This document shows positions 1 through 64,000 of a stretch of 64,000 nucleotides of DNA, piece after piece. How positions within the stretch are numbered: position 1 is the stretch's first letter; each line of letters starts with the position of its first letter. The stretch is taken from contig NZ_VOPL01000008.1 of the NCBI RefSeq assembly GCF_007993065.1, positions 62,001 through 126,000 of the forward strand. Direction: 5' to 3'. The notes under the pieces were generated by a model. That model was not told where the DNA came from, made no database searches, and saw only the letters and a list, made by a program, of their open reading frames with translations. Made by a program: the position numbers and the translations under genes. This stretch comes from Paracoccus aurantiacus (GTDB lineage Bacteria > Pseudomonadota > Alphaproteobacteria > Rhodobacterales > Rhodobacteraceae).

Positions 1-921
1 GTCGCCATTCGCGACCAGAAGGCCGTTCTTGCCGTCACGCACCATCTCGGACGGCCCGAACGGGCAATCGAACGAGATGGTGGGAAAACCGGAACATGTC
101 GCCTCTGCCACCACGTTGCAGAAGCCCTCATAGCGCGAACTGACAACCACGGCGTCGCCCTTGCTCAGCCAGTCGGCGGCAGTCGGGACCAGCCCGCCCA
201 GCCTTGCGCGGCCTTCCAGCTTAAGATCGCGAATTTGCTTTTCCAGCCTCGGGCGCGCCTTGCCTTCACCGAAGATCGTCAGATTGGCCGGCAATTCGCG
301 CGGCAGACGTGCAAATGCGTCCAGAAGCATGTCGAAACCCTTCTGGTGATCCAACCGTCCGACCGCGACAAAACGGCACGTATCCGACGGCGGGGCAGGG
401 GTATAGGCAACCGGAAGGCACGGATTGGGAATGATATGCGAGCGTGCCTGCTGCGCTGGCGGCAGGTCGGACGCGGCGCCTTCGGTTTGCATGGCGATCC
501 CCGCCGCGCGGGGCATCAGCGCGATCTGAAGCCGACGCCAGAAGCGGGCGGACTGCACTGCAGGGTTGTTGCGTTCGGAAATCACGACCGGAATCCCGGT
601 CCCTGTGGCCGCGAGAAGCGTCAGGCAGTTCACCTTGGTCAGGAAGCTGACGATGATATCCGGCTGCACTTTCTTTATCAGCCGCCGGATTGCGAAAGCT
701 CTGCGGGGTTGAAGCAAGCGCCCACCAGGTTTTCGGTTCGGCGCGTCCAGCACATGCAGACGCACGCCTGCCGGGTAATCGAAAAACGAGCCCTCCTTGG
801 GCATCACCATCGCCGCGACATCGACCTCGTCGCCCTGCGCCAAACGATGCGCTGCCACGTCAGCCATTACCTTTTCGGCGCCACCAGCCCCGAAGCCACC
901 TTGTATGAACAGTATTTTCAT
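1..921 (-). CDS. Glycosyltransferase family 4, 3'-truncated by window edge
   Basis: The reading frame starts at an ATG (919-921, minus strand) and stays open for 307 codons to base 1, so the C-terminus lies outside the window. The N-terminus reads MKILFIQGGFGAGGAEKVMA, the GGAE-type acceptor-site loop of GT-B glycosyltransferases. Near residues 190-215 is VAVGRLDHQKGFDMLLDAF, the usual start of the C-terminal GT4 Rossmann domain. Near residues 260-280 is SRYEGFCNVVAEATCSGFP, the E-x7-E nucleotide-sugar motif. It should transfer a sugar from an NDP donor to a lipid-linked glycan intermediate at the cytoplasmic face. It lies 58 bp after another glycosyltransferase on the same strand. Family assignment is firm; donor and acceptor are unknown. 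Confidence 0.88.
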   Translation of the reverse strand, partial: MKILFIQGGFGAGGAEKVMADVAAHRLAQGDEVDVAAMVMPKEGSFFDYPAGVRLHVLDAPNRKPGGRLLQPRRAFAIRRLIKKVQPDIIVSFLTKVNCLTLLAATGTGIPVVISERNNPAVQSARFWRRLQIALMPRAAGIAMQTEGAASDLPPAQQARSHIIPNPCLPVAYTPAPPSDTCRFVAVGRLDHQKGFDMLLDAFARLPRELPANLTIFGEGKARPRLEKQIRDLKLEGRARLGGLVPTAADWLSKGDAVVVSSRYEGFCNVVAEATCSGFPTISFDCPFGPSEMVRDGKNGLLVANGD

Positions 922-979
922 GCCGCTAGTCTTCTGGCCTTTTGTGTTAGCGTGATTTGAGACTGTGGATCGCCGCCAA

Positions 980-2224
980 TCAGGCGACTGCGCCGACCAC
1001 TGCGAGTTTTCCAGGCGCATTCTGCGCCGCAGGTGTTTCGCGTTCCAGACCCATTTCGGTAAGAAGCAACCGATTCACGAGATGAACATCATTGTTTCGA
1101 CAAACTCTGGCCCGCGCCTGCTGACCCATTCGTGCCGCGAGCTGCGGATCGTCGATAAAACGACGCATCGCAGATGCCAGCGCATCGACATCGCCAACCG
1201 GAACCACGAACCCGCCATCACCATCGCCGACCGTTTCGCCACATCCGGGCGCGTCGGTCGTGATGACAGGGCGCGCGGATGACATCGCCTCAAGGATCGT
1301 GCGCGGCACGCCCTCGCGCAGGCGCGTCGGCAGCACCAGAACATGACTGTCGGCCAGATAGGGGCGCACGTCACGCGTCGCGCCGTGGTAGACGACATCA
1401 CCGGATTCGTGCCATTGCCGCAGCGTACCCTCGTCAACGGCGTCAGGGTTGGTGTCGGTCGGACCCAGCAGGGCGACCTGAAAGTCACGACCTTCCGCAC
1501 GCAGGATGCGCGCGGCCGCCAACAGATCTTCCAAGCCCTTGCTGCGCAGCATCCGCGCGATGAACAGAAAGACCGGTGGGCCGTCGGGGATCGGCGTGGG
1601 TGCAAAACGCTCTGTATCCGCGCCCGATCCGGGTATCGCGACCATGCGGGTCTGTTCCGGGATCATCCTGAAGCGGCGCAGATCATGCAGCTCTGCCGCG
1701 TTATAGTAAAAGCCCAGTTTGACAGAGCGTAAGGCACGGCGGTGCAGTTCTATCGCGATGCGCCGGACCAGACGGCGCTTGCCCTTGGGGTTCGGGTCCG
1801 AGAAGGCGTAGCCAAGCCCGGTGAACAAGGGGTAGCAGCGGGTGTTCCCTTCCAGCCGCGCGGCGAGTGTGCCCCAGACGATGGGCTTCATCGTATAGGG
1901 AAGCACCACATCAGGACGGCGATCGCGGATCAGCTTCCGAAGGGCCGAGAGCGTTTTCAGATCCTGTGCCGGGTTCAGGCCGGTGCGGTTCATCGGGACG
2001 CTTAACGGCTCGATCCCTTCGGCGCGCAGGGTCGACTCTGTTTCGGGGTCGAAATCGGGCGCAGCCGCAAGGACACGGTGCCCGTTCGCCACCATACGCC
2101 GCATCAGATCGAGACGGAAGTTGACCAGCGACCAGGCGAGGCCAGCGATGACCAGAACAGTAAGGCGTTCATGCGCGCCAGCCGGAACAGCGGCGCGCAT
2201 TTCGCGCGTAGCAAATTCGGTCAC
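980..2224 (-). CDS. Glycosyltransferase family 4 (PglA/CapM-like)
   Basis: A 414-aa GT-B enzyme. The N-terminal domain carries LVIAGLAWSLVNFRLDLM, a LNP motif near residue 83 and YTMKPIVWGTLAARLEG followed by TGLGYAFSD, which resembles the PglA/WbnH group of lipid-linked N-acetylhexosaminyltransferases. The C-terminal half has FIARMLRSKGLEDLLAAARI and LREGVPRTILEAMSSARPV, the GT4 donor-binding region. The start is a GTG whose bases overlap the TGA of the upstream dehydratase gene (GTGA), so the two are translationally coupled. A later ATG at residue 9 is possible. It probably adds the second sugar after the phosphoglycosyl transferase; the acceptor is inferred from context only. Confidence 0.87.
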   Translation of the reverse strand: MTEFATREMRAAVPAGAHERLTVLVIAGLAWSLVNFRLDLMRRMVANGHRVLAAAPDFDPETESTLRAEGIEPLSVPMNRTGLNPAQDLKTLSALRKLIRDRRPDVVLPYTMKPIVWGTLAARLEGNTRCYPLFTGLGYAFSDPNPKGKRRLVRRIAIELHRRALRSVKLGFYYNAAELHDLRRFRMIPEQTRMVAIPGSGADTERFAPTPIPDGPPVFLFIARMLRSKGLEDLLAAARILRAEGRDFQVALLGPTDTNPDAVDEGTLRQWHESGDVVYHGATRDVRPYLADSHVLVLPTRLREGVPRTILEAMSSARPVITTDAPGCGETVGDGDGGFVVPVGDVDALASAMRRFIDDPQLAARMGQQARARVCRNNDVHLVNRLLLTEMGLERETPAAQNAPGKLAVVGAVA

Positions 2225-4302
2225 GCGAAGGCCTTTCCTCGCCCAGGATCAGAATTCGCGTGGCTTTCATCGCGGCGTGCGGTCTGTGCGGCTGCAATCT
2301 GGCCGCGATTGCTGGGCCTGCTGACGGGGCGCGGGAAGGGTCGCACATCGCTTTCGGGCTGTTCATCACCAAAGCCCGGCACGAGATCGACCAGCCCTTT
2401 CCGCACCGCCTCTGCATTGCCAGAGCGTGCGGCCTGTTCCAATTGCAGCAGGCTTGCCCGAAGGCGAGAGATCGGCACCGGATGCGGGATTGCGCAGCTT
2501 ACGCCAGCAAAGCCAGCCGGGGTGATTTTCTCGTTGCGGTCAAACAGCTCTTCAAACAGCTTTTCGCCCGGACGGATGCCGATATAGTCGATCTTGATGT
2601 CTTCGCCCGGCACCTTGCCGGCCATGCGAATCATCCGCTCTGCAAGATCGACGATGCGGACCGGCTTGCCCATGTCCAGCACGAAGATGCGGCCATTGTC
2701 GTCGTTCATCCGCAGTCCCTGCGCCGCGGCGACAAGCGTCAGCTCGACCGCTTCGCGGATGGTCATGAAATACCGTTCCATGTCCGGATGCGTCACGGTC
2801 AGCGGACCGCCGCGCGCAATCTGTTCCTGGAACAGCGGGATGAGCGAGCCAGAGGAGCCGAGCACATTCCCGAAGCGCACCGCAAAGAAGCGCGTATCGC
2901 AGCCGGTGTCGCGGCTGATGAGATCCTGCGACTGGCAATAGAATTCTGCCACCCGCTTCGTCGCGCCCATGATGTTCGTGGTGTTCACGGCCTTGTCGGT
3001 CGAAACCTGCACGAAGGCGCGCACGCCGACCGAGCGCGCGGCATCGCTGACATTCCGCGTCCCGATGACGTTGGTCAGCACACCCTCGCAGGGGTTCGCC
3101 TCGACCAGCGGGACGTGCTTCAGCGCGGCCGCGTTGAAGACCATGTCCGGCTGATGTTCTTCGAAGATCGCCTGCAGGTGAACTCGGTCACGGATGCAGC
3201 ACAGGTGCAGCTTGCGCGGCACGTCTGGGAAATGGCGCGCAAGCAGGCGGTCAACCTGATAGGCGTTGAATTCACTGTTCTCGATCAGCACGATCTCTGC
3301 CGGATCGAGCGAGGCGATCTGGCGCACCAGCTCGCTGCCGATCGAGCCGCCGGCGCCTGTCACAAGCACCTTCTGACCACGATAGGTTTCGCGCAGCAGC
3401 CGCATCTCGACGGTCTTCTGCGGACGGGTCAGCACGTCCTCCGGGTCTATGGTCGCGGCGGTCGCACCGCCGGTAATATCCGCGTCGTCATCCGTCAGGT
3501 TGCGCAGCATGCGCACCTTGATGCCCTGAGCCTCTGCCCAGGCGCTCAAGGTTTCGATCCCGTCGCGGTCGAAATGCGTCACCGTCTTGGTCAGCAGAAG
3601 ACGGCGCGGCATCTGCCCCGAGGCCGTCAGCCTGCGGATGACCGCGGCGGGATTGCGGATCGACCCGAGGATCGGCACCCCATGATACAGAAGGTCCGTG
3701 CTGTCGAAGGAATCGTCTATGATTCCGATGACGCGGTATTTCGACAGACCATGGAAGGCGGCGCGAATGAACAGATCGCTGGTGGCATCAAGCCCGACCA
3801 GAACAACCGGCAGGCCATCGGCGCTTGCCATCGGGCGGTTGCGCAGATGCTCGCGGGTGCGCGCGATCACGCGGACGCCGACGAATTGCAGCAGCATGCT
3901 GATAAGCATGATGGGGAAGGTGGTCAGCGGCAGCTGGTACATCCAGCCGGTCCCGCGGGTCAGCAAAAGGATCAGGATGACCGAAAGGGTTGCGCCGGGG
4001 ATCAGCGCCAGCATGCCCGGCATCGTAGTCGAGTGGCGGTGCCGCCGATAGAAGCCCGATGCGAACAGAATGGGCATCGTCACCAGCAGCGCAGTCAGCA
4101 CGAAGCCCGGCACCACGGCACGTTCGACCGCACTGAAATACGAACCCGAAGCGAGAACGACTGCAATCGAGGCAGAAAGGGCGATAGCGACCGCATCTGC
4201 AACGACGAGTTTTCGATTTGAACGGAGTTCCGACTTATTAAAACGCAATTTTTTCGTCGCGGCACCACTGTACCGACGAAGCTCTTCCAGGTTCGCTTGC
4301 AT
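2221..4302 (-). CDS. Polysaccharide biosynthesis nucleoside-diphosphate-sugar dehydratase/epimerase (CapD/FlaA1/PglF family, membrane form)
   Basis: About 693 aa from the ATG at 4300-4302 (MQANLEELRRYSG); the frame stays open further upstream but that part is not protein-like. Four hydrophobic segments (about residues 30-150) are followed by a Rossmann region (VVLVGLDATSDLF) and a second Rossmann fold with VLVTGAGGSIGSELVRQI. The catalytic segment STDKAVNTTNIMGATKRVAE has Met in place of the usual SDR tyrosine, which is normal for PglF/WbpM/CapD 4,6-dehydratases. The likely product is a UDP-4-keto-6-deoxy-HexNAc, which the DegT aminotransferase at 13675-14847 could aminate. The long membrane-anchored form is typical of exopolysaccharide and pgl loci. 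Confidence 0.93.
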   Translation of the reverse strand: MQANLEELRRYSGAATKKLRFNKSELRSNRKLVVADAVAIALSASIAVVLASGSYFSAVERAVVPGFVLTALLVTMPILFASGFYRRHRHSTTMPGMLALIPGATLSVILILLLTRGTGWMYQLPLTTFPIMLISMLLQFVGVRVIARTREHLRNRPMASADGLPVVLVGLDATSDLFIRAAFHGLSKYRVIGIIDDSFDSTDLLYHGVPILGSIRNPAAVIRRLTASGQMPRRLLLTKTVTHFDRDGIETLSAWAEAQGIKVRMLRNLTDDDADITGGATAATIDPEDVLTRPQKTVEMRLLRETYRGQKVLVTGAGGSIGSELVRQIASLDPAEIVLIENSEFNAYQVDRLLARHFPDVPRKLHLCCIRDRVHLQAIFEEHQPDMVFNAAALKHVPLVEANPCEGVLTNVIGTRNVSDAARSVGVRAFVQVSTDKAVNTTNIMGATKRVAEFYCQSQDLISRDTGCDTRFFAVRFGNVLGSSGSLIPLFQEQIARGGPLTVTHPDMERYFMTIREAVELTLVAAAQGLRMNDDNGRIFVLDMGKPVRIVDLAERMIRMAGKVPGEDIKIDYIGIRPGEKLFEELFDRNEKITPAGFAGVSCAIPHPVPISRLRASLLQLEQAARSGNAEAVRKGLVDLVPGFGDEQPESDVRPFPRPVSRPSNRGQIAAAQTARRDESHANSDPGRGKAFA

Positions 4303-4673
4303 GACTACTATACCCCAGGCGCTGCGCAGAGACTGCGAGCGGCCGTTTTCCCACCTACACGAATTAACTCTGCCTATCATCGCATGTTTGCAGGTGCAGA
4401 ACCCCGTCAATTCAGACGGGCTGGGAAAATACCACCTAGGGTCGATGAACGTGGGATTAATACACCATTGATACAGATTTGCGCTGCATTGCATGGGGCA
4501 TAGCGCGTGATCGCCGCGATGCACCCTGATTGCGGTTCAACTTTTAATTGAATTGTTGATGGTCGCTGCAACGCAGCTGCTAAGGCGCGGTTAACTTTAG
4601 GCAAAGTCTCGCGCCGCTCTGCTCGGCGGCGATTCGCCGATGACGTAAGGGCAACTATATAACAGTTGACACC
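4303..4673. promoter_or_regulatory. 371-bp gene-free leader upstream of the CapD-like gene
   Basis: No convincing coding sequence is visible. The stretch is richer in A+T than its surroundings. It holds an inverted repeat CCCGTC-aattca-GACGGG at 4403-4420, where the minus-strand reading includes a TTGACG that could act as a -35 element. Another short dyad, TCGGCG/CGCCGA (about 4623-4640), could help terminate the sulfotransferase transcript but has no T-run. Its length is striking because all neighbouring same-strand genes overlap or nearly abut. It is best read as the promoter and untranslated leader that restarts transcription for the capD-glycosyltransferase part of the locus. Confidence 0.4.
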
Positions 4674-5507
4674 CTATCCTTTGTCAGTGCGCCATATGTC
4701 GAAATCCGTCGCGGTAAGCTTCGACAATTCGTCGATCTGAGGCTGATAGTAGCTCCGCACGGCCGACTTGAGCGAAGGCTCAAAGGCCGGATAGCGCTGC
4801 GGGCGCGCGACAAGGTTTCGCAGCTTCACCATTGGCGCAGTCTCCCTAAGCGGATCGAGCAATGGCCGGAACGGGGCCAGAATCTTGCGTAAAGGACGTG
4901 GAACCGCCGTCGCACGGGCATCTTTCACACGGGATTGCAGGGGCGGCGCAAGCGCATCGCTCAGCCCCAGATGTTGACCAAGCTTCGCAAGCTGGCCCTC
5001 CGGATCGCTGAGAACGTCTTCATAGCGCAGAACCAGAATTTGCTCTGGTGCGAACAGGTCATAGAAGCGTTGCAGGTGATGCGCATAGCGTCCGTCGCCC
5101 AGAAATCGGCCCTCCGCCGCCTTGTCAGGGTCCAGATGCTGCGCGATATCCGCATCGACTTCGCCGCGCCGCAGCAACATGCAATAGTCCGAATAGGCGC
5201 GTGCGACCGGGTTGCGCAACTGAAAGACCAGCTTTACATCGGGAATATGCTTGTGAATACGCGCCGCGGCTTCCGGTTCGGTCAGATAGCTGTTCGATTT
5301 CTCGCCCAGAAGAACGCCGTCCGGCGCCTGCCCAAGTTCCTCAAGATACGTGTCAATGCCCTTGTCGTAACGACGAGAGAAGAAATGCGGTTCGTGATCG
5401 GGCATGTGGATCGCGGCAGATTGCTGAAGCGAGCGCTGAAGCCATGTGGTCGCCGATTTCGCTGCGCCGGCAATGATAAAGTCGGGCAGCCGTAAAGCAT
5501 CAGTCAT
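4674..5507 (-). CDS. PAPS-dependent sulfotransferase
   Basis: A 277-aa protein. The N-terminal PDFIIAGAAKSATTWLQRSL is the 5'-phosphosulfate-binding loop, and RNPVARAYSDYCMLLRRGEV near residues 97-116 is the 3'-phosphate-binding region of the Sulfotransfer_1 family. It would transfer sulfate from PAPS to a hydroxyl or amino group of a carbohydrate. There is no signal peptide, so it acts in the cytoplasm, probably on a lipid-linked glycan or sugar precursor. It lies 6 bp after the export gene and is the last gene of the minus-strand export operon. With a second sulfotransferase at 18559-19464 it suggests the surface polymer is sulfated; the substrate is inferred. Confidence 0.9.
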   Translation of the reverse strand: MTDALRLPDFIIAGAAKSATTWLQRSLQQSAAIHMPDHEPHFFSRRYDKGIDTYLEELGQAPDGVLLGEKSNSYLTEPEAAARIHKHIPDVKLVFQLRNPVARAYSDYCMLLRRGEVDADIAQHLDPDKAAEGRFLGDGRYAHHLQRFYDLFAPEQILVLRYEDVLSDPEGQLAKLGQHLGLSDALAPPLQSRVKDARATAVPRPLRKILAPFRPLLDPLRETAPMVKLRNLVARPQRYPAFEPSLKSAVRSYYQPQIDELSKLTATDFDIWRTDKG

Positions 5508-5513
5508 CGGTCG

Positions 5514-6815
5514 TCATTCCTCATTCGCTTGGACGGAAGGCGGCAGAATATCCAGCGTATCGCCGGGCATCAGCCGTGCCTCTGGTGAAACTTCGTTGCG
5601 ATCTGCGCCGCGTGTCACAACGAAAGTCAGATCGGTTTCCGCAATCGTACCCGCGTCCTGTGGCGTTGCGGCATCCATCATCGCGGTGAACTGCGCGCGC
5701 GCAGTCCTTTCCTGAATTTCTGCGGCAGAGATTTCGGATTGCAGTTGCGACAGGCGAAGCAGGCGATCCGCGATCGCATCGGTGCTGATCGTGCTGCTGT
5801 CACGCTCTGCCTGATTAAGCTGTTCGTCCAGCAGCAGCTGCGCGGTTTCCAGTTCCAGCCGTTTCGCTTCAAGATCGTTCAGCGAGGTGGACAGCGAGGT
5901 CACGCGCGCATTCACCGCAAGCCCACGCTCGTTAAGGCTGGTGATATCCTCCAGCTCCTTGCGGGTGGCCGCGATCTGTTCGTCACGCAAGGCGAGCTGC
6001 TGCTGCAGCCTTTCGCCGCGTTCGCGCAACACGGTCTGAAGGTCGTTATAACTGTCCAGCCGCACCTGCCGCGCGTGGCGGTCCGCATCCTGAAGCTGGC
6101 TTTGCACGTCGCCGACGGGTGCGGCACCCGCGACAGGCGCGGGCGCGGTGTCGCCCGCTTCCAGCGCAGCAAGCTCGGAACTGATGCGCGCCTGTTCTGC
6201 CTTCAGCCAGCGCAGCCTGTCAGCGGCGGCGGTCGCTTCGCCCGACAGCATGATGCCGCGGGCGATGTCGGCGCTTTGCGGCGTCCGGAATATGCCACCG
6301 GCAAGGGCAAGCGCCTGCCGGGCGGTCAGGCCGGGGTGGAACGGCACCGCGCCTCTCTGTTCAACAGCGCCCAGCACATAAACCGGCAGGCTTGAAACGA
6401 GTTCGACCGAAAGCTGCGGCTGGTCGTCCAGCCCGGCGCGGCGGCGAAGAAGATCGGAAAGCTGGTCTGCCAGATCGGATTGGGTCAGGCCCACAGCGCT
6501 CAGCGAACCGGTCAGCGGAAGATGCAGATTGCCTTCGGGGCTGATCGTGTATTCACCAGACAGACCTTCCCAGCCGGTCATGCTGTTTTGCCGAAAGTCC
6601 CAGGTCATGACCCGGATCAGAAGCTTGTCCTGCGGCTGAAGGCGGTAAGCTTCCTGTGCTTCGGCGGCGGCGGGCTGCGGCGATTGCGCAAGGGCGGGCA
6701 GGGACTGGACCATCGCGGCCGCCAGCACGAAAGTCGCAAATGCCGCGCCGCAGGGTTGCGCAATGCGCCTCGCGAACGGCGCGAAGTTCTGGTCTTTGCG
6801 TTTGCCTTGGCTCAT
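5514..6815 (-). CDS. Polysaccharide biosynthesis/export protein (ExoF/Wza family)
   Basis: 433 aa with an N-terminal signal sequence ending at PALAQ (about residue 44). The Poly_export domain follows (EAYRLQPQDKLLIRVMTWDF and GEYTISPEGNLHLPLTGSLS), then a SLBB-like segment (LPVYVLGAVEQRGAVPFHPG). A long coiled-coil region, about residues 195-375, precedes a short C-terminal domain. This layout matches rhizobial ExoF rather than the compact E. coli Wza. It would form or gate the periplasmic/outer-membrane conduit for the polymer and partner with the Wzc-type kinase encoded two genes upstream. Its ATG overlaps the stop of the pectate-lyase-like gene (ATGA). Confidence 0.88.
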   Translation of the reverse strand: MSQGKRKDQNFAPFARRIAQPCGAAFATFVLAAAMVQSLPALAQSPQPAAAEAQEAYRLQPQDKLLIRVMTWDFRQNSMTGWEGLSGEYTISPEGNLHLPLTGSLSAVGLTQSDLADQLSDLLRRRAGLDDQPQLSVELVSSLPVYVLGAVEQRGAVPFHPGLTARQALALAGGIFRTPQSADIARGIMLSGEATAAADRLRWLKAEQARISSELAALEAGDTAPAPVAGAAPVGDVQSQLQDADRHARQVRLDSYNDLQTVLRERGERLQQQLALRDEQIAATRKELEDITSLNERGLAVNARVTSLSTSLNDLEAKRLELETAQLLLDEQLNQAERDSSTISTDAIADRLLRLSQLQSEISAAEIQERTARAQFTAMMDAATPQDAGTIAETDLTFVVTRGADRNEVSPEARLMPGDTLDILPPSVQANEE

Positions 6816-8206
6816 GTGTCTCCTGCCAGCTCTGCGAGCCAGCTCTCCACGGCAGAATGACCGGTTGAGTCAAGGATCTGCCAGGGATCGTCGGCGCGGT
6901 CGGGATCAAGACCGGTTTGCCCGGCCTCCCACTCGTCGGGAAGCAGGTCACCGTCGCTGTCTTCCGGCGGCTGCGATGGCGGGATGTCGGCCCACCCGTC
7001 CACGGCCCGGGGATGGTCGATGACCTTGCCGCTGCAATCTGCCAGATTGGACAGGGCGCGCTTGTCCAGACGGTCACGGTGGCGGTGTTCCGGCAGGTTA
7101 TCGCCCGCCCGTTCGGGCAATACGGTCAGCAATTCGCCAACCGGCATCGGCTCGATTGTCGTGGGGATGGGTTCTGCCGCCTGATGGGTTTGCGCATCGG
7201 GCCCCAGAATGTCGAACGGGGTGCCGGTTTCGCAATCCCGCGCCTCATTGTCGTTCGCCCAAACCGAGATATCGTTGCCGTCGGTCCAGTCGAAGACCTC
7301 AAGCGCGACATTGGCACGTTCTGTGGACGAGGGGCCGCGCAGCGCGAGGTTTCCAACATAGGCCACCTGAAGGTCGCCGAGCAGGTCGTAGAACTCTCCG
7401 AACTGGCTGATGGCGTCGTAGAAGATGTTGTTGACGACCTCGATCGGGCCGGTATCGGTTCCCTTCAGGTCCGGGTTCCGGTCGCGGTGGTGAACGAAGA
7501 TATTGCGCAGCAGGCTGATGCGCCCGCAGGAATTGTTGGTTCCGTCCCCCGAGCAGATCAGCGCGCCCTTGGAATGGCGGCCTTCGGGATGTGTGGAATG
7601 ATCCAGGCTGAAGGCCAGAATACTGTCTGCCAGTGTGATATCCGTCGCCGTGCCGTTATTGACGTGGATATTGAAGCTTTCGTCGACCGAGAACATCAGA
7701 GACAGATTGCCGAAATAGAGATTTGAGGCATTCTCGACCGTGATGCCATCGACATTCGGCGCGCCCTTGACACCGGGACCTGGGCGCAGCTTCAGAAAGC
7801 GCACGACCACATCGCGAGCCTCTTTCACGATGAGCGGCCCCTGACGCGATTTGGCGTTGCGAAGCTGGATGCCATCACCCGGCGCGGTCTGACCCGCGAT
7901 ATAAAGGTTAGAGCGCGCCATCAGCGCCGAGCGCAGCATGATTGTCCCCGAAACCCGGAAGACGCAGACGCGCGGTATCTTCTTTTCGACGCAGTTGCGC
8001 AGGCTTCCGCGCCCGCTGTCGCGCAGGTTGGTGACCGGGATAAGCTTGCCGCCGCGCCAGCCTGTTGCTTCTGCACCATAGCCGACCGCGCCGGGAAACG
8101 CGGTTTCGGCATGGCTCGCGCCGGGCATGGCTGCGGTGAACAGAAAAAGGCCTATGGCCAGAAGCACCGCGCCGGCACCTTTGGTCTGCGCATCAGTAAT
8201 AGCCAT
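6812..8206 (-). CDS. Secreted pectate-lyase-like right-handed beta-helix protein
   Basis: About 464 aa. A signal peptide (GAVLLAIGLFLFTAAMPG, cleavage near ASHA-ET) is followed by AFPGAVGYGAEATGWRGGKL, the standard opening of bacterial pectate lyase family proteins, and by the parallel beta-helix region. VHHRDRNPDLKGTDTGP in the middle resembles the conserved Arg-containing strand of family 1 lyases. The likely role is cleavage or trimming of the exported polysaccharide in the periplasm or outside. The gene sits between the tyrosine kinase and export genes and overlaps both. The start is either ATG 8206, with GGAGG very close upstream, or GTG 8215. The true substrate is unlikely to be pectin. 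Confidence 0.82.
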   Translation of the reverse strand: MAITDAQTKGAGAVLLAIGLFLFTAAMPGASHAETAFPGAVGYGAEATGWRGGKLIPVTNLRDSGRGSLRNCVEKKIPRVCVFRVSGTIMLRSALMARSNLYIAGQTAPGDGIQLRNAKSRQGPLIVKEARDVVVRFLKLRPGPGVKGAPNVDGITVENASNLYFGNLSLMFSVDESFNIHVNNGTATDITLADSILAFSLDHSTHPEGRHSKGALICSGDGTNNSCGRISLLRNIFVHHRDRNPDLKGTDTGPIEVVNNIFYDAISQFGEFYDLLGDLQVAYVGNLALRGPSSTERANVALEVFDWTDGNDISVWANDNEARDCETGTPFDILGPDAQTHQAAEPIPTTIEPMPVGELLTVLPERAGDNLPEHRHRDRLDKRALSNLADCSGKVIDHPRAVDGWADIPPSQPPEDSDGDLLPDEWEAGQTGLDPDRADDPWQILDSTGHSAVESWLAELAGDT

Positions 8207-10064
8207 AACCTCCACCCAGGTTCATCTGGCGATAACGACGCGGGTCAATATCGTTCAGGACAGTACCGGAAAGGCGGACGCCGCTGTCTTCCAGCCTTTC
8301 GACGCAGTTGCGCAGCGCGCTTTCAGGGGTCTTGCCGGCACGCACGACCACAAGCGTCTCGTCGGCCAGAATACCCACCCGCGCGGCATCGGCCATGCCC
8401 AGAACCGGCGGCGTGTCGATCACGATCAGGTCGTATTCCGACGTGAGCTGCGGCAGCACCGTCTCACCGAAGTCGTCGATATTCTTCGGCGTCAGGCGGC
8501 TGTCGCGGTCGATCCGCAGCACATCGAAATTCTCGTATTCCGGCACGGGATAGATTGCGTCACCCACAGGAACGGAGCCGTCATTCAGCGCGCCTAGCGG
8601 GTGCGCTTCGCGGTTGCCTTCGATCATCAGGCTGGCGCCGGCACGATGCGGATCGAAGTCAAGCAGCAGCACACGTTGTCCATCAAGCGCCGCGACTGCG
8701 GCGAGCGAGGTCGCCACGGTCGACTTGCCCTCGTTCGGCAGGGCCGATGTGACCATGGCCAGCCGGTGCCGGACATTGCTTGTCCCCTGGCTGGACCAGA
8801 TCGTGACCAGTGACCGGATCGCCTCTGAGAACTCTGATCGCGGGAAGCGGCGCAGAAAGCGCGTCGGCGCATGTTTGCGTCCGAACAGGCGACGACCTGC
8901 GAGGCGCGGGATATTGCCCAGATTGGGAAGCTGCGTCAGATGTGTGGCCTGCGCGCCGGTCCAGATCTGGCGGTTCATGCTGCTGCGCAGCAGCGCCAGA
9001 ATAAACCCGAGGACCAGCCCGGCAGGCAGCGCCAGCGCCAGCGTTGTCGGGATATTGGGCCAGGACGGTTCGTAAGGTACCTCTGCCGCTGTCACCTGAC
9101 GGGCATCGGGATCGACCTGATCGCGCTGCGGTTCAAGCTGATTCAGGCGTTCGACCATGGTCTGATAGCGCGTGCTCAGCAGATCGACGCTGCGTTCCAT
9201 CCGGCTGAGCTGCATTTCGTTGCGCGTACGCTCGGCCAGTTGGTCCTCGACCTCTTTCAGGTCAGCTTCCAGCTTCTGACGCTCTGCCGTATCGCCTTGC
9301 GCGCGACCGTCCATGACCGCCAGAACCGATGTCATGTGGCTGCGTTCGCGGCGCAGCCTTTCGGGAAGCTCTGCGTCGTCCAGCACATTCTCGCGGATGA
9401 AGTCCGCCATCTGCATCTGTTCTAGCGTCAGTTGCTCGCCGCTCGTGTCGATCTGGCGGCGCAGGTATTCGGTTGAACGCTCGATCCCCTCGACCTGGCG
9501 GGTCACGGACTGGTCAATGAACGCATTGACCACGCCATTCGCGATGTCTGCGGCAAGCTGGGGATAGGCGGCCTCGGCCATGATGGTGATGACCAAGCTC
9601 TCGCCGGTGCGCTGAACGCTGTAGGATTTCAGCAGCTTGTCGATGACGGCGCGCGCACGTTCGGAACTTCCCAACGGCGGGCCGTCCTCCGTCACAGGCA
9701 GAAATTCCGTGTTCGCGAACAGGTCCAGACGCGAGGCGACATCTTCGGCAAAGCTGCGCGAGCGCAGGCGGTCCAACTCTGTCTCGACCCGTGCCCTCGT
9801 CAGGTCATAGACCTCCATCTGGGTGTCGATCTGGCTGATCCTGACCTCGGAATTGGTCAGCGCCATTGCCGACTGAGCCGAATAAAGCGGGGTCTGGCGC
9901 ATCAGATAGGCGGCAGTCCCGCCTATCACCAGCAGCACAACGACGAGGATCAGCCAGATATTGCGCCGCAGAAGCTGCATGAACTCTTCGCTGTCCATGC
10001 GCTCGACACGGGCAGGTGCGGCCTTGACGGGTTGGCGGGGGCGACGGCGGATCGGGTCGTTCAT
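8193..10064 (-). CDS. Polysaccharide biosynthesis tyrosine autokinase / chain-length regulator (Wzc/ExoP family)
   Basis: 623 aa. After a basic cytoplasmic N-terminus comes a transmembrane segment (NIWLILVVVLLVIGGTAAYL), a periplasmic Wzz domain with coiled coil, and a second transmembrane segment (LALALPAGLVLGFILALL) preceded by a proline-rich stretch. The cytoplasmic BY-kinase domain has Walker A (SALPNEGKSTVATSLA), Walker A' (VLLLDFDPHRAG) and Walker B (DLIVIDTPPVLGMADA). The C-terminal end is a short tyrosine cluster, GGGYGYY, the usual autophosphorylation tail. It controls polymerisation and export in Wzx/Wzy-type systems. Its ATG overlaps the stop of the upstream glycosyltransferase, and its 3' end overlaps the pectate-lyase-like gene. 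Confidence 0.94.
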   Translation of the reverse strand: MNDPIRRRPRQPVKAAPARVERMDSEEFMQLLRRNIWLILVVVLLVIGGTAAYLMRQTPLYSAQSAMALTNSEVRISQIDTQMEVYDLTRARVETELDRLRSRSFAEDVASRLDLFANTEFLPVTEDGPPLGSSERARAVIDKLLKSYSVQRTGESLVITIMAEAAYPQLAADIANGVVNAFIDQSVTRQVEGIERSTEYLRRQIDTSGEQLTLEQMQMADFIRENVLDDAELPERLRRERSHMTSVLAVMDGRAQGDTAERQKLEADLKEVEDQLAERTRNEMQLSRMERSVDLLSTRYQTMVERLNQLEPQRDQVDPDARQVTAAEVPYEPSWPNIPTTLALALPAGLVLGFILALLRSSMNRQIWTGAQATHLTQLPNLGNIPRLAGRRLFGRKHAPTRFLRRFPRSEFSEAIRSLVTIWSSQGTSNVRHRLAMVTSALPNEGKSTVATSLAAVAALDGQRVLLLDFDPHRAGASLMIEGNREAHPLGALNDGSVPVGDAIYPVPEYENFDVLRIDRDSRLTPKNIDDFGETVLPQLTSEYDLIVIDTPPVLGMADAARVGILADETLVVVRAGKTPESALRNCVERLEDSGVRLSGTVLNDIDPRRYRQMNLGGGYGYY

Positions 10065-11230
10065 GCTGCTACCGCCGGCTGTGCCGCGCTGCGCTCTGCC
10101 CGAGCGCGGTGATAAATTTCGTCATGGCGTGCGATATAGTCGCGCATTGAAAGCTGATCCTCGATCCGTGCACGCGCGCCCGCGGCAAGCGCCTCGCGCT
10201 CTGCCGGGGGGAGTTGCAGGAAATGTTGAATGGCGTCTGCCATAAGGTCGGGCCTCTCGGGGGGGCAGGTTGCACCGGAATCGCCGACGAGCCAGGCGCA
10301 ATCGCCGATATCTGTGACGACCGGGATGACACCGGATGCCATTGCCTCGCCAACGGCCAGAGGCAGGGCCTCGCCCCAGGCGGAGGACAGAAGATAGACA
10401 TCCAGCCCGGGCATCAGCTGCGCGATGTCGTCGCGGGCAGGAAGCGCCGTGAAGCGTTCCTTGATCCCAAGCTTCGATGCTTCGGCAGCGGCGGGGCTGT
10501 CGGGCTGGCCGGCGCCGATCAGCACGCCGTGCACATCCATGCCGCGTTCGGCAAGGGCCGCGACGGCGCGCGTGAAGCTGACATGGTCTTTCATAGGATG
10601 CGCGCGCGCCACGCTGCCGACGACAAAGCGGCCTTCGGGAATGCCGGCAGCCGCGCGCAGCCTTTCACCAGCAAGGGGATCAGGGCGAAATTCTGTCGTA
10701 TCGATGGCATTCGGCACGAATTCGTTGCGATCCGCCTCAAGCCCGTAGGCGAGATGCTGCTCCGCCGACTGGCGAGAGCAATAGGTCAGGCAGTCGGCCC
10801 GGCCTGACAGCATGCGCAGCCCGCGAAGAACGGCCCGAGTCATGGGCTTTTCCTTTGCCGGATCGGAAAGTGAATGATGGATCGCCCAGACCAGCCCGAT
10901 ATCGGCGCGCCGCGCAAGCCGCAGCGCCAATGCCGAGATGAGGCTTCCATGATACATCCATCCATGCACGACATCGGGCGATTTACGCGCGATGATCGAC
11001 CGAAGCCGACCGATGGCGGAAGGGATGCGCGCGGCGGAACCCGCCTGAAGGTCGATAACCTCGACCCCCGCATCGCGAATCATGTCCGCAACCGGACCGC
11101 AGGGCATCATCGAGACGACTGTGTGGTTACTGCGGGCGTCGCCGAGGGCGCGGAGATAGCGCAATAGCATGATCTCAGCGCCACCGATCGCGGTGCCCGT
11201 AATCACATGAACAATTTTAGCAGGGGCCAT
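10061..11230 (-). CDS. Glycosyltransferase family 4
   Basis: 389 aa counted from the ATG at 11228-11230 (MAPAKIVHVITGTAIGGAEI); the open frame runs further upstream but in a low-GC, non-coding-like stretch. GTAIGGAEIMLLRYLRAL is the GGAE acceptor loop; VGSVARAHPMKDHVSFTRAV and SSAWGEALPLAVGEAMASG mark the GT4 donor domain. It is the first gene of the minus-strand export operon and overlaps the kinase gene by 4 bp. A divergent promoter region of about 200 bp separates it from the plus-strand sugar transferase. It should add one residue of the repeating unit; the specificity cannot be read from the sequence. Confidence 0.88.
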   Translation of the reverse strand: MAPAKIVHVITGTAIGGAEIMLLRYLRALGDARSNHTVVSMMPCGPVADMIRDAGVEVIDLQAGSAARIPSAIGRLRSIIARKSPDVVHGWMYHGSLISALALRLARRADIGLVWAIHHSLSDPAKEKPMTRAVLRGLRMLSGRADCLTYCSRQSAEQHLAYGLEADRNEFVPNAIDTTEFRPDPLAGERLRAAAGIPEGRFVVGSVARAHPMKDHVSFTRAVAALAERGMDVHGVLIGAGQPDSPAAAEASKLGIKERFTALPARDDIAQLMPGLDVYLLSSAWGEALPLAVGEAMASGVIPVVTDIGDCAWLVGDSGATCPPERPDLMADAIQHFLQLPPAEREALAAGARARIEDQLSMRDYIARHDEIYHRARAERSAAQPAVAA

Positions 11231-11429
11231 TTTCCGGGAAACAATGCAACTAGAGGTACGCCCTGAAACTAATCCAGAATGCCGATCAAAGAAATGGAAA
11301 CTTGAAAAAAATGTCGCGGTGCAGCAAGATGGGGGGGTCGAAATCAGGTTTATCAATCTCGTTTCAAAGACATGCCCCGTTTTGGGCAGTGCTGTGGTTG
11401 TTGTGTTGAACAGGTAGTGGACGGTTAAC
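11231..11429. promoter_or_regulatory. Divergent promoter region of the exopolysaccharide locus
   Basis: About 200 bp lies between two divergently transcribed operons: glycosyltransferase/kinase to the left and PglC-like transferase to the right. It is noticeably more A+T rich than the flanking genes and holds no plausible gene. Promoters for both operons must lie here, but I do not see unambiguous -35/-10 pairs or an extended dyad. Confidence 0.45.
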
Positions 11430-12059
11430 GTGACTCGTAATCAAGAGGTGCTGATCGCGTTCCTTCTGTTCCTGATTTCTCTGCCAATTCAACTTATCGT
11501 TGCATTAGCTTTGCGAATTCAACTCGGATCGCCGTTAATGTTTCGCCAGACCCGCGCGGGTCTGGATGGGCGCAATATCCTTGTCCCGAAATTCAGGACC
11601 ATGTCAGACGCGCGCGATGCGAATGGCGATCTGCTTCCCGATGCCGAACGAGAGACGCGCTTCACCAGAATCGTGCGACGCCTGCGCTGTGACGAGCTTC
11701 CACAGCTGTGGCTGGTGCTGCGCGGCCAGATGGCCCTTGTGGGTCCGCGCCCGCTTTTGCCTTCGACATTGGACGGGTTCGGTGCGCTGGGAAAGCTCAG
11801 GAATTCTGTCCGGCCGGGTCTGACCGGATGGGCGCAGGTGAACGGGAACACCCGGCTTTCGAATACCGAAAAGCTGGCACTCGACCTTTGGTACGTCGCG
11901 CATCGCACGCCACGTCTGGATCTGCGTGTGCTGGCCGAGACGATAATGGTGCCGCTGCGCGGCGAAATACGTGATGATTCGCGCCTGAACGCCGCGACCG
12001 AATGGGCACGCGCCCAGTTCGGCGCCTCGCTCGACGCTGCTGCAAAGGCGAATGCATGA
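11430..12059 (+). CDS. Bacterial sugar transferase / phosphoglycosyl transferase (PglC/WcaJ-type catalytic domain)
   Basis: 209 aa starting at GTG. A single N-terminal hydrophobic re-entrant segment (LIAFLLFLISLPIQLIVALA) is followed by the PGT core: PLMFRQTRAGLDGRNILVPK, KFRTMSDARDANGD, RRLRCDELPQLWLVLRGQMA, LVGPRPLL and RPGLTGWAQVNG. The DE pair in CDELPQ is the catalytic Asp-Glu dyad of monotopic PGTs. The short length and lack of a multi-pass N-terminus match PglC. It transfers a phospho-sugar from a UDP-sugar to undecaprenyl phosphate and so starts glycan assembly. It heads a plus-strand operon whose next gene overlaps it by 4 bp (ATGA). Confidence 0.92.
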   Translation: MTRNQEVLIAFLLFLISLPIQLIVALALRIQLGSPLMFRQTRAGLDGRNILVPKFRTMSDARDANGDLLPDAERETRFTRIVRRLRCDELPQLWLVLRGQMALVGPRPLLPSTLDGFGALGKLRNSVRPGLTGWAQVNGNTRLSNTEKLALDLWYVAHRTPRLDLRVLAETIMVPLRGEIRDDSRLNAATEWARAQFGASLDAAAKANA

Positions 12060-12985
12060 CCGCAAAGAACAACCCTCTCACAACCGTATTCATCGGGGCG
12101 GTTGAAGGCTCTGCCCGCGCGCTTCAGGCGCTTTGCGAGGCGGGCATGGCCCCTGATCTGGTCGTGACGCTGCCGCTTGCCAAAGCTGATTCGCATTCCG
12201 ATTTCGCCGATCTTGCGCCGATTGCATCCGAACACGGAATTGCGCTGCGTCGCGTTCCGCGAACCGATGATGCCGATCTGGTGCAAGAGCTTCGGGGCCT
12301 GAACCCCGACCTGATCCTCATCATCGGCTGGTCACAGCTTGTCGGGCGCGAGATGCTGGACCTGCCGCGCCTTGGGGTGATCGGTTTTCACCCCGCGCCG
12401 CTGCCGAAGATGCGCGGGCGGGCGGTGATTCCCTGGCAGATCCTGACGGCGCAGCGCCAAGCCGGCGCAACCCTGTTCTGGATCGACGAGGGTGTCGATG
12501 ACGGCCCGATCGCCGCGCAGAGCGTCTTTGACATCGACCCCGAGACGATCGACGCGCGGGGCCTTTACGACCTTTCCGTGAACGAGATGGCGCGGCTTTT
12601 GCCGGATCTGGTCGGCCAGCTTGCCAATGGCGAACGCCCCGCAACGCCGCAGGATCACGCGCAGGCCAGCATCTGTGCGCGCCGCCGGCCCGAAGACGGC
12701 GAGATCGACTGGACCAGAAGCGCCGACGAGATCGAGCGTCTGATCCGCGCCGTTGGCCCCCCCTATCCCGGCGCTACAACACGCAGCGCGAAGGGAGCGA
12801 CCGTTACAGTCACCCGCGCAAGGCGCCACCCGCGCGAGGGCTATTTCATCGGAATGCCGGGGCAGGTGCAGGACGTTGCCCCTGACGCCGTCACCGTGAT
12901 GTGCGGCGATGGTCGCTGCATAGATCTGCTGGAATGGAACGGACCGGAAAAACTTGGCCGACACACGATTTTGGGAAGGACTTAA
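12056..12985 (+). CDS. Formyltransferase family protein (probable sugar N-formyltransferase)
   Basis: 309 aa from the ATG that overlaps the TGA of the preceding gene. The N-terminal Rossmann-like formyltransferase domain contains LILIIGWSQLVGREMLDLPR and IGFHPAPLPKMRGRAVIPWQ, the His-Pro-x3-Pro-x2-RG signature of Fmt/ArnA/VioF-type enzymes, with DEGVDDGPI carrying the conserved Asp. The C-terminal part resembles an OB-like Fmt C-terminal domain (ATVTVTRARR). It should move a formyl group from N10-formyl-tetrahydrofolate to an amino group. Because it sits between a sugar transferase and a deacetylase/aminotransferase pair, an amino-sugar substrate is more likely than Met-tRNA. It takes the place that the PglD acetyltransferase has in bacillosamine loci. 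Confidence 0.85.
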   Translation: MTAKNNPLTTVFIGAVEGSARALQALCEAGMAPDLVVTLPLAKADSHSDFADLAPIASEHGIALRRVPRTDDADLVQELRGLNPDLILIIGWSQLVGREMLDLPRLGVIGFHPAPLPKMRGRAVIPWQILTAQRQAGATLFWIDEGVDDGPIAAQSVFDIDPETIDARGLYDLSVNEMARLLPDLVGQLANGERPATPQDHAQASICARRRPEDGEIDWTRSADEIERLIRAVGPPYPGATTRSAKGATVTVTRARRHPREGYFIGMPGQVQDVAPDAVTVMCGDGRCIDLLEWNGPEKLGRHTILGRT

Positions 12986-13671
12986 TGGCTTCAGGTATCG
13001 CACAGGAAGGACCTGTTCTGGTCATCGCACCGCATCCCGATGATGAGGTGCTGGGCGTGGGCGGCACCATGGCGCGGCTTGCCGATGCCGGGGCAGAGGT
13101 CCATGTCGCCATCGTCACAACGGGGCGCGCGCCGCGTTTCGCAGCCGATCAGGTTGATCGCGTCCGGGCCGAGGCCGCAGCCGCGCATGCCCTTCTGGGC
13201 GTCACGCAGACCCATTATCTTGACTGCCCGGCGGCGGAGCTGGGCGAATTTGCCCATGCCGATCTGAACCGTGCGATTGCGACCATCGTGCAGCAGATTG
13301 GCCCCCGCACGCTGTTCGCGCCGCATCCGGGCGACATCCATCTGGATCATCAGCTCAGCTTTCTGTCGGCGCTTGTCGCGTCGCGGCCGCACCAGCATGA
13401 CTATCCGGCGCGCATCTTCGCCTATGAAACGCTGTCGGAAACGAACTGGAACGCGCCCTATCTGACGCCCGGCTTCCTGCCGAACCTGTTTGTCGACATC
13501 ACGGATACGCTGCAGCGCAAGCTGGACGCCTTCGCGCTGTTTGAAAGCCAGCAGAAGGCGCCGCCGCATGAACGTTCGGTCGAGTCGCTGACCGCCCTTG
13601 CCACCCTTCGCGGCGCGACGGTCCACCGTCACGCGGCAGAGGGCTTTGTCACCGTAAGAATGGTAGAATAG
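12985..13671 (+). CDS. PIG-L family deacetylase
   Basis: 228 aa starting at the ATG that overlaps the preceding stop (TAATG). The zinc-binding motif APHPDDEVLGVGG is near the N-terminus and the third ligand region HPGDIHLDHQLSF near residue 114; together they give the His-Asp-Asp-His set of PIG-L/LmbE deacetylases. It hydrolyses N-acetyl groups from GlcNAc-type sugars. In this operon it could expose an amine that the formyltransferase then formylates, or deacetylate a lipid-linked sugar. No signal peptide is present, so it acts in the cytoplasm. Confidence 0.9.
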   Translation: MASGIAQEGPVLVIAPHPDDEVLGVGGTMARLADAGAEVHVAIVTTGRAPRFAADQVDRVRAEAAAAHALLGVTQTHYLDCPAAELGEFAHADLNRAIATIVQQIGPRTLFAPHPGDIHLDHQLSFLSALVASRPHQHDYPARIFAYETLSETNWNAPYLTPGFLPNLFVDITDTLQRKLDAFALFESQQKAPPHERSVESLTALATLRGATVHRHAAEGFVTVRMVE

Positions 13672-13674
13672 ATC

Positions 13675-14847
13675 ATGCAACGCTCTCAAACATGGCCGGT
13701 CTTCGACGACGAACAGATCGCGGCGGTCACCGAGGTCATGCGCTCGGGCAAGGTGAACGCGTGGACCGGACCGGATGTGCGCGCCTTCGAAGACGAGTTC
13801 GCGGCCCATACCGGCACGGCCCATGCGATCGCAATGGCCAATGGCTCGGTCACGCTTGATTCGGCGTTGCGGGCGCTGGATCTTCAGCCCGGTGACGAGG
13901 TCATCGTCAGCCCGCGCAGCTTCGTCGTTTCGGCAAGCTGCGTACTGCTGGCGGGCGGCACCCCGATCTTTGCCGATATCGACCGCGACAGCGGCAATAT
14001 CACACCCGAAACCATCGCGCCGCTTATCACCGAACGGACGCGGGGTATCATTCCGGTGCATCTGGCCGGCTGGCCCTGCGACATGGCCGGTATCATGGCG
14101 CTGGCGGGTAAGCATGGCTTATGGGTGATCGAGGATTGCGCGCAGGCGCATGGCGCGCGGATCGACGGGCAAATCCTTGGCAGGTTGGGCACAATCGGTT
14201 CCTACTCGTTCTGTCAGGACAAGATCATGTCCACCGGCGGCGAGGGCGGGATGATCGTGACAGATGACGACGCCCTTTATGACCGGATGTGGAGCTTCAA
14301 GGATCACGGCAAGGACCGCACGCTTGTCTTCGCGCCGAATCCGGCCCCCGGCTTCCGCTGGCTGCACGCGGCCGGACCGGGAACCAACCTTCGCATGACC
14401 GGACCTTCGGCGGCGATCGGGCGCGTGCAGCTTCGCCGCCTGCCGGAATGGCATGAGGCCCGCCGGGATAATGCGGCACGGCTGGCATCCGCGCTGGAAC
14501 AGTCCGATTTGCTGCGCATCCCTATGCCGGATGACGGACTGACGCATGCCTGGTATCGCTTCTATGCCTATGTCCGGCCAGAGCGGATGGCCAAGGGCTG
14601 GGACCGCGACCGCATCCTTGCCGAAGCGAACGCCCGTGGCCTGCCGGTCTTTTCCGGAAGCTGTTCGGAAATCTATCTTGAGGAGGTATTCGCCGCGCCC
14701 GGCAACCGCCCCGCAGAGCCGTTGCCTGCGGCCCGCGAACTGGGCGAGACGAGTCTGGCCTTCCTCGTTGATCCGACATGGACAGCGGCAGAGCTGGACA
14801 CCCTTACGTCCTCTCTGCTTGAGGTTCTTTCAGATGCCGAAGCGTAG
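13675..14847 (+). CDS. DegT/DnrJ/EryC1/StrS-family sugar aminotransferase
   Basis: 390 aa, three bases after the deacetylase gene. PLP-dependent type I fold features are clear: ANGSVTLDSALRALDLQPGD near the N-terminus, IPVHLAGWPCDM, WVIEDCAQAHGA (Asp contacting the PLP ring) and SYSFCQDKIMSTGGEGGM, whose Lys is the PLP Schiff base. It would convert a 4-keto-6-deoxy nucleotide sugar, such as the product of the CapD-like dehydratase at 2221-4302, into a 4-amino sugar with glutamate as donor. It is the last gene of the coupled transferase/formyltransferase/deacetylase set. Confidence 0.91.
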   Translation: MQRSQTWPVFDDEQIAAVTEVMRSGKVNAWTGPDVRAFEDEFAAHTGTAHAIAMANGSVTLDSALRALDLQPGDEVIVSPRSFVVSASCVLLAGGTPIFADIDRDSGNITPETIAPLITERTRGIIPVHLAGWPCDMAGIMALAGKHGLWVIEDCAQAHGARIDGQILGRLGTIGSYSFCQDKIMSTGGEGGMIVTDDDALYDRMWSFKDHGKDRTLVFAPNPAPGFRWLHAAGPGTNLRMTGPSAAIGRVQLRRLPEWHEARRDNAARLASALEQSDLLRIPMPDDGLTHAWYRFYAYVRPERMAKGWDRDRILAEANARGLPVFSGSCSEIYLEEVFAAPGNRPAEPLPAARELGETSLAFLVDPTWTAAELDTLTSSLLEVLSDAEA

Positions 14848-14882
14848 GGGCATACCAGTAACCCGCGCAGGCGGCACGGGGA

Positions 14883-16007
14883 ATGCTTCGCTTTCGCAGC
14901 GATACGATCCCGGTGGCGGCGATGACTAGCCGCACCGCCCCTGTCAGACGTCAACGGATCATCATTTGCACGGCAGATACGGCTTTGCGCGCCGATCTTG
15001 GCGATATGCTGGACCAAAACGGTTTCACCGTGGTCTGGGCGCGCGATTCCGATCATGCGATGTTTCTGATGGGCGATCTGCGGTTTGCGGCGATGGTGTG
15101 CGATCAGGCGCTTCCCGATCATGACGGGATCGCGTTTCTTCAGCAGATCCGGCGCGAACGGCCCGATCTTGGTGAAATGCCGATCATCGTCCTGTCGGAA
15201 TTTGCCGAGCCTTCGGACATGGTCGCGGGACGTTTGGCGGGGGCTGACGACTATCTTGTGAAGCCGGTCGATCACCCGATGCTCGTCGCCTCGCTTGAGG
15301 TGCAGATCCGTCAGGCGGCGCGGGTCAGGCTTGCGGTTCTGGAAAAGGAAAGCGCAGAGGGTCGCTCTCCACGGTTGAACGCGGCATTTGACCTGATGGA
15401 CCGCCTGTCCTTCGGCATCGAGCTGTTTGACGCGCAGGGTCACGAGATTTTCTGCAATCGTGCAGCGCGCGGCTTGCCAAGGACGAATGCGGATACGATC
15501 CGGGGATGGGTCGCGCGTCATGTGGGGCAGGCGAACCGCGCGGAAAGCAGCGAGATGCTACCGGGTCCGGGCGTGCTGGATTTCCGCATGATCCCGACCG
15601 GCGTTTCGCACAGCAATACCACGCAGCACCTGTTCGTGGTGATTCTGGCCCTGACCGACCCCGGCGAGCCCGAAACGGTCTTTGCCGCCACGACGTTCGC
15701 CTCGGCGCATTGGGGCTATCTGGGCGGCGAACTGGTCGCCGAGGCGATCGGGCTGACCCCGACCGAATCCCGGCTGGCGGCGTTTCTGGCCGAAGGCATG
15801 CGCTTGGACGAAATCGGTGAAATGATGTCGATTGCGCGGCCGACGGTGAATTACCACCTGCGCAATATCTATCAGAAAAGCGGCGCATCCCGGCAGTCGG
15901 ATGTCATCAACCTGCTGCGAGCCGTTCACCTGACCGATGCGCAGCATCTTTCGGCGCATCCCGCTGACGGCTCGCGTCGTCAGATCGGCGGGGAAAGCCG
16001 GTCGTAG
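14883..16007 (+). CDS. Response regulator with receiver, PAS-like and LuxR-type HTH domains
   Basis: 374 aa from ATG 14883; an ATG at 14922 (MTSRTAPVRRQRIII) is an equally good start. Receiver domain: residues about 20-140, with CDQALPDHDG carrying the phospho-acceptor Asp and ADDYLVKPVDHP the conserved Lys. The middle (about 160-270) begins NAAFDLMDRLSFGIELFDAQ, typical of a PAS fold. The C-terminus has LTPTESRLAAFLAEGMRLDE and IARPTVNYHLRNIYQKSGAS, a LuxR/FixJ HTH. No sensor kinase is in the window. Its location suggests it controls the glycan genes. Its last 28 bp overlap the convergent glycosyltransferase gene. Confidence 0.85.
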   Translation: MLRFRSDTIPVAAMTSRTAPVRRQRIIICTADTALRADLGDMLDQNGFTVVWARDSDHAMFLMGDLRFAAMVCDQALPDHDGIAFLQQIRRERPDLGEMPIIVLSEFAEPSDMVAGRLAGADDYLVKPVDHPMLVASLEVQIRQAARVRLAVLEKESAEGRSPRLNAAFDLMDRLSFGIELFDAQGHEIFCNRAARGLPRTNADTIRGWVARHVGQANRAESSEMLPGPGVLDFRMIPTGVSHSNTTQHLFVVILALTDPGEPETVFAATTFASAHWGYLGGELVAEAIGLTPTESRLAAFLAEGMRLDEIGEMMSIARPTVNYHLRNIYQKSGASRQSDVINLLRAVHLTDAQHLSAHPADGSRRQIGGESRS

Positions 16008-17149
16008 ATTTCGGAAATCTGGCGGATATGGATTTCACGCCCGTATTTCGCGGTGACATCTGCCTGCGCAGCACGCGCGATGGTGTCGTAAAGCGCCCGG
16101 TCGGCGCTCAGCTTCAGCGCGGGGGCAACGAAAGCTGCGGGGTTCTCTGGCTCGACCAGAAAGCCTGTTTTCCCGTCCTCGATCGCCTCGGGATTGCCGC
16201 CGTGCCGCGTCGCGATCACCGGCGTCCCGAGATACATCGATTCGATCAGGGTGCGCCCGAAGGGTTCGTGCAGCGCGGTGACGATGTTCAGATCGACCCC
16301 GGCCATATAAGGCGCAAGCGGCTTGCGGAAGCCCATCAGATGCACCTGAGACTCGATCCCGAGTTCGTTCGCGCGCGCGGCGCATTGCTGGTCCAGCGTC
16401 GAATGCGCCTCGACCGAGCCACCGAACAGAAGCCCGTGGACCGGCCGGTCGGGCATCGCGCGCGAGATTTCGGCGACGGCCTCGGCAAAGCGGACGGGCT
16501 TCTTGCGTTCGGTAAGCGTGCCGAACCAGCCAAGAAGCAGCGTTTCGGCGGGAAGGCTCAACTCTGTCAGGATCATCTGACGGGCATCTGCCTTGTCGGG
16601 GATATCGGCGCTGAAATCGAAGGGGCTGCGCACGACTGTAAAGCGGCTGCTGACCGACCGGACCGGGCGCACGGGATGCGAAAATTCCGATACGCTGACG
16701 ATCGCGTCCGAAAACAGCGGCGCGAGCTTGTTGATGCCAAAGGCGCGCGGGTCCTGGCGGTGATGCCAAAGATGCCTGCGCCCCGCAAGTTTCGTCGGGA
16801 TGACCCAATTGGTGTGGATGCGGCCTTCATTGGTGTGAACGATCTGGGGATCAATGCGGCGGATCTCGGCCATGAGGCGCGGGATGTTCCGCAGAAGATA
16901 GCGCGGCACACCTATATCGGCCTTCCGCGGGTTGTTCCGGCTGCGCATCAGCGGAAGATCCGGGGCGACTTCGAAATCCAGACCCAATTCGCGGGCATAG
17001 GCACCGACCTTCCCCTCTTGCTGGTGAAGAAGAATGCGCGGATCGAAGCGTTCCGGGTCCAGACCCGCAATCAGATCAAGCGCCGAAACGTGGCTGCCGC
17101 CGAGTCCGGTATCGCCGGCAAAGGGAAACAGGATGCGTGTCCGCGCCAT
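15980..17149 (-). CDS. Glycosyltransferase family 4
   Basis: 389 aa. I chose ATG 17147-17149 (MARTRILFPFAGDTGLGGSH) because AAGGA lies 7 bases upstream; an ATG two codons earlier overlaps that site. GDTGLGGSHVSALDLIAGL is the acceptor loop, LGWFGTLTERKKPVRFAEAV opens the donor domain, and TALHEPFGRTLIESMYLGTP is the E-x7-E region. It is a cytoplasmic transferase for the same glycan. It stands alone on the minus strand between a response regulator (28-bp convergent overlap) and a divergent polymerase-like gene, from which about 160 bp of promoter region separates it. Confidence 0.88.
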   Translation of the reverse strand: MARTRILFPFAGDTGLGGSHVSALDLIAGLDPERFDPRILLHQQEGKVGAYARELGLDFEVAPDLPLMRSRNNPRKADIGVPRYLLRNIPRLMAEIRRIDPQIVHTNEGRIHTNWVIPTKLAGRRHLWHHRQDPRAFGINKLAPLFSDAIVSVSEFSHPVRPVRSVSSRFTVVRSPFDFSADIPDKADARQMILTELSLPAETLLLGWFGTLTERKKPVRFAEAVAEISRAMPDRPVHGLLFGGSVEAHSTLDQQCAARANELGIESQVHLMGFRKPLAPYMAGVDLNIVTALHEPFGRTLIESMYLGTPVIATRHGGNPEAIEDGKTGFLVEPENPAAFVAPALKLSADRALYDTIARAAQADVTAKYGREIHIRQISEIYDRLSPPI

Positions 17150-17308
17150 GACCATGTCCTTGATTGAGTGGCCCGCAGCCGCACTCGTTACGTCGGGGCC
17201 AAGCCGTAGCACGATCGCTTGCGCGGGACAAAGCGTCTTGCGGCGAATCCCTTGCGGCCACATAATCGGACGGTCTTTTCACCGTGCTGACGGTTACGGA
17301 ACACAGTT

Positions 17309-18574
17309 TTGACCGAGTATACCCTTTTGACGGACACGGCCGCGCCGCCGCAAGCGCGCCATCAGTCGCTTTGGCGCGCCGAGATGATCTTTGCCGGGAT
17401 CACGGTCTTTCTGTCGCCAATCAACTATCTTCGCGCGGATTTCGCCTATGTGACGGCGAGCGATGTCTTTGCAATGATGACGCTGATCCTGATGTACGTC
17501 ACCGGGCGCATACCCCTGCATCCGTTCGGGCGGGCATCGAAGGCGTGGTATTGCAGCGTGTTTCTGCTGATCTTCGGGCTTCTGGCAAGTTCGGCGGTGA
17601 ACGGCGACCTGCAGGCGGGGCTGGAAGTGGTCGCCCAATATTGCTTTTCGCTGATGCTCATTCCGCTGCTGTTTCTGCAGCGTCCGCGCGCAGAGGTGCT
17701 TCTTCTGATCAAGATCTTCGTGCTCGCCATGGTGTTCGTCATGCTGCACGGTGCCTGGTATATGGAATTCGCGCCCAAGGATTTCCGTTTCGTCACCCCC
17801 AGCGGACGCCTGTCATCGCTGGTCGAACGCGAGAATGCCGCAGGTGCGCTTGCCGCGCTCGCCATCACGTTCAGCATGTGGATGTATTTCACCGGACAGA
17901 TCAGGATGTATCTGCTGCTCATCCTGATTGCGCCGCTGGGATACGGTCTGCTGCTGACGGGGTCGAACACCGGGTTCTTCCTGACGGCCATAGGCATGTT
18001 CAGCCTTGCCCTTTTCAGCGGCGCGTTGCGCCTGCTGGCCGGTATGGTCGTCGTGGGCTTTCTGCTGTTCTTCGTGATCTACAATTGGGGAGAGCTGTTT
18101 CTGCCGGAAATCTTCATCAAGCGCGTTCTCGGCGCGCTGGAGACGGGAAATCTGGACGAGGCGGGCACATTCTCGGACCGCATGTTCCTGATCCACGAGG
18201 CTTATGGCGTCACGCGCGATACGATCCTGCTGGGGCTTGGCGCGAACCAGTATCGTCTGATCAGCGCCGAGGGCGCGCCCGTCCATAACACCTATCTGCT
18301 GCTGCTTGCGGAAGGTGGGCTGATAAGCCTCCTGGGGCATTTCGGGATGATGATGACCGGGCTTCTGGTCGGGTTGCCGGTGCTGCTGTCGCGCAAGACC
18401 CGCTGGTACGGCGCGCTGACAATCACCACCATCGTCATGCTGGCGCTGGTCCAGAACGGGCTGGCGCATTTCTATGCGCGTTTCTGGGCCGTGCCCTGGT
18501 TTCTGGCGATTTCGCTCAGCCTGATACCGGATGCCGAGGATGAAGAGCCGGACGACGCTTACGAATACCCATAG
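17309..18574 (+). CDS. O-antigen ligase/polymerase-like membrane protein (Wzy family)
   Basis: About 421 aa with roughly ten to twelve hydrophobic segments. Near the C-terminal third is GTFSDRMFLIHEAYGVTRDT followed by APVHNTYLLLLAEGGLISLL, the periplasmic-loop Arg and H-N-x-Y-L-x-L-L-A-E-x-G pattern shared by Wzy polymerases and WaaL ligases. In a locus with Wzc and ExoF homologues, polymerisation of lipid-linked repeat units is the more likely role. The frame opens at a TTG (17309); an in-frame ATG at 17384 would still leave the first membrane helix. Start confidence is low. The 3' end overlaps the convergent sulfotransferase gene by 16 bp. Confidence 0.82.
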   Translation: MTEYTLLTDTAAPPQARHQSLWRAEMIFAGITVFLSPINYLRADFAYVTASDVFAMMTLILMYVTGRIPLHPFGRASKAWYCSVFLLIFGLLASSAVNGDLQAGLEVVAQYCFSLMLIPLLFLQRPRAEVLLLIKIFVLAMVFVMLHGAWYMEFAPKDFRFVTPSGRLSSLVERENAAGALAALAITFSMWMYFTGQIRMYLLLILIAPLGYGLLLTGSNTGFFLTAIGMFSLALFSGALRLLAGMVVVGFLLFFVIYNWGELFLPEIFIKRVLGALETGNLDEAGTFSDRMFLIHEAYGVTRDTILLGLGANQYRLISAEGAPVHNTYLLLLAEGGLISLLGHFGMMMTGLLVGLPVLLSRKTRWYGALTITTIVMLALVQNGLAHFYARFWAVPWFLAISLSLIPDAEDEEPDDAYEYP

Positions 18575-19464
18575 CGCCGCATCCGCTTGCCAAGAAGCCT
18601 TTCCACCTGTCGCTGCGCCGACGGCGACATACGGTCCTGCCAGTTCATGTCGGCCTTCAGCGACATCGGCCCGGACATGCGGATGCGGCTGCCCGCGACC
18701 TGATGTTCGGCTGCGATAGCCTCACCCGCCGCGATCCGGTTGCCGAGATCGGCAAGATCCAGGCCGACCGCCTCGCCTATTGCGCGGAGCGTTGCAGCCG
18801 GATCGGCGACGAGGTCTTCGTAGCGGACGCGGATCGCGTGCCCTTCCGGGATAAGCCGCATCAGCGCATCGGCGCCAGAGTTCACGAAGTTCCAGCGCAA
18901 TGCCGTCCGCGCCACCGGGTGCGCGCGCAGTTTCTTCTGAACGCCGGCCGCAGTATCGACCTTCATCGGCTTTGACATCGAATAGGCAACGGCACGCGGG
19001 TCGCGCACCAGATGTATCACGCGCATATCCAGTCCGTCGGCCTGCGCACCACGCGCCAGCGCCAGACCGCGACCGGGCGATTTCGAACTGTCGAGCAGCA
19101 CGGGCTGGCCCGCATGTTGCGCAGAAAGACGCATTAGCGCGAGCGTCTGATCGTAATACTGCCGCCAGCTTTTCCCGCCGAGATAGCGCGCAGGCGACAC
19201 GACCGGTTCGATCCGGCGCTGCAACCTGGCATGCTCGGCCAGATCGACCCCGCCGGCCTGCCAGTCCGCCATGATCTTCGACCACAGCACGCAATCCTGC
19301 ACCCTTTCGTGGCACGAGCAATATTCGTTATTCGGCCAGACGTGGCGGCAGATCGTGGACATCTCTCCCGCCCCGAAAACAGTCGGGTCGCTGTCCAGCA
19401 TCATATCAAGCAAGGTCGAGCCGCTGCGACCGTAACCAACTATAAAAACAAGTTTTTCCAACAC
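18559..19464 (-). CDS. Sulfotransferase family protein
   Basis: 301 aa. FIVGYGRSGSTLLDMMLDSD at the N-terminus is the PAPS 5'-phosphosulfate loop, and VIHLVRDPRAVAYSMSKPMK near residues 142-161 is the 3'-phosphate motif of Sulfotransfer_3-type enzymes. A cysteine-rich stretch (EYCSCHERVQDCVLW) near residue 50 is common in this subgroup. Like the sulfotransferase at 4674-5507 it is cytoplasmic and probably modifies the same glycan or its precursor, but the two proteins are different in sequence and would act at different positions or on different sugars. It overlaps the polymerase gene tail-to-tail. Confidence 0.88.
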   Translation of the reverse strand: MLEKLVFIVGYGRSGSTLLDMMLDSDPTVFGAGEMSTICRHVWPNNEYCSCHERVQDCVLWSKIMADWQAGGVDLAEHARLQRRIEPVVSPARYLGGKSWRQYYDQTLALMRLSAQHAGQPVLLDSSKSPGRGLALARGAQADGLDMRVIHLVRDPRAVAYSMSKPMKVDTAAGVQKKLRAHPVARTALRWNFVNSGADALMRLIPEGHAIRVRYEDLVADPAATLRAIGEAVGLDLADLGNRIAAGEAIAAEHQVAGSRIRMSGPMSLKADMNWQDRMSPSAQRQVERLLGKRMRRYGYS

Positions 19465-19515
19465 AACGGTCGCCTTCCGCTTTTCGTTCGGCGTCAGAAT
19501 GGGCCGCGCCGCCCG

Positions 19516-21054
19516 TCATATCAAGCGATTACGACGCCAGTGCCCGCGTGATCTCCGGGAAGGCCGCTGAAACCAAATCACAAGGCCAAGCGCAACAATC
19601 GCTGCCCCCATCATCGCGTGTCGCGAGGTGATGCCAAGCCTTGCCTGTGCGCTGTGGCGATAACGCGGATCGAACAATCGCGTGTCCGACAGAAACTTGC
19701 CGAGCACGGTTTCGTCTTTTGGCACGATCGGGCGAAGGCCGCGTCCGGTCTGCGGGTTCAGGCTGTCCACCGCCGCGACCAGACCGTCGCGACGGATCGC
19801 CTCGTCCACCTCGGCGGGTTCACAGTTCATATGCTCGCCCAGCAACCGGTTGCGCAATTCGCGCACGGTGCGGCGGTCATCATCGTCATCCGCCTTCAGC
19901 GCGACATCGCATTCCGTGTCAAAACCCATGGAGCGCCGGTCAATATTGCTCGACCCGATGCGCAGGAAGCAGTCATCGATGATCGTGACCTTGGCGTGAA
20001 CGTAAATCGCCTCCTCGGCGGCGTTGACGGGATACAGGATGCGAAAGCGCCCCTCATGATCTGCGGCCTGCAATTCGCGGATCAGCCGGCTGCGGGTGAC
20101 ATGCATCGCCTCGTCTTCAACAAGGCCCTGCGCGGCGTCGGGGTTAATGACGACGATGTCCGGGCCGCCCTTCTCGGACAGGCGCGCAGCCACGGCTTCG
20201 GCGATTTCATCGGATGAAAAATACTGAGATTCCAGATAGACGTAATCTTCTGCGGCAGCGATGCTGTCCAGATAGAGCGCCTCGATCTCTGCCGTGATCG
20301 AGGAATCCTTCTCGGGCGGCTCGGTCCGGGCTATCGCGATGTCGATATCCTCGAAATCCGGCTTGATGCAGTCCGGCCAAAGATGCTTGCCGGGCTTGAA
20401 CGCCTCATCCATCGGCTTGCCCTGGGCGCGTTGCCACCGGATGCGGGTCAGCCCGCCAAGCGCGGCGGCGGCCGGTCCCGAAATGGCTGTGGTCACGTCA
20501 TGCCAGGGCTGCGCGATCTCGCCATTCTTCAATGTTCGAAGCTGATCTTCAGGCGCATGTTCCGGGGTGTCCCAGCGACCATCAGTCACGTCGATACCAC
20601 CGCAGAAGGCAAGAGAATCATCTATCACGACAATTTTCTGATGATGACAGGCACCGATCGGGTGGTGGCCATCGAAAGCGAGATGAACCTGTTCTGGCGA
20701 AAGCAGTTTGATCTGGGCGGCGGGAAGTGTGCGGCCGGGCGCGATCAGGGCGCCGCCGCTCCATTTCAGCAGATAGATCTCAAGGCCGGGGCGGCGGTCG
20801 ACAAGCGCGTCGATGAAGGGACCGATCTGGTTGGGAAACCCGTCGGGTGCGTTTCCGTCCGCATCGCCCTCTCCCGGCAGCATCTCGATCTCGAAATCGA
20901 AATCCCATCCGACCAGCGTCACAAGGCGTTCAGCCTGCAGAAGCGATTCGCGCAGAGCGCGGAAATAATCCGCGCCATCGACGATCACGGCGAAACGGTA
21001 TGCGGTAGCAACGCGCCAGCAATTGCGGTCGCGAAGGAAGCTGAGTTGTTGCAT
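19516..21054 (-). CDS. Phospholipase D family protein
   Basis: 512 aa from ATG 21052-21054 (MQQLSFLRDRNCW); the open frame continues through the tRNA-Leu gene but that is not coding. Two HKD motifs are visible: CHHQKIVVIDDSLAFCGGID (about residue 135) and VHAKVTIIDDCFLRIGSSNI (about residue 355), the latter followed by DRRSMGFDTE. These give the two His-Lys-Asp half-sites of the PLD active centre. A C-terminal hydrophobic helix (MMGAAIVALGLVIWF) with a basic tail could tether it to the inner membrane. It probably hydrolyses or transphosphatidylates phospholipids; a cardiolipin-synthase-like activity cannot be excluded. Confidence 0.9.
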   Translation of the reverse strand: MQQLSFLRDRNCWRVATAYRFAVIVDGADYFRALRESLLQAERLVTLVGWDFDFEIEMLPGEGDADGNAPDGFPNQIGPFIDALVDRRPGLEIYLLKWSGGALIAPGRTLPAAQIKLLSPEQVHLAFDGHHPIGACHHQKIVVIDDSLAFCGGIDVTDGRWDTPEHAPEDQLRTLKNGEIAQPWHDVTTAISGPAAAALGGLTRIRWQRAQGKPMDEAFKPGKHLWPDCIKPDFEDIDIAIARTEPPEKDSSITAEIEALYLDSIAAAEDYVYLESQYFSSDEIAEAVAARLSEKGGPDIVVINPDAAQGLVEDEAMHVTRSRLIRELQAADHEGRFRILYPVNAAEEAIYVHAKVTIIDDCFLRIGSSNIDRRSMGFDTECDVALKADDDDDRRTVRELRNRLLGEHMNCEPAEVDEAIRRDGLVAAVDSLNPQTGRGLRPIVPKDETVLGKFLSDTRLFDPRYRHSAQARLGITSRHAMMGAAIVALGLVIWFQRPSRRSRGHWRRNRLI

Positions 21055-21138
21055 GATGTTAGGCCTGCGTCGCTGTTGGTCCTGATCTGAACACGTCAGT
21101 ATTGACGAGGTTCCGTCGCGAGCATGCCGAGCGGCAGC

Positions 21139-21174
21139 AAAAAACCCGCGGCCACGAAGGACCGCGGGTTTTTT
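21139..21174 (-). terminator. Rho-independent terminator after tRNA-Leu
   Basis: The arms CCCGCGG (21145-21151) and CCGCGGG (21162-21168) are flanked by an A-run (21139-21144) and a T-run (21169-21174), so the element can terminate on either strand. It lies immediately downstream of the minus-strand tRNA. Confidence 0.85.
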
Positions 21175-21258
21175 GGTGCCCAGGAGAAGACTCGAACTTC
21201 CACGCCTTGCGGCACACGGACCTGAACCGTGCGCGTCTACCAATTCCGCCACCTGGGC
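21174..21258 (-). tRNA. tRNA-Leu (anticodon CAG)
   Basis: Read on the minus strand, the 5' arm GCCCAGG (21258 downward) pairs with the 3' end CCTGGGC ahead of an encoded ACCA. The D-arm contains GGTAGAC. The anticodon loop TTCAGGT sits in the CACGG/CCGTG stem and gives CAG. A long variable arm (TGCCGCAAGGCGT region) precedes GTTCGAGTC of the T-arm. The long variable arm and anticodon both indicate leucine, reading CUG codons. The 85-nt length includes the encoded CCA. Confidence 0.95.
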
Positions 21259-21429
21259 AGGTGTCGTGAGGCGGGTGATTAGCCGTCCGGCATGGGGGTG
21301 TCAACGGGCATTCGCAAAAATCTTGCCAGCTTCATAACGGCGGCTTGATGCCGCGAAAAACGCCCCGCGCTTGCCCGTCACGGGTTGTCGCGCTATCAGC
21401 TTGAGAAAGCCGTGAAAGAGGGCCAGCTC

Positions 21430-22416
21430 ATGTCGAAGATCGTCACGATTTATGGTGGTTCGGGTTTTGTCGGACGACAGGTCGCCCGCCAGATGGCCAA
21501 ACTCGGCTGGCGCGTCAGGGTGGCTGTGCGCCGCCCCAGCGAAGCCCTGTTCGTGCGCACCTATGGTGCCGTCGGCCAGGTAGAGCCTGTGCCCTGCAAC
21601 ATCCGGGATGAAACCTCTGTCCGGGCTGCGATGTATGACGCCGATGCGGTGGTCAACTGCGTGGGTATTCTGGTCAACGAAGGGGCGAACCGTTTTGCGC
21701 CCGTGCATGTCGAGGGCGCGGGTCGCGTCGCGCGGCTGGCCGCAGATGCCGGTATCACGAATTTCGTGCATATCTCGGCGCTCGGGGCCGATGCCGAATC
21801 GGACAGCAACTATCTTGCCACGAAGGCCGAGGGCGAGCGCGCTGTGCTGGAGCATATGCCCGATGCGGTGATCCTGCGCCCGTCCTTCATGTTTGGCCCG
21901 GAGGGCGGCCTTTACGAGCGTCTGGCAAGCTCGATCGGGTTTGGCCCTGTCATGCCCATTGCCGGTGCTGGCACAAAGCTTCAGCCGGTTTATGTGCAGG
22001 ATGTCGTCAGCGTCGTCGAAAAGGCGCTGCTCGGGCAGGTTGCGCCCGGCATCTATGAGCTTGGTGGCCCGGATGTCGTGACGTTGCGCGAAGCCGCGAC
22101 CGAGACGCTGGCGGCAACCTATCGCCGCAAGGCAGTTGTCGGGGTTCCGTTCTGGCTTGCCGGAATCGGGGCCGGTGCGCTGGATATCGCATCTATGCTG
22201 ACGGGCGGGCTGCTGACGAACCGGGTGCTGACGCGCGATCAGCTTCGCACCCTGCGTCGCGACAATGTCGTGTCAGCCGATGCCACCGGGTTCGACGAAC
22301 TGGGGATAGAGCCGACATCGGCGGAATCGGTCATCGGTGACTATCTGTGGCGGTTCCGCCCAAGCGGGCAATATGCGGATATGACGGCATCTGCGAAGAA
22401 TCTTCGCGTCCGCTGA
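21430..22416 (+). CDS. NDUFA9-like complex I assembly/accessory protein (atypical SDR)
   Basis: 328 aa starting at ATG 21430 ([20 protein letters not shown]), 7 bp after an AGAGGG site; the upstream in-frame ATG at 21385 lacks this support. The GGSGFVGR loop binds NAD(P)H. The rest follows the NDUFA9 family of atypical short-chain dehydrogenases ([31 protein letters not shown]), in which the catalytic Tyr/Lys pair is not conserved in its usual form. In alphaproteobacteria this protein is associated with respiratory complex I. It is followed after 35 bp by uppP and probably shares a transcript with it. Confidence 0.88.
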
Positions 22417-22451
22417 CTTTGCGTCTTTGACGCCATCAAGGGATATTCTGC

Positions 22452-23246
22452 GTGTCTTATTTCAGTGACGTGCTCTTCGGTATCATCGAAGGCATTACCG
22501 AGTTCCTGCCGATTTCCAGCACCGGCCACCTGCTTCTGGCAGAGCACTGGCTGGGTCCGCGGTCCGATATGTATGTCGTCGTCATTCAGGCCGGGGCGAT
22601 CCTTGCCGTGACGATGATCTACTGGCGACGGCTGGTTGACCTTGCCCTTGGCTGGGGCGAGCCGGAGAATCGCGATTATCTGGCCAAGTTGATGACAGCG
22701 TTCCTTATCACGGCGGTTCTGGGCCTGATCGTGGACAAGATGGGCTTCCAGCTGCCAGAGACAATCACGCCCATTGCCTGGGCGCTGGTGATCGGCGGTA
22801 TCTGGATGATGTTCGCCGAACATTTTGCCGGGAAACTGCCCGACAGTGTCCGCATCACCTGGCGCGTTGCGATCGCGGTCGGTATCGCGCAGGTCGTGGC
22901 CGGGGTTTTTCCGGGCACGTCGCGCTCTGCCACGACGATCTTCGTGGCAATGCTGCTGGGAACCTCGAACCGTGCCGCCGCGACAGAGTTCGCGTTTCTG
23001 GTCGGCATCCCGACGATGTACGCCGCCAGCGGCTACAAGCTGCTGGAAGAGCTTTCGGGCGGGGCCAGCGGCGAAAACTGGGCCGGACTGGCGGTGGCGT
23101 TCGTCGTATCAACCGTGACCGCCTTCATTTCGGTCAAATGGCTGCTGGACTATATCCGCACCAACAAATTCACGGTCTTCGCCGTCTACCGCATCATTTT
23201 CGGCGCTATTCTGCTGGCCCTGGCCTGGGGCGGCTTCGTCCACTGA
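22452..23246 (+). CDS. uppP: Undecaprenyl-diphosphatase
   Basis: 264 aa, starting at GTG 22452 with AAGGGA about 9 bases upstream. The two family signatures are intact: EGITEFLPISSTGHLLLAEH near the N-terminus and GVFPGTSRSATTIFVAMLLG in the middle, which form the active site with the catalytic Glu, Ser and Arg residues. Seven to eight hydrophobic segments give the BacA/UppP integral-membrane fold. It dephosphorylates undecaprenyl pyrophosphate to recycle the lipid carrier for peptidoglycan and for the exopolysaccharide encoded earlier in the window. The length is typical of the family. Confidence 0.96.
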   Translation: MSYFSDVLFGIIEGITEFLPISSTGHLLLAEHWLGPRSDMYVVVIQAGAILAVTMIYWRRLVDLALGWGEPENRDYLAKLMTAFLITAVLGLIVDKMGFQLPETITPIAWALVIGGIWMMFAEHFAGKLPDSVRITWRVAIAVGIAQVVAGVFPGTSRSATTIFVAMLLGTSNRAAATEFAFLVGIPTMYAASGYKLLEELSGGASGENWAGLAVAFVVSTVTAFISVKWLLDYIRTNKFTVFAVYRIIFGAILLALAWGGFVH

Positions 23247-23492
23247 TCTGTGTTAAGATCGCAAAGATTCAGGTTCCGCCCGAGATCGAATCGGGCGGGG
23301 CGTGATTTTTATATTATTGATTTTACGCATATTTTTGGTATTTGGTAAAAGATACTGACCTAAAGTCAGGAAGAATCTTCCCTGAATCTCATCGGATTCG
23401 GCTGAAATCCACAAATAGGTCAGCATGTGATACTTTTATTCAGTTTTCAGCTTGTATAGTGGGGTATGCGGGAACTTTAGGGGGCGCAGCAT
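23247..23492. promoter_or_regulatory. AT-rich leader of the glutamate synthase genes
   Basis: No gene is visible. An A+T-rich block (about 23305-23350) is followed by the dyad GGAAGA-a-TCTTCC (23369-23381) and by inverted copies CTGACCTA (23355-23362) and TAGGTCAG (23416-23423). These are possible regulator sites or RNA structures ahead of gltD. Identity of any regulator is unknown. Confidence 0.35.
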
Positions 23493-24974
23493 ATGGCCAC
23501 GCAGAAGATGTTGAAATTCGTCAATCTCGGGCGCGAGATGCCCGAGAAGCGCTCGGCAGATGAGCGGAGCGAGGATTTTCACGAAATCTACCGCGAGTTC
23601 GCCGATGCGAAGGCGACGGAACAGGCCAGCAGGTGCAGCCAATGTGGCGTGCCTTATTGCCAAAGCCACTGCCCGCTTCACAACAATATCCCGGACTGGC
23701 TGCGCCTGACCGCCGAGGGCCGCCTGAAAGAAGCATATCTGGTCAGCCAGTTCACCAATACCTTCCCCGAGATCTGCGGGCGGATCTGCCCGCAGGACCG
23801 TCTGTGCGAAGGAAACTGCGTCATCGAACAGTCGGGCCACGGCACCGTGACGATTGGCGCGATCGAGAAATACATCACCGATACGGCCTGGGAAGAGGGC
23901 TGGATCGAGCCCATCCGCCCCGCCGAGGAGCGCGGAGAATCCATCGGCATCATTGGTGCCGGGCCGGGCGGGCTGGCGGCTGCCGACCGTTTGCGCCGGA
24001 TGGGCTTTCAGGTTACGGTCTATGACCGGCACGACCGCTCGGGCGGGTTGCTGATCTATGGGATTCCGGGCTTCAAGCTGGAAAAGAACATTGTCGAGCG
24101 TCGGAACGCGCAGCTTGAGGAAGGCGGCGTCGAATTCGTGCTGAATTGCAATGTCGGCGAAGATCTGAGCTTTGACGCCATTCGCGGCAAGCATGATGCA
24201 GTGCTGATCGCGACGGGCGTCTATAAGACGCGCGATCTTGATATCGACAACGCGAATGCGCAGGGCGTGATCCGCGCGCTGGATTATCTGACCGCCTCGA
24301 ACCGGATAGATCTGGGTGACGAAATCCCGGATTACGCGGATGGAGAGCTTGACGCGAAGGGCAAGCGCGTGCTGGTCATCGGCGGGGGCGATACGGCGAT
24401 GGACTGCGTGCGCACGGCAATCCGCCAAGGCGCGAAATCGGTCAAGTGCCTGTATCGCCGCGACCGCGCGAACATGCCGGGCAGCCAGCGCGAAGTTCAG
24501 AATGCCGAGGAAGAAGGCGTTGAATTCGTTTGGCTTTCGGCGCCGGGAAGCTTTGTCGGCGCGGTCGAGGGCGAAACCGGCCGTGATACCGATATCAATG
24601 ACGAGCAGGCCGCCATCTCTGCGGTGCGTGTCCAGAAGATGCGGCTTGGCAAGCCCGATGTGTCCGGTCGGCAAAGTCCTGAGCTGATCGACGGCGCAGA
24701 CTATGACGAGCCTGCTGAAATGGTCATCAAGGCCCTTGGATTCGAGCCGGAGGAACTGCCGCGTCTTTGGGGCGTGGAGGGGCTGGAGGTGACGCGCTGG
24801 GGCACCGTGAAGGCCGATTTCCGCAGCCACCAGACCAGCCTTGCCGGGGTGTTCGCGGTGGGCGATATCGTGCGCGGTGCATCGCTGGTCGTCTGGGCCA
24901 TTCGCGACGGCCGCGAGGCTGCCGACAGCATCGCCGAATTCCTTGGCGCATCCGCTCAGGTCGCGGCGGAATGA
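23493..24974 (+). CDS. gltD: Glutamate synthase (NADPH) small subunit
   Basis: 493 aa. The N-terminal Fer4_20 region has two cysteine clusters, CSQCGVPYCQSHCPLHNNIP and CGRICPQDRLCEGNC, that bind the iron-sulfur centres. FAD and NADPH Rossmann loops follow: IGIIGAGPGGLAAADRLRRM and VLVIGGGDTAMDCVRTAIRQ. Near the C-terminus, GVFAVGDIVRGASLVVWAIR completes the FAD site. It passes electrons from NADPH to the GltB subunit for glutamate synthesis from glutamine and 2-oxoglutarate. The stop overlaps the start of an unknown exported-protein gene, which separates it from gltB. Confidence 0.96.
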   Translation: MATQKMLKFVNLGREMPEKRSADERSEDFHEIYREFADAKATEQASRCSQCGVPYCQSHCPLHNNIPDWLRLTAEGRLKEAYLVSQFTNTFPEICGRICPQDRLCEGNCVIEQSGHGTVTIGAIEKYITDTAWEEGWIEPIRPAEERGESIGIIGAGPGGLAAADRLRRMGFQVTVYDRHDRSGGLLIYGIPGFKLEKNIVERRNAQLEEGGVEFVLNCNVGEDLSFDAIRGKHDAVLIATGVYKTRDLDIDNANAQGVIRALDYLTASNRIDLGDEIPDYADGELDAKGKRVLVIGGGDTAMDCVRTAIRQGAKSVKCLYRRDRANMPGSQREVQNAEEEGVEFVWLSAPGSFVGAVEGETGRDTDINDEQAAISAVRVQKMRLGKPDVSGRQSPELIDGADYDEPAEMVIKALGFEPEELPRLWGVEGLEVTRWGTVKADFRSHQTSLAGVFAVGDIVRGASLVVWAIRDGREAADSIAEFLGASAQVAAE

Positions 24975-25777
24975 TCCGGGCGGCGAAAAACGCCGGCGAA
25001 TATCGCGCATATAATGCGTCCATAACGCGTATCTATCGTGTAGATACAGCGTCGCGCCTGGCGGCGATGGCCCTGTCTGGGCTGGTCGTGATTATGGCAG
25101 CATTGCTGACTGTTTCGGCCGCCGGTGCGGGCGTCTACTCCCCGCCCGAGGGGTGCAAGCTGCAAATGACCGTCCAGAATCGCGGCTGCACGGTCGCACA
25201 GCACTATGTCTGCGCGAGTGACGAGCCGGGCGATCAGCATGTCATTTACTATGACGATCAGGGCCCGAGCTATCACTCTCATATCGACGCCGAAACGCGC
25301 TGGCTGGAATCGAACGATCTCGATACCGGGCTGACCGATCTTCTCATGCCCGATGCGGCGGACGACGCGTCATTTTCCACGCTGCTGAAAACCGGACGCG
25401 ACGATTTCGACTTTGTGACCGAATCGAACAGTGGCGAGCGTCTGCGCCATATCGGCGAGGATCGGCTGACCGGCGAAACCGTCGAAATCGACGGCGTCCC
25501 GCTGGAGTTGACAGAGTTCCGCCTGCGCACCTTTGCCGCTGACGGTCAGTTGCTGATCGATTCTCGCGGTCAGCAATTCATCAACCGGGAACATGGCCGC
25601 TTCTATGGCGGGACCGAGCATTCCGAGGACTGGACCGGCGAAGTCACCGACGACAATGACAGCCCCGTCACATTCGCCTTTCCCGGCGATGCGGGTTTCG
25701 CATCGACCGAGCCGCTTTTCGATTGCGAGATGCAGATGGTGACGTTCCGGCCGCGCCGCCAGATCGGTGCGTCATGA
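24971..25777 (+). CDS. Hypothetical exported protein between gltD and gltB
   Basis: 268 aa from the ATG that overlaps the gltD stop (ATGA); a start at 25067 (MALSGLVVIMAALLTVSAAG) would give a textbook signal peptide of about 21 residues. The mature part begins YSPPEGCKLQMTVQNRGCTV and has four cysteines near its N-terminus plus one near the C-terminus (LFDCEMQMV), consistent with disulfides in the periplasm. I recognise no domain. It is acidic and rich in Asp/Glu. The tight position between the two glutamate synthase subunits suggests shared expression; a functional link to nitrogen assimilation is only an inference. Confidence 0.72.
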   Translation: MIRAAKNAGEYRAYNASITRIYRVDTASRLAAMALSGLVVIMAALLTVSAAGAGVYSPPEGCKLQMTVQNRGCTVAQHYVCASDEPGDQHVIYYDDQGPSYHSHIDAETRWLESNDLDTGLTDLLMPDAADDASFSTLLKTGRDDFDFVTESNSGERLRHIGEDRLTGETVEIDGVPLELTEFRLRTFAADGQLLIDSRGQQFINREHGRFYGGTEHSEDWTGEVTDDNDSPVTFAFPGDAGFASTEPLFDCEMQMVTFRPRRQIGAS

Positions 25778-25862
25778 TGCCCGCGCATGCATATCCAGAT
25801 ACCCGAAATCAGGCCGGACAGCCCCCGGCTTTTCCGAACGATACCCTTCAGGAGGTCACCCA

Positions 25863-28800
25863 ATGACAGAACTTCCGCAAAACTGGCAAGCCAACGAAGA
25901 AGCCCGCCGCACGTGGATGGCCGAAAACAGCCTGTATCGGGCCGAGGATGAACATGCGTCCTGCGGGGTCGGGCTGGTCGTGTCCATCGACGGGAAACCG
26001 TCGCGGCAGGTGGTGCAGAACGGGATCGACGCGCTGAAAGCGGTGTGGCACCGCGGCGCGGTCGATGCCGATGGCAAGACCGGCGACGGCGCGGGCATCC
26101 ATGTCCAGATCCCGGTGCCCTTCTTCTATGACCAGGTCCGCCGTACCGGGCACGAGCCTGACCATGACAAGCTGATCGCAGTCGGGCAGGTGTTTCTGCC
26201 ACGCACGGATTTTTCCGCGCAGGAGCGTTGCCGGACCATCGTGGAATCAGAAGTGATCCGCATGGGTCACTATATCTATGGTTGGCGGCATGTGCCGGTG
26301 AACACCGCCGTGCTGGGCGAAAAGGCCAATGCCACCCGCCCCGAGATCGAGCAGATCCTGATCCGCAACGAAAAGGGTCTGTCCCAGATCGAGTTCGAGC
26401 GCGAGCTTTACATCATTCGCCGCCGGATCGAACGCGCCGCGATGGCGGCCGGGGTGCAGGGGCTGTATTTCTGTTCGCTGTCCTGCCGGTCGATCATCTA
26501 TAAGGGCATGATGCTGGCCGAGCAGGTGGCCGAGTTCTATCCCGACCTGAAAGACCCACGCTTCGAAAGCGCCTTCGCGATCTATCACCAGCGCTATTCG
26601 ACCAACACCTTCCCGCAGTGGTGGCTGGCCCAGCCCTTCCGGATGCTGGCCCATAATGGCGAAATCAACACGCTGAAGGGCAATCTCAACTGGCTGAAAA
26701 GCCACGAGATCCGCATGGCGTCAGGTGCCTTCGGCGAGATGGCGGACGATATCAAGCCGATCGTGCCGGGCGGGTCGTCCGACAGTGCGGCGCTGGATGC
26801 CGTGTTCGAGGTGATGGTGCGTTCGGGCCGGTCGGCGCCGATGACCAAGACGATGCTCGTGCCCGAAAGCTGGTCGAAGGCGACCACGGACATGCCCAAG
26901 GCATGGGCCGATATGTATGCCTATTGCAACGCCGTGATGGAGCCGTGGGACGGCCCCGCCGCGCTTGCGATGACCGATGGCCGCTGGGTGTGCGGCGGGC
27001 TTGACCGGAACGGGCTGCGGCCGATGCGCTATGTCGTGACGGGCGACGGTCTGCTGATTGCCGGATCAGAGGTGGGCATGGTGCCGGTCGACGAAGCCGC
27101 CGCTGTCGAGAAGGGCGCATTGGGCCCCGGCCAGATGATCTGCGTCGATATGGAAGAGGGCAGGCTTTACCACGATTCCGAGATCAAGGACCGGCTTGCC
27201 GCATCGCAGCCCTTCGGCGAGTGGATCGAGAAGGTTGCCCAGCTGTCCGAGCAGATGCGTGATCTGCCGGAAGGCACCACCCTGAAGGGCGAGGATCTGC
27301 GCCGCCGCCAGATCGCCGCGGGCTACACGCTTGAGGAACTGGAAAACGTTCTGTCCCCCATGGCCGAGGACGGCAAGGAGGCGCTGGCCTCGATGGGTGA
27401 CGACACGCCGCCTGCGGTCCTGTCCAATCAGTATCGTCCGCTGAGCCACTTCTTCCGTCAGAATTTCAGTCAGGTGACGAACCCGCCGATCGACTCGCTT
27501 CGCGAAACGCGGGTGATGTCGCTGAAAACGCGCTTCGGCAACCTGAAGAACGTGCTGGAGGAAAGCAGCGCGCAGACCGAAATCCTGCTGCTGGAAACGC
27601 CCTTCGTGGCGAACCGCGAATTCGCCGAGATGATGCAGATGTTCGGTGATGCGGCGACCCGCATCGACTGCACCTTCCCGAAAGGCGCAGGCAATGACGC
27701 GCTGGGCGAGGCATTGGCGCGCATCCGCGGCGAGGCAGAGGACGCGGTCCGTTCGGGCGCGGGGCATCTGGTGCTGACGGATGAAGGCGTGTCCGAGGAC
27801 CGGATCGGGATGCCGATGATCCTTGCCACCAGCGCCATTCACAGCTGGCTGACGCGCAAGGGCCTGCGCACCTTCTGTTCGCTGAACGTGCGTTCGGCCG
27901 AATGCATCGACCCGCATTATTTCGCGGTGCTGATCGGCTGCGGTGCGACGACCGTGAACCCCTATCTGGCGCAGGACAGTGTCGCCGACCGGATCGAACG
28001 CGGTCTTCTGGAAGGCAGCCTGATCGACAATATGCGCCGTTACCGCGACGCCATAGATCAGGGGCTGCTGAAGATCATGGCGAAGATGGGGATCTCGGTC
28101 CTGTCATCCTATCGCGGCGGTCTGAACTTCGAAGCTGTCGGGCTGTCGCGCGCGCTGGTGAACGAATATTTCCCCGGCATGCACAGCCGTATCTCTGGCA
28201 TCGGCCTGCACGGCATCCAGCACAAGCTGGAAGGCGTTCATGCCCGCGGGTTTACTGGCAATGGCGACGAATTGCTGCCGGTCGGCGGCTTCTACAAGTT
28301 GCGCCGTTCGGGCGAAAAGCATGCATGGGAAGCCAATACCATGCGGCTGCTGCAGCTCGCCTGCGAAAAGGCCAGCTATGATGTCTGGAAGCAGTATTCC
28401 AAGACCATGCGTGCCAATCCGCCGATCCATATCCGCGACCTGCTGGACATCAAGCCGCTGGGCAAGCCGGTCCCGCTGGAGGAGGTGGAAAGCATCACCT
28501 CGATCCGCAAGCGGTTCGTGACGCCGGGCATGTCGCTTGGCGCGCTGTCGCCCGAGGCGCATATGACGCTGAACATCGCCATGAACCGGATCGGTGCGAA
28601 ATCCGACAGCGGCGAAGGCGGTGAAGACCCGGCGCACAGCCACCCGCTGCCCAATGGCGACAACCCCTGCGCCAAGATCAAGCAGGTCGCTTCGGGCCGG
28701 TTCGGTGTCACGGCGGAATATCTGAACGCCTGCGAGGAACTGGAAATCAAGGTCGCGCAGGGTGCCAAGCCCGGCGAGGGCGGCCAGCTTCCGGGCATGA

Positions 28801-30410
28801 AGGTGACGGCGCTGATCGCGCGTCTGCGCCATTCGACGCCGGGTGTTACGCTGATCTCTCCGCCGCCGCATCACGATATCTACAGTATCGAGGATCTGGC
28901 CCAGCTGATCTATGACCTGAAGCAGATCAACCCGCGCGCCAAGATCACCGTGAAGCTGGTGGCTTCAAGCGGCGTCGGCACGATTGCGGCGGGCGTCGCC
29001 AAGGCCAAGGCGGATATCATCCTGATCTCGGGCCATAATGGCGGCACCGGGGCGTCGCCCGCGACCAGCATCAAGTTTGCCGGTCTGCCGTGGGAGATGG
29101 GGCTGACCGAGGCGCATCAGGTGCTGGCGATGAACAACCTGCGCGAACGCGTCACGCTGCGCACGGATGGCGGGTTGCGCACCGGCCGCGACGTGGTGAT
29201 GGCGGCGATGATGGGGGCCGAGGAATACGGCATCGGCACCGCCGCGCTGATCGCCATGGGCTGCATCATGGTACGCCAGTGCCAGTCGAACACCTGCCCC
29301 GTTGGCGTCTGCACGCAGGACGAAAAGCTGCGGGCAATGTTCAACGGCAGCGCCGACAAGGTGGTGAACCTCATCACCTTCTACGCGACCGAGGTGCGCG
29401 AGGTTCTGGCAAGCATCGGGGCGCGCAGCCTTGATGAGGTGATCGGCCGTGCGGATCTGCTGACGCAGGTCAGCCGCGGGTCGGCGCATCTGGACGATCT
29501 GGACCTGAACCCGCTGCTGATCACGGTCGATGGTGCCGACAAGATCGTCTATGACCGCACCAAGCCGCGCAATGCCGTGCTGGAAACGCTGGATACCGAG
29601 ATCATCCGCGATGCGGAGCGGTTCTTCAGCGCCGGCGAGAAGATGCAGCTTCACTATGCCGTGCGCAACACGCTGCGCACCATCGGCACGCGCACCTCGT
29701 CGATGATCGTGCAGACATTCGGCATGCGCAACAAGCTGCAGCCCGACCACCTGACGATCCGTCTGACCGGCAGCGCCGGGCAGTCACTGGGCGCTTTCGC
29801 CGCGCCCGGCCTGAAGATCGAGGTATCGGGCGATGCCAATGACTATGTCGGCAAGGGCCTGTCGGGCGGCACGATTGTCGTGCGGCCGCCGATGATCTCG
29901 CCTCTGGTGGCGGCCGATAACGTCATCATCGGCAACACGGTCCTTTATGGCGCGACCGACGGCTATCTGTTCGCCGCCGGCCGCGCCGGAGAGCGCTTCG
30001 GCGTCCGCAATTCGGGCGCGACCGTGGTGATCGAGGGTTGCGGCACCAACGGATGCGAATACATGACCGGCGGTGTCGCGGTGATCCTTGGCCGGATCGG
30101 GGCGAATTTCGGCGCCGGCATGACAGGCGGCATGGCCTATCTTTACGACCCGGACGGGATCGCGCAGGACTACATCAATATGGAGTCGCTGGTGACATGC
30201 CCGGTCACGGTCGCCCATTGGGAAGATCAGCTTAAATCCCTGATCGAGCGCCATGCCGAGGAAACGAATTCCGCCAAGGCGCGCGATATTCTTGCGAACT
30301 GGGATCTGGAAAAAGGCAACTTCCTGCAGGTCGTTCCGAAAGAGATGCTGCCTTTGCTGGAGCATCCGATCGCCGAAAGCGGCGATCTTGCGGCGGTCCC
30401 GGCGGAATAA
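25863..30410 (+). CDS. gltB: Glutamate synthase (NADPH) large subunit
   Basis: 1515 aa from ATG 25863, which has a near-perfect AGGAGGT seven bases upstream. After a propeptide of about 33 residues comes CGVGLVVSIDG, whose Cys becomes the N-terminal nucleophile of the class II glutamine amidotransferase domain. The central domain, the FMN-binding TIM barrel (ISGHNGGTGASPATSIKFAG) and the 3Fe-4S cysteines (GCIMVRQCQSNTCPVGVCTQ) follow. A C-terminal GXGXG beta-helix domain ends the protein. It produces two glutamates from glutamine and 2-oxoglutarate. Full length for the family; no defects seen. Confidence 0.97.
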   Translation: MTELPQNWQANEEARRTWMAENSLYRAEDEHASCGVGLVVSIDGKPSRQVVQNGIDALKAVWHRGAVDADGKTGDGAGIHVQIPVPFFYDQVRRTGHEPDHDKLIAVGQVFLPRTDFSAQERCRTIVESEVIRMGHYIYGWRHVPVNTAVLGEKANATRPEIEQILIRNEKGLSQIEFERELYIIRRRIERAAMAAGVQGLYFCSLSCRSIIYKGMMLAEQVAEFYPDLKDPRFESAFAIYHQRYSTNTFPQWWLAQPFRMLAHNGEINTLKGNLNWLKSHEIRMASGAFGEMADDIKPIVPGGSSDSAALDAVFEVMVRSGRSAPMTKTMLVPESWSKATTDMPKAWADMYAYCNAVMEPWDGPAALAMTDGRWVCGGLDRNGLRPMRYVVTGDGLLIAGSEVGMVPVDEAAAVEKGALGPGQMICVDMEEGRLYHDSEIKDRLAASQPFGEWIEKVAQLSEQMRDLPEGTTLKGEDLRRRQIAAGYTLEELENVLSPMAEDGKEALASMGDDTPPAVLSNQYRPLSHFFRQNFSQVTNPPIDSLRETRVMSLKTRFGNLKNVLEESSAQTEILLLETPFVANREFAEMMQMFGDAATRIDCTFPKGAGNDALGEALARIRGEAEDAVRSGAGHLVLTDEGVSEDRIGMPMILATSAIHSWLTRKGLRTFCSLNVRSAECIDPHYFAVLIGCGATTVNPYLAQDSVADRIERGLLEGSLIDNMRRYRDAIDQGLLKIMAKMGISVLSSYRGGLNFEAVGLSRALVNEYFPGMHSRISGIGLHGIQHKLEGVHARGFTGNGDELLPVGGFYKLRRSGEKHAWEANTMRLLQLACEKASYDVWKQYSKTMRANPPIHIRDLLDIKPLGKPVPLEEVESITSIRKRFVTPGMSLGALSPEAHMTLNIAMNRIGAKSDSGEGGEDPAHSHPLPNGDNPCAKIKQVASGRFGVTAEYLNACEELEIKVAQGAKPGEGGQLPGMKVTALIARLRHSTPGVTLISPPPHHDIYSIEDLAQLIYDLKQINPRAKITVKLVASSGVGTIAAGVAKAKADIILISGHNGGTGASPATSIKFAGLPWEMGLTEAHQVLAMNNLRERVTLRTDGGLRTGRDVVMAAMMGAEEYGIGTAALIAMGCIMVRQCQSNTCPVGVCTQDEKLRAMFNGSADKVVNLITFYATEVREVLASIGARSLDEVIGRADLLTQVSRGSAHLDDLDLNPLLITVDGADKIVYDRTKPRNAVLETLDTEIIRDAERFFSAGEKMQLHYAVRNTLRTIGTRTSSMIVQTFGMRNKLQPDHLTIRLTGSAGQSLGAFAAPGLKIEVSGDANDYVGKGLSGGTIVVRPPMISPLVAADNVIIGNTVLYGATDGYLFAAGRAGERFGVRNSGATVVIEGCGTNGCEYMTGGVAVILGRIGANFGAGMTGGMAYLYDPDGIAQDYINMESLVTCPVTVAHWEDQLKSLIERHAEETNSAKARDILANWDLEKGNFLQVVPKEMLPLLEHPIAESGDLAAVPAE

Positions 30411-30428
30411 GCCCGAACGCAGGCAGTA

Positions 30429-30453
30429 ATGGCGGGGCCGCTGGTCCCGCCAT
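30429..30453 (+). terminator. Probable terminator downstream of gltB
   Basis: The arms ATGGCGGG (30429-30436) and CCCGCCAT (30446-30453) form a perfect 8-bp stem that can be extended inward by two more pairs around a short loop. TTCTAATT follows, a weak T-rich tail. It lies 18 bp after the gltB stop codon. Confidence 0.6.
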
Positions 30454-30567
30454 TCTAATTGGTGCCGCTGCGTGCCGGATTATTCTGTGCATGGCGAGCC
30501 AGCAAGTTTCGTGGCAATGACGGCGAGCATCGCTGCCAGGGCAATGCATCTGCTGAAAGGTAAAGAC

Positions 30568-30954
30568 ATGGCACCCTATTCCCGCCTTTATGCGTCGTTG
30601 GCGATCCTTTCTGTCGGGTTCGGAGGGCTCGGCGGGCGGGTGCTGGCCAACTCTCCGCCTGCGGTGCCGCAGCCGGCAACTCTTGTTACCTATGTCTGCG
30701 ATCACGATCGCACCATTCAGGCAGCATTCATCGAAGGCAGCCACACCAGCTATGCCGTGCTGTATGACGCCGGGCGATTGCATCTGCTTACCCATTCGCC
30801 GAGTGGGTCAGGCGCGCGCTATACCGATCCGCAAGGCCTGCTGGAGCTGTGGACCAAAGGGATGAGCGCCGACCTGCGCATACTGGGCGATGAAGAAGTG
30901 GAACTGTATCGCGACTGCAATCAGGTGCCGACGGCGTACGGTCAGATCCGGTGA
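30568..30954 (+). CDS. MliC/PliC-like C-type lysozyme inhibitor
   Basis: 128 aa from ATG 30568, preceded by GAAAGG at good spacing; the upstream in-frame ATGs lack such a site. A signal sequence (LYASLAILSVGFGGLGGRVL) is followed by a small domain with VTYVCDHDRTIQAAF, SGSGARYTDPQGLLELWTKG and VELYRDC. The two cysteines and the SGARYTD...WTKG pattern match the MliC fold that plugs the lysozyme active site. There is no lipobox cysteine, so it should be a soluble periplasmic (PliC-type) form. Its 3' end overlaps rlmH tail-to-tail by 13 bp. The role is defence against host or environmental lysozyme. Confidence 0.75.
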   Translation: MAPYSRLYASLAILSVGFGGLGGRVLANSPPAVPQPATLVTYVCDHDRTIQAAFIEGSHTSYAVLYDAGRLHLLTHSPSGSGARYTDPQGLLELWTKGMSADLRILGDEEVELYRDCNQVPTAYGQIR

Positions 30955-31409
30955 TAGGGCGCGCCTGACAGGATGGATGCGGCACGGTAAAGCTGTTCGG
31001 CCAGCATGACGCGGACCAGCATATGCGGCCAGACCATGCGTCCAAGGCTGATCTGCCAGTCGGCACGCGTGCGCAGCGCAGGGTCCAGCCCGTCCGCACC
31101 GCCGATGACGAAACAGATGTCGCGGCCCTGATCGCGCTGATTGGCGATCCTTTGGGCGAATTCTGGCGAGGTCGGCTGTTCGCCGCGTTCGTCCATCATC
31201 ACGACAAAGCTGCCCGCCGGGATGGCGCGTTCGATCAGCGGGGCCTCGGCCACCATGCCACCGCCGCGCTTGTCCTCGACCTCAATCACCTGAACCGGCG
31301 GCAGGCCAAGGCCGCGCCCGGTCTTGGCGAAACGGTCGAGGTAATCGTCGATCAGCGTCAGTTCAGGCGATTTCCGCAGGCGGCCGACGGCAAGAAGGGT
31401 GATGCGCAT
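30942..31409 (-). CDS. rlmH: 23S rRNA (pseudouridine1915-N3)-methyltransferase
   Basis: 155 aa, the standard length for RlmH. The N-terminus MRITLLAVGRLRKSPELTLI and the SPOUT knot region CFVIGGADGLDPALRTRAD plus VRVMLAEQLYRAASILSGAP and the terminal YHR are diagnostic. It methylates pseudouridine 1915 in helix 69 of 23S rRNA. In Rhodobacterales it usually follows rsfS directly; here rsfS is at 33363-33746 on the same strand with about 2 kb of other genes between them. Confidence 0.96.
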   Translation of the reverse strand: MRITLLAVGRLRKSPELTLIDDYLDRFAKTGRGLGLPPVQVIEVEDKRGGGMVAEAPLIERAIPAGSFVVMMDERGEQPTSPEFAQRIANQRDQGRDICFVIGGADGLDPALRTRADWQISLGRMVWPHMLVRVMLAEQLYRAASILSGAPYHRI

Positions 31410-31639
31410 GTGGCGGTTCTGGGGCGTGTGGGCGCGGGCGTCAAGCGGCGGGCGGGATTGGAAAGGGTGACGTGATGATGATCGCTATGGTCGAAAATGA
31501 AAAACGCTCTGTCTGCAATCGAGCTTGTCACTGCTAACGTCGCCATGCGTGATGCAAAAAAGCTTCAGAAGGCTGCCGAGTTTCGGCTCTGGGCGTCTAG
31601 GCGTCGACGATCTCGGCATTGAAGGCGCTGAACGCCGCA

Positions 31640-32071
31640 CTATGCCGCTGTTGGCTTCCGAACTGCCCGCACTTCATCAGTCTCAACGCGTTCTGCTCCA
31701 CTATAGAGCGCCAGCTTCACGGGTTCGTCGAAGCCCTCGTGCTTGAAATCAACCGGGCCGGGCGCGATCCATCTATCGCCCCATTCTGTCAGCGCAATGA
31801 CGATCAGTTTCAGATCACGGCCCTTCTCCGTCAGGTGATATTCCGGGTGACCGCCCTCATTCTTCACCTTGAAAATGCCGTCCGCCACAAGGCTATCCAG
31901 ACGTTTCGCAAGGATGTTCGTAGCCACGCCAAGGCTGCGCTGAAAATCCGAAAACCGCACATAATGGCGGAAGATCGCATCGCGCAGAATCAGGAGGCTC
32001 CACCTCTCACCGACGCTCTCTAACGTCCGCGCGGCGGAGCAATCTTGTGTTGTGTATAACCGTCCGAGCAT
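31640..32071 (-). CDS. HxlR-family transcriptional regulator
   Basis: 143 aa. CSAARTLESVGERWSLLILR, FSDFQRSLGVATNILAKRLD and LVADGIFKVKNEGGHPEYHL, followed by LTEKGRDL, are the winged-helix features of HxlR proteins, including the single N-terminal cysteine that some family members use to sense electrophiles or oxidants. It is divergent from a small membrane protein and a DUF899 gene, and a perfect 15-bp inverted repeat at 32093-32131 lies between them. It is most likely a repressor of those genes and of itself. Confidence 0.92.
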   Translation of the reverse strand: MLGRLYTTQDCSAARTLESVGERWSLLILRDAIFRHYVRFSDFQRSLGVATNILAKRLDSLVADGIFKVKNEGGHPEYHLTEKGRDLKLIVIALTEWGDRWIAPGPVDFKHEGFDEPVKLALYSGAERVETDEVRAVRKPTAA

Positions 32072-32092
32072 GGCGCAAAGCTACTCTCTTGA

Positions 32093-32131
32093 CTTTCATC
32101 ATGCAAGTTATTTACGCTTGCATGATGAAAG
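32093..32131. promoter_or_regulatory. Perfect 15-bp inverted repeat, probable HxlR operator
   Basis: CTTTCATCATGCAAG (32093-32107) and CTTGCATGATGAAAG (32117-32131) are exact reverse complements separated by nine bases. TTGACT at 32089-32094 overlaps the left arm and could be a -35 element for the rightward genes. A further half-site, TTGCATGA, follows at about 32136. The site sits 21 bp from the HxlR start and 21 bp from the small membrane protein start. Confidence 0.8.
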
Positions 32132-32152
32132 CAAATTGCATGAGAGACGCAG

Positions 32153-32395
32153 ATGCAGACTGACATGAGATTTCACCGCAACCATCGGGCCGCACGCGTG
32201 CTTGCGCTGAGCGCATCGCCGATCTTTGCGGTGATGGCGGGTCTCGCCATGCTCCAGTCAAGCGCCTCTCCTCTGTGCAGCTCTGGATGGCTCGCCGCAC
32301 ACAGCATGGCGCTGATGTATGCGCTGATGGCAGTTATCCATTTCGGAAGCTGGCTCGCCCCCCGTTCTCAACACTCAGAAAGGAACATCCTATGA
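32153..32395 (+). CDS. Small hypothetical membrane protein
   Basis: 80 aa. Two hydrophobic segments are visible (VLALSASPIFAVMAGLAML and LAAHSMALMYALMAVIHFGS). Its TGA overlaps the ATG of the DUF899 gene (ATGA), and it starts just beyond the HxlR operator, so it looks like a genuine first gene of a two-gene operon. I do not recognise a family. The in-frame ATG at residue 5 is an alternative start. The coupling to a thioredoxin-fold protein suggests a shared role in stress response, but that is inference. Confidence 0.6.
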   Translation: MQTDMRFHRNHRAARVLALSASPIFAVMAGLAMLQSSASPLCSSGWLAAHSMALMYALMAVIHFGSWLAPRSQHSERNIL

Positions 32396-33114
32396 CCCCC
32401 GAAACGCCGAAACTGTCCGATCACCCTGTCGTCTCGCAAGAACACTGGCTGGCGGCGCGCATCGACCTTCTCAAGAAGGAGCGCGAACTGACCGAAGAGC
32501 TTGATAAACTCCACGCCGCGCGGCGTGCCTTGCCCTGGAGGCGTGTTGAAAAGGATTACGTGTTCGAAGGACCGGATGGCCCGGCGCGGCTTTCGGATCT
32601 GTTCAACGGCCGCAGCCAGCTTGCGATTTACCACTTCATGCTGGCACCCGGATCGGATCATATTTGCCCCGGCTGCGCCTATTTGTCCGATCATGTCGAT
32701 GCAGCGCGGCAACATTTCGAGCAGGCGGACCTGTCATTCGCGGCCATCTCCCGCGCGCCGATCGCGCAAATCGAGGCGGTCAAGGCGCGGATGGGGTGGC
32801 GCTTCGCGTGGCTTTCATCGGGAGACAGCGATTTCAATTATGATTTCAACGTCTCATTCTCGCCCGAGCAGCGCGCGAATGGCGGTGCACCCTACAATTA
32901 CGGCAAGGAACGCGTCGAAAAGGCCAGCGACATGTTTGGTCTTTCCATATTCGTACAGCGTCCCGGCAATGACGCCATTTACCACAGCTATTCCACCTAT
33001 CGCCGCGGCGCGGAGCTTCTGATGGGGGCTGCAAACTGGCTAGATCTCACGCCGAAAGGACGCAATGAGGATGGTGCCGCGCATAGCTGGGTACGCCTCC
33101 ACGACACATATTAA
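32392..33114 (+). CDS. DUF899 thioredoxin-fold protein
   Basis: 240 aa from the ATG at 32392, with AAAGGA at good spacing. HPVVSQEHWLAARIDLLKKE at the N-terminus, LPWRRVEKDYVFEGPDGPAR and LSDLFNGRSQLAIYHFML match the DUF899 family. SDHICPGCAYLSDHVDAARQ contains a C-x2-C in the thioredoxin position. YSTYRRGAELLMGAANWLDL near the end is also conserved. Members are thioredoxin-like proteins of poorly known function, often under HxlR or ArsR regulators. It is likely a cytoplasmic redox-active protein induced when the neighbouring HxlR repressor is released. Confidence 0.9.
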   Translation: MTPETPKLSDHPVVSQEHWLAARIDLLKKERELTEELDKLHAARRALPWRRVEKDYVFEGPDGPARLSDLFNGRSQLAIYHFMLAPGSDHICPGCAYLSDHVDAARQHFEQADLSFAAISRAPIAQIEAVKARMGWRFAWLSSGDSDFNYDFNVSFSPEQRANGGAPYNYGKERVEKASDMFGLSIFVQRPGNDAIYHSYSTYRRGAELLMGAANWLDLTPKGRNEDGAAHSWVRLHDTY

Positions 33115-33323
33115 CGCTGCTCAGCCAGGCAGGCATCGTCTGCCCGTGTTTAAGGTAAGCCCGATAGCCTGCGCCCAGCCTTGTACGTTGATTTGGATGG
33201 GCGAAGCCACTGCACCTACAGATTTGGGCCTCGTCCATCGGACAAAACTACGGCGATGCGGGTCTGCGCTGAGACCGGTCGATAGAGTATCGGCAGCGAG
33301 TGACAGCTTCACCCCACAAACCC

Positions 33324-33349
33324 GCCGGATAACGCCCCCGCTATCCGGC
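33324..33349. terminator. Hairpin downstream of rsfS and the DUF899 gene
   Basis: GCCGGATA (33324-33331) and TATCCGGC (33342-33349) form a perfect 8-bp stem with a 10-base C-rich loop, 14 bp from the rsfS stop. No strong T-run is present on either strand. The rest of the 248-bp gap (33115-33362) between the two convergent genes shows no gene. Confidence 0.45.
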
Positions 33350-33362
33350 AGTCCGTTTCGGC

Positions 33363-33746
33363 TTAATGCGGTGCTGCGTCGGCGCGCAGCGCCTTCAGCT
33401 GGTCGGTGGGCATCCACATCTTTTCCAGCTGATAGAATTCGCGCACTTCCGGGCGGAAGACGTGGACGACGACATCGTCGGTGTCGATCAGCACCCAGTC
33501 GCCGGCGTCCTTGCCCTCGATCCGGGCGGTGCGGCCGGTGGCGTCCTTCAGACGCTGGGCAAGCTTTTCGGCGATGGTGGCGACCTGACGGGCATTCCGG
33601 CCCGAGGCGATGACCATGTGATCGGCCATGGCGGAACGGCCGCGAAGATCAATCGTCACGACATCCTCTGCCTTGTCATCGTCAAGAGAGGTCAGGATGC
33701 GCTGAAGGATCTCGTCGCTGGTCAGATCCTGCGGCGCGGCGGTCAC
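33363..33746 (-). CDS. rsfS: Ribosome silencing factor
   Basis: 127 aa from a GTG start; an in-frame stop not far upstream leaves little room for another start. ILTSLDDDKAEDVVTIDLRG, SAMADHMVIASGRNARQVAT and GKDAGDWVLIDTDDVVVHVF, then REFYQLEKMW, are the RsfS/Iojap signatures. It binds ribosomal protein uL14 on the 50S subunit and blocks subunit joining in starvation. The expected partner rlmH is displaced by a cassette of about 2 kb. Confidence 0.95.
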   Translation of the reverse strand: MTAAPQDLTSDEILQRILTSLDDDKAEDVVTIDLRGRSAMADHMVIASGRNARQVATIAEKLAQRLKDATGRTARIEGKDAGDWVLIDTDDVVVHVFRPEVREFYQLEKMWMPTDQLKALRADAAPH

Positions 33747-33858
33747 ATTCGGCTGGTCAGCCGATTGGACGTGGTGGGACAGGGGTTCATCCTCCGGTCA
33801 TCGCGCCTGTCAGCCCCGGCGCCGGGATAGGCTTAATATAGCAACTCGATGCGGTATC

Positions 33859-35208
33859 TCAATCTCCTGCGATGAATTTCGGCGTGGTGTCGCCATTATC
33901 GCCCAGAACCCGCACCTCGCGCTGAGGGAAGGGAATCGAGATATCGTTTTCCTTGAACGCGTCCCAAAGTGCCAGAAAGACCTGTCCGCGCACATTGGTC
34001 AGCCCGCCCTGCGCATCCGAAATCCAGAACCGCAGCACGTAATCGACCGAGCTTTCGCCAAAGCCCGTGATCCAGCAGACCGGCGTGCGCTGCGCCAGAA
34101 CGCGCTTCACTGACATGGCAGCGTTGATCGCGACTTTTGACACCTTGTGCGGATCGTCCTGATAGGCGGTGCCGAAATGCACATCCAGACGCACGAAGTC
34201 ATTGGTATGGGACCAGTTGACGACCTGGCTGGTCACAAGATCCTCGTTCGGGATCAGGTATTCCTTGCCGTCACGGGTGACGACGCTGACATAGCGCGCG
34301 CCAAGGGCATCAATCCAGCCGAAGGTATCGCCAAGGCTGATGACGTCGCCGGGCTTCACCGACTTGTCCAGCAGAATGATGACCCCCGATACGAGGTTCG
34401 ACACAACCTTCTGCAGTCCGAAGCCAAGACCCACGCCGACCGCGCCGGAAAATACCGCGAGGCCCGTCAAATCGACGCCGATCGCCTTCAGCCCGACCAC
34501 GATGGCCAGCGTGAACAGAACGATCTGCAGGATCTTCGCGACCAGCACACGCATCGTGGGCGAAAGATCCGCCGATTCGCCCAGCTTGCGCGATACGGCA
34601 CCAGTCACCAGCCGTGCGCCGGCGAGCAGCGCCGTCATCACCGCCATTGCCTGCAAAACCGTCAGTGCCGAAAGCCGCACCGTCCCGAGGCTGAGCGCGA
34701 AGCTGTCCAGAAGCCGGGCGGCGTCGTTCGACAGATCCAGCAGATACAGCACCGCCCAGATCCAGGCGGCCCATTTCGCGATCCGCCGGACAAGCGCATT
34801 GCCGATCAGTCGCGACATGAAGGCGATGAACAGAACGGCTGTGGCGATGGTCGCTGCCTGTCGGATGACATGGCTGAGCGATGGGAAGGTGATCTGCTGC
34901 ATGACCAGCACGACAATCCACGTCATCGCGGTGAACAGGATCAGGCGCAGGCGACGGTCGATCATCAGCCCAAGGCGCAGCCGCCATTTCGGCCAGCCCT
35001 CTCGGGTGCGCAGCCAGCCGCGCAGGCGTGGCGACAGGAAGCGCGACAGCAGATGCGCAATCAGCATCAGCATCAGCACGATGCCGACCTGGTTCAACCG
35101 GGAAGGGATCAGCATGAGCCGCAGCGTCAGGTAGATCTGTTCCCAGAACCCGCCTGCCGCGTCGATGATCTGTTCCTGCGTATCGCCGTTCATATGCTGA
35201 TTAGACAT
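33859..35208 (-). CDS. Mechanosensitive ion channel family protein (MscS-like)
   Basis: 449 aa with an extended N-terminus of several transmembrane helices. The conserved MscS pore and upper-vestibule region follows: VDLTGLAVFSGAVGVGLGFG, LQKVVSNLVSGVIILLDKSV, KPGDVISLGDTFGWIDALGA and YLIPNEDLVTSQVVNWSHTN. A C-terminal alpha/beta domain ends in ISIPFPQREVRVL. It should open on membrane tension to release solutes during hypo-osmotic shock. It is longer than E. coli MscS (286 aa), like the YbdG/YnaI group. It is divergent from the glycine cleavage operon. Confidence 0.93.
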   Translation of the reverse strand: MSNQHMNGDTQEQIIDAAGGFWEQIYLTLRLMLIPSRLNQVGIVLMLMLIAHLLSRFLSPRLRGWLRTREGWPKWRLRLGLMIDRRLRLILFTAMTWIVVLVMQQITFPSLSHVIRQAATIATAVLFIAFMSRLIGNALVRRIAKWAAWIWAVLYLLDLSNDAARLLDSFALSLGTVRLSALTVLQAMAVMTALLAGARLVTGAVSRKLGESADLSPTMRVLVAKILQIVLFTLAIVVGLKAIGVDLTGLAVFSGAVGVGLGFGLQKVVSNLVSGVIILLDKSVKPGDVISLGDTFGWIDALGARYVSVVTRDGKEYLIPNEDLVTSQVVNWSHTNDFVRLDVHFGTAYQDDPHKVSKVAINAAMSVKRVLAQRTPVCWITGFGESSVDYVLRFWISDAQGGLTNVRGQVFLALWDAFKENDISIPFPQREVRVLGDNGDTTPKFIAGD

Positions 35209-35296
35209 TTGGCAGGGGCTGCCTGCAAGGGCATGCAGCGCATGCCAGCCGCAAATTCTGCTTGCCAGAATCCGAGGCCACGGCTAGGGCTGCGCG

Positions 35297-35458
35297 TGGA
35301 ACACGGGAGACGCTGGCGAAAGTCAGGGCCGAAGGAGCAACCGCCCCGGTAAACTCTCAGGCACAAGGGACCGGTTCCGCAGAAACTCTGAAGAGAGGCC
35401 GAGAGGCCCGCCGAAGGATGACGATCTCAGGCGCCCGTGACCGGGCAGGGACAGAGGG
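35297..35458 (+). promoter_or_regulatory. Tandem glycine riboswitch upstream of gcvT
   Basis: The first aptamer has ACACGGGAGACGC, GGGCCGAAGGAGCAACCGCC, GGTAAACTCTCAGGCACAAG and GGACCG, the canonical gcvT-element core. A short linker leads to a second core with AACTCTGAAGAGAGGC, GCCGAAGGATGAC, TCTCAGGC and GGGACAGAGGG. Two aptamers in series are the usual cooperative arrangement. The second ends about 40 bp before the gcvT start, so control of translation or transcription of the gcvTHP operon by glycine is expected. Confidence 0.93.
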
Positions 35459-35499
35459 GGCAGCCAGACCCGCGCCATGCCGCGCGAAGGAGGATGCCT

Positions 35500-36612
35500 G
35501 TGACTGAACTGAAACGCACGCCGCTGTATGACCTGCATGTCTCGCTGGGGGGCAAGATGGTGCCTTTCGCCGGCTGGGAGATGCCGGTGCAATTCCCGAT
35601 GGGGGTGATGGGCGAGCATCTGCACACCCGCGAAAAGGCCGGGCTGTTCGATGTCAGCCATATGGGGCAGGTGCTTCTGCGCGCCACCGGTGCTGACCCG
35701 GCCGGGGTGCTGGAAACCGTCGTGCCTGCGAATATCGTTGGCCTGCCCGAAGGACGTCAGCGCTATGGCATCTTCACCAACGATCAGGGCGGCATTCTGG
35801 ACGATCTGATGATCGCGAACCGCGGGGATCATCTGTTTCTGGTCGTGAATGCGGCCTGCGCCGATCAGGATATTGCCTTGCTGCAAGCGCTGGACGGGGT
35901 CGAGGTGACGCCGGTGACGGACCGCGCCTTGCTGGCTTTGCAGGGACCGGAAGCGGGTCGCGTTCTGTCTGCGATCATCCCGGAGGCCGCGGCGCTGAAG
36001 TTCATGGATGTGGCGATCCTGCCTTGGGATGGGGATGAGCTGTGGGTTTCCCGGTCAGGCTATACCGGCGAGGACGGGTTCGAAATTTCCGTGCCTGCCG
36101 CGCGCGCCCGCGAGTTTGCCGAAACCTTGCTGAAGGACGAGGCAGTCGCGCCGATCGGTCTTGGCGCACGCGATTCGCTGCGGCTGGAGGCAGGGATGCC
36201 GCTTTACGGGCATGACATGGATGCGGGCGTGACGCCGGGCGCCGCTGCGCTTGGTTGGTCGATCCCGAAGCTGCGTCGCGCGGGCGGCGAGCGTGAAGGC
36301 GGGTTCCCCGGTGCGGATGTGATCCTGCCGGAACTGGCAAACGGTGCTGCGAAAATCCGCGTTGGCCTGCGCCCGGAAGGCCGTGCGCCCATTCGCGAAG
36401 GTGTCGCGATCTTTGACGCTGAAACCGGCGGGGCCGAGATCGGCCGCGTCTGTTCTGGCGGCTTCGGGCCGTCGGTTGGCGGGCCGGTTGCCATGGCGAT
36501 CCTGCCGGCAGACCTGTCCGAAGGCGACACCGTCTGGGCCGAGTTGCGCGGCAAGCGGATTGCGGTGAAGATTGCCGCACTGCCCTTCATCAAACCTGAC
36601 TATAAACGCTGA
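35500..36612 (+). CDS. gcvT: Glycine cleavage system aminomethyltransferase (T protein)
   Basis: 370 aa from GTG 35500, which has AAGGAGG seven bases upstream; the ATG at 35494 touches that site and is less likely. LKRTPLYDLHVSLGGKMVPF, GWEMPVQF, REKAGLFDVSHMGQ, RYGIFTNDQGGILDDLMI and SRSGYTGEDGFEI are T-protein signatures, with the catalytic Asp in GGILDD. GLGARDSLRLEAGMPLYGHD marks the central domain. It takes the aminomethyl group from lipoyl-GcvH and gives 5,10-methylene-THF and ammonia. First gene of gcvTHP behind the riboswitch. Confidence 0.96.
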   Translation: MTELKRTPLYDLHVSLGGKMVPFAGWEMPVQFPMGVMGEHLHTREKAGLFDVSHMGQVLLRATGADPAGVLETVVPANIVGLPEGRQRYGIFTNDQGGILDDLMIANRGDHLFLVVNAACADQDIALLQALDGVEVTPVTDRALLALQGPEAGRVLSAIIPEAAALKFMDVAILPWDGDELWVSRSGYTGEDGFEISVPAARAREFAETLLKDEAVAPIGLGARDSLRLEAGMPLYGHDMDAGVTPGAAALGWSIPKLRRAGGEREGGFPGADVILPELANGAAKIRVGLRPEGRAPIREGVAIFDAETGGAEIGRVCSGGFGPSVGGPVAMAILPADLSEGDTVWAELRGKRIAVKIAALPFIKPDYKR

Positions 36613-36623
36613 GGAGCGTCCCC

Positions 36624-36983
36624 ATGCTGAAATATACCGAAGATCACGAATGGCTTAAGCAGGATGGCGACGAGGTTGTCGTCGGCATCACCGCCCACGC
36701 CAGCGAGCAGTTGGGCGACGTGGTTTTCGTCGAACTGCCCGAGGTTGGTCGTGAAGTCGCCAAGGGCGAAGAGATCGTGGTGATCGAATCGGTCAAGGCC
36801 GCATCCGACATCGTGGCCCCGATTGCGGGTGTGATTACCGCAGTGAACGAGGACCTTCCCGACACCCCCGGCGCGGTCAATGACGACCCGATGAAGGCCT
36901 GGTTCTTCCGTATCAAGCCCGCCGAGGGCGAAGGCATCGACGGCTTCATGGACGAAGCCGCCTATAACGCACTGATCGGATAA
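36624..36983 (+). CDS. gcvH: Glycine cleavage system H protein
   Basis: 119 aa. MLKYTEDHEWLKQDGDEVVV opens the protein, and EEIVVIESVKAASDIVAPIA carries the lipoylated lysine at about residue 58. AWFFRIKP near the C-terminus is also conserved. GcvH shuttles the aminomethyl intermediate between GcvP, GcvT and lipoamide dehydrogenase. AGGAGCG precedes the ATG, and the gene starts 11 bp after gcvT. Confidence 0.97.
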   Translation: MLKYTEDHEWLKQDGDEVVVGITAHASEQLGDVVFVELPEVGREVAKGEEIVVIESVKAASDIVAPIAGVITAVNEDLPDTPGAVNDDPMKAWFFRIKPAEGEGIDGFMDEAAYNALIG

Positions 36984-36988
36984 TCTGG

Positions 36989-37040
36989 CCGGGGGCTGTC
37001 TGCCCCCGGAACCCCCGAGGATATTTGGGCCAGAATGAAG
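36989..37040 (+). repeat. Rhodobacterales-type intergenic repeat element with GC hairpin
   Basis: A perfect 8-bp hairpin, CCGGGGGC (36989-36996) and GCCCCCGG (37002-37009), is followed by ACCCCCGAGGATATTTGGGC and CAGAATGAAG. From memory, very similar strings recur between genes in Paracoccus and other Rhodobacterales genomes. Only one copy is in this window, so the repeat status rests on prior knowledge. The element contains an ATG (37035) that creates an apparent but probably false start for gcvP. Confidence 0.55.
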
Positions 37041-37070
37041 GCAAGCTGCCTCTGGCCAAGGATGGACGTG

Positions 37071-39908
37071 ATGAGCCGCTGGACCCCCACCGACTATAAC
37101 CCCGACGATTTCGCCAACCGCCGCCATATCGGGCCCTCGCCGTCAGAAATGGCCGAGATGCTGAAGGCCGTCGGTGTCGAAAGTCTGGATCAATTGATCG
37201 AGCAGACGGTGCCGGGGTCCATCCGTCAGGATAAGGCTTTGGGATGGGAGCCGTTGTCCGAAGCCGCGCTGCTGGAAAAGATGCGCGCGGTGGCGGCGAA
37301 GAACCGGGTGATGACCAGCCTGATCGGGCAGGGTTATTATGGCACCGTCACGCCGCCCGCGATTCAGCGGAACATTCTGGAAAACCCGGCCTGGTATACG
37401 GCCTATACCCCCTATCAGCCCGAAATCGCGCAGGGCCGGCTGGAGGCGCTGCTGAACTATCAGACCATGGTGTCGGATCTGACCGGGCTGCCGGTGGCGA
37501 ATGCGTCCTTGCTGGATGAAGCAACGGCGGCGGCGGAAGCGATGGCGATGGCGCAGCGGGTGGCGAAGTCGAAGGCGAAGGCGTTCTTCGTGTCCGAGAA
37601 CCTGCATCCGCAGACGATTTCGGTCATTGAAACCCGCGCCCAGCCCCTTGGGATCGAGATTATCAAGGGTCAGCCCGAGGATCTGGACCCATCGCAGGTT
37701 TTTGGCGCGATCTTCCAGTATCCCGGCACTTACGGCCATATCCGAGATCTGACGGCGGAATGCGACGCTTTGCATGCGGCGGGCGCGGTGGCTGTCGTGG
37801 CGACCGATCTGCTGGCGCTATGCCTGCTGCGTGAACCGGGCGCGATGGGGGCGGATATCTGCGTCGGGTCGTCGCAGCGTTTCGGGGTGCCGATGGGCTA
37901 TGGCGGGCCGCATGCGGGCTTCATGTCCTGCCGGGACGAGTTCAAGCGCGCGATGCCGGGCCGAATTGTCGGCGTGTCGATTGATGCCAAAGGCAACAAG
38001 GCTTACCGCCTTGCCCTGCAAACGCGCGAGCAGCATATCCGGCGCGAGAAGGCGACCAGCAATGTCTGCACCGCGCAGGCTCTGCTGGCGGTGATGGCGT
38101 CGTTTTATGCGGTGTTCCACGGGCCGGTGGGACTGCGCGCGATTGCGCAGCGGGTGCATCTGAATGCGGTGACGATTGCGAATGCGCTGCGCGCTGCGGG
38201 GGCAGAGGTGTCGCCCGATGCGTTCTTTGACACGATCACCGTGCGGGTGGGTGTCGGGCAGCTGGGCATTCTGGCGGCGGCCCGTGCGCACGGGATCAAC
38301 CTGCGCAAGATCGGGCGGGACCGGGTCGGGATTTCCGTCGATGAAACCACCGATGCCGGCGTGATCGCGCGGCTGCTGGATGCGTTCGGCATCACCGATG
38401 CGGCTGAACCGGCTGTTGCACCCGCGATCCCCGATGCGCTGCTGCGGGAGAGCGACTATCTGACCCATCCCGTCTTCCACATGAACCGCGCCGAGTCGGA
38501 AATGATGCGCTATATGCGGCGTCTGTCCGACCGCGATCTGGCGCTGGATCGGGCGATGATCCCGCTGGGGTCCTGCACGATGAAGCTGAATGCGGCGGCA
38601 GAGATGATGCCGATCACCTGGCCGGAATTCGGCGCGCTGCATCCCTTTGCGCCCGCCGATCAGGCTGCGGGCTATGCCGAGATGCTGGAGGATCTGACGC
38701 AGAAGCTTTGCACGATCACCGGCTATGATGCGTTTTCGATGCAGCCGAACAGCGGCGCGCAGGGGGAATACGCCGGGCTTTTGACCATTCAGGCGTATCA
38801 TCGCGCAAATGGCGACGATCAGCGCGATGTCTGTCTGGTGCCGTCAAGCGCGCATGGCACCAACCCGGCATCCGCCCAGATGTGCGGCATGAAAGTCGTG
38901 GTGGTGAAATCCGCGCCGAACGGCGACATTGATCTGGAAGATTTCGCGGACAAGGCCAAGGCTGCGGGCGACAGGCTGGCGGCGGTGATGATCACCTATC
39001 CGTCCACGCATGGCGTGTTCGAGGACACCGTGCGCGAGGTCTGCAAGATCACCCATGATCACGGCGGTCAGGTCTATATCGACGGCGCAAACATGAATGC
39101 GCTTGTCGGGCTGGTGAAGCCGGGTGAAATCGGCGGCGATGTCAGCCACCTGAATCTGCACAAGACCTTTGCGATCCCGCATGGCGGCGGCGGTCCGGGC
39201 ATGGGGCCGATCGGGGTGAAGGCGCATCTTGCGCCGCATCTTCCGGGCGATCCGCAGACAGGGGAAGGGGCAGTCAGTGCGGCGCCGTTTGGGTCCGCGT
39301 CCATCCTGCTGATTTCATGGGCCTATATCCTGATGATGGGCGGTGCCGGGCTGACGCAGGCGACGCGGGTGGCGATCCTGAATGCGAATTATATCGCCAG
39401 CCGTCTGGCCGGGGCCTATCCGATCCTGTTCATGGGCAATCGCGGCCGCGTCGCGCATGAATGCATCATCGACACCCGGCCCTTCGCGGAACACGGCGTG
39501 ACCGTGGACGATATTGCGAAGCGTCTGATCGACAATGGTTTCCACGCCCCCACGATGAGCTGGCCGGTGTCCGGCACGCTGATGGTGGAACCGACCGAAT
39601 CCGAAACCAAGGCAGAGATCGACCGCTTCATCACCGCCATGCTGGCCATCCGCGAGGAGATTCAGGCCGTGGCGAATGGCGAGATCACGGCAGAGGCCAG
39701 CCCCCTGCGCTTCGCGCCTCATACGGTCGAGGATCTGGTGGCCGATTGGGACCGGGCCTATAGCCGCGAGCAGGGCTGCTTCCCGGCAGGTGCGTTCCGG
39801 GTGGACAAATACTGGCCGCCTGTGGGCCGGGTGGACAACGTCCACGGCGACCGCAACCTGATCTGCACCTGCCCGCCGGTCGAGGATTACGCAGAAGCCG
39901 CAGAATAG
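37071..39908 (+). CDS. gcvP: Glycine dehydrogenase (decarboxylating) P protein
   Basis: About 945 aa from ATG 37071 ([20 protein letters not shown]), with AAGGA about 9 bases upstream; the frame opens at 37035 inside a repeat element. [18 protein letters not shown] is the usual P-protein N-terminus. [20 protein letters not shown] is in the N-terminal half. [20 protein letters not shown] holds the PLP lysine. It decarboxylates glycine and loads the aminomethyl group on GcvH. The single-chain form has the typical length. It closes the gcvTHP operon. Confidence 0.96.
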
Positions 39909-40235
39909 CAGCTGTGCCCGGCGAAAAATAATTCACGGTTGTTCAGCATTTCGTAAGGAATGCCGGCTACATGATGCTTGTCAGGACGATGGCAGAACAG
40001 AAAGCTCTGCGCCCGCGAGTTCTGAAGGTGAAGATCGAGATCCGAAAAACGGCTGGCGTCCGCTCAGGACGCCAGCGATGCAGGATCGGCGGTTGAAAGC
40101 AAGACTTACTGCGGCCGGTTGTCCAAGGGATTCCAGAGCGGGGGAACGACGAGCAGGCGAAACCGGTCCTGGAAACGCAATGCTGCTGCAAAGAGGAGAT
40201 AGCAGTCGTCGGTGAGGCCGTTCGGCTTATTTGGT
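39909..40235. other. 327-bp gene-free stretch with a strong hairpin
   Basis: No protein-like frame is visible on either strand. The main feature is a perfect inverted repeat, GCTGGCGTCC (40052-40061) and GGACGCCAGC (40067-40076), with a 5-base loop and no T-run. It lies about 145 bp past gcvP and before the convergent mogA gene. It may terminate or stabilise either transcript. Confidence 0.4.
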
Positions 40236-40781
40236 CTATTTCGCCTTGGGCCGAAACGCCTTGATCTTCGCCGGGTCGGTTTCGATATAGGCCGCGCCCA
40301 GCAGATCAAGGCAATAGGGGACAGCGGCGAAAACCGCGTTCAGGCAGGTCGCGATGGCCGAGGGCTTGCCGGGGATGGTGATAATCAGCGTTTTACCGCG
40401 GCTGACGGCGGTCTGACGCGACAGGATCGCGGTCGGAACCTCCAGCAGCGAGGCGCGGCGCATCTCCTCGCCGAAGCCGGGATATTCGCGATGCGCTATG
40501 TCGGCTATGGCCTCGGGTGTCAGGTCGCGCGGCGCCGGGCCGGTGCCGCCGGTGACAAGGATCAGGTCGGCCTGCTGGTTGTCGCACAGATCGCGCAGGG
40601 CCTCTGCCACGATCTCGCGGCCGTCGGGGACGATCTGACGAATGACCTCGATCGGAGAGGTGATCGTGTCGCGCAGCCAGCCTTCCGCACCGGGACCGCC
40701 CTTGTCCTCATATTCGCCGGACGCGGCGCGGTCCGACACGGTCAGGATTGCGATGTGGGCGGGGCTCGTGCGATCAGTCAT
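40236..40781 (-). CDS. mog: Molybdopterin adenylyltransferase (MogA)
   Basis: 181 aa from ATG 40779-40781 (MTDRTSPAHIAILTVSDRAA); an ATG three codons earlier is possible. The extended frame further upstream crosses the divergent promoter and is not coding. TVSDRAASGEYEDKGGP, LILVTGGTGPAPRDLTPEAI and LIITIPGKPSAIATCLNAVF are MoCF-domain signatures with the conserved Asp/Thr-Gly-Gly-Thr-Gly loop. It adenylylates molybdopterin before Mo insertion. The protein is close to the length of E. coli MogA. Confidence 0.92.
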   Translation of the reverse strand: MTDRTSPAHIAILTVSDRAASGEYEDKGGPGAEGWLRDTITSPIEVIRQIVPDGREIVAEALRDLCDNQQADLILVTGGTGPAPRDLTPEAIADIAHREYPGFGEEMRRASLLEVPTAILSRQTAVSRGKTLIITIPGKPSAIATCLNAVFAAVPYCLDLLGAAYIETDPAKIKAFRPKAK

Positions 40782-40872
40782 GCGGCGCATCTTGCCGTTG
40801 GTAGGCAGGAAATGAAAGTGGCGACGCCAATCTGCGTCGTTTTCAAGCTGACCAGACCATCGTAGAAACGGG

Positions 40873-42051
40873 ATGATGTCGAAACCTGCTGCCATTGCAC
40901 TGCTTTGCCTTGTCGTGATCTGCGGCATGTCGCCGTGGTTCGCGACAGCCGCCGTGCTGTCAGACATGGCGCGTGAGGGCGGGCTGAGCCCGTGGCGGCA
41001 GGCCCTGCTGAGCTCGGGCGTTCAGGCGGGCTTTGTCATCGGCGCCCTGACTTCGGCGGCGCTGGGTTTGTCGGATCGCTGCGATCCGCGCCGGGTCATG
41101 GCCTGTGCCGCGCTGATGAACGCGCTGGCGACGGCGGGCCTGTTCGCGGTGCCGCTGGGGTCGAATACGGCGATTGCGCTGCGCGTGATCGCGGGTGCCG
41201 GTTTTGCCGGGATCTACCCTCCGGGCATGAAAATTGCCGTCGGGTGGAGCCTGCGTGACCGCGGTTTTCTGGTCGGCCTGCTGGTCGGAGCGCTGACGCT
41301 GGGATCAGCGCTGCCCTATCTGTTCGCCTGGGGCGGTGGAACCGCGTGGCGTCCTGTCGTCGGCGCGGCGGCGGCGGCCTCGGGTCTGGCAGCGGCGGGT
41401 AGCTTTCTTTTGCGGTTGGGGCCGCATCATGCGCGGGCTGCGGCGTTTTCCGCGCGCTCCATCGGGCTGATGTGGTCGAACCGGGATATCCGCAGCGCGA
41501 CCGGCGGCTATCTGGGTCATATGTGGGAGCTTTACGCCATGTGGGGCTGGATTGGCACAGCCGCCGCGATTGGGTTCGGCCGCCGCCTGCCCGAGGATCA
41601 GGCCGCATCGCTGGCCGCCATGACGGCTTTTCTGGCCATCGGCCTTGGCGCGCTGCTTTGTGCGCCGGCAGGCAGGCTCGCGGATCGGATTGGCAAGGCG
41701 CGGGTCTCAGCGGCGGCGATGGCGGGATCGGGATGCATGGCAATTGCCGTGGCCGTCAGCTTCGGCGGCCCGGTCTGGCTGAGCCTCATGCTGATCCTGA
41801 TATGGGGTTCCTTCGTCATTCCTGACAGCGCGCAGTTTTCCGCCATGATCGCGGATGCCGCCCCGCCGGAACTCGCCGGCAGCCTGATGACGATGCAGAC
41901 GGCGCTTGGCTTTGCGCTGACCATTTTCACCGTGCAGATGACACCGCTGATTGCGGGCTGGCTGGGTTGGCCTGCCGCGCTGGCGCTGATGGCGCTTGGC
42001 CCTGCGATGGGGATTGCGGCCTTGCGCCCGCTTTTGCGACGCGCGAAATGA
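40873..42051 (+). CDS. MFS transporter
   Basis: 392 aa with about twelve hydrophobic segments. The first half has RVIAGAGFAGIYPPGMKIAV and GWSLRDRGFLVGLLVGALTL; the second has ADRIGKARVSAAAMAGSG, the usual basic loop between helices. It is divergent from mogA, with about 90 bp between the starts. The substrate is not apparent; overall the sequence resembles small drug/metabolite efflux-type MFS proteins. A terminator lies directly after the stop. Confidence 0.87.
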   Translation: MMSKPAAIALLCLVVICGMSPWFATAAVLSDMAREGGLSPWRQALLSSGVQAGFVIGALTSAALGLSDRCDPRRVMACAALMNALATAGLFAVPLGSNTAIALRVIAGAGFAGIYPPGMKIAVGWSLRDRGFLVGLLVGALTLGSALPYLFAWGGGTAWRPVVGAAAAASGLAAAGSFLLRLGPHHARAAAFSARSIGLMWSNRDIRSATGGYLGHMWELYAMWGWIGTAAAIGFGRRLPEDQAASLAAMTAFLAIGLGALLCAPAGRLADRIGKARVSAAAMAGSGCMAIAVAVSFGGPVWLSLMLILIWGSFVIPDSAQFSAMIADAAPPELAGSLMTMQTALGFALTIFTVQMTPLIAGWLGWPAALALMALGPAMGIAALRPLLRRAK

Positions 42052-42078
42052 AAAGCCGCGAGGTTCGATCCTCGCGGC
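42051..42078 (-). terminator. Terminator between convergent MFS and argG genes
   Basis: GCCGCGAGG (42055-42063) and CCTCGCGGC (42070-42078) form a perfect 9-bp stem with a 6-base loop. On the minus strand it is followed by TTTT, so it is a Rho-independent terminator for argG; it may also stop the MFS transcript. Confidence 0.85.
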
Positions 42079-42099
42079 GTTCCGGGTCCGGCAGATCGC

Positions 42100-43323
42100 T
42101 TACCTGAACTTGGCGTTCCGGTTGCCGATCAGTTTCAGGCGAAGCGCGTTCAGCTTGATGAAGCCAGCCGCGTCCTTCTGGTCATAGGCACCGGCGTCGT
42201 CTTCGAAGGTCACATGCTTTTCGCTGTAAAGCGAATGGTCCGACCAGCGGCCAACGGTGTTGACGCTGCCCTTGTACAGTTTCAGCCGCACGGTGCCGGT
42301 GACATGCTCCTGCGATTTGTCGATGGCGGCCTGCAGCATCTCGCGTTCGGGGCTGAACCAGAAGCCGTTATAGATCAGCTCGGCATAGCGGGGCATCAGG
42401 CTGTCCTTCAGGTGGCCTGCGCCCGCGTCCAGCGTGATCTGTTCGATTCCGCGATGGGCTTCCAGCAGAATGGTGCCGCCGGGCGTTTCGTAGATGCCGC
42501 GCGACTTCATTCCGACAAAGCGGTTTTCGACGAAATCCAGCCGACCGACGCCGTGCTTGCGGCCGTATTCGTTCAGCTGCGTCAGGATCGTCGCGGGCGA
42601 CAGCGCCTCGCCGTTGATCGCGACCGGATCGCCATTTTCGAAGGTGATCTCGATATATTCGGGGGTGTCGGGCGCTTCTTCCGGGGACACGGTGCGCTGA
42701 TAGACATATTCGGGCGCTTCCTCGGCCGGGTTTTCCAGCGCCTTACCTTCGCTGCTGGTGTGCAGCAGGTTCGCATCGACGCTGAACGGGGCCTCGCCGC
42801 GCTTGTCCTTGGCAATCGGGATCTGGTTCGCCTCGGCGAATTCCAGCAGCTTGGTGCGGCTGGACAGGTCCCATTCCCGCCACGGCGCGATCACCTTGAT
42901 CGACGGATCGAGCGCATAGGCTGACAGTTCGAACCGCACCTGATCGTTACCCTTGCCGGTCGCGCCATGCGCCACGGCATCGGCGCCGTGCCTATGGGCG
43001 AGATCCACGAGGTGCTTGGAAATCAGCGGGCGCGCGATGGATGTGCCCAGCAGATACAGCCCTTCGTAAACCGCATTGGCGCGGAACATCGGGAAGACGT
43101 AATCGCGCACGAACTCCTCTCGCACGTCAACGATGTGGATATTGTCCGGCTTGATGCCCAGCAGTTCGGCCTTCTTGCGCGCGGGTTCAAGTTCCTCGCC
43201 CTGACCCAGATCGGCGGTGAAGGTAATCACCTCGCAGCCATATTCGGTCTGCAGCCATTTCAGGATGATCGAGGTGTCGAGGCCACCGGAATAGGCGAGC
43301 ACGACTTTCTTCGGCGCGGTCAT
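42100..43323 (-). CDS. argG: Argininosuccinate synthase
   Basis: 407 aa from ATG 43321-43323 ([20 protein letters not shown]), with AAAGGA upstream. AYSGGLDTS is the PP-loop ATP site; [40 protein letters not shown] and [20 protein letters not shown] are conserved in type-1 enzymes. It joins citrulline and aspartate in arginine synthesis. Length and motifs are normal. Confidence 0.97.
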
Positions 43324-43448
43324 GGGCGAGTCCTTTCTGATTTGGCCTTGGATTATGCGGTTTCTGCGCACCTCACAAGTGGCGGGCGTTAAGCGACTGT
43401 TAGCGCGGCTGGGTTAGATTGCGAATATCAGGCGATTCGGGGGCAGAT

Positions 43449-43781
43449 ATGATCGACTGGAAACGGGTGAACGAACTCAGGGCCGAATTGGGTGATGACG
43501 ATTTCGCCCCGGTGGTCGAACTGTTTCTTGACGAGATCGAGGGCATCGTGATGCGGCTGACACATGGCGACGCCGAACGGCTGGAAAACGACATGCATTT
43601 CCTGAAGGGCAGCGCAGCCAATCTTGGCTTTACCGCCTTCGCACAGATTTGCCAGCAGGGCGAGATCGGCGCGAGGGACGGGCACGACGCGTTTGATCTG
43701 GCCACACTGCTTGACTGTTATGCGGCGACGAAGAAGGAATTTTCTGGCTGGAACGGTGGCCGGAAAAGCGGCGCGGCATAG
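43449..43781 (+). CDS. Hpt domain protein
   Basis: 110 aa from ATG 43449. VVELFLDEIEGIVMRLTHGD is followed by ENDMHFLKGSAANLGFTAFA, the phospho-acceptor histidine motif H-x-L-K-G-S of histidine phosphotransfer proteins. It is a stand-alone phosphorelay carrier with no kinase or receiver domain. Candidate partners include the response regulator at 14883-16007, but nothing links them directly. It lies between argG (divergent) and ilvA (convergent). Confidence 0.88.
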   Translation: MIDWKRVNELRAELGDDDFAPVVELFLDEIEGIVMRLTHGDAERLENDMHFLKGSAANLGFTAFAQICQQGEIGARDGHDAFDLATLLDCYAATKKEFSGWNGGRKSGAA

Positions 43782-43804
43782 GCAGCGAAGGTCCGATCGG
43801 GGCC

Positions 43805-45055
43805 TTAGATCAGGAACTGCGCCAGCAATTCGTCCTGCGTGATGTCCTGATAGGCGAAACCGGCTTCTGTCAGACGCTCCGTCAGCGCGGTGAGGTTCGC
43901 GGGCTGCGAGGTTTCGATGCCGATCAGGACCGAGCCGAAGTTGCGGGCTGACTTCTTCAGATATTCAAAGCGGGCGATGTCGTCATCCGGGCCAAGAAGC
44001 ATCAGAAAATCGCGCAGGGCACCGGGGCGCTGCGGCAACCGAAGGATGAAGTATTTCTTGATCCCCGCAAAGCGCTGCGCCCGTTCTTTCACTTCGGGCA
44101 GACGTTCGAAATCGAAATTCCCGCCCGAGCAGACGCAAACGACGCGTTTGCCGGCAAGTTGACCGCTTTGCGCGAGGTCCTGCAGGACATCCACCGCCAG
44201 CGCGCCGGCCGGTTCCAGCACGATGCCTTCGACGTTCAGCATCTCCAGGATCGTGATGCTGAGCCGGTCCTCGGGCGCAGTCAGAACCTGGTCGGCCGAA
44301 AACTGACGAAGCTGGCTGAACGGCAGATCTCCGATACGGGCGACGGCTGCGCCGTCAACGAAGCTGTCGACGGCAGGCAGCGTCAGCTGCGCCCCGCTTT
44401 CCAGCGCGCCTTTCAGGCTGGCACCACCACGGGGTTCGGCAAAAACGAATTCCGTGCCGGGCGCAGCTTCGGCCAGATAGCGGGTGACGCCCGCCGAAAG
44501 CCCGCCGCCGCCGACCGGCAGCACGACCAGATCGGGCGGCGCGGGAAGCTGTTCGATCATCTCCAGCGCCACGGTCGCCTGCCCCTCGATCACGTCGGCG
44601 CTGTCGAAGGGCGACAGAAATGCCGCCCCATGTTCCGCCGAAAACGCCTGGGCCGCCGCAAGCGTCTGGTCGAAATAATCGCCGGTCAGGACGATTTCCA
44701 CGCTGTCGCCGCCGAAGATCCGGGTTTTGTCGATCTTCTGCTTCGGCGTCGTCACCGGCATGAAAATCGTGCCGCGCGCCCCGAAATGGCGGCAGGCGAA
44801 GGCCACGCCCTGCGCATGATTGCCCGCGCTCGCGCAGACGAAATGCCGTGTGCTGCCCGCGTCGAGGGCTTTGCGCATGGCATTGAACGCACCGCGCAGC
44901 TTGTAGCTGCGCACCGGGGTCAGATCCTCGCGCTTCAGCCAGATCTCGGTGCCGTAGCGGGCCGAAAGATGGTCGTTCAGCTGCAGCGGTGTCGCCGGGA
45001 ACAGGTCGCGCAAGGCGGTTTCTGCATCGGCGACAGCGGTAGAGAAATCGGACAT
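43805..45055 (-). CDS. ilvA: Threonine ammonia-lyase, biosynthetic-type with single ACT-like domain
   Basis: 416 aa from ATG 45053-45055 (MSDFSTAVADAETALRDLFP). LKREDLTPVRSYKLRGAFNA holds the PLP lysine, ASAGNHAQGVAFACRHFGA binds substrate and VVLPVGGGGLSAGVTRYLAE binds the PLP phosphate. The C-terminus (KYFILRLPQRPGALRDFLML) is one ACT-like regulatory domain, as in the short Bacillus/Corynebacterium enzymes rather than the two-domain E. coli form. It converts threonine to 2-oxobutanoate for isoleucine synthesis. Confidence 0.93.
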   Translation of the reverse strand: MSDFSTAVADAETALRDLFPATPLQLNDHLSARYGTEIWLKREDLTPVRSYKLRGAFNAMRKALDAGSTRHFVCASAGNHAQGVAFACRHFGARGTIFMPVTTPKQKIDKTRIFGGDSVEIVLTGDYFDQTLAAAQAFSAEHGAAFLSPFDSADVIEGQATVALEMIEQLPAPPDLVVLPVGGGGLSAGVTRYLAEAAPGTEFVFAEPRGGASLKGALESGAQLTLPAVDSFVDGAAVARIGDLPFSQLRQFSADQVLTAPEDRLSITILEMLNVEGIVLEPAGALAVDVLQDLAQSGQLAGKRVVCVCSGGNFDFERLPEVKERAQRFAGIKKYFILRLPQRPGALRDFLMLLGPDDDIARFEYLKKSARNFGSVLIGIETSQPANLTALTERLTEAGFAYQDITQDELLAQFLI

Positions 45056-45228
45056 GCGGCACCCATGAAAAGCGCCGACAGGGGTGGCACGATGGTAGGC
45101 GAAGGTCAATAACGCCCCGGAACGCCGTGCGGCGCGGCAGGCAGGTGCAATCCGCCTGTCAGCCGTTCAGCACGCGCCGACGCGGCGCAGAATACCGGAC
45201 CCTTTGGCGGCCCGGCATCGCAGGATGC

Positions 45229-46491
45229 TCAGAACGGCCTGACCGCCCACGGAACGAGGATTACCATCAGGATCACCGCAATCGCGGCGATTATATAGGG
45301 CAGGACCAGCTTCGAGAGCCGCGTGATCGAGATATTGCTGAGCGCTGCGGCGATATACAGGCCCGTCCCGACAGGCGGGGTCAGCAGGCCCAGAACCAGC
45401 GTCATCGACATCATCACGCCGAACTGGATCGGGTCGATGCCATAATTCGACATCGCGACCGGCAGCAGGATCGGGGTCAGGATGATCAGCGCGGCAATGC
45501 CGTCAAGGAACATGCCCACCACCATCAGCGCAAGCATGATCAGCAGCATGAAGATCGTGGGATCGCTGGTCAGCGACACGATGAAGGCCGCGACGGCCTG
45601 CGGCACCTGATTGAAGGTCAGCACCCAGCCGAACACCTTGGCCGCCATGATGAGAAACAGGACGATGGCGGTGTTCGTCACCGTCCGGTCGATAATCAGC
45701 GGCACGCGCGACAGGGGAAGTTCGCGATAGACCAGCCCGCCGAGGATCAGCGCTACGACGATAGCGACTGCGGCGCTTTCTGTCGGGGTGAAGATGCCCC
45801 AGCTGATGCCACCGATGATCGTCAGCGGAATCAGCATCGTCGCCAGTCCCGGCAGTGTCGCTTTCAGGCGCGAACCTTCGGGCAGGGGGGCGCCCTTGCT
45901 GTCGGGGTCGCGATGCTTTCCGGCCTGCCACAGCGCGATCAGCAGGATCAGCGCGAACAGCGTCACACCCGGCACAATCCCCGCGATTAACATGTCTGCG
46001 ATCGAGACCTGGGCAAGAACGCCATAGATGATGAACACCATCGAGGGCGGAATGATCGGGCCAAGCAGCCCGGCGCTTGCAGTGATCGAGGCCGCATAGC
46101 CGCGGTCATAGCCGTCCTTTTCCATCTCCGGGACGACAACGCGAGACATGACGGCCATTTGCGCCGTCGCAGACCCCATGATCGCCGCAAGTGCGAGGTT
46201 CGAGATCAGGTTCACCACCACAAGGTTATGCGGCAGCGATTTGAGCCAGACACGCGCGGCGATGATGATGCGGCGTGTCAGGCCGCTTTCGTTCATCACC
46301 TCGCCCAGCAGAACGAAAAGCGGGATCGCCAGCAGATCGAAGCTTTCGACCGAGCCGAACAGGATCTGCGGGATCGAATTCAGGATCTGCAGATTGCCGG
46401 TCATCAGCACAAAAACGAAGGTCGCGGCCAGCAGGACAAAGGCAATCGGCATGGCCGCCAGCATGAAGGCGAGGAAGGAAAATCCGGTCAC
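45229..46491 (-). CDS. TRAP transporter large permease (DctM)
   Basis: 420 aa from a GTG that overlaps the stop of the small permease gene (GTGA); the longer open frame upstream is not coding. MPIAFVLLAATFVFVLMTGN, IPLFVLLGEVMNESGLTRRI, LALAAIMGSATAQMAVMSRV, GLLGPIIPPSMVFIIYGVLA and LTPPVGTGLYIAAALSNISI are typical of the twelve-helix DctM/SiaM family. With DctP and DctQ it forms a sodium- or proton-driven importer. As the last part of a gentisate operon it likely imports gentisate, 3-hydroxybenzoate or a related aromatic acid. Confidence 0.93.
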   Translation of the reverse strand: MTGFSFLAFMLAAMPIAFVLLAATFVFVLMTGNLQILNSIPQILFGSVESFDLLAIPLFVLLGEVMNESGLTRRIIIAARVWLKSLPHNLVVVNLISNLALAAIMGSATAQMAVMSRVVVPEMEKDGYDRGYAASITASAGLLGPIIPPSMVFIIYGVLAQVSIADMLIAGIVPGVTLFALILLIALWQAGKHRDPDSKGAPLPEGSRLKATLPGLATMLIPLTIIGGISWGIFTPTESAAVAIVVALILGGLVYRELPLSRVPLIIDRTVTNTAIVLFLIMAAKVFGWVLTFNQVPQAVAAFIVSLTSDPTIFMLLIMLALMVVGMFLDGIAALIILTPILLPVAMSNYGIDPIQFGVMMSMTLVLGLLTPPVGTGLYIAAALSNISITRLSKLVLPYIIAAIAVILMVILVPWAVRPF

Positions 46492-47006
46492 AATTGGGTT
46501 CCTTCTTCTGTGGCAAGCTCTATCGGTTTGTGTCCCGTGATCGCCTCGGCCAGGTCGGCGAGGACGTGGATCAATGCCGCAGCAGCGAAGACCGGGACGA
46601 TCAGGTAGAAGGGCGCCTTCGGCCACCCGGTCGTGATGATCTGGTCGAAATCGACCATGGGCGAGGTCGCCCATCTCCAGGACGTCCACAGCAGCACCCC
46701 GAGGATCGCCGCGATCACCGCCATGACGGCGATATCGACGATGCGCCGGATGCCTTCGGGAAGCCGTTCGGTCAGCAGCGTCACCCCGATCTGCGCGCGG
46801 TCATGCACGGTGATCGAGGTCGCGACGAAGGCAAGCCAGACAAGCAGGATCGCGGCCAGTTCCTCGGCATAGACGATGGGCCGGCCCACGACGTAACGCA
46901 TCGTGACATTCGCGACGATCAGCGCCACGAATGCCACGACAAGCAACCGGCTGGCCCAGCGTTCAACGCGGGCCAGACCGTTCGACAGGGCCGACAGCCA
47001 GCTCAT
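46488..47006 (-). CDS. TRAP transporter small permease (DctQ)
   Basis: 172 aa with four hydrophobic helices. RYVVGRPIVYAEELAAILLV and WLAFVATSITVHDRAQIGVT are the conserved DctQ region around helix 2. It bridges the binding protein and the large permease. It overlaps dctP by 4 bp (ATGA) and dctM by 4 bp (GTGA). Confidence 0.93.
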   Translation of the reverse strand: MSWLSALSNGLARVERWASRLLVVAFVALIVANVTMRYVVGRPIVYAEELAAILLVWLAFVATSITVHDRAQIGVTLLTERLPEGIRRIVDIAVMAVIAAILGVLLWTSWRWATSPMVDFDQIITTGWPKAPFYLIVPVFAAAALIHVLADLAEAITGHKPIELATEEGTQL

Positions 47007-48001
47007 TTGCCTTCGACTTCGCCAAGGAAGCGCTGGATGATCTCGTCATCCGCGAAGCTGTCGCGCACGGCCTTGTTGGCATCCGCAAAGACCTCGGCCC
47101 CGTTTTCCAGCGTCACGATCTCTACCTTGCCGTCAAGGGCCGCGAGGTTGGTTTTCTCGGCTTCGACCTGCTGCTGGGTGCCCCAGGCGAGCGCTTCGTT
47201 CGCGACTTCGGTATAGGCGGTGCGCTGTTCATCGGTCAGCGAATCCCAGGTGGTCTTGCTGACGACAAGCGCCGCAGGGAAGGGCATGTGGTTGGTGATG
47301 GTCAGGCCCTTGGCAACCTCGTCGAACTTCAGCCCGACAAGGGCGTCAAGGTCGATGTCGATGCCGTCCAGCAACCCGCTTTGCAGACCCTGATAGACCT
47401 CGGTCAGGTTGACGGGGGTCGGAACCGCGCCAATGGCTTCCCACCAGGTTTTCATGGCCGGGAAGGGCACGATCCGCATCTTCTTGTTCTGAAGATCGGC
47501 GGGGCTGGTGGCCGGCGCGTCCTTCATCAGGATGTGACGCTGACCCGCGAAGGTATAGCCGAGGCCGACCAGACCGGCCTGATCCAGTTGCGCCAGCATA
47601 TCCTTTGCGCCCTGCGTGTCGGACGCGGCGGCGGCGGCTTCAACATCGGCGAACAGATAGGGCGTGAACCACCCCTGCATCGAGGGCGCGCGCAGGCTGG
47701 TAATCGCGGCAGTCATCAGACCGCTGTCCAGAAGCCCGCCGGACATCTGCTGGAACATTTCCTGTTCGACGCCAAGCTGGCCGCCGGGGAACACGGCGAT
47801 CGTCAATTCGCCGTCCGTGGCCTCTGGCAGCTTTTCGGCCATACGCTCGGCAACCTTGGTCCAGACATGGCTGGGCGGGGTGATAAGGCCCATGCGCAAT
47901 TCACGCGCGGCCGCGTCCTGCGCAAAGCCGGCAGAAATCAGCGCGGTGGTGGCAAGCGCGGTGGCCATGATGGTGCGGCGGGTAAGTTTGGTGATCGACA
48001 T
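47003..48001 (-). CDS. TRAP transporter substrate-binding protein (DctP)
   Basis: 332 aa. The N-terminal signal peptide (IMATALATTALISAGFAQDA) is followed by LRMGLITPPSHVWTKVAERM. MRIVPFPAMKTWWEAIGAVP and VNLTEVYQGLQSGLLDGIDI are DctP family motifs; the Arg in MRIVP is the residue that normally binds the substrate carboxylate. It delivers an organic acid, in this context probably an aromatic carboxylate, to the membrane subunits. Confidence 0.93.
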   Translation of the reverse strand: MSITKLTRRTIMATALATTALISAGFAQDAAARELRMGLITPPSHVWTKVAERMAEKLPEATDGELTIAVFPGGQLGVEQEMFQQMSGGLLDSGLMTAAITSLRAPSMQGWFTPYLFADVEAAAAASDTQGAKDMLAQLDQAGLVGLGYTFAGQRHILMKDAPATSPADLQNKKMRIVPFPAMKTWWEAIGAVPTPVNLTEVYQGLQSGLLDGIDIDLDALVGLKFDEVAKGLTITNHMPFPAALVVSKTTWDSLTDEQRTAYTEVANEALAWGTQQQVEAEKTNLAALDGKVEIVTLENGAEVFADANKAVRDSFADDEIIQRFLGEVEGK

Positions 48002-48042
48002 GCATTTCCTCCCAGCTGTCGTCTTGTTTTAACAGTATTTTC

Positions 48043-48681
48043 TCAGATTGCGTCGGGTTGTTTCGCAGGATGTGCATCTGCGAAGGCTGGCAGCGCATCG
48101 CAGTTCTGCCTGATCTCGCGCAAACGGGGATAGGGCGTCAGATCAAGCCCGAAACGGTCGGCGGCGAACAGCTGCGGCATCAGGCAGATATCAGCCAGAC
48201 CCGGCGTATCGCCGAAGGTGAACGCCCCGCCATGCGTCTGCGCTGCGGCAATCGCCTCGCAGGCGTTCAGCCCGTCGCCGATCCAGCGTTGGCACCAGGC
48301 ATCCGCGCCGGCCTGATCCTGCCCGTAATTCTGCTTGATATAGTTCAGCACACGCAGGTTATGCAGCGGATGGATCTCGCAGGCGATGATCTGCGCGAAG
48401 GCGCGTGCATGGGCGCGACCGACCGCGTCAGGGGGAAGCAGGGGCGGTTCGGGATGGGTTTCATCCAGCCATTCAATGATCGCCAGCGACTGTGTCAGGA
48501 CCGTGCCGTCCGTTTCCAGCGCGGGCACGAGGCCTTGAGGGTTCAGTTCGCGGAACGCATCTGATTTCTGGGCGCCGTCGCGCAGGTTCACGAATTCGGT
48601 CTCGGGCCGGATGCCCTTCAGATTGAAGGCGATCCGGCAGCGATAGGCCGAGGATGACCGGAAATAGCCATGGAATTTCAT
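48043..48681 (-). CDS. maiA: Maleylacetoacetate/maleylpyruvate isomerase (zeta-class GST)
   Basis: 212 aa. YFRSSSAYRCRIAFNLKGIR has the SSxxxR/CR glutathione-site motif of zeta GSTs, followed by LNPQGLVPALETDGTVLTQS and LAIIEWLDETHPEPPLLPPD. TPGLADICLMPQLFAADRFG is the C-terminal helical domain signature. Because it is coupled (ATGA) to a fumarylpyruvate hydrolase gene and shares an operon with gentisate dioxygenase, its substrate is probably maleylpyruvate (NagL-type) rather than maleylacetoacetate. Confidence 0.92.
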   Translation of the reverse strand: MKFHGYFRSSSAYRCRIAFNLKGIRPETEFVNLRDGAQKSDAFRELNPQGLVPALETDGTVLTQSLAIIEWLDETHPEPPLLPPDAVGRAHARAFAQIIACEIHPLHNLRVLNYIKQNYGQDQAGADAWCQRWIGDGLNACEAIAAAQTHGGAFTFGDTPGLADICLMPQLFAADRFGLDLTPYPRLREIRQNCDALPAFADAHPAKQPDAI

Positions 48682-49373
48682 TCCGGCGCACCTATGGTCA
48701 GTTCGACCGGGTCGAGCCCCTCGATCGTGCCGCGGATGACGGCGCCGGGCAGAACCGCACCGACACCTGCGGGCGTCCCGGTATAGATCAGATCGCCCGG
48801 TTCGAGGTGATAGAATTTCGACAGGTCCGCGACCAGTTCCGGCACCGACCAGACCAGATCGGCCAGCGTCGCATCCTGCTTGACCTCGCCATCGACGCTA
48901 AGCCGGATAGGTTGCTCGGCAACGGCAAAATCCGCCGCAGGTGTGATCGCCGAGATGACCGAGCTGCCTTCGACATCCTTGCCCAAATCCCAGGGCCGCT
49001 GCTTGGCGCGTGCCGCCAATTGCAGGTCGCGCCGCGTCATATCAAGCCCGGTCGCATAGCCGTAAACCGCATCCATCGCCTGATCGACGCCGACACGGAA
49101 AGCGGGCTTGCCGATGGCGACGACGAATTCCATCTCGTAATGGAAATTGTCGGTTCCGGGCGGGTATGGGTATTCCTGGCCCGTCGGCAAAATCGTCAGC
49201 GGCGATTTGGTGAAGTAGAACGGCGCTTCGCGGTCCACCTCGACCCCCATTTCGGCGGCATGAGCGGCATAGTTGCGGCCCACGCAGAAGATGCGGCGCA
49301 CCGGGAAACGAGCGGCTTCGCCTTTCACGTCAACGGTCGGCCATTCGGGTGCGGCAAAAACAGTCTGTGTCAT
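48678..49373 (-). CDS. Fumarylacetoacetate hydrolase family protein (probable fumarylpyruvate hydrolase)
   Basis: 231 aa. IFCVGRNYAAHAAEMGVEVD, APFYFTKSPLTILPTG, NFHYEMEFVVAIGKPAF and YATGLDMTRRDLQLAARAKQ match the FAH C-terminal-domain family, with Glu residues in YEMEF and an Asp in the GLDMTRRD loop as metal ligands. The compact size is typical of fumarylpyruvate hydrolases (NagK). It would split fumarylpyruvate into fumarate and pyruvate, the last step of the gentisate pathway. Confidence 0.9.
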   Translation of the reverse strand: MTQTVFAAPEWPTVDVKGEAARFPVRRIFCVGRNYAAHAAEMGVEVDREAPFYFTKSPLTILPTGQEYPYPPGTDNFHYEMEFVVAIGKPAFRVGVDQAMDAVYGYATGLDMTRRDLQLAARAKQRPWDLGKDVEGSSVISAITPAADFAVAEQPIRLSVDGEVKQDATLADLVWSVPELVADLSKFYHLEPGDLIYTGTPAGVGAVLPGAVIRGTIEGLDPVELTIGAPE

Positions 49374-49408
49374 CTCTGGCTTGGTCCTTTCATTCGGTTC
49401 CGCATCGT

Positions 49409-50362
49409 TCAGTCGCGGATATAGGTGGCGATTCCGTCGGGGCCGATGTCGAAGTTCATCAGATCCTCGCCCACTGCCAGCGGGCCGCCATAGGTTTCGC
49501 GTGTCTGCGCGACGATCTCGGGCAGCGTAAGCTCGGGGTATTCGGGGTTCGAGAGCATGACCAGATGCGTATAGGCAGCCAGCCGGGGAGAGGCCGCCGC
49601 GAAGATCTGACCGGCCTGCTGCGGCGTCGTGTGATGGGCGATGACGCGTTTCGCGTGGTCTTCCTCAAGCAGTCCGGGTTGCGCCGCGCCAAGTTCGTGG
49701 ATCAGAAGATCCGCGCCCTTCGCATTTTCGGCGATGCGCTCGTCATAGGTCGTGTCACCCGAGATGACGACCTTGCGCCCGTCATATTCGGCCATCACGC
49801 CATAGTTCGGCTTGATATTCTCGCCGTGATTGGTGGCAAATGCGGTCACCTTCAGCCCGCCCTCGTCAAAGATCACGCCGTCTTCCGAAATCTCGGTCGT
49901 CTCGATTTTCACGCCGTCGGGCGGGTTGCCCTCATCAACGAGGCGAATCTGGATGTCGCCGTCATAAGCGGCCTGAAGCCCGTCGGTCAGCGCCTTGGTA
50001 CCGACCGGCCCAATGACGCGCATTGGCGCGTCGCGACCACCGAAGGGGCGCGCAATCCAGCCGGTCAGCCACAGATCCGCAAGCCCGGAGGTGTGGTCAG
50101 AGTGGAAATGCGTGATGAAGGTCGCATCAATACTGCCGATCGGAACCTTAGCTTGCCACAGCCGGACGGGCGCGTTGCGGCCGGCGTCGATCAGCACGCG
50201 TTTTTGACCACCTTCGATAAGGATCGACGGGCCAGAGCGGTCGGGCCGGGGCGCAGGGCTGGCAGTGCCCAGAAGCGTGACCATGAAATCGCCCGCCTGT
50301 GCGGGAACGGCCATGAGGCATGCTGTTGCGGCGGCGATAGCGTAGCTGAGTTTTCCGATCAT
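49409..50362 (-). CDS. Exported MBL-fold metallo-hydrolase
   Basis: 317 aa. A signal peptide (YAIAAATACLMAVPAQAGDF) shows export to the periplasm. FITHFHSDHTSGLADLWLTG is the H-x-H-x-D-H zinc motif, KVVISGDTTYDERIAENAKG has the bridging Asp, and a later His in RVIAHHTTPQQAG completes the site. The layout resembles the RNase Z/arylsulfatase-like MBL group. The substrate is unknown; in this operon it could release gentisate from an ester or sulfate conjugate outside the cytoplasm. Confidence 0.85.
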   Translation of the reverse strand: MIGKLSYAIAAATACLMAVPAQAGDFMVTLLGTASPAPRPDRSGPSILIEGGQKRVLIDAGRNAPVRLWQAKVPIGSIDATFITHFHSDHTSGLADLWLTGWIARPFGGRDAPMRVIGPVGTKALTDGLQAAYDGDIQIRLVDEGNPPDGVKIETTEISEDGVIFDEGGLKVTAFATNHGENIKPNYGVMAEYDGRKVVISGDTTYDERIAENAKGADLLIHELGAAQPGLLEEDHAKRVIAHHTTPQQAGQIFAAASPRLAAYTHLVMLSNPEYPELTLPEIVAQTRETYGGPLAVGEDLMNFDIGPDGIATYIRD

Positions 50363-50388
50363 TTCAGGCTTCTCCGTCTATTTTCGTT

Positions 50389-50952
50389 TCAGTTTCGGGC
50401 CTTGGCGGCAGTCACGCGGACGCCCTCGGGCAGATCGCGCAGGCGGGCGCCCGCGTCGAGATCGAGCGCTGCCTGCCACAGCGCATCGGCGCGCAAAGTC
50501 GCGGTGTCGCGTGCGCTGATTTTGTGCCCTGCGAGTGTGACCGGGGCGTCCCAGTCGTCGTCGCCCAAATCGCGCCAGACCACGTTGAGGTGGATGTCCG
50601 CGTGGTTGACAAGATGGCGCAAGGCGCGCGGGGGCAGCGTCTCGGCCAGATCAAGCGCGGCTGCGTCGGTTGGCGCGCGGTCGCCCTGCTGGCCCGTCGC
50701 ATCTTCAAGGGCCTGCGCGATTTCTCTCGCCTGCAGGGCAGAGGCGGCGATGACGCGCCGGCGGCTCCATCCATCGCGGGCGGACGGCGCGGCAAGCTCC
50801 GTATCGTCCAGACCGTTGATGAGGCGCGCCATATAGGCGACGCCGCGCCGCGCGAGTTGCAGCGCCTCGGCTGGGGCAGCCGCCGCGTCATAGCGCGCGC
50901 CGGCCCCTTGCCGTGCGCGCAGATCAGCGCGGGCCTGTTCCAGATCGCTCAT
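50389..50952 (-). CDS. Mycothiol-type maleylpyruvate isomerase family protein with altered metal ligands
   Basis: 187 aa. The DinB/MDMPI-type four-helix region is seen in RRGVAYMARLINGLDDTELA, ARDGWSRRRVIAASALQARE and LPPRALRHLVNHADIHLNVV. In classical mycothiol-dependent maleylpyruvate isomerases a His follows the GW...V motif and an E-x3-H pair lies in the later helix. Here those positions appear as Ala70 and His113/His117, so the metal site is changed. Mycothiol is not made by alphaproteobacteria. It overlaps the gentisate dioxygenase gene by 4 bp. It may be a diverged isomerase or a binding protein. Confidence 0.75.
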   Translation of the reverse strand: MSDLEQARADLRARQGAGARYDAAAAPAEALQLARRGVAYMARLINGLDDTELAAPSARDGWSRRRVIAASALQAREIAQALEDATGQQGDRAPTDAAALDLAETLPPRALRHLVNHADIHLNVVWRDLGDDDWDAPVTLAGHKISARDTATLRADALWQAALDLDAGARLRDLPEGVRVTAAKARN

Positions 50953-52025
50953 TCCGCGCTTTCGATCAGCGTGCGGTGAAAGTTCAGCCGCTCCATGATC
51001 GGGGCGTCGGAAAAGCGGAACAGGTCGAACTGCGTCTCGGCTTGCAGCGACCAGGGCACCCAGGAGGGGATGACGAAGATGTCGCCGGTATCGAGCGTTG
51101 TCGTCTCGCCATTCATGGTGACGGCCCCGCGACCCTCAAACACCTGAAACACGGTCGAGCCGACCTCGCGCCGGGTCGGTGTCTCTGTCCCTTCGCGAAG
51201 GCGGTGGAACTCTGCCCGGATCGTCGGCATCACGTCGCCGCCGGTCGTCGGGTTGATATAGCGCACTGCGGCATGGCCCTGTTCGACCGTGGCGGGTTGG
51301 CCCTCGTCCTCCAGCAGCAATTGCTGGGTCAGCGCGGCGTCGGTGAATTCCCAGCGATAAGCGCCGATGGGGCTGGCAACGGTGTCCTGCAACTGCGACA
51401 GCGGGCGCAGACCCGGATGACACCACAACCGCTCGCCCCGAGAGTAGCGCGGGGTGGCATAGTCGGTAACCCGGTCGGCGCCGAATTCGAAGAAGCCGAC
51501 ATCGTTCTGGAAGCTGAAGGGGATATCCAGCCCGTCGATCCACGCCATAGGGTTGTCGGTGTCGTTGTGATGGCCGTGAAAGCACCAGCCCGGTGTCAGC
51601 AGGAAATCGCCCCGCGACATGCGCACGGGATCGCCGTTGACGACGGTCCAGACGCCCTCGCCTTCCACGACGAAGCGAAAGGCGTTCTGTGCGTGCCGGT
51701 GTTCCGGTGCAGTTTCGCGCGGGCCGAGATACTGGATTGCGCACCAGAGCGTCGGCGAAACGTAAGCCTCGCCGCCGAGGCCGGGATTGGCGAGGCCGAT
51801 TGCGCGCCGCTCGCCGCCGCGTCCAACGGGAACCAGATCGCCCGATTGCTTGGCGAGGGGATAGAGCGTGGACCACTTCCACACATGCGCGACCGCCTTC
51901 GGGCGCGGGTGAACCGGCATCAGGTCGCCCAACTGCGTCCAGAGCGGGTTCAGATGATTGTCCTTGAAGCCCTGATAGAGCGCACGAAGCTCTGCCGAGT
52001 CTTCGGGTTGCATCGCATTATCCAT
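50949..52025 (-). CDS. gtdA: Gentisate 1,2-dioxygenase
   Basis: 358 aa bicupin. ETAPEHRHAQNAFRFVVEGE provides the H-x-H iron ligands and Glu-containing segment of the first cupin, and GDFLLTPGWCFHGHHNDTDN its second half. FQVFEGRGAVTMNGETTTLD with GDIFVIPSWVPWSLQAET is the second cupin. It uses Fe(II) and O2 to cleave gentisate to maleylpyruvate. It is the first gene of the catabolic operon, divergent from a MarR regulator. Start at MDNAMQPED or four codons later. Confidence 0.94.
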   Translation of the reverse strand: MDNAMQPEDSAELRALYQGFKDNHLNPLWTQLGDLMPVHPRPKAVAHVWKWSTLYPLAKQSGDLVPVGRGGERRAIGLANPGLGGEAYVSPTLWCAIQYLGPRETAPEHRHAQNAFRFVVEGEGVWTVVNGDPVRMSRGDFLLTPGWCFHGHHNDTDNPMAWIDGLDIPFSFQNDVGFFEFGADRVTDYATPRYSRGERLWCHPGLRPLSQLQDTVASPIGAYRWEFTDAALTQQLLLEDEGQPATVEQGHAAVRYINPTTGGDVMPTIRAEFHRLREGTETPTRREVGSTVFQVFEGRGAVTMNGETTTLDTGDIFVIPSWVPWSLQAETQFDLFRFSDAPIMERLNFHRTLIESAE

Positions 52026-52064
52026 GGTGACTGCCCTCCCTCATGCGAATCGCCATATTGATAA

Positions 52065-52091
52065 GCATACGTATAAAACGCATACGAATAA
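52065..52091. promoter_or_regulatory. Tandem repeat, probable MarR operator of the gentisate operon
   Basis: GCATACGTATAA (52065-52076) and GCATACGAATAA (52080-52091) are direct repeats 15 bp apart in the divergent promoter region; the first contains the palindrome ATACGTAT. The stretch is A+T rich. It lies 40 bp from the gtdA start and 45 bp from the MarR start. Confidence 0.55.
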
Positions 52092-52135
52092 ATAGTGTTC
52101 TTGCCTTTTGGCCGCCTGACCGCCAAATTCCGGTC

Positions 52136-52597
52136 ATGGACCACCTCACCGATCTTCCGGGGCACTTGATTCGAAGGCTGAATCAACTGGCCGTCAGCGC
52201 ATTCACCGCCGAAGCGAAAGCCGCGGGGTTCGACCTGACGCCGGTTCAGTATGGTTCACTCGCGACGATTTTTGCGGAGCCGGGGATAGATCAGGCGACG
52301 CTGGCGGCGCGCGTGGCCTATGATCCGGTCACGATTGGCGGTGTGGTTGCAAGGCTGGAGGCACGCGGCTATCTCGACCGCCATGTCAGCCCCGAGGATC
52401 GCCGCGCAAAACTGCTGACGCTGACGCAGCGGGGGGCGTCGGTCGTGCAGACCATTCAGCCAGCGGTCAGGGCTGCGCAGCAACAGATCATCGCTCCGCT
52501 GAGCCGTCCCGAGCGGGCGGAATTCCTGCGCATCCTTCACAAGCTGACCGCGACCGAGAAAACTGCCGAGACAGAGCGCGCCGCGACCGAAGCTTGA
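52136..52597 (+). CDS. MarR-family transcriptional regulator
   Basis: 153 aa from ATG 52136 (MDHLTDLPGHLIRRLNQLAV). GFDLTPVQYGSLATIFAEPG, IDQATLAARVAYDPVTIGGV and VARLEARGYLDRHVSPEDRR followed by AKLLTLTQRG are the complete MarR winged-helix region. It is divergent from the gentisate operon and probably represses it until an aromatic pathway compound binds. The tandem repeats at 52065-52091 are the best operator candidates. Confidence 0.92.
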   Translation: MDHLTDLPGHLIRRLNQLAVSAFTAEAKAAGFDLTPVQYGSLATIFAEPGIDQATLAARVAYDPVTIGGVVARLEARGYLDRHVSPEDRRAKLLTLTQRGASVVQTIQPAVRAAQQQIIAPLSRPERAEFLRILHKLTATEKTAETERAATEA

Positions 52598-52618
52598 AGC
52601 GGTGCGGCGACGCGTATT

Positions 52619-55186
52619 CTATCGCGACAACTCACGCTCTGCGGCAATTGCCGCCTCGATATGTGCCTGGCGGGTCTGCAGCATGCCGGTCGCGTCATGG
52701 ACATAGCCGCTGCCGCGCAGGATTTGCTGCAAGGTCTGGTCAGTTCGATACCCGTCCAGCAGCGCAGCTATATCCGGTTCGCGGCCCGAGGGGTAATTTT
52801 CGGCCAGAAAGCACCCCTGCACGACCCCTGCCAGCAGCGCCGCCTGCCGCGCCGGATGCCCGGCGATCCCATCGGCGCGGAAGAGATCGCGGTAAAGCGA
52901 CCCCCAACCGGTCCGCCGCGCAGCCCGGTTCTTGAGCTGACCGAGATAGCGGGCGTAAAGCGCGACGTTTTCCAGTGCGGTCAACCGCGCGTCATGCGCC
53001 GGTGCGGCGTCACCAAGCCAAAGCGACAGCCTTTGCGGCAGTGGCATCACGCCACCTTCGGACGGCGGTCCGTCGTCGAAATTACCCTCGCAGAAGATCA
53101 GTGTCACAAGATCAAGCAGCGTTAATTGCTGATCGCCCGGCGCATTCAGCGCGGCATTCGTCTGTTCCACCACGCGCACCAGCCCGTCGCGATTGCGCGT
53201 GACAAAGCCTTGCCTGCCAAGGCCGTGCCATTCCCAATCCTCCGCAACCGCATCGCCCTGCGCGATCAGATGCGGTGCCGAATAATGTCTCACATATCGT
53301 TCTGCCCGATCCATGTCGCTGAGCATCGCGGGTTCCAGAAGCGCGACACGGATGCCGAAAGGCGATGTCCCGGTCAGCGAGTCGATGAACTTGCCGTCGA
53401 AGGCGCAATCGACGGTGGTGATATATTCCCCGTCATCGCCCACGGCCTCCATCCCTTTCGGCACATAAAGATGCGACAGGACACGTCGCTGCCCGACCAG
53501 ATAGGTGACGCCGCCCCGCTCTCGGTCGAACGAGATGATGGGCCGAAAACCTAGGTCTTGCAAAGCGAGCAGCCTGCTTTGGCGCAAAGGGGTGTTCGTG
53601 TCGCCGAAGACCAGCCAGTCTTCGCTGATGTCCACGATCTCACCGAAGATTTCGATGATGCGGTCAATGACCCGTGCCGCGACTGCGCGCCTGAGGGCGG
53701 CGTTGATCTTTTCGCCGATGAACAGGGGAAGCAGCCTTATGCTTGCAGGTTCGCTGCGTTGCAGGGCCGTGACGCGGAAACAGGCCGGGAAGCTTGGAAA
53801 GATCGGGCCGCTGAGATTTTGCAGCGCCATGTCCTGCTGTGCGCGTAGCCGCCACAGTTTCGCCACCTCGTCGGGCCAGACCAGACGTTCGACCTCTACC
53901 GTTTCGCGGTTATAGACGATCGCCGTTCCGGGCTGGGCCGGATGGATCTCATCCTCGGCAAACACGCATTCGTAGGACTGGCCAAACTGTTCACGCAGAC
54001 TGGCCAGCATCTGGCGCGTGGATTCGGGCGAGATGCTGTCCATGATCCAGATATCCTGCGTCATATCCGCAAAGACAGTGGCAATCCGGCGCAAGGTCGC
54101 CTGATCGTGGCGCAGCGCGTGCAGCCATTCCATGTTCCAGACCGCGATATCCAGATCCTGCCCGGTGGCGTTGATTGCGCGCACGACAGTATCCACCCCT
54201 GCCGAGGCATAACCGGATTCGACCGTGGTCAGGCGACCGCGCACGCCGTAAGGCCCGACCAGAGTGTCGATGTCACGAAAATGGGTCAGCACCTCGCGGA
54301 TGGCTGTGTGATCTGCCCCGCCGCCACCTAGGCGCCGCTCCAGATCATTCGCGATGGCCGAGATCATGATGCCTTCATTGGCCACCCGGTAATCGCCGCC
54401 ATCCTGAAGCTGGCGCTCGCGGGCCGCGTGACGGAGGTCCATCTGCTGCCGATCGCACGAGGCGTGATGCAGCGCGCAAAGCTTTCCCTGCCGCGTCAGC
54501 ACCGGCGCACCAGAGGACCCGGTTTCCGTATCGGCGGCATATAGAAGCAGCCCGACATCGACATTCAGGATCTCGGTATCGTCGACCGATGCCTGCTTGT
54601 AATCGCCATTCGGGTGATGGATCAGAAACACCGGCTCGAACGGCCGCCCCGTGAAAGAGCCGCGCGACATCGGGATGAAGCCATAGCCGTGCGGCGCATC
54701 TGCCGCCAGACGCACGAAGGTATAGTCCAGCCCGTCCGTCGCGCTGCTGGTGATGAACAGACGTTCAGGCGCGAGGCGCAATTCGCTGCGTGGACCTTCG
54801 GCGGGGTCTTCCAGCCGCAGCAACTGTTCTGTAGTGCGTTCATATTCGAAATCCAGCTTGGCGAGGGTGGCGGCCTCGGCGCTGTGCAGGACATGGTTGT
54901 TCGTCAGCAGCAGGTTCGGACCGACCAGAAAGCCGGTGCCGCTATTGTCGCCCGAAAGGCCGCGAAAATTGGTGCCGCGCCAGGTGATCCGGCAGACGGC
55001 GCGGCGATAATGCGCAAGCAGATCCAGAAGGCTCGCGTCGATCAGGTTCCTGATCCCGACGCGGGCTTCGAACCCGTCAGCTTCGCCCCAGCCCTCAAGC
55101 ATCTTCTGCGGTCGGTGGATGCTGGGATTGCCGTCAAGTCTGGAAAAAGGTTCGTTCTGCCAATTGCTGAAAAAATCGACTTTCAT
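52619..55186 (-). CDS. Trypsin-like serine protease fused to an EEP-nuclease-like domain
   Basis: 855 aa, no signal peptide. Residues about 55-290 are a trypsin-fold protease: SGTGFLVGPNLLLTNNHVLH (His98), DGLDYTFVRLA (Asp154) and ETGSSGAPVLTRQGKLCALH (Ser225). Residues about 340-580 look like an endonuclease/exonuclease/phosphatase fold: LDIAVWNMEWLHALRHDQA (Asn351), DWLVFGDTNTPLRQ (Asp529, Asn531) and VGQRRVLSHLYVP (His572). The usual Gln-Glu motif appears as IMDSIS, so the metal ligand may be lost. The last roughly 270 residues match nothing I know. It follows the SGNH/M15 gene by 9 bp, with AGGAG overlapping that gene's stop. Function unknown. Confidence 0.75.
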   Translation of the reverse strand: MKVDFFSNWQNEPFSRLDGNPSIHRPQKMLEGWGEADGFEARVGIRNLIDASLLDLLAHYRRAVCRITWRGTNFRGLSGDNSGTGFLVGPNLLLTNNHVLHSAEAATLAKLDFEYERTTEQLLRLEDPAEGPRSELRLAPERLFITSSATDGLDYTFVRLAADAPHGYGFIPMSRGSFTGRPFEPVFLIHHPNGDYKQASVDDTEILNVDVGLLLYAADTETGSSGAPVLTRQGKLCALHHASCDRQQMDLRHAARERQLQDGGDYRVANEGIMISAIANDLERRLGGGGADHTAIREVLTHFRDIDTLVGPYGVRGRLTTVESGYASAGVDTVVRAINATGQDLDIAVWNMEWLHALRHDQATLRRIATVFADMTQDIWIMDSISPESTRQMLASLREQFGQSYECVFAEDEIHPAQPGTAIVYNRETVEVERLVWPDEVAKLWRLRAQQDMALQNLSGPIFPSFPACFRVTALQRSEPASIRLLPLFIGEKINAALRRAVAARVIDRIIEIFGEIVDISEDWLVFGDTNTPLRQSRLLALQDLGFRPIISFDRERGGVTYLVGQRRVLSHLYVPKGMEAVGDDGEYITTVDCAFDGKFIDSLTGTSPFGIRVALLEPAMLSDMDRAERYVRHYSAPHLIAQGDAVAEDWEWHGLGRQGFVTRNRDGLVRVVEQTNAALNAPGDQQLTLLDLVTLIFCEGNFDDGPPSEGGVMPLPQRLSLWLGDAAPAHDARLTALENVALYARYLGQLKNRAARRTGWGSLYRDLFRADGIAGHPARQAALLAGVVQGCFLAENYPSGREPDIAALLDGYRTDQTLQQILRGSGYVHDATGMLQTRQAHIEAAIAAERELSR

Positions 55187-55195
55187 CGCAAGCTC

Positions 55196-56911
55196 CTAAA
55201 AATCGATATTCATTCCGCGCGTGTCGATATGCACAAAGCTGTTGTAACGCCCGATCCCGCCGCTGAATTCCGGCCGCGAGGCCCGCACCTCTTTTGCGAT
55301 ACGGTGCCAGTCGCTGACCGTTCCTTCGGTCGCGGCCCAGTCGATCGCGTTGAAACGAAGGTGCTGACTCCGCGACCTGCCACCGACGCAGGCGTTATAT
55401 TCCTTGTTTCGATAGACGCTGAGAATGCGGATCGGGCAGCCGAGCCTGTCACGGATTTCGTCGAGCATCAGCATCGTCGGCACGATATTGGGCCAGAGCG
55501 ATGCCGGCGGAAGTGCGTTCGAAGCGGCGCATTTACCTGCGCTGTTGCTTCCGCCGAGATACAGGATTTCGGCCATATTGAAGTGCCGCAGGTCTTGCAG
55601 CGTAAAGAAATCGCTGAAACCCGCCGCGTTGAAATTGCTCGATTCGAAGCCGCCGGGGGTGCGGAACGCTTCTTCCAGAATTTCGATATCGCTCTGAGGG
55701 TCCTGGCCAAAGCCCGACATGTCCAGCCCGTCGGTCGGGTTGATGAAGCGGTCCTCTCCCGCATCGGGGTCGCCTGCATCTGCCTGCGATCGCTGGCGGA
55801 CGGCGTTGCGGTAAAGGGTCTCGACAAGATCGCTGGAGGCTGCCGGTATCGCGGCGGACCCTGCATCCGACAGGATCATGCTGCCGTCAACATGGCCCCT
55901 GTCACGTCGTGCTTCCGCAGCCGGGATTGCCGCAGATTCAAAAAGCGGCGTTGCCGGTCGGTCCAGATGAGCGCGGACTGCATCGAGAAGCGGCTGCGCC
56001 GCCCGTGCGAAGCCTTCATCGCTTGGATGAAGCTCGTCATGCCAGTCCTTCGTGCGCCCACCGACAGCGCCGGACAGGTCGGTGAAGCGGTAATTGTCGT
56101 GATGCTTAGCAAGTGCCGAAAGACTGTTGCGGAAATGTTCGACAATAAGCCGGATGACATCGCGCCCGACATCCAGCGGAATACCCTTCTCCTCGAACGG
56201 TTTTCCAAAATGCTTTTTGCCTTTCAACGGAAACGGCGTGTCATAGCCGTGGCCAAAAATAACCACATCCGGAAAATTCAGCGCCACATCCTGAAGAATG
56301 CGCCGATAGTATCCGAGGATTTCGTCAGAGGCGCGTTGCAGCGCCGATTTGTTCAGCAGCTTTTCCGCGCTGAGCCCCTTTTGATAGCGATGCAGGAAAT
56401 TGAACAGTCTGCCATCGCCAAGCAGATCGTTGCCACCGCCCGACAGAAGCATGACACGTGCGCCGCTTTGGCGTAACGCGTCATGATATTCGCGCCGCAC
56501 CGCCATATGTTCGACCAGGTCGCCAGCCGCGCCGAGCGAAAGCGTTGCGAAATCTGGTTGGGCCATAACGTTGTCGATGATGTCGCGCAGAAGCAGCGGG
56601 TATTGGAACCAGCTGTCGCCTTCGGAGACGATGTGCTGTCCGCGAAACCCGCCAAGAAGCTTCACCCTGTAGCTGACAAGCCGCGAGCCGCGGGCGATCC
56701 GGTTTGACCAGTTGATCGCGGCATCGCCTTCGAATGAATCGGTCCCGAGTTCGTCCTGATATTCGGGACGCAGTTCGATGGCTGCATCAAATGGTTTGTC
56801 AGACCCGTCGCTGGGTTCGTAAAGCTGATGAAGAAGCTGGTCCAGCTTCTGTTGATCGTTTGCGGCAATCGCCCGCTTTATTTCAAGATCTATTTCTTTC
56901 GCTAATGACAT
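55196..56911 (-). CDS. SGNH/GDSL hydrolase fused to an M15-type peptidase
   Basis: 571 aa from ATG 56909-56911 (MSLAKEIDLEIKRAIAANDQ), with GAGG 8 bases upstream; an ATG 11 codons earlier is less likely. N-terminal domain: HIVSEGDSWFQYP (Ser100), LLSGGGNDLLGDGR (Asn161) and HDELHPSDEGF (Asp292, His295), the SGNH esterase blocks. A linker of low complexity follows (about 320-400). C-terminal domain: ILSVYRNKEYNACVGGRSRS, then QHLRFNAIDW (His517, Asp524) and NSFVHIDTRG (His561), the zinc site of M15_3 D-Ala-D-Ala-type peptidases. No signal peptide is seen. A cell-wall substrate is likely for the second domain; the fusion is unusual. Confidence 0.8.
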   Translation of the reverse strand: MSLAKEIDLEIKRAIAANDQQKLDQLLHQLYEPSDGSDKPFDAAIELRPEYQDELGTDSFEGDAAINWSNRIARGSRLVSYRVKLLGGFRGQHIVSEGDSWFQYPLLLRDIIDNVMAQPDFATLSLGAAGDLVEHMAVRREYHDALRQSGARVMLLSGGGNDLLGDGRLFNFLHRYQKGLSAEKLLNKSALQRASDEILGYYRRILQDVALNFPDVVIFGHGYDTPFPLKGKKHFGKPFEEKGIPLDVGRDVIRLIVEHFRNSLSALAKHHDNYRFTDLSGAVGGRTKDWHDELHPSDEGFARAAQPLLDAVRAHLDRPATPLFESAAIPAAEARRDRGHVDGSMILSDAGSAAIPAASSDLVETLYRNAVRQRSQADAGDPDAGEDRFINPTDGLDMSGFGQDPQSDIEILEEAFRTPGGFESSNFNAAGFSDFFTLQDLRHFNMAEILYLGGSNSAGKCAASNALPPASLWPNIVPTMLMLDEIRDRLGCPIRILSVYRNKEYNACVGGRSRSQHLRFNAIDWAATEGTVSDWHRIAKEVRASRPEFSGGIGRYNSFVHIDTRGMNIDF

Positions 56912-56972
56912 TGATTCAACCTCGGTAACACAATTGATAAACAAAGGTTAACACTGAATAGGCGAATCGTCA

Positions 56973-56995
56973 TTTGCAATAATTATTATTGCAAA
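56973..56995. promoter_or_regulatory. AT-rich perfect palindrome upstream of the hydrolase/protease pair
   Basis: TTTGCAATAAT (56973-56983) and ATTATTGCAAA (56985-56995) are exact reverse complements around a single central base. The site is 62 bp upstream of the SGNH/M15 start and downstream of the LysR gene. Such A+T-rich perfect dyads in a GC-rich genome usually bind a dimeric regulator. Confidence 0.6.
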
Positions 56996-57022
56996 AAATT
57001 ATGACCATTAGTCAGTCATTTT

Positions 57023-57054
57023 GCGCTGCGGCATCAGGACTGATGCCGCAGCGC
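57023..57054 (-). terminator. Very strong hairpin at the end of the LysR gene
   Basis: GCGCTGCGGCATCAG (57023-57037) and CTGATGCCGCAGCGC (57040-57054) are exact reverse complements separated by two bases. The stem includes the last codons and stop of the LysR gene. There is no T-run, so it may act as an mRNA-stabilising or Rho-assisting hairpin rather than a classical terminator. Confidence 0.55.
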
Positions 57055-57927
57055 CTTTACCAATGCAGCGAATGCCGGTGAATGCTGGCGACGACTTGGA
57101 TAATAAAGATAGAAGCCGTCCCATAGCGGCGAGTAATCGCGTAGCACGATCTGAAGTTTGCCTTCAGCGACGTCCTTGCTGACCAGATCTTCCGGCGCAA
57201 ATGCCAGCCCGAATCCGTCGCGCGCCGCATCGACCACGTCATAGATATTATTGAAAACCAGCCGTCCTTCGACCTTTACGCTGATTTCTTTACCACTCTC
57301 TTCCAGCTCCCACGCGTAAAGCCCGCCGCGGGTTGGAAGGCGCAGATTTATGCAGTCGTGCTCGGTCAGGTCCCCTGGACTTTTCGGCACCGGAAAGGAC
57401 CGGAAATAGGATGGGGCACCGACGACGACGAAGCGGATATCGGGGCTGATCCGGGTTGCGATCATGTCGCGCGCGACCGCGCTGCCCATCCGTATGCCGG
57501 CATCGAAGCGGTCGGCGACAATGTCCTGAAGGTTATAATCGACGCTGAGTTCGATATTCACCTCGGGATATTCGCGCAGGAACTCGCGCAGCCTCGGCCA
57601 CAGGTATTCGCGGATCTGATAATCGCCGGCCGTGATGCGGATGGTTCCGGCCACGCTGTCGCGCAGGCTGCCAAGGCCGTCAAGCTCTGCCGCGATTTCG
57701 TCGAAATGCGATCCTATCCGGTTCAGCAACCGCTCTCCTGCTTCGGTCGGGGAGACGCTGCGGGTTGTGCGTGTCAGCAGGCGGATATCAAGACGTTCCT
57801 CAAGCTGGCGCACCGTATGGCTCAGCGCGGATTGTGAAACGCCAAGCCTGGCGGCGGCCTTGGTGAAACTGCGCTCGCGCGCGACTTCCAGAAACGCGAT
57901 GAGATCGGTCATGTCCTTGCGCTGCAT
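57034..57927 (-). CDS. LysR-family transcriptional regulator
   Basis: 297 aa from ATG 57925-57927 (MQRKDMTDLIAFLEVARERS). FTKAAARLGVSQSALSHTVR and QLEERLDIRLLTRTTRSVSP form the HTH and wing; the rest is a periplasmic-binding-protein-like effector domain ending in YLYYPSRRQHSPAFAALVKA, typical of the CrgA-like LysR subgroup. It is the fourth gene of a same-strand set with CMD, cupin and quinone oxidoreductase genes, which it probably regulates. Confidence 0.92.
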   Translation of the reverse strand: MQRKDMTDLIAFLEVARERSFTKAAARLGVSQSALSHTVRQLEERLDIRLLTRTTRSVSPTEAGERLLNRIGSHFDEIAAELDGLGSLRDSVAGTIRITAGDYQIREYLWPRLREFLREYPEVNIELSVDYNLQDIVADRFDAGIRMGSAVARDMIATRISPDIRFVVVGAPSYFRSFPVPKSPGDLTEHDCINLRLPTRGGLYAWELEESGKEISVKVEGRLVFNNIYDVVDAARDGFGLAFAPEDLVSKDVAEGKLQIVLRDYSPLWDGFYLYYPSRRQHSPAFAALVKALRHQS

Positions 57928-58001
57928 TGATGAGATCCCCGCATGAGTCGGGGTCCATCCTAGCAGTCCGGGACTGCCGCCTACAGGGCGCGCGACGGCC
58001 A

Positions 58002-58985
58002 TCAGGGGGTTATGATGATCGCGCCGGTGATGTTCCGGCCCTCGGCCGCGCGGTGCACGTCGACGATGTCCGAAAGCGGAAAGCGAGCGCCGATATCGAC
58101 GGCGACATGACCCCTGGCGATTGCGTCAAACAGGTCTGCCGCATTGGCTTGCAGCGCTTTCGGGTCGGCGTTGCGCGGGAAAACGCTTGTCGCGGTCAGG
58201 TAAAGCTCCCCCTTCGCGCGCAGCAGCGCGGTGTCAATCGCTGGCGGCGCGCCAGAGGCAGAGCCGAAGCTGACGACCGTGCCGAAAGGTGCCGCACAGT
58301 CCAGCGATTTCAGCAATGTCGCCTTGCCGACGGAATCATAGATTGCCTGCGCCTTTCGCCAGCCCGTCGCGCGCAGGAAAGCCTCTGGCCAGTCGTCCGC
58401 CCCGGTGTCGATTGCGCCAATCGCGCCCGCATCCAGTATCGCAGCCGTCTTAGTCGGGCTTCCGGTCGTTCCGATGACATCGACGCCCATCGCCGTCGCC
58501 CACCGCGTCATAATCTGCCCGACGCCGCCAGCGGCGGCATGAACCAGTATCAGATCGCCGGGTTTCGCCGCAAAGGCGGCGCGCAGCAGATATTGCGCCG
58601 TCAGCCCCTTGAACAGCAGCGAGGCCGCCGCCTCGTCGCTGATCTGATCCGGCAGATGCACAAGCCTGTCAGCCGACACATTGCGCGCATCCGCATAGGC
58701 CCCCGTCCCGGCATTCATATAGGCCACGCGATCGCCGATAGAGATATCCGTGACGCCGTCGCCCACGGCTTCGACCACGCCCGCCGCCTCGAACCCTAGA
58801 CCCGAGGGGAAGGTCAGCGGATAGGTGCCGCTGCGCTGATAGACGTCGATATAGTTGAAGCCGATAGCGGTGTGGCGAATGCGGACTTCGCCGGGGCCGG
58901 GCGGTGGAAGCTCGCCAGCGACGATGCGCATCACCTCGGGCGGTCCTGCGCTGTCGATTTCGACACGATTGATCTGAGGCATCAT
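58002..58985 (-). CDS. Quinone oxidoreductase (zinc-independent MDR family)
   Basis: 327 aa. FNYIDVYQRSGTYPLTFPSG, LGFEAAGVVEAVGDGVTDIS and LFKGLTAQYLLRAAFAAKPG are QOR/zeta-crystallin signatures, and ILVHAAAGGVGQIMTRWATA is the NADPH loop. It reduces quinones or enones with NADPH. The start may be either of the two initial Met codons. It lies 74 bp upstream of the LysR gene and 96 bp downstream of the cupin gene on the same strand. Confidence 0.92.
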   Translation of the reverse strand: MMPQINRVEIDSAGPPEVMRIVAGELPPPGPGEVRIRHTAIGFNYIDVYQRSGTYPLTFPSGLGFEAAGVVEAVGDGVTDISIGDRVAYMNAGTGAYADARNVSADRLVHLPDQISDEAAASLLFKGLTAQYLLRAAFAAKPGDLILVHAAAGGVGQIMTRWATAMGVDVIGTTGSPTKTAAILDAGAIGAIDTGADDWPEAFLRATGWRKAQAIYDSVGKATLLKSLDCAAPFGTVVSFGSASGAPPAIDTALLRAKGELYLTATSVFPRNADPKALQANAADLFDAIARGHVAVDIGARFPLSDIVDVHRAAEGRNITGAIIITP

Positions 58986-59000
58986 CGATCCTTTCCCAAG

Positions 59001-59030
59001 CGCGCTTCTCGATCAGATCCGGGAAGCGCG
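59001..59030 (-). terminator. Hairpin between the cupin and quinone oxidoreductase genes
   Basis: CGCGCTTC (59001-59008) and GAAGCGCG (59023-59030) form a perfect 8-bp stem with a 14-base loop. No T-run follows on the minus strand, so it may be an attenuating or processing hairpin. Confidence 0.35.
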
Positions 59031-59081
59031 TCTGCGCAGTTCCGCCATGGTGGCGTTCTGTGACTGGTAGCGCCGGGCGCG

Positions 59082-59543
59082 TCACTGCGCCAGATACTGC
59101 TCGTCCGTGACCGGCTCCATCCAGTCCACGACCGATTCGTCCTGCGGCTGGTTGACCACGATATGGCTCATCGCGGTCTGGTCGGTCGCGCCATGCCAGT
59201 GCCGCACGTCCGGCGGGCACCAAACAACATCGCCCGCATTGATCGTCTGGCGCGTGCCGCCGTCCTCTTGCGTCCAGCCGGTGCCGGAGGTCACGAGAAT
59301 GGTCTGACCGCGCGGATGGGTATGCCAGTTCGACCGCGCGCCCGGCAGGAACGTCACCTCTGCCATGCTGAAATCGCGGTCCTCGCTTATGTCGATTGTC
59401 GGTACGACAAACGCGGTGCCGGTAAAGGTTTCGGACGGGCCAAGCACAGTTGCGCGGTCGGCGGCCGGGGTAATTGTGCCCTCCTGCGCGACGGCAGGGG
59501 CGGTGGTGAGCGCCAGAGCGAATGCGGTGACAATGATCTTCAT
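59082..59543 (-). CDS. Exported cupin-domain protein
   Basis: 153 aa. The signal peptide (IIVTAFALALTTAPAVAQ) is followed by one cupin. FLPGARSNWHTHPRGQTILV provides the H-x-H-x-R/Q first motif and AGDVVWCPPDVRHWHGATDQ the second. DESVVDWMEPVTDEQY is the conserved C-terminus of cupins found beside carboxymuconolactone-decarboxylase-like genes. The metal-bound reaction is unknown; some relatives are hydroxynitrile lyases. It starts 14 bp after the CMD gene. Confidence 0.88.
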   Translation of the reverse strand: MKIIVTAFALALTTAPAVAQEGTITPAADRATVLGPSETFTGTAFVVPTIDISEDRDFSMAEVTFLPGARSNWHTHPRGQTILVTSGTGWTQEDGGTRQTINAGDVVWCPPDVRHWHGATDQTAMSHIVVNQPQDESVVDWMEPVTDEQYLAQ

Positions 59544-59557
59544 GACATATCCTTTCC

Positions 59558-60307
59558 TTAGCCTTCGCGGCTTGCAAAGACGTCCTTGAACACGGGCAAA
59601 GCCGAAAACACGTTCGGCCAGTTCGCGTAGAAGGCAAGCTGGGTCAGCGCCTCGGATGCCTCTTCGCGGGTCAGGCCGTTATCCATCGCGCGGTTCAGGT
59701 GATAAGTGACCTGCGCGGCCTGACCATTCGCCACGAGCGAGCTTACGGTGACGAGACTGCGGTCGCGCGGCGCCAGTTCCGGCCTGAGCCACAGATCCAG
59801 AAACAGCGGGTCCTGCGTGAAATCGACGACGCCTTGCGAGGTTTCGCCGAAATTCTGCTGCACGTTCGTTTGGCGAGAATCCTCGGCTTCCTGATCGAGG
59901 GGCAGCAATTCCGCATCTGCGGCGGGCAGATCGGCTGCCGCGATGCCGCGTTCGTCATACAGCGCCGCCGCATATTGCGACGCCTCGACGGCATTGTTCC
60001 AGCCGGCATAGAACGCCAGATGCGTGATGATGCCAGACAGTTCGGCGGGGGTGACGCCGTTATCAAGCGCGCGGGCAAATTCGTTCGGCTGAAGTTCGGT
60101 CTTACCGGCACCAATCAGTGCCGCAACGGTCACAATGCTGCGGTCACGGGGCGAAAGCCCCTCGCGCTGCCACAGGTTGCCTTCGACGATCTCTGCGTCA
60201 TAGGCAGCAAGTGCGGGGGCCGCGCGTTCCAGCGGCGATTCAGTCTGGGCCACGGCCGCCGCTCCGCTGAGCGACAGGGTGATTGCAATAGGGCCGAGCA
60301 GTTTCAT
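59558..60307 (-). CDS. Exported protein with two carboxymuconolactone-decarboxylase-like (CMD/AhpD) domains
   Basis: 249 aa from ATG 60305-60307, with AAGGAG upstream; the longer open frame is not coding. A signal peptide (ITLSLSGAAAVAQ) is followed by two copies of the CMD helix pair: LSPRDRSIVTVAALIGAGKT with ELSGIITHLAFYAGWNNAVE, and LAPRDRSLVTVSSLVANGQA with ASEALTQLAFYANWPNVFSA. The AhpD-type C-x2-C redox pair is absent. With the cupin, oxidoreductase and LysR genes it forms a common proteobacterial module of uncertain chemistry. Confidence 0.88.
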   Translation of the reverse strand: MKLLGPIAITLSLSGAAAVAQTESPLERAAPALAAYDAEIVEGNLWQREGLSPRDRSIVTVAALIGAGKTELQPNEFARALDNGVTPAELSGIITHLAFYAGWNNAVEASQYAAALYDERGIAAADLPAADAELLPLDQEAEDSRQTNVQQNFGETSQGVVDFTQDPLFLDLWLRPELAPRDRSLVTVSSLVANGQAAQVTYHLNRAMDNGLTREEASEALTQLAFYANWPNVFSALPVFKDVFASREG

Positions 60308-60341
60308 GTCATTCTCCTTTTGCGTTCGGCACCAATATCGC

Positions 60342-60369
60342 ACCCCACGTTCATGCGCGTTAGTGGGGT
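60342..60369. promoter_or_regulatory. Inverted repeat upstream of the CMD operon
   Basis: ACCCCAC (60342-60348) and GTGGGGT (60363-60369) are exact reverse complements with a 14-base spacer, 34 bp upstream of the CMD start. It is a plausible operator for the operon's LysR protein. The rest of the 274-bp gap (60308-60581) holds no convincing gene. Confidence 0.45.
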
Positions 60370-60581
60370 AATTGAGCATAAGCCTATGAGAAAAATTCAT
60401 GAAACTTTGCATACGGCTTGCGGTGGAGGGCGGCACGAGACAAGCGGCCGCGCCTGCAAGATCGACATTCTCGCGGCTGGGGCCTGTCACCTTGCGCGAT
60501 GGGCGAAATCGCGCCGCTGCCGCGCGGGAACTGGTCGATCATCCGGGCATTGATCCATCATCAAACGGATAGGAGATTCCG

Positions 60582-60866
60582 ATGTCGAATGGCGTGACGG
60601 AAAATACCGCAGAGCATCGCTTCGAACTGCCGCTCGAAGATGGTGAAATTGCCGCTGCCTATTACCGCGTAGATGAAAACGGAAACCTCGTTCTTAACCA
60701 TACCGAGGTGCCTTCCGAATTCAGCGGCAAGGGCATCGGGACAAAGCTGGCGACCGGCGCGTTCGACCTGATCCGCGCATCTGGCCGGAAGGCTGTGCTG
60801 ACATGCAGCTTCATGCAGCACTTCTATGCCGAGAATCGCGATTACAGCGACATTGTTGTCGGCTGA
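60582..60866 (+). CDS. GNAT-like N-acetyltransferase domain protein (YjdJ type)
   Basis: 94 aa, with TAGGAG 7 bases before the ATG. ITEVPSEFSGKGIGTKLAT-like text is seen as HTEVPSEFSGKGIGTKLATG, the acetyl-CoA P-loop (Q/R-x-x-G-x-G/A form), and SFMQHFYAENRDYSDIV is the C-terminal signature of the small CG-type acetyltransferases. The substrate is unknown. It converges on the J-like protein gene. Confidence 0.88.
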   Translation: MSNGVTENTAEHRFELPLEDGEIAAAYYRVDENGNLVLNHTEVPSEFSGKGIGTKLATGAFDLIRASGRKAVLTCSFMQHFYAENRDYSDIVVG

Positions 60867-60909
60867 CCGATCGGCCCAAGCGGTGCGCGCTTCGGCGCAG
60901 AAGCGTTTC

Positions 60910-63387
60910 TTATCGCGCCTCGGTTCCGACCGTTCCGCATCGTGACGTCATGTCAAAGCCGATGCGCTGCATTTCCAGCAGGAACGCGCGCCAGACATTG
61001 TCGCGCACATCCTGACTGCCGTTCCGGATCGAGCGTAGGTGCGGCTGGCGGATAAGCGCCCCGCGAAGCGCGGAATCGGTGGGCGTGTCGGCGCTGCCGG
61101 GGGCAAGGATGGCAAGGTAGTCTTCGCATGCCATGCGCCGCATGGCCCGAACGCTCGGCCCGTCCGCAAGATGCGGATGAATATATTTCGCCGACATCCG
61201 TTCTGCCATGTCGATGGCCAGAAGCGTTGCGGGGCTGTCGAAAGTCAGCGTGATTTCGTCATCCTGACGCTCCGCACCGGGAGGCGGAGACGAGAGGTCG
61301 CGCGCAGTGATCGCATCGAGGCAGGCCCGCCCTTCGGGCAACGGCGCGCACAGCCAGCCGCCCTTCGCCGCGACATCTTCAGCGGCAATGTGGCAGGGCT
61401 GCTGCGCTGCATCGGCATCGCCTGCCTGGTCAATCCTGCACCTCGCCATATCAATGGGCAGTTCCGGCCAGTCAAAGCGAAGCGACAAGCCGCCCGTCAG
61501 CCTTCCTGCAGGCATCGCCTGCGCACCCGCAAGTGGCGCAGCCTGCGGGGCGGGTTCGATGACCTTGCCGAGTTCCGTAACCGCGGCGCTGAACATCGAC
61601 GGCACAGCGACAAACCCGCCATCGGTCAGGATGAACCCCGGCAACCGATCATCCATGCGCCGTGCCTGCCACGCGCCATCCCGCAGAAGAAGAACGACTC
61701 CGGTGCGCAGATGGGCTTCGATGACGCGACCATCTGCGGGATGCGGGGCAGGCACGTCCATATAGCGCACGGCCCCGATCTGCGCCCGCAATCCGATCGC
61801 GCAATCTGCGTCCTCGCCCACATTCGCACCATGACAACTGAGCATTATGTTCGGACTGTCCTGGGTATCGTCGCTGCCGTTCGGAAGGTCCTGCGGTTCC
61901 AGAACCGAAATCTCGGTCGCGGCGCTCGCGTCCCGCGAAGCCGTGGCGGCGGAGAAGACGAAATCAGGTTTCGCAAGCTCGGTCACCGTCGGGGCCGGGC
62001 GCAGCGCGGGTGTCGCGTTCAGTCGGAACTGGCGGTTCAACAAGGTGCGTTCGACCGTTATCAGGCCGGTGGCCGCTATAGCGGGATCAGCCTGTCTGGT
62101 CTGCACATCTCGTGCCTCGTCCAGCATGAATGGCGTCCATGATGCGAACATCAGGGCGAACAGCGTGATCCAGACCATCCGGCCACGCTGGACGCCAAAG
62201 AAGAAGGATGCACCGCGAAACCAAGTGCCAAGCCGCGCTGACGAGCGGCGTATCGGCGGCACAAGCCAGCCGAACAACCATATGAGCGGACGAAGCAGGA
62301 TCAGCCACAGCAGCCAGAAAATCAGGACCTGACCAAGCGCGATGCTGACGGCGGTAATCGCGCCAAGCGCGAAATCAGCGAAGCTGTCGCTGTATCGCAT
62401 CAGCCTGAACACGGAGAGAATTAAGATCAGCGCGCCGAGCAATTTCCACAGGCCGCCTCTCTTTCGCGACGGGTCGCGGCCCTGTTCGTCCTGCGCCGCG
62501 GCGCGGGAAGGCCGCCCGGAAAGACGTTGCAGGAAATGCTGCTGATAGGTGCGTTCCGCGTAAGGGTGGCGCCGCAGGAACCCGACCCCGTCCCGGCGCC
62601 ATTCCAGCCGATCCTCGATCTGTTGCACCCATTCAAGCGGCGGCCGACTGCGCTTTTCGCCGTCATGCTGTTCCAAATGACGGATAAGCGCCGCTTCAAA
62701 GTTACGCAGGACGCCCGGATCATAAAGCGCTGGCGAGACCAGCAACGCTGCCCAGACGGCCCGGCTGTAATTCGGTCGGTCCAGCAGATCAGCGACGCGC
62801 TCGTGGAAATATGCGGGGTCACTGGTGCTGCGCCACGGGCGGATCTGCGGCTTGGGACGGGAAAGCGGCCCTTGCTGATGCGCATGCCCGCGCCCCTCAT
62901 CGGGTGCGGCTTCGGCTGGCGCGGGTTCGTGCGTTTCTGCTTCGGCCTCGTCCGCAGTTTCGCTGCGCGCCGGATCTGCGGCAACTGGCTGTTCGTCGTT
63001 GCCGCCCCGAGACGGGTCCTCGTTCTCATCCTCCTCGAATGGCGGAGCGGATGAGCTTGACGCCGTCGGATCGTCAGCGTCATCCCGCGCCGAAAGTTCG
63101 CCGATGTCGCGGACGCGCTGGCGTGGCGTGCGGGTCCGGGCTTCGCTAGGCGCTTCCGGTTTGGTCAGCCCGCTCAGCACCGATTTGCGCCGGTGCCCGC
63201 CCGATCCGGTCTGGCGCAGCGCAAATTCGTAGGCATGGCGCAAACGCGAAAAGCCCTCGACATCGTCGCCGGCGGCGCTCAGCGGCTTCAGCCGCGCGGC
63301 ATAGGCGCGCCGCACCGTTTTCGCATCGTCTGTCGGCGCAGCCAGACCAAGTTCGCTCCAGGGCCACCCGATCTCGTCAGATGACAT
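60910..63387 (-). CDS. Membrane-anchored J-domain-like protein, Hsp70 partner
   Basis: 825 aa. Residues about 8-58 (WPWSELGLAAPTDDAKTVRR, AYAARLKP and GFSRLRHAYEFALRQ) follow the J-domain helices, but the HPD tripeptide is missing. Residues 70-185 are low complexity and acidic. Hydrophobic segments lie at about 313-330, 338-377 and 403-421. The remaining 400 residues hold eight cysteines while the first 420 hold none, which points to a disulfide-bonded periplasmic C-terminus. The start overlaps the Hsp70 gene end by 11 bp. E. coli DjlB/DjlC with HscC is a comparable pairing. Confidence 0.78.
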   Translation of the reverse strand: MSSDEIGWPWSELGLAAPTDDAKTVRRAYAARLKPLSAAGDDVEGFSRLRHAYEFALRQTGSGGHRRKSVLSGLTKPEAPSEARTRTPRQRVRDIGELSARDDADDPTASSSSAPPFEEDENEDPSRGGNDEQPVAADPARSETADEAEAETHEPAPAEAAPDEGRGHAHQQGPLSRPKPQIRPWRSTSDPAYFHERVADLLDRPNYSRAVWAALLVSPALYDPGVLRNFEAALIRHLEQHDGEKRSRPPLEWVQQIEDRLEWRRDGVGFLRRHPYAERTYQQHFLQRLSGRPSRAAAQDEQGRDPSRKRGGLWKLLGALILILSVFRLMRYSDSFADFALGAITAVSIALGQVLIFWLLWLILLRPLIWLFGWLVPPIRRSSARLGTWFRGASFFFGVQRGRMVWITLFALMFASWTPFMLDEARDVQTRQADPAIAATGLITVERTLLNRQFRLNATPALRPAPTVTELAKPDFVFSAATASRDASAATEISVLEPQDLPNGSDDTQDSPNIMLSCHGANVGEDADCAIGLRAQIGAVRYMDVPAPHPADGRVIEAHLRTGVVLLLRDGAWQARRMDDRLPGFILTDGGFVAVPSMFSAAVTELGKVIEPAPQAAPLAGAQAMPAGRLTGGLSLRFDWPELPIDMARCRIDQAGDADAAQQPCHIAAEDVAAKGGWLCAPLPEGRACLDAITARDLSSPPPGAERQDDEITLTFDSPATLLAIDMAERMSAKYIHPHLADGPSVRAMRRMACEDYLAILAPGSADTPTDSALRGALIRQPHLRSIRNGSQDVRDNVWRAFLLEMQRIGFDMTSRCGTVGTEAR

Positions 63388-64000
63388 AATTTTCTTCTAT
63401 CTGGCGGGCGATGTCGTGAAGCTTGTCGCGTTCGGCGGCGATCAGGCGTGGGTCCTGCGTGGTGAGCGCAGCCTGAAATGTGTGGATGAGTTGCTGCAGA
63501 TATTCGCGGTCCTCACCCAGCAACATCTCGTGCAGGTGCTTCAGCGTCTCCATCAGGGCCACATTCTCGGCCTGATCGCGCGGATCGATCTTCAGCGCCT
63601 CCATCATCTTCAGGCGCTTGGCTTTTTCGGCTTCTGACATCGCGGCCGCGAGATTGTCGATTACGTCGGAATAGTTTTGCCCGGTGGAGTGGACCTTGAC
63701 GTCCACCGCCAGCAACCCGCTGACGTCATAGGTGAACCTTACATCTATGCTTTCTTTGCCGCGTTCGCCGCGCGGGACATTTACGGCAATTTCGCCGAGC
63801 ATAATATTTTCCGACGCGATTGCGGATTCGCCCTGAAGGATCTTCACCTTGATCCTGGTCTGGTTGTTCTGGACTGTCGCGAAGCTGTCACTGCGGCTTG
63901 CGGGCAGGATGGTGTTGCGCTCGATCAGGGGCTGGAAGCGGTTTTCCAGAAACTTGCCGTTGATTTCGTTGGCGACCTCGATCCCCAGCGAGAAAGGCGA
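63377..64000 (-). CDS. Hsp70-family chaperone (HscC-like), 5'-truncated by window edge
   Basis: 208 C-terminal residues; the frame is open to base 64000. SPFSLGIEVANEINGKFLEN, RFQPLIERNTILPASRSDSF and NIMLGEIAVNVPRGE, then IDVRFTYDVSGLLAVDVKV, form the Hsp70 substrate-binding beta-sandwich; DPRDQAENVALMETLKHLHE is in the helical lid. There is no C-terminal EEVD or acidic disordered tail like DnaK, so it is a specialised Hsp70, most like HscC. Its stop lies inside the J-like gene, so the two are coupled. The ATPase domain is outside the window. Confidence 0.88.
   Translation of the reverse strand, partial: SPFSLGIEVANEINGKFLENRFQPLIERNTILPASRSDSFATVQNNQTRIKVKILQGESAIASENIMLGEIAVNVPRGERGKESIDVRFTYDVSGLLAVDVKVHSTGQNYSDVIDNLAAAMSEAEKAKRLKMMEALKIDPRDQAENVALMETLKHLHEMLLGEDREYLQQLIHTFQAALTTQDPRLIAAERDKLHDIARQIEENYVI

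Follow-up and report, generated by a model that had tools for sequence, protein, structure and literature searches.

A two-gene Paracoccus cassette combines a trypsin-like protease with an SGNH esterase and may act as a protease-gated lytic module

We analysed a stretch of 64,000 nucleotides from Paracoccus aurantiacus (contig NZ_VOPL01000008.1; the whole stretch is called the window), in which two large genes, here P1 and P2, carry the following annotated or predicted features.

52619..55186, minus strand: P1 gene, 855 aa, trypsin-like protease / EEP-fold / lytic-transglycosylase-like protein (ORF, Pfam, homologues)
54470..54940, minus strand: Trypsin_2 domain, P1 residues 83-239 (Pfam PF13365, E 7e-17, above cut-off)
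53336..54163, minus strand: predicted EEP-fold domain, P1 residues about 342-617 (structural match of the AF2 model)
52622..53218, minus strand: predicted lytic-transglycosylase-like domain, P1 residues about 657-855 (AF2 pLDDT 92)
55196..56911, minus strand: P2 gene, 571 aa from ATG 56911, SGNH esterase / M15 peptidase (ORF, Pfam)
55976..56734, minus strand: SGNH hydrolase domain (Pfam PF13472; own HMM, 71-323 on the TTG-start ORF)
55931..55933, minus strand: position of Amidase_3 in relatives, at about P2 residue 327; the domain is absent in the window
55223..55585, minus strand: M15_3 peptidase domain (Pfam PF08291, E 2.7e-16, above cut-off)
57034..58002, minus strand: LysR-type regulator, 122 bp upstream of P2 on the same strand

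The two ORFs, both on the minus strand and 9 bp apart, bear out the initial annotation, which had described two large adjacent genes with this spacing. P1 starts with an ATG preceded by AGGAG. The longest ORF of P2 begins at TTG 56944, with an alternative ATG at 56911; because the N-terminus encoded from this ATG (MSLAKEID...) matches that of the relative L060 (MSLVTDIN...) and GAGG stands immediately upstream, sequence comparison makes ATG 56911 the likely start of P2. The neighbours are those named earlier, a MarR-type gene that ends 21 bp from the module, tail to tail, and the LysR-type gene. The latter is a possible regulator of the pair and not a conserved component of the module, and its BLAST cluster is present at 4 of 15 module loci. 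Promoter and terminator scans gave no more candidates than in shuffled sequence. Hydropathy likewise upholds the reported lack of a signal peptide: neither a signal-peptide-like N-terminus nor a long hydrophobic stretch was seen in window P1 or P2, whose highest 19-residue means are 1.19 and 1.03, respectively. Of the 28 proteins encoded at 14 loci, the window among them, 27 had no 19-residue mean above 1.6, and a P1 relative (L091) carries a hydrophobic stretch of 1.85 inside its transglycosylase-like region. PADLOC and NCBIfam yielded nothing informative for P1 or P2, the best PADLOC match being the trypsin domain (E 3e-4), and the N-termini of both proteins showed no Pfam domain except a sub-threshold PspAA match.

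All four domains proposed at the outset, trypsin, EEP fold, SGNH and M15, were recovered, and a fifth, the transglycosylase-like domain at the C-terminus of P1, had been missed. The residues then named as catalytic, Ser225, Ser100 and His517, were correctly chosen, with columns kept in 48/50, 103/103 and 44/44 rows, respectively. Together with His98 and Asp154, Ser225 forms a trypsin triad that is intact in the window (columns H 49/50, D 48/50, S 48/50). The EEP domain of the window has no Pfam match; its model matches TDP2 and DNase I by Foldseek (E 8.8e-9) and aligns to TDP2 with Z 15.7 and rmsd 3.2 (214 aligned), so that the EEP fold is supported, as the M15 family assignment is by Pfam. 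Exo_endo_phos of Pfam is matched by 8/14 aligned relatives (best 2.5e-13). While P1 residues about 342-617 share the fold of these nucleases, the window copy no longer has their catalytic Glu, His and Asp or the SDH motif: Ser384, Phe489 and Ser571 occupy the catalytic positions, and TGTSP replaces SDHRP. Among 19 EEP rows, all three catalytic residues are kept in 8 and the site is degenerate in 11. By its sequence, the window EEP domain is probably dead and not a nuclease, and for this reason an attack on nucleic acids by it is unlikely.

For the C-terminus of P1 a lysozyme-like transglycosylase fold is predicted. By itself, Foldseek found nothing at E 0.001 and a transglycosylase only at E 8.5. 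A second alignment of the Foldseek candidates by VIA-align placed MltE first (Z 10.0, rmsd 3.2, 158 aligned), and rows 1-24 of that alignment are all transglycosylases or g-type lysozymes with Z from 10.0 to 6.1, falling to Z 2.5 at row 50, values to be read with the program's warning that middling Z may be chance and with the mostly helical nature of the model. Residues 657-855 would resemble MltE, MltC, Slt, MltF and g-type lysozyme in their predicted fold and in one Glu at a helix end (Glu700, a candidate catalytic residue, invariant in 12/12 aligned rows); at the level of sequence, searches of Pfam and PDB matched them to nothing.

In P2, Lipase_GDSL_2 was matched at 33.0 bits, barely above the Pfam cut-off of 32.9. 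The SGNH blocks (Ser, Gly, Asn, Asp-x-x-His) are nevertheless present in the window and in nearly all rows, with Ser100 kept in 103/103, Asn161 in 102/103, Asp292 in 101/103 and His295 in 103/103 (ATG numbering). A search of the SGNH profile against solved structures found no useful relative (best E 0.17). The zinc site of the M15 domain, His-x6-Asp plus His-x-Asp, comprises His517, Asp524, His561 and Asp563, each kept in 44/44 rows. For SGNH, M15 and trypsin these column counts supersede counts with sequence patterns that proved too strict (86/102, 19/43 and 41/49, respectively); for caspase the pattern count of 48/54 stands. L070, L071, L072, L075 and L077, which equal loci L092, L095, L106, L110 and L158, were dropped from both kinds of count. 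Most full-length relatives carry an amidase between SGNH and M15, confirmed by Pfam as Amidase_3 in L063, that is absent from the window and from a Roseibium copy; in tblastn against L060, P2 residues 1-327 and 327-571 match stretches 756 bp apart. Judged by such comparison, neither the amidase nor an intact EEP active site survives in the window copy, while the remainder is kept.

The genes for P1 and P2 are adjacent in 15/15 genomes with this architecture, the window included, which settles the question of their co-occurrence raised by the initial annotation. Natural fusions join the same parts: L068 is a trypsin-EEP-SGNH protein, L134, L154 and L161 are SGNH-trypsin-EEP proteins, and L205, from the same genus, is a 1454-aa SGNH-Amidase_2-PG_binding_3-trypsin-EEP protein (Amidase_2, PG_binding_3 and trypsin from Pfam, SGNH and EEP from our own HMMs). 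At the level of gene order, the pairing is obligatory. With ORFs antisense to the pair set aside, no third gene of at least 80 aa is common to all 15 loci, nor do they have a sensor, a STAND NTPase or a regulator gene in common.

We also selected 80 loci on the SGNH domain alone. A caspase, trypsin or subtilisin domain lies near the SGNH domain in 77 of these 80 (same gene 65, within 3 kb 12), a count that covers the nearer part of the family, the 80 being the best-scoring of at least 516 relatives with near-copies included. The chance expectation is roughly 1%, from a background count of Trypsin_2 and caspase domains that gave 71 in 21 related genomes totalling about 76 Mb and leaves subtilisins out. 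On an SGNH tree of 96 rows, built without the five duplicate loci listed above and without L167-L173 (short flanks), 54 caspase-linked and 38 trypsin-linked rows are split by a single change, hence the phylogeny indicates that SGNH type and protease type are inherited together. The payloads of the relatives vary (M15, amidases, NucA, EEP, PLD), and wall-cutting ones recur from unrelated families (Amidase_3, Amidase_2, M15, M74, transglycosylase-like). Some SGNH loci have a trypsin-NucA combination, fused to SGNH or as a separate gene (e.g. L067, L073, L097, L106, L109, L163). M15 relatives that stand alone are frequent in the family. The domain HMMs of this survey derive from stretches delimited by eye. 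In representatives, Pfam bore out the labels SGNH, trypsin, caspase, M15, Amidase_3, S8, M74, NucA, EEP, PLD and C1, the last of these in L064 and not in the fused L192. The presumptive labels GH24, SLT and NlpC found no Pfam confirmation in representatives. That the SGNH N-terminus is an adaptor domain shared with other proteins was rejected, since an HMM of it matched SGNH ORFs only (115/115 domain hits), though this HMM contains 25 SGNH residues that bias it toward such ORFs. A phage origin is not supported either, as viral contigs gave only 5 distant relatives of 22-30% identity. These protease-and-esterase cassettes form a large group that has been described little, and in the open literature we found no paper describing SGNH-protease coupling as a class. 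The earlier proposal of an attack on several polymers at once is backed by the combination of hydrolases and by the amidase, transglycosylase-like, M15, NucA and PLD domains of relatives; it fails for the EEP domain of the window.

The view of the pair as an accessory cassette is supported by genome comparison. Full-length P1 occurs in 3/125 genomes of the genus, decayed remnants lie in two further ones (G648 and G588), several relatives are plasmid-borne, and a congener (G622) shares the catabolic cluster and the MarR gene with the window and lacks the module. An exact empty site could not be claimed: G622 has no LysR match in the 14 kb fetched, and the LysR orthologue of G678 stands in a different context. 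Membership in defence islands was also set aside, since 2/97 neighbour ORFs at 12 module loci matched PADLOC models (mad2, mad3) against 0/60 in the control, too few for a claim. The 97 ORFs, all scanned, came from a rough gene finder and were limited to 150-700 aa; the control comprised 60 of 89 ORFs (window 36, L201 13, L202 11), and ORFs from L203 or from any locus retrieved through a trypsin or SGNH match did not enter it. Some of the ORFs are surely not genes.

Several described systems resemble this module. System 3 of Kaur 2020 (eLife e52696, PMC7159879) couples multiple peptidases to a NucA endonuclease; it has a trypsin-like core, an optional subtilisin, optional lysozyme- and papain-like peptidoglycan effectors and, in some members, EAD1-linked effectors, occurs mostly in alphaproteobacteria, and is proposed to deploy its effectors via a proteolytic cascade. 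Window P1 likewise has a Trypsin_2 domain with its triad intact, and sister SGNH loci carry trypsin-NucA. In contrast to System 3, NucA (Endonuclease_NS) is absent from window P1 and P2, which are the module's only genes there, although sister loci (L097, for example) have it. Neither Pfam searches of the N-termini nor the HMM of the SGNH N-terminus pointed to an EAD1, and our loci share no STAND gene. The constant partner here is the SGNH esterase, whereas the words SGNH, lipase, esterase and EEP do not occur in that text as available. The VMAP systems of the same paper, in which an alpha/beta-hydrolase gene always lies beside a caspase, offer an analogy to SGNH plus caspase. Tuck 2025 (PMC12799240) describes nuclease-protease pairs and a caspase-nuclease system, Canu, with proven proteolytic activation and antiphage defence. 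A trypsin-like or caspase protease with a co-encoded hydrolase is found here too; those pairs, however, use an MBL-fold DNase as partner and have their trypsin-like protease fused to a protein of a defence system, while our loci combine SGNH with wall hydrolases and an EEP fold and show no recognisable sensor. The terms SGNH and peptidoglycan are absent from the available text of Tuck 2025. Asplund-Samuelsson 2012 (PMC3501461) reports a metacaspase of Chitinophaga pinensis that also contains Amidase_2 and Lipase_GDSL and is termed a highly destructive weapon. Likened by description only, this chain of protease, GDSL lipase and amidase resembles our caspase branch; it is, however, a single sequence, for which the sections consulted describe no paired gene, trypsin branch or family-wide coupling. 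The pair is best read as one more form of the conflict systems in which Kaur 2020 finds peptidases joined to NucA, and as akin to nuclease-protease immunity.

The domains, predicted active sites, pairing, SGNH-protease coupling and accessory distribution were read from sequence, models and comparison. The cassette group probably kills cells, most likely the carrier cell itself. For P1 and P2 we infer a cytoplasmic two-protein lytic death module gated by proteolysis, with a lipid target and, by self-killing, an antiphage role, a reading that we put only slightly below even chances; its purpose would most likely be to stop an invader by suicide. A trigger would switch on the trypsin domain, which would cut linkers in P1 and P2, thereby freeing or unleashing the enzymes joined by them. 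The SGNH esterase may attack a lipid or other acyl ester, possibly in the inner membrane. The M15 and transglycosylase-like domains would next cut peptidoglycan peptides and strands, leading to lysis, and the death of the infected cell would most likely stop the phage or other invader. The EEP domain in the window copy is probably a mere scaffold, substrate or sensor.

The strict pairing, natural fusions, protease coupling in 77/80 (best 80 of at least 516), joint inheritance of SGNH and protease type, near-perfect SGNH, trypsin and M15 active sites, recurring wall-cutting payloads and almost complete lack of hydrophobic stretches (27/28) speak for a death module, as do the precedents of Tuck 2025 and Kaur 2020. 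Against it stand the absence of a shared sensor, STAND or regulator gene at the 15 loci and of a defence-island signal, the hydrophobic stretch of L091 and the helical model behind the transglycosylase-like call. Moreover, the substrate of the M15 and transglycosylase domains is extracytoplasmic, and self-lysis would require a membrane crossing by a route that we can only guess; cleavage of P1 or P2 by the trypsin is likewise presumed. Nuclease activity of the EEP domain would fit an antiphage role, and its degeneration in 11/19 rows argues against one.

Peptidoglycan- and ester-cutting enzymes are typical effectors of type VI and other contractile systems. That such a system delivers the pair to rivals and that a nearby immunity gene has escaped recognition is unlikely and yet the most serious alternative. 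The enzyme types fit, the route needs no signal peptide, and the window genome has a VipB gene. That gene, however, lies on contig C1 and the window on C41, and G038, one of three module genomes tested, has no VipB match. No VgrG, PAAR, Rhs, MIX or similar delivery domain was matched in P1 or P2 (Pfam, E 1; short markers could escape), and no third gene of at least 80 aa that could be immunity is shared by all 15 loci, a size limit that a small or fast-changing one could escape. An esterase-linked protease at nearly every locus would also be unusual for such effectors. Regulated autolysis or dispersal, releasing DNA, gene-transfer particles or biofilm matrix rather than serving defence, is still less probable: metabolic regulators adjoin the pair in the window and the predicted cuts fall in stem peptides, glycan strands and, in relatives, an amide bond, whereas the patchy presence of P1, the two remnants and the plasmid-borne relatives suit a conflict or mobile function better.

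M15 and transglycosylase domains also occur in housekeeping enzymes. Together with the stand-alone M15 relatives, this lends a little weight to ordinary maintenance of the cell's own wall or lipoproteins by a trypsin-esterase system without killing, a very improbable reading given that no export signal was seen, the distribution is accessory and the same SGNH group has NucA, EEP or caspase fusions. That P1 and P2 are unrelated chance neighbours finds nothing in its favour and is ruled out by the 15/15 adjacency, together with the natural fusions and the 9-bp spacing; the flanking genes are unrelated metabolic regulators.

The SGNH esterase might further define a hitherto unnamed class of prokaryotic protease-gated death systems, with an esterase core, a protease switch and exchangeable executioners, a proposal that we advance more tentatively. 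Its switch would be a caspase or a trypsin, in two separate branches, and in one case a subtilisin, frequently accompanied by a partner gene of papain-family-like type; its executioners would be amidases, M15, transglycosylase, NucA, EEP and PLD. In the bacterial death systems known to be linked to caspases or trypsins, the executioners are mainly nucleases, NADases or gasdermins. One esterase that travels with either kind of protease and frequently with a wall-cutting payload would add controlled lysis to that list. The family offers gene sets that differ in protease or executioner and form direct test pairs, and the window copy, now devoid of the amidase and of a working EEP site by prediction but with the rest retained, is a natural experiment.

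Both ORFs of the initial annotation, with their 9 bp gap, are present as described when the window is read for open reading frames:

52619-55186, minus strand: P1 gene (trypsin, EEP-fold and lytic-transglycosylase-like protein), ORF of 855 aa
55196-56911, minus strand: P2 gene (SGNH esterase and M15 peptidase protein), ORF of 571 aa, ATG at 56911, upstream of P1

A plausible ribosome site precedes each start. The LysR gene lies on the same strand, 122 bp upstream of the pair, and on the opposite flank the MarR gene runs towards the pair and ends 21 bp short of the P1 stop; because of this orientation the pair is outside the catabolic operon on the far side of the MarR gene. At 49409-50362 there is what we take to be a metallo-beta-lactamase-like gene inside an apparent, presumably gentisate-degrading cluster; the cluster is present in the related genome G622 (locus L202), where tblastn gave no match to this gene. 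The window also encodes, at 60910-63387, a large protein that we take to have a J-domain-like start and hydrophobic segments.

Trypsin_2 in P1 and Peptidase_M15_3 in P2 scored above the Pfam cut-off, Lipase_GDSL_2 (SGNH) in P2 only just above it. The P1 middle region of the window copy gave no match in the Pfam search; among the 14 relatives in its alignment, 8 match Exo_endo_phos. The AlphaFold2 model of P1 300-855 (alignment of 15 sequences; mean pLDDT 79, pTM 0.54) resembles TDP2 (Foldseek E 8.8e-9; VIA-align Z 15.7) and also DNase I. The last 206 residues were modelled separately and confidently (pLDDT 92), and their best VIA-align neighbour was MltE (Z 10.0, rmsd 3.2, 158 aligned), with MltC, Slt, MltF and goose-type lysozyme also among the best. 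The model is mostly helical, and for such models a Z value as high as 10 may reflect a widespread helix arrangement. Foldseek alone did not rank transglycosylases or lysozymes for this model. We call the domain transglycosylase-like because rows 1-24 of the VIA-align list are all transglycosylases or g-type lysozymes, Z has dropped to 4.0 by row 38 and to 2.5 by row 50, and Glu700 is invariant in 12/12 aligned rows. Pfam or models bear out the trypsin, EEP fold, SGNH and M15 domains first proposed for the pair; that list had left the P1 C-terminal domain unnamed.

The P1/P2 architecture was listed in 15 distinct genomes (window, L060, L061, L062, L086-L096), and the genes are adjacent in all 15, the upstream one (P2) being split in two in L062. 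No further gene of at least 80 aa is common to all 15 loci; the only other cluster reaching 15 is made up of ORFs that lie antisense to the two genes. Full-length P1 was found in 3 of 125 genomes of the genus, each with P2, and two more hold decayed fragments: an SGNH fragment beside a transglycosylase-like fragment (L203:6358-6928) and a transglycosylase-like fragment only (L204:6997-7541). The congeneric locus L205 carries a single 1454-aa gene with SGNH, Amidase_2, peptidoglycan-binding, trypsin and EEP domains (SGNH and EEP called by our own HMMs only); it is a fusion of the two module halves in which SGNH is followed by an unrelated amidase. On an R. etli plasmid (L061:10560-18520) the two module genes are followed by a second trypsin fused to PLD (Pfam) and a patatin/phospholipase gene (record annotation), an enlarged hydrolase array. 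In S. meliloti pSymA (L062:7959-10485) the SGNH-amidase-M15 gene is two overlapping ORFs, through a frameshift or sequencing error.

Counted over the window and non-duplicate relatives, catalytic columns are kept in SGNH (Ser 103/103, Asn 102/103, Asp 101/103, His 103/103), in the M15 zinc site (four columns, each 44/44) and in the trypsin triad (His 49/50, Asp 48/50, Ser 48/50). Those of EEP, unlike the other domains, are often lost (Glu 9/19, His 8/19, Asp 9/19), also in the window, which has Ser384, Phe489 and Ser571 at catalytic positions and TGTSP in place of SDHRP. Mapped on a tree of the adjoining trypsin domain, which has 19 rows and some long branches, the EEP state needs two changes, so the EEP active site was probably lost twice. 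Amidase_3 is absent from window P2 and from the Roseibium copy L096, which also needs two changes on that tree; 12 full-length relatives are SGNH-Amidase_3-M15, and L062 is a thirteenth, in its split gene. On this reading, the glycan strand, amide bond and peptides of peptidoglycan would all have been predicted targets of the ancestral enzyme set.

A profile from 20 SGNH domains, searched against 84,980 species genomes, found at least 516 relatives, of which the best 80 were examined with up to 10 kb of flank on each side. A caspase, trypsin or subtilisin domain lies in the same ORF in 65 and within 3 kb in 12 more; three have none, two of these on contigs under 7 kb. The chance expectation is about 1% for an 8-kb stretch, from 60 Trypsin_2 and 11 caspase domains above cut-off in ~76 Mb of sequence (21 genomes, of which 13 belong to the genus and 8 to the class), a count that leaves out subtilisins.

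Architectures of the 107 SGNH ORFs at all 113 loci examined, duplicates included
SGNH-caspase-M15: 28
SGNH-caspase: 26
SGNH alone: 15
SGNH-Amidase_3-M15: 14
SGNH-trypsin: 9
SGNH-trypsin-NucA: 5
SGNH-trypsin-EEP: 3
trypsin-SGNH: 2
single-case architectures: 5

The SGNH tree has 96 rows, of which 54 are linked to a caspase, 38 to a trypsin, 1 to a subtilisin and 3 to none. A single change divides its caspase-linked from its trypsin-linked rows; for the caspase group this 1 change compares with a mean of 31.5 in shuffles, a contrast inflated by near-copies. At 44 of the best 80 loci a C1-peptidase-like gene is found no more than 3 kb away, mostly just upstream of SGNH-caspase genes; L125 (identical to locus L193) and L192 have it fused to them as a single frame of about 1800 aa. 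In the two-gene form of the caspase branch (L102, L103, L114, L121 and others) it is followed by SGNH-caspase-M15, often of 1116-1193 aa; the C-terminal 292 residues of the L102 protein have no Pfam match. By record titles, the best 80 come mainly from Rhodobacterales and Rhizobiales; the other hosts include Granulosicoccus, Thauera, Zoogloea, Massilia, Pirellulaceae, Desulfobacteraceae and cyanobacteria. Several copies are on large plasmids, and the group is rare across the class (8/385 genomes). A Rhizobium sp. TH2 plasmid (L063:7974-13124) encodes a 1716-aa protein with SGNH, Amidase_3, M74 (penicillin-insensitive murein endopeptidase) and subtilisin domains; the record annotates YcaO and TfuA genes a few genes upstream of it. 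Record annotation also places a free-standing EEP-family gene and one of the phospholipase-D family at L065:14244-16615, at a distance of a few kb from an SGNH-caspase gene and near a YEATS-associated gene.

Related systems have been described. A 2012 survey of bacterial caspases used the term "highly destructive weapon" for a single Chitinophaga protein in which a caspase is combined with Amidase_2 and a GDSL lipase (Asplund-Samuelsson et al., PMC3501461). Kaur et al. 2020 (PMC7159879) reported trypsin with NucA, sometimes with subtilisin and peptidoglycan effectors (System 3), proposed a proteolytic cascade for trypsin-NucA systems and noted an alpha/beta-hydrolase gene adjoining every VMAP caspase. 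Protease activation was demonstrated for nuclease-protease pairs by Tuck et al. 2025 (PMC12799240). In the open-access main texts searched we found no description of SGNH-protease coupling, and the SGNH-centred group stands a fair chance of meriting a name of its own.

Membership of a defence island is unsupported, since 2/97 neighbouring ORFs matched known defence models vs 0/60 control ORFs. The main rival is delivery of P1/P2 into other bacteria, to which a VipB gene in the window's genome would point, but a VipB match is absent from one of three tested module genomes. Hydropathy shows no membrane-like segment in 27 of the 28 proteins from 14 loci; the exception, P1 of L091, has one hydrophobic stretch of 1.85. 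We favour a death module because SGNH and protease are co-inherited, the wall-cutting payloads belong to several unrelated families, no export signal was seen and the distribution is patchy and decaying. Probably the simplest account is that P1 and P2 would lie dormant as a cytoplasmic complex until the protease, on triggering, would free the executioners, possibly through a cascade like the one proposed by Kaur et al. or proteolytic activation like that shown by Tuck et al. The executioners would lyse the cell, and the SGNH enzyme would open the membrane or strip acyl groups.
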